This document shows positions 1-20,367 of a stretch of DNA of 20,367 bases, one piece after another. The notes below the pieces were generated by a model. It was not told where the DNA came from. It did not search any database and saw only the letters and a list, made by a program, of their open reading frames with translations. How positions within the stretch are numbered: position 1 is the stretch's first letter; each line of letters opens with the position of its first letter. Position numbers and translations under genes: made by a program. The stretch comes from a virus. Location of the stretch: the IMG/VR virus record IMGVR_UViG_3300027752_001318, positions 1 to 20,367 of that record; one strand, 5' to 3'.

Positions 1-852
1 GTTATATTTAATCGTATATGTTCCTACAGTAGCAGTATTTACTGTTCCTGTGACAAGAACATTTGAAGTAATATCCCCATCGTGAATATCTATAGCAGTA
101 TAACCTGGATCGGCATATGTACTATTCACATTTATATTTAATGTTGCGTCACCGTTTAGTGTTATAATTGGTGGAGTTGTATCTACAACTGTAACAGTTC
201 TTGTTGCAGTTCCCGTATTGTTATTAGCATCTGTTGCCGTATATGTAATATCGTAAGTTCCAACGGTTGAGGTATCAACAGTTCCAGTAGAAGTAACTGT
301 TTCTCCACCATCAGCGGTAGCTCCAACGTCTGTATAACTGGTACCAGCCTCTATTGTAGGTGCATTATTACCAGTAATAGTAATAACAGGTCCAGTAGTA
401 TCAACTACATTCACTGTTCTTGTTGCAGTTCCTGTATTGCTATTAGCATCAGTAGCTGAGTAAGTAATGGTATACGCTCCAACGGTTGAGGTATCAACAG
501 TTCCGGTTGGCGTAACTGTTGCCGTAACTGTTTCTCCACCATTAGCGGTAGCTCCAGCGTCTGTATAAGTCGTCCCTAATTCAACAGTAACAGAATTGTT
601 TCCAGTTACAGTAATAACAGGAGCAGTAGTATCAACCACATTCACTGTTCTATTAGCAGTTCCTGTATTATTAGCAGCATCAGTAGCCGAGTAAGTAATG
701 GTATACGATCCAATGGTTGAGGTATCAACAGTTCCAGTAGAAGTAACTGTTTCTCCACCATCAGCGGTAGCTCCAGCGTCTGTATAAGTCGTTCCTAATT
801 CAACAGTAACAGGATTGTTTCCAGTTACTGTAATAACAGGAGCAGTAATATC
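1..852 (-). repeat. Tandem Ig-domain coding repeats (3 full plus 1 partial)
   Basis: In-frame units lie at 634-852, 403-633, 184-402 and 1-183. The first and third are 219 bases; the second is 231. Units one and three are nearly identical in places: 715-787 and 265-337 differ at one base in 73. Units one and two are similarly close over their outer halves. Such high DNA identity suggests recent duplication or gene conversion. The unit at 1-183 is clearly older. Confidence 0.9.
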
Positions 853-1122
853 TGGAATAACACATGTCGCTACTTCAGAAACTACACCGGCACTGTCAAC
901 TTTAAAAGTTTCTGTACCGTTAGCGCCAGTTTCCTTAAAGAATTGATCACCACCATTAAATACAATGTTTTGGTAATCAGTATAAAGAATATCGCCATTA
1001 ACTGGTTTAAGTGATGCGCTATTAAATTGTACTCCCGTTGAGCCTGCTCCCGAAAAGGAACAAGCAGATACAGCGTCTGTTTGACCTGTATCTATAATTA
1101 GTATACTTTGAATTGCACTCAT
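1..1122 (-). CDS. Ig-like repeat surface/fibre protein (partial, C-terminus beyond window)
   Basis: The reading frame is open for 374 codons from ATG at 1122 to the left edge, so the protein is cut off at its C-terminus. Residues 1-90 form a unique N-terminal region that may attach to the virion. From residue 91 there are tandem Ig-like domains of the DUF5011/HYR type at 91-163, 164-240, 241-313 and 314 onward. Each starts with DTT(A/G/P)P followed by an I/V-rich strand, contains a YTDAGATA-like segment, and ends with YTITYSATD and an RTVNVV-like strand. The fourth copy is more divergent and carries the DGDITSNV segment usual for DUF5011. Ig-like domains are common add-ons of phage tail and capsid proteins and often bind surface glycans weakly. 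I infer a fibre or decoration role from its place after the baseplate and fibre genes. The start is preceded by TTTAAATAAATG with no Shine-Dalgarno, and by a candidate promoter at 1161-1170. Confidence 0.85.
   Translation of the reverse strand, partial: MSAIQSILIIDTGQTDAVSACSFSGAGSTGVQFNSASLKPVNGDILYTDYQNIVFNGGDQFFKETGANGTETFKVDSAGVVSEVATCVIPDITAPVITVTGNNPVTVELGTTYTDAGATADGGETVTSTGTVDTSTIGSYTITYSATDAANNTGTANRTVNVVDTTAPVITVTGNNSVTVELGTTYTDAGATANGGETVTATVTPTGTVDTSTVGAYTITYSATDANSNTGTATRTVNVVDTTGPVITITGNNAPTIEAGTSYTDVGATADGGETVTSTGTVDTSTVGTYDITYTATDANNNTGTATRTVTVVDTTPPIITLNGDATLNINVNSTYADPGYTAIDIHDGDITSNVLVTGTVNTATVGTYTIKYN
511..534 (-). repeat. 12-bp tandem duplication inside second Ig repeat
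   Basis: The bases at 511-522 and 523-534 are adjacent direct copies that match at 11 of 12 positions (core cgtaactgtt). They account for the four extra residues of the second Ig domain (ETVTATVTPTG, compared with ETVTSTG in its neighbours). This looks like a replication-slippage event that kept the reading frame. Confidence 0.8.
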
Positions 1123-1160
1123 TTATTTAAATCTTTTTATAACACAGTTCATCTGTCTGT

Positions 1161-1170
1161 ATTATATATC
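1161..1170 (-). promoter_or_regulatory. Candidate phage late promoter box GATATATAAT
   Basis: The coding-strand sequence is GATATATAAT, in the 58-base gap before the Ig-repeat gene, 38 bases upstream of its ATG. The wider 12-mer GGATATATAATA is identical to that before the S1-like gene at 16300-16311. There is no obvious common -35 element, as expected of a single-box late promoter like T4 TATAAATA. Promoter function is inferred from recurrence and position. Confidence 0.5.
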
Positions 1171-1180
1171 CAGATTTAAT

Positions 1181-4100
1181 TTATGCACCGTATCTTGTAA
1201 GCTTTGCAGCTCGAATAGAGTTTAAGTTTTTACCCTTTGCTGTATATTTAGCAAACACTTCTATATCAAATGAAAATTGTTGATCATGTTTATCAAATAT
1301 ATCTAAACCTATCTTTTTAGTATATGTTAAATTAGGAAATCTTAATTTAGCTTGACCACCAACTCGTCCTGTGTCAGAATCCGGATCATTACCAAAGTAA
1401 TCAGTCATTCTATATTGAAATATAATATCAACTGAAAGCGCATTAGAATTATCAAGCGTTGCTACTTTTCCTTTAATTTGTTTTCTGCTTTGTTTAGTGT
1501 CACCCTCTACTCTTAGTGTGTTCAAATTAATAGGAGATAAAAATAAGAATGCTCCACATGAACGTCCACCTAAAAGATATTGATCATTTGCATCAAATGA
1601 CATCTTAAAAGATCTGTCGCCTAGATCTATTAAACCACTAGTCTTTTGAAAAGCCAATTGTTTAGTTGCGTTGTTTCCAGTAACTACGGCCGGGCCATAA
1701 ATCCCTGAGCCTGCACCAGATCCAACTCCACTATACACAAACGATGTTCCTGTTGCATATGTTGATGTGATAGGCATTGTGTATATCGCATTATCAACAA
1801 TAGCTTGAACATGCGTGTTTTGTTCACTATCAGTTACGGCTGTGTTATTGCTTGATGTTTCTTGCAAATCGAAATATAAGTTTTCTAAATCAGGATGATC
1901 TTTGTGTATGTATAGGCCGTTGTTGTAATTTGCAGCACCAATTAAACCTATGCTGCATACGTCTACTTGACTAGCGCTGAAATCTACACTTAAATCTGCA
2001 ACTCCACTACTTCCAGCCGCGCTCTTACCAAATGATCCAGTCCATATAAAATCAACTGAATTACCATTTCCAGTTGGAGCAATTAAATCTACATCTGAAG
2101 TCAATGGTTGGAATGTCGCATAATTTAGTGAGTATTCATAATTATTCAAACTCGCAACACCAGTTGATAACAAAGATTCAGTTATATACAATGGATTTTG
2201 ATTAGCGATATCCATGAATCTAGAATAAACGAATTGTCCACGTCTCTGTGCAGACTGATATGGAGCATCGGACAATAAGTCATATGCTGATATTGAGTCT
2301 TGATCTATGTTTTGATATTGAATAGGCACTAGATCATATTTACCTTCAGATGTATAGTATTTATCAGAACTAATCTTAACATCAGTGTCTGCTATATTAT
2401 TATCGTTTTCTATTACACCAAACCCGTTATCTGCTATAGCAGAACCTGCCGTAGTAGATCTATATGCTGGTAAATTTCTATCACCAACTAATCTAGAAAC
2501 TAGTTCTAATTTAGTAGCTTTGGTGTTTTCTAATAACATTTTAAATGTCTTAGTAACAATATGTCCTTTTTTAACAGTTAAACTAGCAACTTCGTCCGTG
2601 TAATAACCTGCGAATATTTGGTTTTTGGTCCCATTATTAATAACAGTAACTGTACCATCTTCATCCATTATCTTAACTACTAATTCGCCAATTTCAACTT
2701 CAACTGCGCCTTTAAGCGAAGCTATCTGAGCTTCGAGTTCTGCAATTTTATCATATACAGAAATTGGTTTTTGTTCTGCAGATAAGAATCCTGATGCAAT
2801 ATTAACAGCAGTATGTGCATAATATTTCTCGTTTGCACTAAATGAATCATCTATGTGCGAATATACACCTTTAGAAGAAAGCTCCTCCGATATTTTAACA
2901 GAAGCAGTTTCAGCAGCGTTCGACATTAATAATGCATCTACATTAGTTGTGTCTATTTCCGCAATTGGAAAATCTATCGTGATTGATTCTGACCATTCAG
3001 AATATATTGGATTAGCAGGATAACCAGCTTCAGACACTGATTTAACTCTAAATTCAACTAACTCACCTTCGTTAATAGAAATGTCTAATTGATTAAAATT
3101 AACCTCTTGTGCATCTTCTACTAGACTATTTTGCCATGCAAACTTTCTAGTTTTAGAATCTCTAAATCTATCTCTAGTTTTAGTTTTCATTTCATTCCAA
3201 TTAGAAAATACCGCTGTTTTCTGTCTAGTACCCTCTGTGAACGGAAGTTGTGTAACTTCACTTGCTTTACCACTAGTTGACAAATATCTATATTGTACAA
3301 CAAACTGTACAATATTTTGATCAACTGTATCAGCAACCTTCTTTGCAGTTGGCACTCCCCAAAAACCTCTAACTCTGTACTTAGGTGCAACCTTAGTTGC
3401 ATTAGTCCCAGATGCTAACGATTGTATTTGGTTCACAATACTATTATATAAACTTGTTTCACTAGTTCTTTCAGTAATAAGAGACTCTAGTTCATTCTTG
3501 TCTTTATCCTTTTGGATAGCAGATTCATACTTCTTAGTAGAAATCTCAGATCTTTTCTTAACAATAGTCTCATCTAATCTTTTGATCTTCTCTTCAACTG
3601 TAGTTTTATCAGCAGATAATTTCTTAATCTTATCAGCAGTATCATTAGCAGTCAGGTGAGTATTAACTTGTACTACCTTAAAGTTGTTAATGTCAAGCGA
3701 TGGAGCATCAGGTGTAATACCTTGTGCTGCCGGAGGTATAGCATCCTCTTTTAATGCGTTAATATATCTTCCAAAATCTGCAACTTCTTCCTTATAGTAA
3801 TCATCCAGTCTTGTTTTTGAACCATCTGATTGTATAAGTGTTAATTCGTTACTATATAGTCCAATTCCCGGTGACCAGTTTTCAGCTAGAATTTTAGAGT
3901 CGGGATCAATTGCTTTAACAAACACCAACATTCTTTCATTAAAACCTACATTTATATCAATACTAAGATTAGCTGTGTCATTTTTGTAAATACTTAATTG
4001 ATCAGCACCTAATTTAATAGACTCATATCCTTCGATTACTAATAATTCAACTTGATTTGTAGATCCATCAATACGTGTAATCTTGTATCTGGTATTTCTA

Positions 4101-4939
4101 GCTCCACTTTGTATCATTAATTCAGATCCTACCTTTAAAGTTTCTGTATCGTTTAATGTTTTAGTAGAATCACTGTATGTTAATGTATCTAATGTATATA
4201 GTTTAATATTACGTTTTACTGTGATACCTGCACCTCCAGCAATTCCAGCACCAGCACCACTAGAAAGTTGTTCCCTCTTAGAATTACTAATTTTTAATAC
4301 ATCAAACTTACCAGTAAACTGTGCGTTTCTATATGGCATGTCCCTAGTATCTTCATCTAAAGTATATGCTATATTATTGTTTGTAATATCTTTAATTACA
4401 CTATTATAATTTAAACCATCTTTATTTTTAAAATTAGCATTAAAATAATCAACAGATATTGCATTAGACGAATCGATTAAAATTCTTTTAACTAATACTC
4501 TTTCGGTCGTGTTCGGTATTTGACCGCTTACGTCAATCGAAGTTGTCAATAATGGGTTTAAGAAATCTTCAAAAAAGTAATTAGCTTTAGTTGAAAAATT
4601 TACAGGTCTATTAAAACTTGTAATATCACTAGCAGGCGTTTTTAGTGTAGAAGTAATAATACTCTGATATGTACCGTCTGGTAGTTTTATCCTTGTATTA
4701 CCTTTACCTAAACCTGCTAAAGATTTTAGATTAGTATCTAACCTCTCTAGTTCTCGTTTCATGAAACCAAACGATGGCACATAAACTGTTTTGGTTCCGC
4801 CATCTGTTAGTATCTCTAAAGACACGTCCTTTTGATCAGTTGTTATCGCTTCGTTAATTCTCTCAAATGTCTTTAAAGAATTTGCGTTAATTTCAAGTAA
4901 CTTCTTGAGCGAATTAGAAATAGAGTTGTTAGTATTCAT
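1181..4939 (-). CDS. Large tail-fibre/peripheral baseplate structural protein (1252 aa)
   Basis: This is the largest protein in the window and very probably an elongated virion component. Residues 1-75 are helical and may be an attachment segment. Residues 100-420 are beta-rich and contain a Gly/Ala-rich stretch at 228-238. A strong predicted coiled coil rich in K/E/I/L covers about 430-508. Residues 518-657 look like fibronectin-III or similar domains (VQFVVQYRYLS, VEFRVKSVSEAGYP, YSEWSESI). A second short coiled coil lies at 727-745 (KIAELEAQIASLKG). The remainder is beta-rich and probably globular, perhaps the receptor-facing end. The start is one base past the stop of the 645-residue gene, which suggests coupled translation. 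The order after gp6 and gp7-like genes matches the place of gp10/gp12-type or tail-fibre proteins, but I recognise no specific family. It has no signal peptide or membrane segment. Confidence 0.7.
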   Translation of the reverse strand: MNTNNSISNSLKKLLEINANSLKTFERINEAITTDQKDVSLEILTDGGTKTVYVPSFGFMKRELERLDTNLKSLAGLGKGNTRIKLPDGTYQSIITSTLKTPASDITSFNRPVNFSTKANYFFEDFLNPLLTTSIDVSGQIPNTTERVLVKRILIDSSNAISVDYFNANFKNKDGLNYNSVIKDITNNNIAYTLDEDTRDMPYRNAQFTGKFDVLKISNSKREQLSSGAGAGIAGGAGITVKRNIKLYTLDTLTYSDSTKTLNDTETLKVGSELMIQSGARNTRYKITRIDGSTNQVELLVIEGYESIKLGADQLSIYKNDTANLSIDINVGFNERMLVFVKAIDPDSKILAENWSPGIGLYSNELTLIQSDGSKTRLDDYYKEEVADFGRYINALKEDAIPPAAQGITPDAPSLDINNFKVVQVNTHLTANDTADKIKKLSADKTTVEEKIKRLDETIVKKRSEISTKKYESAIQKDKDKNELESLITERTSETSLYNSIVNQIQSLASGTNATKVAPKYRVRGFWGVPTAKKVADTVDQNIVQFVVQYRYLSTSGKASEVTQLPFTEGTRQKTAVFSNWNEMKTKTRDRFRDSKTRKFAWQNSLVEDAQEVNFNQLDISINEGELVEFRVKSVSEAGYPANPIYSEWSESITIDFPIAEIDTTNVDALLMSNAAETASVKISEELSSKGVYSHIDDSFSANEKYYAHTAVNIASGFLSAEQKPISVYDKIAELEAQIASLKGAVEVEIGELVVKIMDEDGTVTVINNGTKNQIFAGYYTDEVASLTVKKGHIVTKTFKMLLENTKATKLELVSRLVGDRNLPAYRSTTAGSAIADNGFGVIENDNNIADTDVKISSDKYYTSEGKYDLVPIQYQNIDQDSISAYDLLSDAPYQSAQRRGQFVYSRFMDIANQNPLYITESLLSTGVASLNNYEYSLNYATFQPLTSDVDLIAPTGNGNSVDFIWTGSFGKSAAGSSGVADLSVDFSASQVDVCSIGLIGAANYNNGLYIHKDHPDLENLYFDLQETSSNNTAVTDSEQNTHVQAIVDNAIYTMPITSTYATGTSFVYSGVGSGAGSGIYGPAVVTGNNATKQLAFQKTSGLIDLGDRSFKMSFDANDQYLLGGRSCGAFLFLSPINLNTLRVEGDTKQSRKQIKGKVATLDNSNALSVDIIFQYRMTDYFGNDPDSDTGRVGGQAKLRFPNLTYTKKIGLDIFDKHDQQFSFDIEVFAKYTAKGKNLNSIRAAKLTRYGA

Positions 4940-4940
4940 A

Positions 4941-6878
4941 TTATCTTAATATATCGGCTTCAAATTGATAGTTAGTGTAATCAGTACACACTAATTCAAT
5001 ATATGGTTTGTTTGTTATTAATTGTGTTCCATCAATATCAGCTATTAATTTATCAAATCCAGATGATGTACCGGTCCAGATTTTTATGTTATTTCCTGTC
5101 ATATTGATTGTATCAAATGTAATCTTAAATGTTTGTCCTGTTTTCCAAGAGACAACACTATCGTCAATGTATATATTAAGATTACTTTCCGGATCAGAAG
5201 ATATTAAACCTTTAAGACTTAATCTATTAGAAAATAAACTAAGCTTAGACCATATAGCAAACTTAGATGATCCACTCCCCAATACACCTGCATCAAACGG
5301 CAAGCTTGTTGATAATTGAGTGGCTATTACCTTTCCTGGAATATTCCATAAAAATACATCGTTTAATGCATAACCGTCAACTGTGCTATTAATTTTAATT
5401 TTATTAGCAATTGTTTTATCTATTTCTGTACCCTTTCCAGCGAATATAACATCAGTGTTGTATTGTAATTCTACTGGAATAGTCCCATCTATTAATGAGT
5501 TGATTTTGTTATGTGCCTTGCTGATCAATTGTAAAAGAGAATCTGAATCAGCTAATTGTATCGATGTATTTTGAAATTCATCTTCCAATGACTTTATTCT
5601 AGAAGTAAGAGCTGCTCCATCTTCTGTTGCAGTAACTAAATTCTCTATACTATCCAGTCTAGTAACTATTGAATTATATCTATTATTTGCCTGTATTAAA
5701 AGTTCTGTTGCATTTTCCAATGCAGTTGTTGTATCCATAAATAAATCCATGGAGAACGTTGTAAAATCATTTACACTAGTTTCAACTCCAACATTATCTA
5801 ATGAAGAATTAAACTTTAAATTTAATTTTAAAGAGAACGCGTTACCATTTAGTCCAGTAACTTCGTTTGGTTTATATTTAATTTGTTCATTAATCTTAGA
5901 ACCAGGTCCATATGCATCTTGTATATCATCTAATATTAAAATACCATATAAGTTAGTTGCTCTATTTGCAGGTATAGATTCACTATATAGATCATAGTAA
6001 ACAAGAATTGCATTGAATGTAAACTTTTGACCTTTTTTAGCAAAATCTAATAAAGATTCAACATCAGGATTGGTGTTAATCTCTTCATATGCATTTGCGT
6101 CAAATTGTATACCAACACTATTTGTACCATTTGTTCTAACATCATAATACGGTCCGCTATTAGTTGCATATTCATCAACTACTGCATCGATATTTATATT
6201 AGGATCAGGGTGTGTTTGTCCCTCTCTGCCCTCTATATAATCAGCTGCGTATAATTTAGTTGCTGTTGTGTTGTAGTTTGTTGGTTTAAATAAAACAGTT
6301 GGCGTATAACCTACTGAAGTAGGAACGTTTATATAAACTTCATGATATGTGTTACCTTGATATGCAACATCATTTTCTACATCAATTGTACCTAAGTACT
6401 TTACAATTCTATCGTAATTTTCACTAGCAAATGTTCCATTTACCTTTTCAGTATAATTACCTAATTGAGTTTGATTAGAATCTGCTGCAATAAAATCAAC
6501 AGCTCCTAGTGAACTTAACCATTTAAAGAATACCTTTTCAGCATCTGATTGTAATAATATTGGATCATAATCATCATCTTTCAATAACAATTCTTCCAAG
6601 TTCAATGCATAGTTCTGAAATGTTTGTGCGAAATCCACATTAGGCATTCCAGCAACATATGCTTGACCCGAAGGCTGCTTAAGGTTTGTTTCGAAATCTA
6701 TTGTGTTAGAACCGTTAACTGAATCAGTGAAATCCGGAAGATCTAATAAAGCATATTTACTAAACTCAAAATTTAAATCTGAACTGTTAAAAGCTCTAGT
6801 CATGTCTCTTGCTGAAGAAGCAAAAGCATACATTGTGCCACCCATGGGCTGCGGTATTCTAACTAGAGGAGTTGCCAT
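4941..6878 (-). CDS. Baseplate-periphery/fibre structural protein with central coiled coil (645 aa)
   Basis: The N-terminal half (1-380) is a mixed alpha/beta region with conserved-looking blocks such as RDMTRAF, KYALLDLPDF and EKVFFKWLSSLGAVDF, which suggest a fold that docks on the baseplate rather than a simple fibre. Residues 383-465 form a heptad-rich coiled coil (ALENATELLIQANNRYNSI onward). The C-terminal 180 residues are beta-rich and could be a trimeric tip domain or carbohydrate-binding module. An N-terminal dock, coiled coil and C-terminal beta domain are typical of trimeric phage peripheral baseplate or fibre proteins, in the positions filled in T4 by gp8-gp11. The ATG at 6878 is preceded by TTTAAAGAATAG with no Shine-Dalgarno. 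It lies between the 201- and 1252-residue genes, with gaps of 22 and 1 bases. The exact family is not recognised. Confidence 0.65.
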   Translation of the reverse strand: MATPLVRIPQPMGGTMYAFASSARDMTRAFNSSDLNFEFSKYALLDLPDFTDSVNGSNTIDFETNLKQPSGQAYVAGMPNVDFAQTFQNYALNLEELLLKDDDYDPILLQSDAEKVFFKWLSSLGAVDFIAADSNQTQLGNYTEKVNGTFASENYDRIVKYLGTIDVENDVAYQGNTYHEVYINVPTSVGYTPTVLFKPTNYNTTATKLYAADYIEGREGQTHPDPNINIDAVVDEYATNSGPYYDVRTNGTNSVGIQFDANAYEEINTNPDVESLLDFAKKGQKFTFNAILVYYDLYSESIPANRATNLYGILILDDIQDAYGPGSKINEQIKYKPNEVTGLNGNAFSLKLNLKFNSSLDNVGVETSVNDFTTFSMDLFMDTTTALENATELLIQANNRYNSIVTRLDSIENLVTATEDGAALTSRIKSLEDEFQNTSIQLADSDSLLQLISKAHNKINSLIDGTIPVELQYNTDVIFAGKGTEIDKTIANKIKINSTVDGYALNDVFLWNIPGKVIATQLSTSLPFDAGVLGSGSSKFAIWSKLSLFSNRLSLKGLISSDPESNLNIYIDDSVVSWKTGQTFKITFDTINMTGNNIKIWTGTSSGFDKLIADIDGTQLITNKPYIELVCTDYTNYQFEADILR

Positions 6879-6900
6879 CTATTCTTTAAATTTTATTTAT

Positions 6901-7506
6901 TTATATTGTTGCAACACCTGCTCCGTTACTGCTTCCAGTAGAAGACGACGTTGTATTGTACGATGAAATAACATACCATGTGTTATTGAAACATCTTAAT
7001 GTTACTGTTGAATTTAATCCAGCTAATGCAATTGATGCTGCGCCTAAGCTTACACCGGTTGATGCTAATAATGATATAGAACTAGCAATTGCATTAATGA
7101 CTGTCAACTCTTGACCATCCACTGCTTCTGGTAATGTAAAATTACTATTAACAATATATGTTATTGCAGTAATTGAAGATGGTGTAACCTGTGTAGTAGG
7201 TACTGCGAAAGTCCCTAAAACTCCGCTTTTAATTAATGTGCCTCCTAATTTAGCACTACTCGCAAAAGTAGCTGCAGTATCAAATGTAGCTCCTAAGCTA
7301 TTTACTAACAAAAGATTTACTCCACCTTGTGTAACACTTAATGTTGAAGTACTAATACTTGCCAAACCGGTCAGTGATAGTGTAGTTGGATTTAATAGTG
7401 CGGTAACCGATGCTAATTCATCATTTAATAACTCAAAGTTACTATTAATGAGTGGTCTCGATGCAGAAACTGAGTCAGTTCCTAAAATTTCAGTAATGTT
7501 TGCCAT
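6901..7506 (-). CDS. Small trimeric-fibre-like virion protein (201 aa)
   Basis: The N-terminus (NITEILGTDSVSASRPLINSNF) resembles the start of many phage virion fibre proteins, in which a short helical attachment segment counts off and positions the subunits. Residues 40-115 are low-complexity Ser/Thr/Leu/Ala-rich sequence with alternating hydrophobic residues, as in a triple-stranded beta shaft. Residues 120-181 (SNFTLPEAVDGQELTVIN up to NNTWYVISSY) have the layout of a small beta-sandwich found at the ends of phage fibres and head fibres. The last 20 residues are Ser/Gly/Thr-rich and probably flexible. There is no catalytic motif. It follows the 913-residue wedge gene after 14 bases. I infer a short fibre or whisker; attachment to baseplate or capsid cannot be decided from sequence alone. 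Confidence 0.6.
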   Translation of the reverse strand: MANITEILGTDSVSASRPLINSNFELLNDELASVTALLNPTTLSLTGLASISTSTLSVTQGGVNLLLVNSLGATFDTAATFASSAKLGGTLIKSGVLGTFAVPTTQVTPSSITAITYIVNSNFTLPEAVDGQELTVINAIASSISLLASTGVSLGAASIALAGLNSTVTLRCFNNTWYVISSYNTTSSSTGSSNGAGVATI

Positions 7507-7520
7507 TTTTATTGTTTTTA

Positions 7521-10262
7521 TTATTTTACTTTTAACATGTTCCTTTTTACAAGGTTTTTATTGCCATGTGTATCTTCCGCTTCTAACTGAATTGAATAGT
7601 CTCCAGGTTCTTTAAAGATGTACGTCAGCCACATATTATTATAGTATATATCAGTGATTTCTGGGTTAGTTATATTAGTGATGGTCCATTTTGCATTTTT
7701 ACTACCAGGAAACTTAGAAATATCAGTAGATATAGTGACATGTGTAGATTTTTCAATTTCTGCATAATCACTAAAAACACGAGTATCGTCATATGTTGGG
7801 TTATAATGTTTTACATGATTCTCTCCACTTATATTAGAATTAGAACCAATAAAAGCCTTAATACCAGCCTCTTCAAAATCATGAGTTCTAGAATACTCCC
7901 ACCCAACCGCTAAAATAAACCTAAACACATCGCTTATGTCATTGTCATCTACATCTTCAAATACTGCATTGTAATTAAATTTGCTAATTATAGGATCTGT
8001 ACTTGCATTTAACTCATCCATTATCTGTTTCCATCCATTAACGTCATTGACCGTAGTTGGTGTAGCATTTTGTATAACATGTTCACCTATTTCAATAAGA
8101 CCAGTTGTTGGATTTCTATATTTAATAAATAACTTTTCGCTATTTCTTATATCGTTTATTTTAAAACTCGCAGCTAAATCAGGTCCAATCCTCATATAAT
8201 CCCACGCTAAGTGTACTGTATCAGACCAATTGAATGAAGATTCGTCCCATGTATATGGTCCAGTGGTTTCACTAAAACCAACCTCTGTATATGTGTCTAC
8301 ATATCTTCGCACAGTTGAAAACCTAATACCCTGATCCTCTTCAAAATGAATATAATTTGCTCTGTCAAGTGTTAAATATAAAGTTGCTATATCTTCATCT
8401 ATTGTTGTTTTATTGTCCTGAGGCAAGTCCCAGTAACCACCAGACTTTGACCATGGTAATTTCTTGTTGTCCCATGTATCGTATTCTAGCCACTTGTATA
8501 TTCCGTATAACTCTAATTGCTTTAATTTAATATCGATTAAATCATCCATTCTATAATGAGATCTATGTCCAAATAGATCATAAGTTCTCATCTCTACAGT
8601 ATACACATCAGCATATGGTAATATCAACGGAAGCACCAAGTAGTCATCTATCGCACCTCTATATGTCTCATTAAACCCTCGGTCTTTACTAGTAACTATC
8701 CATTCTATCTCATATACCCATGATTTCCACCAATTGTCCCAAGTTACTAATAAATTAGCGTTAGGATCGTGTGCGTCTTCCCATGTGAAAATAGCTTCAT
8801 CCCATATATCATCAAATGATTCAGTACCGTCTAATATTACTGGACATCCAATAGGAATATTTGGGTTATATGAATGTAATTCTCTATCATGATACGTTTC
8901 ATAGAATTTCTTAAATATATCCTTTAGTTCTGTCCTACCAGATGTATCCAATGTATCCTCATTAGCAATTCCCAAATTTAGAAATAAATTATAATTAGAT
9001 GCATCGTCGTTTTGATCTAGCGAAGGTTTTAAAACCATAGACATATCTTCTATAAACAATTGTCTATCATTAGGAAATGCACTAAATTTAATGTCATGTC
9101 CTTCACTGAAGTAATCTATACCATTCTGAATATTCCATACATTAATATTTCTTTGTGTAAAATAATCACCTTCAGCTGTAATATCTATAATTTTAGCTTG
9201 AAGTGGTAGATATTCTTTATGTAATTTAGCCTTTAAACCATATAGTTTAATTAAAACTTCTTCTGGTGTATAATCAAATACCTCATCCACATTTGGAATA
9301 TCCCAATGATCAAACGTACCATTAGGTTCGTTCAATCTATAAACAAGACTAAACTTACTAGTCTTTTTCATAGTATTAGAAGGTAATTTAAAAGGCAATT
9401 TCTTCCTAGTAGCTTCACCTCTAACTGATGAATGTGGTACTGGTACAGCAAATAACTTACCGAAATTCTTAACTGAATTATTAATATTTAACCAATACTC
9501 TTTTAAAGTAATCTTATCATAACCAAAGAAATCAATTGCGTTTAGTACTGCTTTATATGTACCAACAAATGGTTTAATGTTATGTAATTCTAAAAGTAAT
9601 TCTTTTCTCTTTCTATTTAACAACTGAAAATCAGGAGACATCTCACTAATGTCATGATCTTTAAATAACATAAAATCTGATTCACTTAATGTAGCTCCAA
9701 AATTCTGTAAAAGTACTTTTAATCTTTCATCTTCTGCAACGACTTCTCCATAGATTTCTATCACAGCTATGAGAGTCTTAATACCTGCAGATTCATTATA
9801 CATATTTAGATTTCTAATATGTGGCCCAGCAGTTGATGAATTTAATGTAATATTAATTTGTATTGCAGTGTTGTCTTGTTCTAATAATTGTTTTACTCCA
9901 GCATCATATGCCGCTATTTTACTAGAATCAACTAAATCAGTTTTTTGTGATTTTAATTCTTTAATAACTGGAAGGTTACCATTATTATCAATTTCATACA
10001 TGATAATATCTTTACTACCAACTTGTCCCTCTTCATTCCACTCAAACAAAAACTTTTCGTCATTTGAAGTTTCAGCAACCGGAAAATTTATAATAGGATC
10101 ACCTGATAGTTGGCACTCTTCTAATATAAACAAATTAATAGTTTCATATAAACCCTCAGAAACTTCTGGTAGGTAAACAGTACCCTTAAATACACCAGAA
10201 GAATTCTTAGTGAAATTTAAATCGTAGTCTGTTCCTTTAAAAAATCTTAAGTTATTATACAT
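7521..10262 (-). CDS. Baseplate wedge protein, gp7-like (913 aa)
   Basis: This is a large baseplate protein directly downstream of gp6 and a 94-residue gene, the position of gp7 (1032 residues) in T4. Residues 1-95 look like a beta domain. Residues 215-260 contain KRKELLLELHNIKPFVGTYK followed by NAIDFFGYDKITLKEYW, a pattern I associate with wedge and tail-I-type proteins of large myoviruses. Residues 332-370 (EEVLIKLYGLKAKLHKEYLP, then AKIIDITAEGDYF) look like another conserved wedge block. The middle is very rich in Trp and Asp (WDEAIFTWEDAHD, TWDNWWKSWVYEIEW). Residues from about 835 form a PKD/Ig-like domain (YIFKEPGDYSIQLEAEDTHG). The start overlaps the previous stop as TAATG. The gp7 assignment rests mainly on synteny and size; the structural role itself is firmer. 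Confidence 0.6.
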   Translation of the reverse strand: MYNNLRFFKGTDYDLNFTKNSSGVFKGTVYLPEVSEGLYETINLFILEECQLSGDPIINFPVAETSNDEKFLFEWNEEGQVGSKDIIMYEIDNNGNLPVIKELKSQKTDLVDSSKIAAYDAGVKQLLEQDNTAIQINITLNSSTAGPHIRNLNMYNESAGIKTLIAVIEIYGEVVAEDERLKVLLQNFGATLSESDFMLFKDHDISEMSPDFQLLNRKRKELLLELHNIKPFVGTYKAVLNAIDFFGYDKITLKEYWLNINNSVKNFGKLFAVPVPHSSVRGEATRKKLPFKLPSNTMKKTSKFSLVYRLNEPNGTFDHWDIPNVDEVFDYTPEEVLIKLYGLKAKLHKEYLPLQAKIIDITAEGDYFTQRNINVWNIQNGIDYFSEGHDIKFSAFPNDRQLFIEDMSMVLKPSLDQNDDASNYNLFLNLGIANEDTLDTSGRTELKDIFKKFYETYHDRELHSYNPNIPIGCPVILDGTESFDDIWDEAIFTWEDAHDPNANLLVTWDNWWKSWVYEIEWIVTSKDRGFNETYRGAIDDYLVLPLILPYADVYTVEMRTYDLFGHRSHYRMDDLIDIKLKQLELYGIYKWLEYDTWDNKKLPWSKSGGYWDLPQDNKTTIDEDIATLYLTLDRANYIHFEEDQGIRFSTVRRYVDTYTEVGFSETTGPYTWDESSFNWSDTVHLAWDYMRIGPDLAASFKINDIRNSEKLFIKYRNPTTGLIEIGEHVIQNATPTTVNDVNGWKQIMDELNASTDPIISKFNYNAVFEDVDDNDISDVFRFILAVGWEYSRTHDFEEAGIKAFIGSNSNISGENHVKHYNPTYDDTRVFSDYAEIEKSTHVTISTDISKFPGSKNAKWTITNITNPEITDIYYNNMWLTYIFKEPGDYSIQLEAEDTHGNKNLVKRNMLKVK

Positions 10263-10546
10263 TATCTAGTTTTCTTTGTATTTTGATCGACCGTGTAATT
10301 TTTATAATTATGCAAATATCTTGCGCCCTTTAAAAGGTTTTTAATAGCATCGTCTAAAAACACTAAAAAGTGTCTCATTGTTTGATTTCTTTGAATGTGA
10401 CCAGACAACGATCTTCCCATAAACTCCCCGGGTGCTAACTCATTTTCATAGTCATAACCATCGTTCAATCTAGTATCTTTCCTAGTTTTCACAGAATCAT
10501 ATCTTCGACCTTGCTTATATTTAAATAAATTTGTAAATAATCCCAT
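10262..10546 (-). CDS. Small conserved-context virion or assembly protein, function unknown (94 aa)
   Basis: I do not recognise this protein. It is basic, with many Lys/Arg (FKYKQGRRYDSVKTRKDTRL near the N-terminus), then an acidic patch (YENELAPGEF) and an amphipathic helix (RHFLVFLDDAIKNLLKGARY, residues about 58-77). It has no signal peptide or membrane helix. It is joined to both neighbours by one-base TAATG overlaps, to the gp6 gene before it and the gp7-like gene after it, so it is probably made in step with the wedge proteins. It could be a small wedge subunit or an assembly helper. The absence of an alternative frame over this span and the tight coupling make it a real gene. Confidence 0.7.
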   Translation of the reverse strand: MGLFTNLFKYKQGRRYDSVKTRKDTRLNDGYDYENELAPGEFMGRSLSGHIQRNQTMRHFLVFLDDAIKNLLKGARYLHNYKNYTVDQNTKKTR

Positions 10547-12375
10547 TATTTAAGTGCTTTTCTATTTCCAGACTGTACTCTAGTGTATATAGTTCTAGGA
10601 ACAGGGTCTGCTTCAAAATTTATACTAATTGCAGCTTCAGCATTTAGTAATACATCATCCTCTATTACATCTCCATCTCTATCTTGCCATCCACCTCTGA
10701 ATACTGCAACCTCTTCTTTTTCCATGATAATATCACCCCATTGATCTAGACCTTTTATACTGTAAGGTATATCAGTTGACTTATCAACTGGAACCACCTT
10801 TACATCTTCTATTTTCTTAAAGAAAACGTATTTTTGTTTTCCATTACCAATAGTCTCCAGCGTTACTGGCTCTTGTGGAACAACGCTAACGTTAATAGAT
10901 TCAAAATATCCATTCTTTAAAGCTGTCTCTTCTGTCTCTGAAATAAACCTAATGTTTACTGCATCGATTCCATCAACATCTTCTAATATATAAATGATAT
11001 CAGATTTAGGTAATTTATCTCTTCGAGTGATATTTAGTAAATAATCTGAAAGTTTAGTTCTAACATTTGTATAAATTTCTTCTTTAGTATAACCTTCGAA
11101 ATATCTAATATTGATGTCAATACTATAATACCTCACTTTTGGTTTAACAAATACAACTTCCGTAGTTACCATCTGCTGCCCACTGTCTTCGAGTACCTTT
11201 TGCATTGCATCATATTCACCTTGATCAAAGAACATTTCTTCCTGAGGTATGCTAAAATAATCTTGATTTTTAGCTAATTTCTTTTTCATATCCGGAACCG
11301 CGAAAATATAAATAACATTATCGTCATCCAAGTATTGATCATCTGTTGTGTTATATGCATCTATGTACGAAAACATATTGTATCTTGATAAGAAATACTC
11401 ATAATTATCTGGCGTTGCCAGTACGAATGATTTACTAGCCAATGGTGTCATTATTTTAGTGAATTTTGTATTCTCTCTATCACTACCCATTTTAGGTGAA
11501 GAAGTAATAGTCACATCTAAAAATTCATTCAAATCATGTTCTGTTCCGTTCGAATCTGTACCAGATCCATCCCATTTGATTGCTAAATCCGGCGAATCAT
11601 CTAAATTACCCGCAATACCAACATGTTTTACATATTCTACTTCAATACTAGCACCTAAAGGTGGAATCATACCAAACGATTTATTTCCAAAATAAAGATC
11701 TAATCCTCCACTAATTCCGGTTTTAATTAAATATGCCTTTTCATCAGATAAGAGATCATATAGAGATTCATGCTTCATCCACTTTTCACCATTGACACTA
11801 ACACTAACTTTACTGTGATCAGTTATTCCACCGGTATTTATATTAAATGATTGTAATTTGTTACCGTTAGATGTTACCGTTTGTGACTCAAATTCACCTT
11901 GAATGATAGCAGTTTTAAATGAACTGTAATTTGTTTTCTGTAATTTATATCTATCTACTGAATTTAATAATGTATAGGTTAAACCATTTGCTTCGAATTT
12001 AAGTTTTGATCTACCTTCTATGTTTAGTGTATTTCCAGCAATCTTTGCCATATCTGCACCAGGCTTCCATCTAAATGTAATTTCACCAGTTGATGCAAAA
12101 CCTCTCGTAGAGTCATGGCCAGTTAATCTAGACATACCATATATTGACTCAGGTTGTTGAGCAGTATATATGTTTTGTTCTACAACAGAATCCTCTATAT
12201 AGAACATAATAAGATCCATCATTTCTGATAAGACGCTTATTATCTGAGCGAACGGCGATGCAACAGTAAACAGAGTTTCTGCCCTGTTGTAAACCCTAGA
12301 AATATACGTCCTAGCGTCTGCCTTTATAGCATTTGCCCCGGTTCTAATTGTACTTAAAAATTTTAATTCTGCCAT
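10546..12375 (-). CDS. Baseplate wedge protein gp6-like (baseplate J family, 609 aa)
   Basis: This is the structural protein that, as in T4 gp6 (660 residues), would form the ring of dimers joining the baseplate wedges. Residues 45-105 carry the usual N-terminal pattern: a helix (ISVLSEMMDLIMFYIEDSVV), then IYGMSRLTGHDSTRGFAS and a GEITFRWKPG strand. The C-terminal part holds the baseplate-J-like block IDINIRYFEGYTKEEIYTNV followed by LSDYLLNITRRDKLPKSDII and DVDGIDAVNIRF, where a phage tail usually has a substrate-binding-like alpha/beta domain. The gene follows gp25 after 17 bases, the classic gp25-gp6 order of T4-like phages and contractile injection systems. The start is preceded by ACATAAATAATG. 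It is slightly shorter than T4 gp6 but appears complete. Confidence 0.85.
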   Translation of the reverse strand: MAELKFLSTIRTGANAIKADARTYISRVYNRAETLFTVASPFAQIISVLSEMMDLIMFYIEDSVVEQNIYTAQQPESIYGMSRLTGHDSTRGFASTGEITFRWKPGADMAKIAGNTLNIEGRSKLKFEANGLTYTLLNSVDRYKLQKTNYSSFKTAIIQGEFESQTVTSNGNKLQSFNINTGGITDHSKVSVSVNGEKWMKHESLYDLLSDEKAYLIKTGISGGLDLYFGNKSFGMIPPLGASIEVEYVKHVGIAGNLDDSPDLAIKWDGSGTDSNGTEHDLNEFLDVTITSSPKMGSDRENTKFTKIMTPLASKSFVLATPDNYEYFLSRYNMFSYIDAYNTTDDQYLDDDNVIYIFAVPDMKKKLAKNQDYFSIPQEEMFFDQGEYDAMQKVLEDSGQQMVTTEVVFVKPKVRYYSIDINIRYFEGYTKEEIYTNVRTKLSDYLLNITRRDKLPKSDIIYILEDVDGIDAVNIRFISETEETALKNGYFESINVSVVPQEPVTLETIGNGKQKYVFFKKIEDVKVVPVDKSTDIPYSIKGLDQWGDIIMEKEEVAVFRGGWQDRDGDVIEDDVLLNAEAAISINFEADPVPRTIYTRVQSGNRKALK

Positions 12376-12392
12376 TATTTATGTATACTTTT

Positions 12393-12749
12393 TTACTGCA
12401 TGCTTATTTTTATAGCATATCTACTATCTATCGTAATATCTATGAAAGCCATATCTCTAACCTCGCCTTTTACAAAATCTATCTTAACTTCCAAGTTATA
12501 TTTACTAGCAAGCGGACAATATTGATTCAATTGATCTGTAATTACAGCTTTTATGTTGTGTGCACTAGATCCAAAATCATATATAAGTTCTTCTAAGTTA
12601 CACCCAAAATTATGACTTCCCATAACTTCACCAGTATTTGTAAATAAAACAGTTTGAATCTGTGTGATTAACATTTCTATTTCATCATTAGTCTGAACTT
12701 GAGTTTCGTCGTAGTTAGGATCACTAAGATATTTTATATATAATTCCAT
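12393..12749 (-). CDS. Baseplate wedge protein gp25-like (GPW/gp25 family, 118 aa)
   Basis: Length and sequence fit the GPW/gp25 family, the small conserved wedge protein that joins the baseplate to the sheath and helps start sheath polymerisation. Visible hallmarks are the segment DEIEMLITQIQTVLFTNTGE (residues about 23-42), the conserved GSHNFGCNLEELIYD (about 44-58), and the C-terminal beta strands with VRDMAFIDITID. Related proteins in T6SS (TssE) and other contractile systems carry an EPR motif near this point; here the region reads FTNTGEVMGSHNFG, as in other gp25 proteins with a relaxed motif. It is followed by gp6 in the expected order. The gap before it is 22 bases, and the leader is ACATAAATAAATG, almost the same as in front of gp6. 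Confidence 0.88.
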   Translation of the reverse strand: MELYIKYLSDPNYDETQVQTNDEIEMLITQIQTVLFTNTGEVMGSHNFGCNLEELIYDFGSSAHNIKAVITDQLNQYCPLASKYNLEVKIDFVKGEVRDMAFIDITIDSRYAIKISMQ

Positions 12750-12771
12750 TTATTTATGTATCTCTATTTAT

Positions 12772-13614
12772 TTACGAATGCATCATCCAGTCAACACCTT
12801 CATCACCCTTGATCTCTTCATCAATTGCAGATAATTCATCGTCTCCCATTGATTTAATAGCATCGTAATCAAAATCTACATTACCTGGTAGTGCAAACTT
12901 GAAGATCGCTAATTTAGAACCAATGGATTGTTTTACTTTAGCACTAACATATCTAAAGAATATTTCATCGGAGTATAGCGCGCAATCAGGTATAGTTTCA
13001 TATAATTCTAATATAACATCACCCTTCGGCGTGTCACCCATGAACTTTAATTCTCCAGTTAAATTAGAGTAACTATAAGAAATAGGATTGTTTAATATTT
13101 GTCTAGTTAAATCTTGCATAGAAGCATTCAATACATAATATTGTAATTCTTCTGCAGCTTCAGACATTCCTCCACCTTCATACATTCCTTTAAACAGCAT
13201 TCTGTCCATAGAAAAATCAGAGCCAGAATCGAATCTTACATCCATTCCGCCTCCACCGCCATTCCATCCTGACTGAAGGTCATATAATCCATATACTGAA
13301 TATACTCCACCTCCACCATCTAAACTAGGGCCAGGTAGATTAAGTGTTCTACGACTTTTAAAATAATCAGTACTAAATATAGAATGTGGTATATGATAAT
13401 AGTTTTCTTTTACAGAATATTCATACTTCTTATAGAACCATTTTTTAGCTCTTTTGATTATATTAATAATTTCTTTTTGTGGTAAATTAATAGGTACCAT
13501 ACATGCTCCAGTGATGTCATCACCTAATTCTTCTAAAAATGCATTTAAACAATTAGGATCAAAATACCTTCCAGTTGTAAGATCATTATTCGAACCGCTT
13601 CTAATTTCACTCAT
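12772..13614 (-). CDS. Neck/baseplate-like virion structural protein with glycine clusters (280 aa)
   Basis: The family is not certain. The N-terminal part (1-95) has the helix QKEIINIIKRAKKWFYKKYEY, typical of proteins in large myoviruses that sit near the neck or baseplate. Residues 97-150 hold three glycine clusters (100-103, 119-123, 147-149) in a stretch rich in Tyr, Met and Asp, probably a flexible loop. Residues 150-255 are again ordered: a helix at AAEELQYYVLNASMQDLTRQ, a beta hairpin (TGELKFMGD, GDVILELYE), then FFRYVSAKVKQSIGSKLAIF and LPGNVDFDYDAI, a helix and LPG layout I associate with large-phage structural proteins of this position. The C-terminus is acidic. It lies one base after the amidoligase gene and 22 bases before gp25, so it is expressed with the wedge genes. 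A gp13/gp14-type or gp53-like role is possible. Confidence 0.55.
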   Translation of the reverse strand: MSEIRSGSNNDLTTGRYFDPNCLNAFLEELGDDITGACMVPINLPQKEIINIIKRAKKWFYKKYEYSVKENYYHIPHSIFSTDYFKSRRTLNLPGPSLDGGGGVYSVYGLYDLQSGWNGGGGGMDVRFDSGSDFSMDRMLFKGMYEGGGMSEAAEELQYYVLNASMQDLTRQILNNPISYSYSNLTGELKFMGDTPKGDVILELYETIPDCALYSDEIFFRYVSAKVKQSIGSKLAIFKFALPGNVDFDYDAIKSMGDDELSAIDEEIKGDEGVDWMMHS

Positions 13615-13615
13615 T

Positions 13616-14926
13616 TTATTCTTTTATTTTTTTACTTACTACTATTTCAGTGTCTTCAAATCTAGCACTGTTTGTCATAAAACCTTCTCTGAATATACCA
13701 CCTATCATTTTACCTTTAAACATGGTATCACGACCAGCAACATAACAATTAGTTAACTCACAACTACCGTGTGTGTAACTAGATTCTACCTTGGATTCTT
13801 TTACTTTAGTACCTTTATATAAACTACCCCATTTGATAGCCGATCCAGATATATCGCAATTATAAAAACTTGAATTATCTACATTTCCCGCTATTTCGCA
13901 ATCAATAAATTCAAAGTTCTCTAAAAAATACACAGTTGGGAATTTACCATCCTTGATCTGAACAGCACCGTAGTCCGAGTCATAATTAATAATACCCTCA
14001 GTCATTGATCCATTTACTAATAAATCCATTACTCTCAATTTAAACCTCTCCCAGTGTACCTTTACGATTGTGGGATTGTCTTGTAAATCGGTCAGTATTT
14101 GTATATCTGGCCAATTCTTTGAAACCGCTGAGTAATCTTTTAGCATATCAGAAACTGGTTTATTCCTATTTAAAATTCTTTGAAGTTCAATTTTATTTTC
14201 ACTACTAAATCTGGCATCATTACATGATTTCCACATTTGCATTAAAAAACTCTCAGTTAGATATAATATATCATCAACTTTCTTTTCATAATCCGCACCA
14301 CCGATATATCTAAACTCTAAATAATTCTTCTCCTTCTTAGAAAAGTTTATTCCGTAATATTTAGTATCGGCAAATTTAAAATTATTAGAAGCTATTTGAT
14401 TGGCATCAAAATGAAATGCTTCCCATTTTGGCATCACCCATTTAACACTTTTTGCATACGCAGATTTTTCTCTATCCGGAAATAACTTATAAACTTGTTT
14501 TTCGTCAAACTCTAAAATGAATTTAAGAACATTCATCTTCAAGACAGTGTCTTTATCCTCTAGATATTTTTTATCAAATGATAAGTTGATGTGTATTGAT
14601 GCTCTATCATTGGTATACCCATTCTTAGATATCCAATCGAGCACTTTAATAACCATTATTCTGGCATTTCTATAGGGGATTGGCCCAGTCACTAGTTCTA
14701 CTAGTCCTTTACCACCAGACATATCTGGTTCTATTTTAAACTCTTCAGCTGAAGGTTCAAAATCACTATGTGCTTTATCCTCTAATCTAATCTTTCGATC
14801 TAGAAGCTTTGCCAGAGATTTTCTGGTTACTTCTAGATCGAGATCAGAATAGAATTCAAACTCAACACCCATGAGTGCTGCGTTCAATATTGATTCTCTC
14901 GGAGAATCTATAGTTAATTTTTGCAT
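13616..14926 (-). CDS. Amidoligase-fold enzyme with C-terminal beta-helix-like domain (436 aa)
   Basis: Residues about 16-235 match the glutamine-synthetase/GCS-fold amidoligase (Amidoligase_2) layout. There is GVEFEF at 20-25 (the GxExE metal/ATP motif), then an ELVTGPI block at 77-83, SIHINLSF at 110-117 with His112 and Asn114, and YLEFRYIGG at 202-210 with the E-F-R motif, followed by a long helix. Enzymes of this family use ATP to form amide bonds between a carboxylate and an amine, often on peptides. All main motif positions appear filled, so activity is plausible. Residues about 333-432 are a different module with repeated short strands (IDCEIAG, FYNCDISGS, VKESKVESSY, CELTNCYVAG, ARFEDTEI), like a pentapeptide-type or right-handed beta-helix. 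The gene sits between the S1-like gene and the baseplate genes and has its own candidate promoter. Its substrate is unknown: a virion protein, host protein or cell-wall peptide. Confidence 0.7.
   Translation of the reverse strand: MQKLTIDSPRESILNAALMGVEFEFYSDLDLEVTRKSLAKLLDRKIRLEDKAHSDFEPSAEEFKIEPDMSGGKGLVELVTGPIPYRNARIMVIKVLDWISKNGYTNDRASIHINLSFDKKYLEDKDTVLKMNVLKFILEFDEKQVYKLFPDREKSAYAKSVKWVMPKWEAFHFDANQIASNNFKFADTKYYGINFSKKEKNYLEFRYIGGADYEKKVDDILYLTESFLMQMWKSCNDARFSSENKIELQRILNRNKPVSDMLKDYSAVSKNWPDIQILTDLQDNPTIVKVHWERFKLRVMDLLVNGSMTEGIINYDSDYGAVQIKDGKFPTVYFLENFEFIDCEIAGNVDNSSFYNCDISGSAIKWGSLYKGTKVKESKVESSYTHGSCELTNCYVAGRDTMFKGKMIGGIFREGFMTNSARFEDTEIVVSKKIKE
13631..13930 (-). other. Beta-helix-like repeat module in the amidoligase protein
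   Basis: This encodes residues about 333-432. Short strands recur every 8 to 10 residues with small or aromatic inward residues and Cys/Asn ladder positions (C343, C357, C389, C394). It does not strictly follow the A(D/N)LXX pentapeptide rule, so a general right-handed beta-helix or pentapeptide-related fold is the safer description. It may bind the substrate or anchor the enzyme to the particle. Confidence 0.5.
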
Positions 14927-14951
14927 ATTAAGATTATGATATTACCGTTTC

Positions 14952-14961
14952 AATATATATC
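14952..14961 (-). promoter_or_regulatory. Candidate phage late promoter box GATATATATT
   Basis: The coding-strand sequence is GATATATATT, in the 56-base gap before the amidoligase gene. It matches the boxes at 1161-1170 and 16301-16310 at 9 of 10 positions. The distance to the ATG is 25 bases, the same as at the S1-like gene. Function is inferred; it could drive the amidoligase and the whole wedge cluster downstream. Confidence 0.45.
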
Positions 14962-14982
14962 ACACTCTCGTTGCAATAGTTA

Positions 14983-16275
14983 TTAAGGCATTTTCAAGAA
15001 GACTTTCATAGAGTCAACATCGATTCTGGTAATCTGTACTGTAATAGGATCTCCCGATTTAAATACACTCATTACCTCTTCGCTCAATTCGCTAACATGT
15101 AGCAGTCCAGTCACACCCTCTTCTATTGTAATAAACAAACCGTAATCTTTCTTAGTCTTTACCGTTGCCTGTATTACAGAAGGAATCTGATATCTTGATT
15201 GTATGTCTAACCAAGGATTAACCGTTATATTAGCTTTTTGTGTTAGAGTAATTTTAGTATTACTAATAATATCTTTAACCATAAATGAAACTTCATCACC
15301 TGGTTTAATATCTCTAGCTTTAAATTTAGCTAACGTGTCTTCATCTAAATCATTATTATGTATCATTCCAGTTAAACACTTGTTAAATTCTACAAATACA
15401 CCATATTTAGCAGTACCTGTTACGTTTCCTATAAGTGTTTCACCCTGTGTTTCTTTTAATGACTCTAATTCACTAGGTATTAATGCTTGTAAGTATTTTC
15501 TGTGTGAAACTACCAACGTGCCTCGTTCTGGTGAGAAACTCACTGGAACCACATACATTTCTGTTCCAATAATAGAACCAAAATCATGCAATTTATTAAT
15601 TCCTGCTAGTGATCCTGGCATAAAGCATTCAATTCCTTGTATTAATACCATGTAACCTCCGTTTTCAATCATGTGTGTAACTGTACCAATCCATGCAGTT
15701 CCTCCCGATTCGACAGCTTCCCTAAGATCCATAAACACCTTGTGTTTAACACCTCCATTAATACTTCCCAGTACATGAGAGTTTTTACTTAGCTGAGTAA
15801 TTAATACTGCAGTCTCGTCTCCTGGTTTTAATGACTGAACATCTGCGGGTTCTTTGTCATATTTTACATATATTAATTCTCTGTAACCTATATCTACACT
15901 AATAAACTCAGAACTAACTGCGTATATTTTACCCTCATGAATTTCTCCTGGGTTTAGAATAGTTATAACATTTCCTAATGATTCGTCATGTGCTGAAAGA
16001 ATGTCATACATTTCTTGAGCATACACTTCCCTAGAAAATACTTTATCTCCATTCTGTGTTTTTATATGTGGATTGTGTTTTCGCGTTCTTGATGGGCAAG
16101 TAGCTTCAAATGCATCCCAATCAAATTCTCCGGCTTCATCAAAGAATTCTGCACCTTCAGGTCCAGAATCTTCCTCTTTTTTTAAGTTTTCAACAATTGT
16201 GTCTAGTTCTTCAACTGGTGTTTGATTAGTTTTGGTTTCGCCAATTCTAATTCTTTTGTTTTTTTCGTTGTTCAT
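14983..16275 (-). CDS. Ribosomal protein S1-like RNA-binding protein with four S1 domains (430 aa)
   Basis: Four S1-type OB-fold domains can be seen at about 108-172, 192-258, 277-347 and 364-428. The last two are the most typical (GNVTGTAKYGVFVEFNKCLT then GMIHNNDL; KTKKDYGLFITIEEGVTGLL then HVSELS). The first 107 residues are charged and probably disordered, with FDWDAFE at 51-57 and VYAQEMYDIL at 84-93, which resemble the N-terminus I recall for Bacteroidetes S1. Cellular S1 binds A/U-rich mRNA leaders and helps the 30S subunit start translation; S1 homologues are known from some very large phages. Bacterial S1 usually has six domains, so this is a shortened form. The expected role is to favour or protect phage mRNAs, which here have SD-less A/T leaders. 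A plain RNA chaperone role is the alternative. It has its own candidate promoter upstream. Confidence 0.85.
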   Translation of the reverse strand: MNNEKNKRIRIGETKTNQTPVEELDTIVENLKKEEDSGPEGAEFFDEAGEFDWDAFEATCPSRTRKHNPHIKTQNGDKVFSREVYAQEMYDILSAHDESLGNVITILNPGEIHEGKIYAVSSEFISVDIGYRELIYVKYDKEPADVQSLKPGDETAVLITQLSKNSHVLGSINGGVKHKVFMDLREAVESGGTAWIGTVTHMIENGGYMVLIQGIECFMPGSLAGINKLHDFGSIIGTEMYVVPVSFSPERGTLVVSHRKYLQALIPSELESLKETQGETLIGNVTGTAKYGVFVEFNKCLTGMIHNNDLDEDTLAKFKARDIKPGDEVSFMVKDIISNTKITLTQKANITVNPWLDIQSRYQIPSVIQATVKTKKDYGLFITIEEGVTGLLHVSELSEEVMSVFKSGDPITVQITRIDVDSMKVFLKMP

Positions 16276-16300
16276 TTATTTTATATTAAAGGTGTAACAT

Positions 16301-16310
16301 ATTATATATC
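16301..16310 (-). promoter_or_regulatory. Candidate phage late promoter box GATATATAAT
   Basis: The coding-strand sequence is GATATATAAT, in the 45-base gap between the 618-residue gene and the S1-like gene, 25 bases before the ATG. The surrounding GGATATATAATA is a perfect match to the site before the Ig-repeat gene. In such AT-rich DNA a single match means little; the evidence is that all three largest gaps hold it in the same orientation. Confidence 0.5.
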
Positions 16311-16320
16311 CTATTATTTT

Positions 16321-18177
16321 TTAGAACACAACAGGTACAATACCCACCATGGGCACCGGACCAACTGGTGTTGGAATACCTCCTAAGTATAATAGTTTAA
16401 ATTCTAGTAAATGTAATGCATAAGCTGCAGCAACTGCTGTTGCAACTGCAAACGCAGGTGGTTGTGGCGCAGGAATAACACTAAATGTTTTTCCAGTGTT
16501 CCATGCCTTTCTTAAATTACCTGCCAATCTTTTTTTACCACCATAATATATTGGTATATAAATTCCAGTCAATGGTGCTGGTATTAATGCTGGCAATGCT
16601 GATGGTGTAGGCGCAAAAGGTTTCACAATACACGCATACCAATATGCAATAGTAATTTCTGCCATTTCTTCATAAGGATCTCCGCCTGGCCAACTATAAT
16701 TTATATCTGAATCAGCATCTGCTGCGTCACATTCTTCTGCCGCTGTTTTAGCATCAATAACTTGTTGTCTTTGAAATTTAAATTGACTTCCACCTTGTTT
16801 TGGATCTATTGCAATAATATCTTCCGGTGTTCTAGCGTTATTTATTGCGTTTGGAATTTTAATCCAATTTATTTTATATTCTGTGTTTTCATAATTTAAT
16901 TGAACGTAATTATTATCTTTCTGCCACCAGTAAACTCTTCTGGATGCTTGTGAAGCTCCAGTTGTTAAATTAAATGCTGACCAAAAATCCCGCACCGGTA
17001 CACTTGAATATGAAAACAAAGCTACAACATGATCTGTTAGTATTTTAGGTCTTTTGCTAGGGTTTTCAGGTGGGTTATGTTCTCTGTTATAAGAAACCTG
17101 TATCTTATACATGGACAATGGACAATCTTCTTTTTCATTAGGATCATATGGCCATGGCCTTACTATTGGGTTAACCAAACCATTTCTGACTCTTTTTTCT
17201 AGATCAAATTCTAATTCACCGTCTGCACTGTAGTATGGATATGATTGTTCTATTACTGATAAAAACAGTGCACTTATACCATCGGTAAGTGTTTGATATG
17301 AATATCCAGCATTTGATATATCTGTTCTGGCCTTCGTGCTAACATTAACATATGGAAATCTATTGCGAAAATAACTTCCACCGGGTGTCATCTCATACGT
17401 ACTCAAATCTTTATATCGTTCTTTACCTAAACTAATAGCCCATAAAATATAATTCCATCTAGCGTTATCGTTAGTTAAAGTCTCGTATTGTTGTAACAAT
17501 CTATTGGTGAATAATTTTATTAAATCATTTTCTGTTTCTGTACCGTCTAAGCAATGAAATTCAAAATGTTTAAACTTATGTAAATCTATCATAGGATCAT
17601 TTTTATAATCCTCTATAAACTTACTAAACTTTTTAGCCTGTTTCTTTTCTTCCTCAATAGGATCTGGTATCTCAATAGGATCTGGACAAAAGTCAGCATA
17701 ATCAGGATGAGATTCTTTACCCATTTCTATTATGTTTCCATCTTCATCCTTTTGATCCTGTAAAGGAATATCACCTTCTTTTAACATTCTCTCAAAAACT
17801 AATCCGTATCCCTGCTTCAACAAAAATTCAGCAGCTGGATTATTTGTATGTGTTGCACCAAATGGTGTCATTGCCAAACCCTTCACAGCTTCGAGATATC
17901 TTTCAGCGACTCTTACTCCAAAATCATATCTTCCACTTAATGGTGCAAGATTAATTGCATTTATCATTGCAGTAGGATCAGTAGTTAATGTAGCGTTAAG
18001 CGGATTACCTGGTTTTATTGATTTTATTAAATCAGCAGATGGTGGAAAAATAGGCACTTGATCAACTCCAACTTTCGGTAATTCATAAGATACCATTGCA
18101 CCTCCAGGTTTAGTGAAAGATTGCCCTGCGATATCGCCGGCTAGATTTGGTATAAATGTTGGCCACAGTGCTGGCAT
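16321..18177 (-). CDS. Virion-associated protein of unknown function with Pro/Ala-rich hydrophobic C-terminus (618 aa)
   Basis: The family is not recognised. The protein starts two bases after the spike gene stop, so the two are probably made together. The N-terminal 130 residues are Pro/Ala-rich with helices (GRYDFGVRVAERYLEAVKGL). Residues 163-200 are highly charged (DPIEIPDPIEEEKKQAKKF). The middle (200-500) is mixed, with many aromatic residues (RRVYWWQKDNNYVQLNYENT). Residues about 508-618 are markedly hydrophobic and Pro-rich (KPFAPTPSALPALIPAPLTG, then AVATAVAAAYALHLLEFKLL, and a tail repeating GIPTPVGPVPMVGIVPVV); the Ala-rich segment 576-597 could be a membrane-inserting helix. Next to the spike, this could be a hub subunit, a spike-tip or delivered protein, or a chaperone for the spike. 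No enzyme motif was found. Confidence 0.6.
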   Translation of the reverse strand: MPALWPTFIPNLAGDIAGQSFTKPGGAMVSYELPKVGVDQVPIFPPSADLIKSIKPGNPLNATLTTDPTAMINAINLAPLSGRYDFGVRVAERYLEAVKGLAMTPFGATHTNNPAAEFLLKQGYGLVFERMLKEGDIPLQDQKDEDGNIIEMGKESHPDYADFCPDPIEIPDPIEEEKKQAKKFSKFIEDYKNDPMIDLHKFKHFEFHCLDGTETENDLIKLFTNRLLQQYETLTNDNARWNYILWAISLGKERYKDLSTYEMTPGGSYFRNRFPYVNVSTKARTDISNAGYSYQTLTDGISALFLSVIEQSYPYYSADGELEFDLEKRVRNGLVNPIVRPWPYDPNEKEDCPLSMYKIQVSYNREHNPPENPSKRPKILTDHVVALFSYSSVPVRDFWSAFNLTTGASQASRRVYWWQKDNNYVQLNYENTEYKINWIKIPNAINNARTPEDIIAIDPKQGGSQFKFQRQQVIDAKTAAEECDAADADSDINYSWPGGDPYEEMAEITIAYWYACIVKPFAPTPSALPALIPAPLTGIYIPIYYGGKKRLAGNLRKAWNTGKTFSVIPAPQPPAFAVATAVAAAYALHLLEFKLLYLGGIPTPVGPVPMVGIVPVVF

Positions 18178-18179
18178 AA

Positions 18180-18893
18180 TTATTTACCTTTTTGTTGATA
18201 GTTAATATGTGTACTTGATAGTTTACCTACGGTTACTGGTGTAGGTGGCATCGGTGGTCCGGATGGTCCAACTCCCGTTGGGTGAATATGTGCATTATAA
18301 TCGTCTAACCACATTTGTAACCAATCTTGTAGAGATTGCCCTCTAACTGCTGGTTCTGTCTCATCTGCACCTGGTTCACCTTCATTTGAAACGAATATAT
18401 CACCACAGTCTAAGAACATTTTCGCATCCGTGCTTATCTTAATGAATCCTTCTTCGTCTATTTGTATCATTGGTCTCTCTTTAGCTCCACTACCGCGAGT
18501 GATAACCAAACCATCCTCAGGAGAATGATATATTCTTACATTTCGCTCAGCATCATATACTAAACTTATAACATCTTGTGGTGCATCAGATGTCTCCAAT
18601 ATATCTGTTTTTAAATCGTCATTTTGATCTATTTGAAACCAATATTCTGGATGATATATGTTACCATTATCAAATCTAACTGCAACTATGTCACCAACTC
18701 TTGGTACATGATGAGAACCCACTGCATCTCTATTCATGGGCGTTGCCCATGGAATTGAATCGTTTTCAAGTTTATCAAATTTACCATAAACTTTAACACG
18801 ACATCTACCATTAAGTAAAGGATCTTCGTTTACTACGACTTCTCCTAACCAATGCGAATCTCTTAAATTATCTTGAAAAAGCTCATCTGCCAT
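18180..18893 (-). CDS. Baseplate spike protein, gp5/gpV-like OB-fold, no lysozyme domain (237 aa)
   Basis: Residues 14-88 match the gp5/gpV N-terminal OB-fold: HWLGEVVVNEDPLLNGRCRV leads into IPWATPM, then VPRVGDIVAVRFDNGNIYHP. Residues 108-170 have short alternating strands (VRIYHSPEDGLVITR, IQIDEEGFIKIST, KMFLDCGDIFVS), as in the beta-helical needle. Near the C-terminus, WLQMWLDDYNAHIHPTG (residues 191-207) carries HxH (His202, His204), which in short spikes such as P2 gpV binds a metal ion at the tip; it is followed by a Gly/Pro-rich tail. T4 gp5 has a lysozyme domain between OB-fold and needle; it is absent here. The protein would form a trimeric membrane-piercing spike under the tail tube. 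It is joined to the gene before by a TAATG overlap. Confidence 0.82.
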   Translation of the reverse strand: MADELFQDNLRDSHWLGEVVVNEDPLLNGRCRVKVYGKFDKLENDSIPWATPMNRDAVGSHHVPRVGDIVAVRFDNGNIYHPEYWFQIDQNDDLKTDILETSDAPQDVISLVYDAERNVRIYHSPEDGLVITRGSGAKERPMIQIDEEGFIKISTDAKMFLDCGDIFVSNEGEPGADETEPAVRGQSLQDWLQMWLDDYNAHIHPTGVGPSGPPMPPTPVTVGKLSSTHINYQQKGK

Positions 18894-20347
18894 TATTCGT
18901 GTACATTATCATTAATACTATTATCTGGACTACTATCTACTCCTGGTTCATGAATTCTACCAGGTGATATTGGTTGACTATTTGGTTGTTGTGCAATAGG
19001 ATCATATACCTTTTCATTAATAAAATCATCAGGTGAACTATCAATTGCTGGATCATATACCCCATGTGGAGACATATTACCATTTGCCGGTTTATTTGGC
19101 TTAGGTTTAAATAATTGACCAGCTAAATTCATAATACCATTGATACTACCAGCTTCTAAAGCAGAATTAATATCTCCTAAACTTCCTAATGCTCCAGAAG
19201 CTCCATGAACATTATCCATAAATAAAGCTTTAACTTTATCCATTCCAGCTTCAGCCAATGTAGCCGCAGCTCCAGTTAAACCTTCTGGATATACTCTACC
19301 CATTGGATTATTGCCCTGACCCGGTAAACTGTTTTTTAGATTATTAAATCTATTTACTAGACCATCTGCTATTCCATTAACTTTATCACTGATTGCATTT
19401 TGAATATTTGCAAGTGGATTAAATGGAGTATTGGGATACAACTCATCATCTTTCTTTGAAGTAGGCATTAGAGGTGAGGCTTCTGGACTCGAGATGTTAG
19501 GTCCAAATTTATTACTGGTAATGCTAGATGTGTTCCAATAAAAGCTCAATTTAGGTTTTCTAAGTTCAGGTTGTTTATTTAAATCAGAAAACATTTCTTT
19601 TATAGAATCAGTTTCCCATTCACAATGACCTAATTCTATCATGATGTGAGGTTTCGCCTCAGCCGAATAATTTTTTACTAATGGCTCATCAAATCCACCA
19701 GGTACCGACTTAATCTGTGTTTCACTGCCTTTACCCAAAGCTGATTTGATTTGACTTAAACCCGAAGGTGTTGACACGGACGCAGCAGTTGTTGAATTAC
19801 CATATAAACCAAACTCTCTAGCGCCAACGCTTTGTTGAAATGTTCTAACTTCTGACATAACGATCCAAACTCTAAAGTGTCTTAAATTTTTTGGTAAAAC
19901 CTCTACGAATCTATTATAATCATATACTGCAGTTCTGTAAAGCTGCATTAAACCTAACGCTGTTAATTCAACATTCTCTTCTAGGCATTCAATTTCTATT
20001 TTTGGTTTTTCTGCTCCATTAAATGGCTCAGACATGTCTTTATATTCTTGTGTAGCTTCTAAGCCATTTAGTTTCTGCCAAAACCATGGAAGTTCTTTAT
20101 TGATCTTAAGTAACACTTTTTTGAAAGCTCGTAAGTTTGCAACATGTTTTCCAGGTTTGTCAGACGTTGATCCAGGAGGATCAACAAATTGTCTAAGATA
20201 TTCCTCTGCTGGTCCTGATAATAATGGTGAATGTTCTCTGTCTATTGCATCAAACATCATAAAGAAACTCAAATAAGTTGGATCTTCACTGATCTTACTT
20301 AAAATTGAACCTTTTCTAAACTCGTTAATATGTTTAAAGTCTGACAT
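18893..20347 (-). CDS. Tail-tube/baseplate hub-like structural protein (484 aa)
   Basis: The N-terminal 270 residues are a folded domain with blocks such as YLSFFMMFDAID, EYLRQFVD and ELPWFWQKLNGLE. There follow LTALGLMQLYRTAVYDYNRF (129-148) and VEVLPKNLRHFRVWIVMSEV (148-167). The latter pattern (helix with YD, then EVLPxNLRxF and beta strands) is one I associate with tube-like or hub-associated proteins of large myoviruses, for example those filling the gp48/gp54 role, but no exact family is claimed. Residues 275-484 are low-complexity, rich in Pro, Asn, Gly and Ser, with a helical part at 310-415 (AATLAEAGMDKVKALFMDNV). Two copies of a repeat end the protein (426-449 and 461-484). The ATG at 20347 is preceded by AAAGATAAATAATAC with no Shine-Dalgarno. 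The gene overlaps the spike gene by one base, so it is probably part of the hub or tube-baseplate junction. Confidence 0.6.
   Translation of the reverse strand: MSDFKHINEFRKGSILSKISEDPTYLSFFMMFDAIDREHSPLLSGPAEEYLRQFVDPPGSTSDKPGKHVANLRAFKKVLLKINKELPWFWQKLNGLEATQEYKDMSEPFNGAEKPKIEIECLEENVELTALGLMQLYRTAVYDYNRFVEVLPKNLRHFRVWIVMSEVRTFQQSVGAREFGLYGNSTTAASVSTPSGLSQIKSALGKGSETQIKSVPGGFDEPLVKNYSAEAKPHIMIELGHCEWETDSIKEMFSDLNKQPELRKPKLSFYWNTSSITSNKFGPNISSPEASPLMPTSKKDDELYPNTPFNPLANIQNAISDKVNGIADGLVNRFNNLKNSLPGQGNNPMGRVYPEGLTGAAATLAEAGMDKVKALFMDNVHGASGALGSLGDINSALEAGSINGIMNLAGQLFKPKPNKPANGNMSPHGVYDPAIDSSPDDFINEKVYDPIAQQPNSQPISPGRIHEPGVDSSPDNSINDNVHE
18896..19072 (-). repeat. Imperfect C-terminal duplication in the hub-like protein
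   Basis: Copies at 19001-19072 (residues 426-449) and 18896-18967 (residues 461-484) share the core DSSPD and IN, with 11 of 24 residues equal. They are separated by 11 residues and the second copy ends at the stop codon. The segment looks like a short linear motif present twice, perhaps a docking peptide. Confidence 0.6.
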
Positions 20348-20367
20348 GTATTATTTATCTTTATTTT

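Follow-up and report, generated by a model that had tools for sequence, protein, structure and literature searches.

Phage amidoligases and start-hiding leaders

LUZ24- and phiEco32-like phages encode an amidoligase in a cassette with a glutamine amidotransferase and an ATP-grasp protein. The cassette is located among early/replication genes, and peptidoglycan modification is the role ascribed to it (PMC3890496, PMC5498523, PMC10580990). In the Pseudomonas phages tf, LUZ24 and UFV-P2 (also in phiEco32 and PSA-HP1), the amidotransferase of the cassette is of class II, and a second COOH-NH2 ligase accompanies it together with the ATP-grasp protein. The amidoligase described here has the Amidoligase_2 family, the motif order and the encoding by a phage in common with this cassette, but is solitary and late, has a fused pentapeptide-repeat module and is encoded within a neck-baseplate operon. 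A homologous catalytic domain with the invariant residues kept is present in the 'Amidoligase enzyme' of Agrobacterium phage Atu_ph07 and in the products of genes 124/125 of Salicola phage SCTP-2. Unlike the gene studied here, these are not adjacent to a neck gene: the Atu_ph07 gene lies beside a lysin-like gene near the portal gene, and the SCTP-2 genes, two tandem copies, are near the head maturation protease gene. The respective alignments span the catalytic domain only, with the pentapeptide tail unaligned.

In the leaders of the T4 genes e, soc, 49 and I-TevI, a late promoter is contained within a hairpin that hides the translational start, with e and I-TevI as the best-documented cases (PMC3014915, PMC2988022). 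The promoter is located in the 5' part of the hairpin, as in the amidoligase leader. T4 employs TATAAATA, whereas the amidoligase leader has GATATATA, here predicted from sequence. Unlike in T4, the gated gene is an amidoligase gene, and the tail-gene relatives of the phage mostly infect Bacteroidetes. In Bacteroidetes, mRNA structure tunes translation, which proceeds without Shine-Dalgarno sequences (PMC6847099).

The amidoligase gene and its operon

The window, i.e., the whole stretch of DNA analysed, is a 20.4 kb piece of an uncultured tailed phage in which every large gene, including all of its genes named below, is on the minus strand. The amidoligase gene (13619..14926; ATG at 14926, stop codon at 13616-13618) is a real open reading frame of 436 aa on this strand, which the preliminary description had left unspecified; the plus strand is closed. 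Its product consists of a catalytic domain (residues 1-235; 14222..14926) with invariant residues and a nonsynonymous rate below that of the linker in all tested pairs, a helical linker (residues 236-310; 13997..14221) representing the fastest-evolving portion of the protein, and a C-terminal pentapeptide-repeat β-helix (residues 311-436; 13619..13996).

Transcription order starts with a gene for a 484-aa protein, followed by a gpV-type baseplate spike/hub OB-domain gene (18180..18893; Phage_base_V, E 7.5e-8), a gene for a 618-aa protein, a ribosomal protein S1-like gene (14983..16275) and the amidoligase gene. Downstream are a neck (head-tail adaptor) gene at a distance of one base (12772..13614; phrog_211, E 7e-9), a gp25-like sheath initiator/wedge gene (12393..12749; weak sub-cut-off Pfam matches), a gp6/Baseplate_J wedge gene (10546..12375) and finally genes without assigned function. 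The previously noted position of the gene, one base from a neck-like gene and upstream of gp25 and gp6, is borne out, and likewise no partner genes of the amidoligase were found within the 20.4-kb window.

The S1-like protein contains several S1 domains (E 2e-47 with the NCBIfam 30S S1 model), and homologues occur in 462-735 kb phages and in Lak phages. Its gene keeps a fixed place between those for spike and neck and has its own late promoter; a late-made S1-like protein is odd. The neck and gp6 genes (10546-13614) tie the phage to the Tenacibaculum phages PTm1/pT24 and Sphingomonas phage PAU, gp6 alone also to Prevotella Lak phages, suggesting a Bacteroidetes host. A related contig (L272:4157-5812) encodes a 552-aa protein with collagen repeats, the C-terminal part of which gives weak Hint/intein-like matches.

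Fold and catalytic residues

The gene encodes a glutamine-synthetase-fold amidoligase with conserved catalytic residues. The Pfam model Amidoligase_2 (PF12224) matches residues 19-121 marginally (22.1 bits vs a cut-off of 22, E 1.6e-4); 15 of 70 non-redundant relatives match it by themselves (E<=0.01; best E 6.6e-7), and the Atu_ph07 homologue reaches 30.7 bits. All four motifs quoted in the preliminary description are present (GVEFEF at 20-25, ELVTGPI at 77-83, SIHINLSF at 110-117, YLEFRYIGG at 202-210), and the catalytic positions proposed there (E22, E24, E77, H112, E204, R206) are invariant in 70/70 relatives and kept even in Atu_ph07 and SCTP-2, which are very divergent. Further positions invariant among the 70 relatives are G20, D68, T80, N114, R152, K189, N194, G209 and G210.

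An AlphaFold (AF2) model built from the 70 relatives has a mean pLDDT of 91.6-91.7. With the whole chain, Foldseek retrieved glutamine synthetases at E 6.5e-4, and with the model of residues 1-311 at E 1.4e-5 (prob 1.00, TM 0.34), as well as many viral proteins named amidoligase (best of these E 3.4e-11). Since TM-scores are only 0.27-0.39, the relation to glutamine synthetase is remote. GlnA, gamma-glutamylcysteine synthetase and PafA/Dop nevertheless share the fold (by Foldseek) and the ExE/HxH/ExR motif order, despite global TM-scores of only 0.33-0.39. The order GxExE, HxN, KYxxxN, [LI]EFR is common to the window protein and that of Atu_ph07, and recurs in the amidoligases of tf, LUZ24 and UFV-P2 as GxExE, HxH, KYxxxN, [VI]EFR; the E. 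coli GlnA counterparts are EPE, HCHMS and IEVR, a match in motif order without computed residue superposition. Profile-profile comparison detected neither a sequence-level match with GlnA nor a relation to the cassette amidoligases (0.1%), and the relation to these enzymes rests on the Pfam match, fold and motif order. Chance similarity of the motifs is ruled out by the Pfam match, the fold and residue invariance. The outcomes that the preliminary description had named as contrary to its assignment, i.e., no profile match, loss of the residues or a purely structural fold, were not observed.

The repeat module noticed earlier proved to be a pentapeptide-repeat β-helix, as judged from profile matches and a β-strand ladder in the model. 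PF13599 matched in 35/70 family members, and residues ~336-409 match profiles of McbG-like, MfpA and Qnr structures in the PDB (McbG-like and MfpA, E 7e-5 and 5e-4). The module would probably dock the enzyme on its target or drive oligomerisation.

Conservation and distribution

IMG/VR yielded more than 260 relatives, and at least 547 with a family alignment. In 80/80 loci gathered by neck protein search alone, i.e., without an amidoligase query, the amidoligase gene is located 1-15 nt upstream of the neck gene, so that the neighbours are indeed kept in related phages. The block S1-amidoligase-neck-gp25-gp6 is still intact where amidoligase identity has fallen to about 60%. In LR756500, a phage of 462 kb, the order S1-amidoligase-neck is seen with one additional ORF in between. 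The family recurs in 440-735 kb phages. In those of 634-735 kb, relatives are present, often near a gpV-like gene; in most phages of 600-735 kb the amidoligase gene no longer adjoins the neck gene. Distant relatives in cultured phages are those of Atu_ph07 and SCTP-2 (hhalign 97.9% and 97.4%). The two copies of Salicola phage SCTP-2 (L088:13960-17717) are divergent and located two genes before the head maturation protease gene. The 735 kb phage LR756501.1 has a second, weak amidoligase-like match (380840-381298; E 4e-5) and, elsewhere, a RimK-type ATP-grasp gene (86996-87481).

The amidoligase is under purifying selection, with a dN/dS of 0.05-0.09 that matches the low values of the spike, neck and gp6 (wedge) genes; these estimates are rough, since synonymous sites are near saturation. 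No homologue was detectable in the sister phages PTm1, pT24, PAU, MA9V-1, MaF61 and Lak-A1/B8, which have the same neck/gp6 genes. In this search PF12224 matched nowhere, and even the known copy of Atu_ph07 went undetected by the A2 profile, such that very divergent homologues could escape. The negative result in these sister phages nonetheless suggests that this tail architecture can do without the modification. No bacterial or prophage relatives were found in 84,980 species genomes at the sensitivity used, and PADLOC yielded no match to anti-phage defence systems.

Probable late promoter and leader hairpin

The element GATATATA precedes the amidoligase/baseplate operon at 14954..14961 (minus strand). 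Across 16 loci, it matched 32 times in 5.4 kb of intergenic sequence vs 17 times in 275 kb of coding sequence, with none on the opposite strand; two larger contigs have 44 matches in 25 kb intergenic vs 16 in 285 kb coding. It is located 26-49 nt before the genes for portal (gp20), prohead protease (gp21), a T4-neck-like protein, tail sheath and tail tube, and is therefore very probably a late promoter; one site is upstream of a ribonucleotide reductase gene. As such, GATATATA is a strong candidate for the late-promoter consensus of a marine jumbo-phage clade, replacing TATAAATA of T4. Generic sigma-70 promoter and terminator scans remained at chance level.

In the window, GATATATA is present before the S1-like gene (16303-16310) and before the amidoligase gene, but absent from the gaps between amidoligase and gp6, indicating that the amidoligase gene leads the neck-baseplate transcription unit. 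A further minus-strand site is at 1163-1170, and the element also occurs in contigs L269-L284. A conserved in-gene site (7645-7652, minus strand) lies near the end of the gene for a 913-aa protein, ~150 nt before that for a 201-aa protein; each related locus has about one match in coding sequence, and the last genes are perhaps transcribed from this site. In one contig (L275:2654-2680, G003), the late-promoter site before the gene for a 221-aa protein overlaps a short palindrome, AGGTTGATATATAACCT, the folding of which has a z of -2.9 in one contig and -1.5 in the other.

The promoter element of the amidoligase gene is enclosed by a conserved hairpin (14930..14969, minus strand), which ends 3 nt before the ATG and is predicted to make the start inaccessible on read-through RNA. 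Upon folding against shuffled sequences, only the amidoligase leader stands out among 13 gene families (mean z -3.5; others -0.7 to +0.5). The distance between the 3' arm and the ATG is kept at 3-6 nt, and the mean predicted energy is -14.5 kcal/mol for the read-through RNA vs -1.3 for an RNA starting just after GATATATA. Six pairs are changed on both sides, as attained by 1/500 shuffles, while covariation as a whole is modest (48/500), and on some counts the hairpin is equalled by slid versions of itself. Five contigs were returned by an exact-pattern scan of IMG/VR for the leader element, which in all of them lies 4 nt upstream of the amidoligase ATG. Rfam gave no match. The S1 leader was considered as that of a second gated gene, and no hairpin was found there. 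Leaders of the 600-735 kb phages are mostly without a hairpin, hence the gate is a property of the window clade and not of the enzyme family. The element TTAATATATA right before the megaphage genes is a promoter-like motif common to several of their genes and not a hairpin gate.

On RNA reading through from upstream genes, the hairpin would hide the start codon region, while RNA begun at the nested late promoter would lack the 5' arm and could be translated. As judged from the position of GATATATA inside a hairpin abutting the start codon, only late transcripts should thus be translatable. Since the S1-like gene shares the same late promoter, the hairpin may serve to limit the dose and not the timing. 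Alternatively, the palindrome could be a control region of another kind, i.e., a DNA operator dyad, an RNA-processing site or an S1-binding site: it exists in DNA too, and the gene directly upstream encodes an S1-like RNA-binding protein. We regard this alternative as unlikely, given the six two-sided pair changes (notwithstanding the modest overall covariation score), the 3' arm held close to the ATG and the T4 precedent for the same layout (PMC3014915).

Proposed function and alternatives

Our preferred reading, held with somewhat less than even confidence, is that the gene encodes an active, late-made, ATP-dependent carboxylate-amine ligase of the glutamine synthetase fold, which is the first product of the neck-baseplate operon and most likely has a virion target. 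ATP and metal would be held by E22/E24/E77/E204 and partner residues, and a carboxylate (a Glu/Asp side chain or a C-terminus) would be phosphorylated; attack by an amine would then give the amide. During assembly, the most likely target would be a virion protein, such as one of the neck or baseplate. The late-only control region suggests that the enzyme probably acts on new virions or the dying host and not in early cell reprogramming, and favours late action on virion or, less likely, envelope substrates. In Atu_ph07, most virion proteins are encoded in three gene clusters, one of which is CDS 170-215 (PMC6102473); the homologue (AUZ94978.1, gp196 by numbering from the portal gp198 and the core gp204) falls within this range. 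In view of late control, operon position and this location, a virion substrate is more likely than an early anti-host role, and we favour a virion target because of the fixed neck/baseplate linkage, the late control and the site of the Atu_ph07 homologue. The preliminary description had considered a phage enzyme that modifies its own baseplate, which may be the case. That this jumbo-phage lineage puts an ATP-driven amide bond, as an isopeptide cross-link or an amino-acid tag, on its own neck/baseplate proteins is conceivable, albeit doubtful at present.

Late modification of the host envelope is the strongest rival, because T4 gates its lysozyme by the same promoter-in-hairpin device (PMC3014915). 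A ligase altering peptidoglycan stem peptides or a cell-surface peptide could block superinfection or tune lysis, a role that has been proposed for the phiEco32/LUZ24 cassette (PMC5498523, PMC10580990) and that would suit the location of the Atu_ph07 gene beside a lysin-like gene. However, the glutamine amidotransferase of the cassette (GATase_6) was found in 0/16 phage records of the amidoligase family, including seven full-length 440-735 kb GenBank records, despite matches in 3/3 cassette phages (tf, LUZ24, UFV-P2) serving as positive controls. The second ligase (COOH-NH2_lig, PF14395) was matched in 0/10 records, a search which matched none of the control genomes either, and a RimK-type ATP-grasp gene is present in only 1/10 records. 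The gene is moreover fixed beside neck/wedge genes and not replication genes, and we therefore consider an envelope substrate improbable. Membership in an early anti-host cassette was rejected, as GATase_6 was not found in the records examined despite working controls and the gene is late.

Two further possibilities concern the chemistry itself. The glutamine synthetase fold could support hydrolysis or group transfer, such that a group is taken off a virion or host protein or replaced there: the homologous glutamine-synthetase-like pair PafA/Dop performs ligation or hydrolysis (PMC7947786), and the residues tested here do not separate ligase from hydrolase. The families with an Amidoligase_2 profile are, however, annotated as ligases, and there is no positive sign of hydrolysis, making this reading very unlikely. 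A structural scaffold, that is a virion component keeping the fold without catalysis and using the β-helix for tail decoration or assembly, would agree with the operon position, the repeat module and the structural-gene-like selection. Yet, the listed catalytic positions are invariant in relatives down to ~30% identity, plus SCTP-2/Atu_ph07, and a dead enzyme would not need them; a purely structural role thus appears highly improbable. An active late ligase remains the reading that we prefer.

Significance

Amidoligases as such are no novelty in jumbo phages, since homologues are already named 'Amidoligase enzyme' in public databases (e.g., that of Atu_ph07). What is new is the solitary, baseplate-linked, pentapeptide-fused and putatively hairpin-gated form of a phage amidoligase. 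Neither this form nor its fixed baseplate linkage or late gate was found described in the searchable open-access literature, most subscription journals lying outside it. To our knowledge, the known covalent cross-linking of phage particles (HK97 capsid) is autocatalytic. If the virion is the target, the amidoligase would represent a dedicated enzymatic, not autocatalytic, covalent maturation of a contractile phage tail. Even if it is not, a solitary, late, morphogenesis-linked class of amidoligases stands apart from the known early cassette. The promoter-in-hairpin leader would carry the control logic of T4 lysozyme and soc to a distant jumbo-phage group, the closest named tail-gene relatives of which mostly infect Bacteroidetes.
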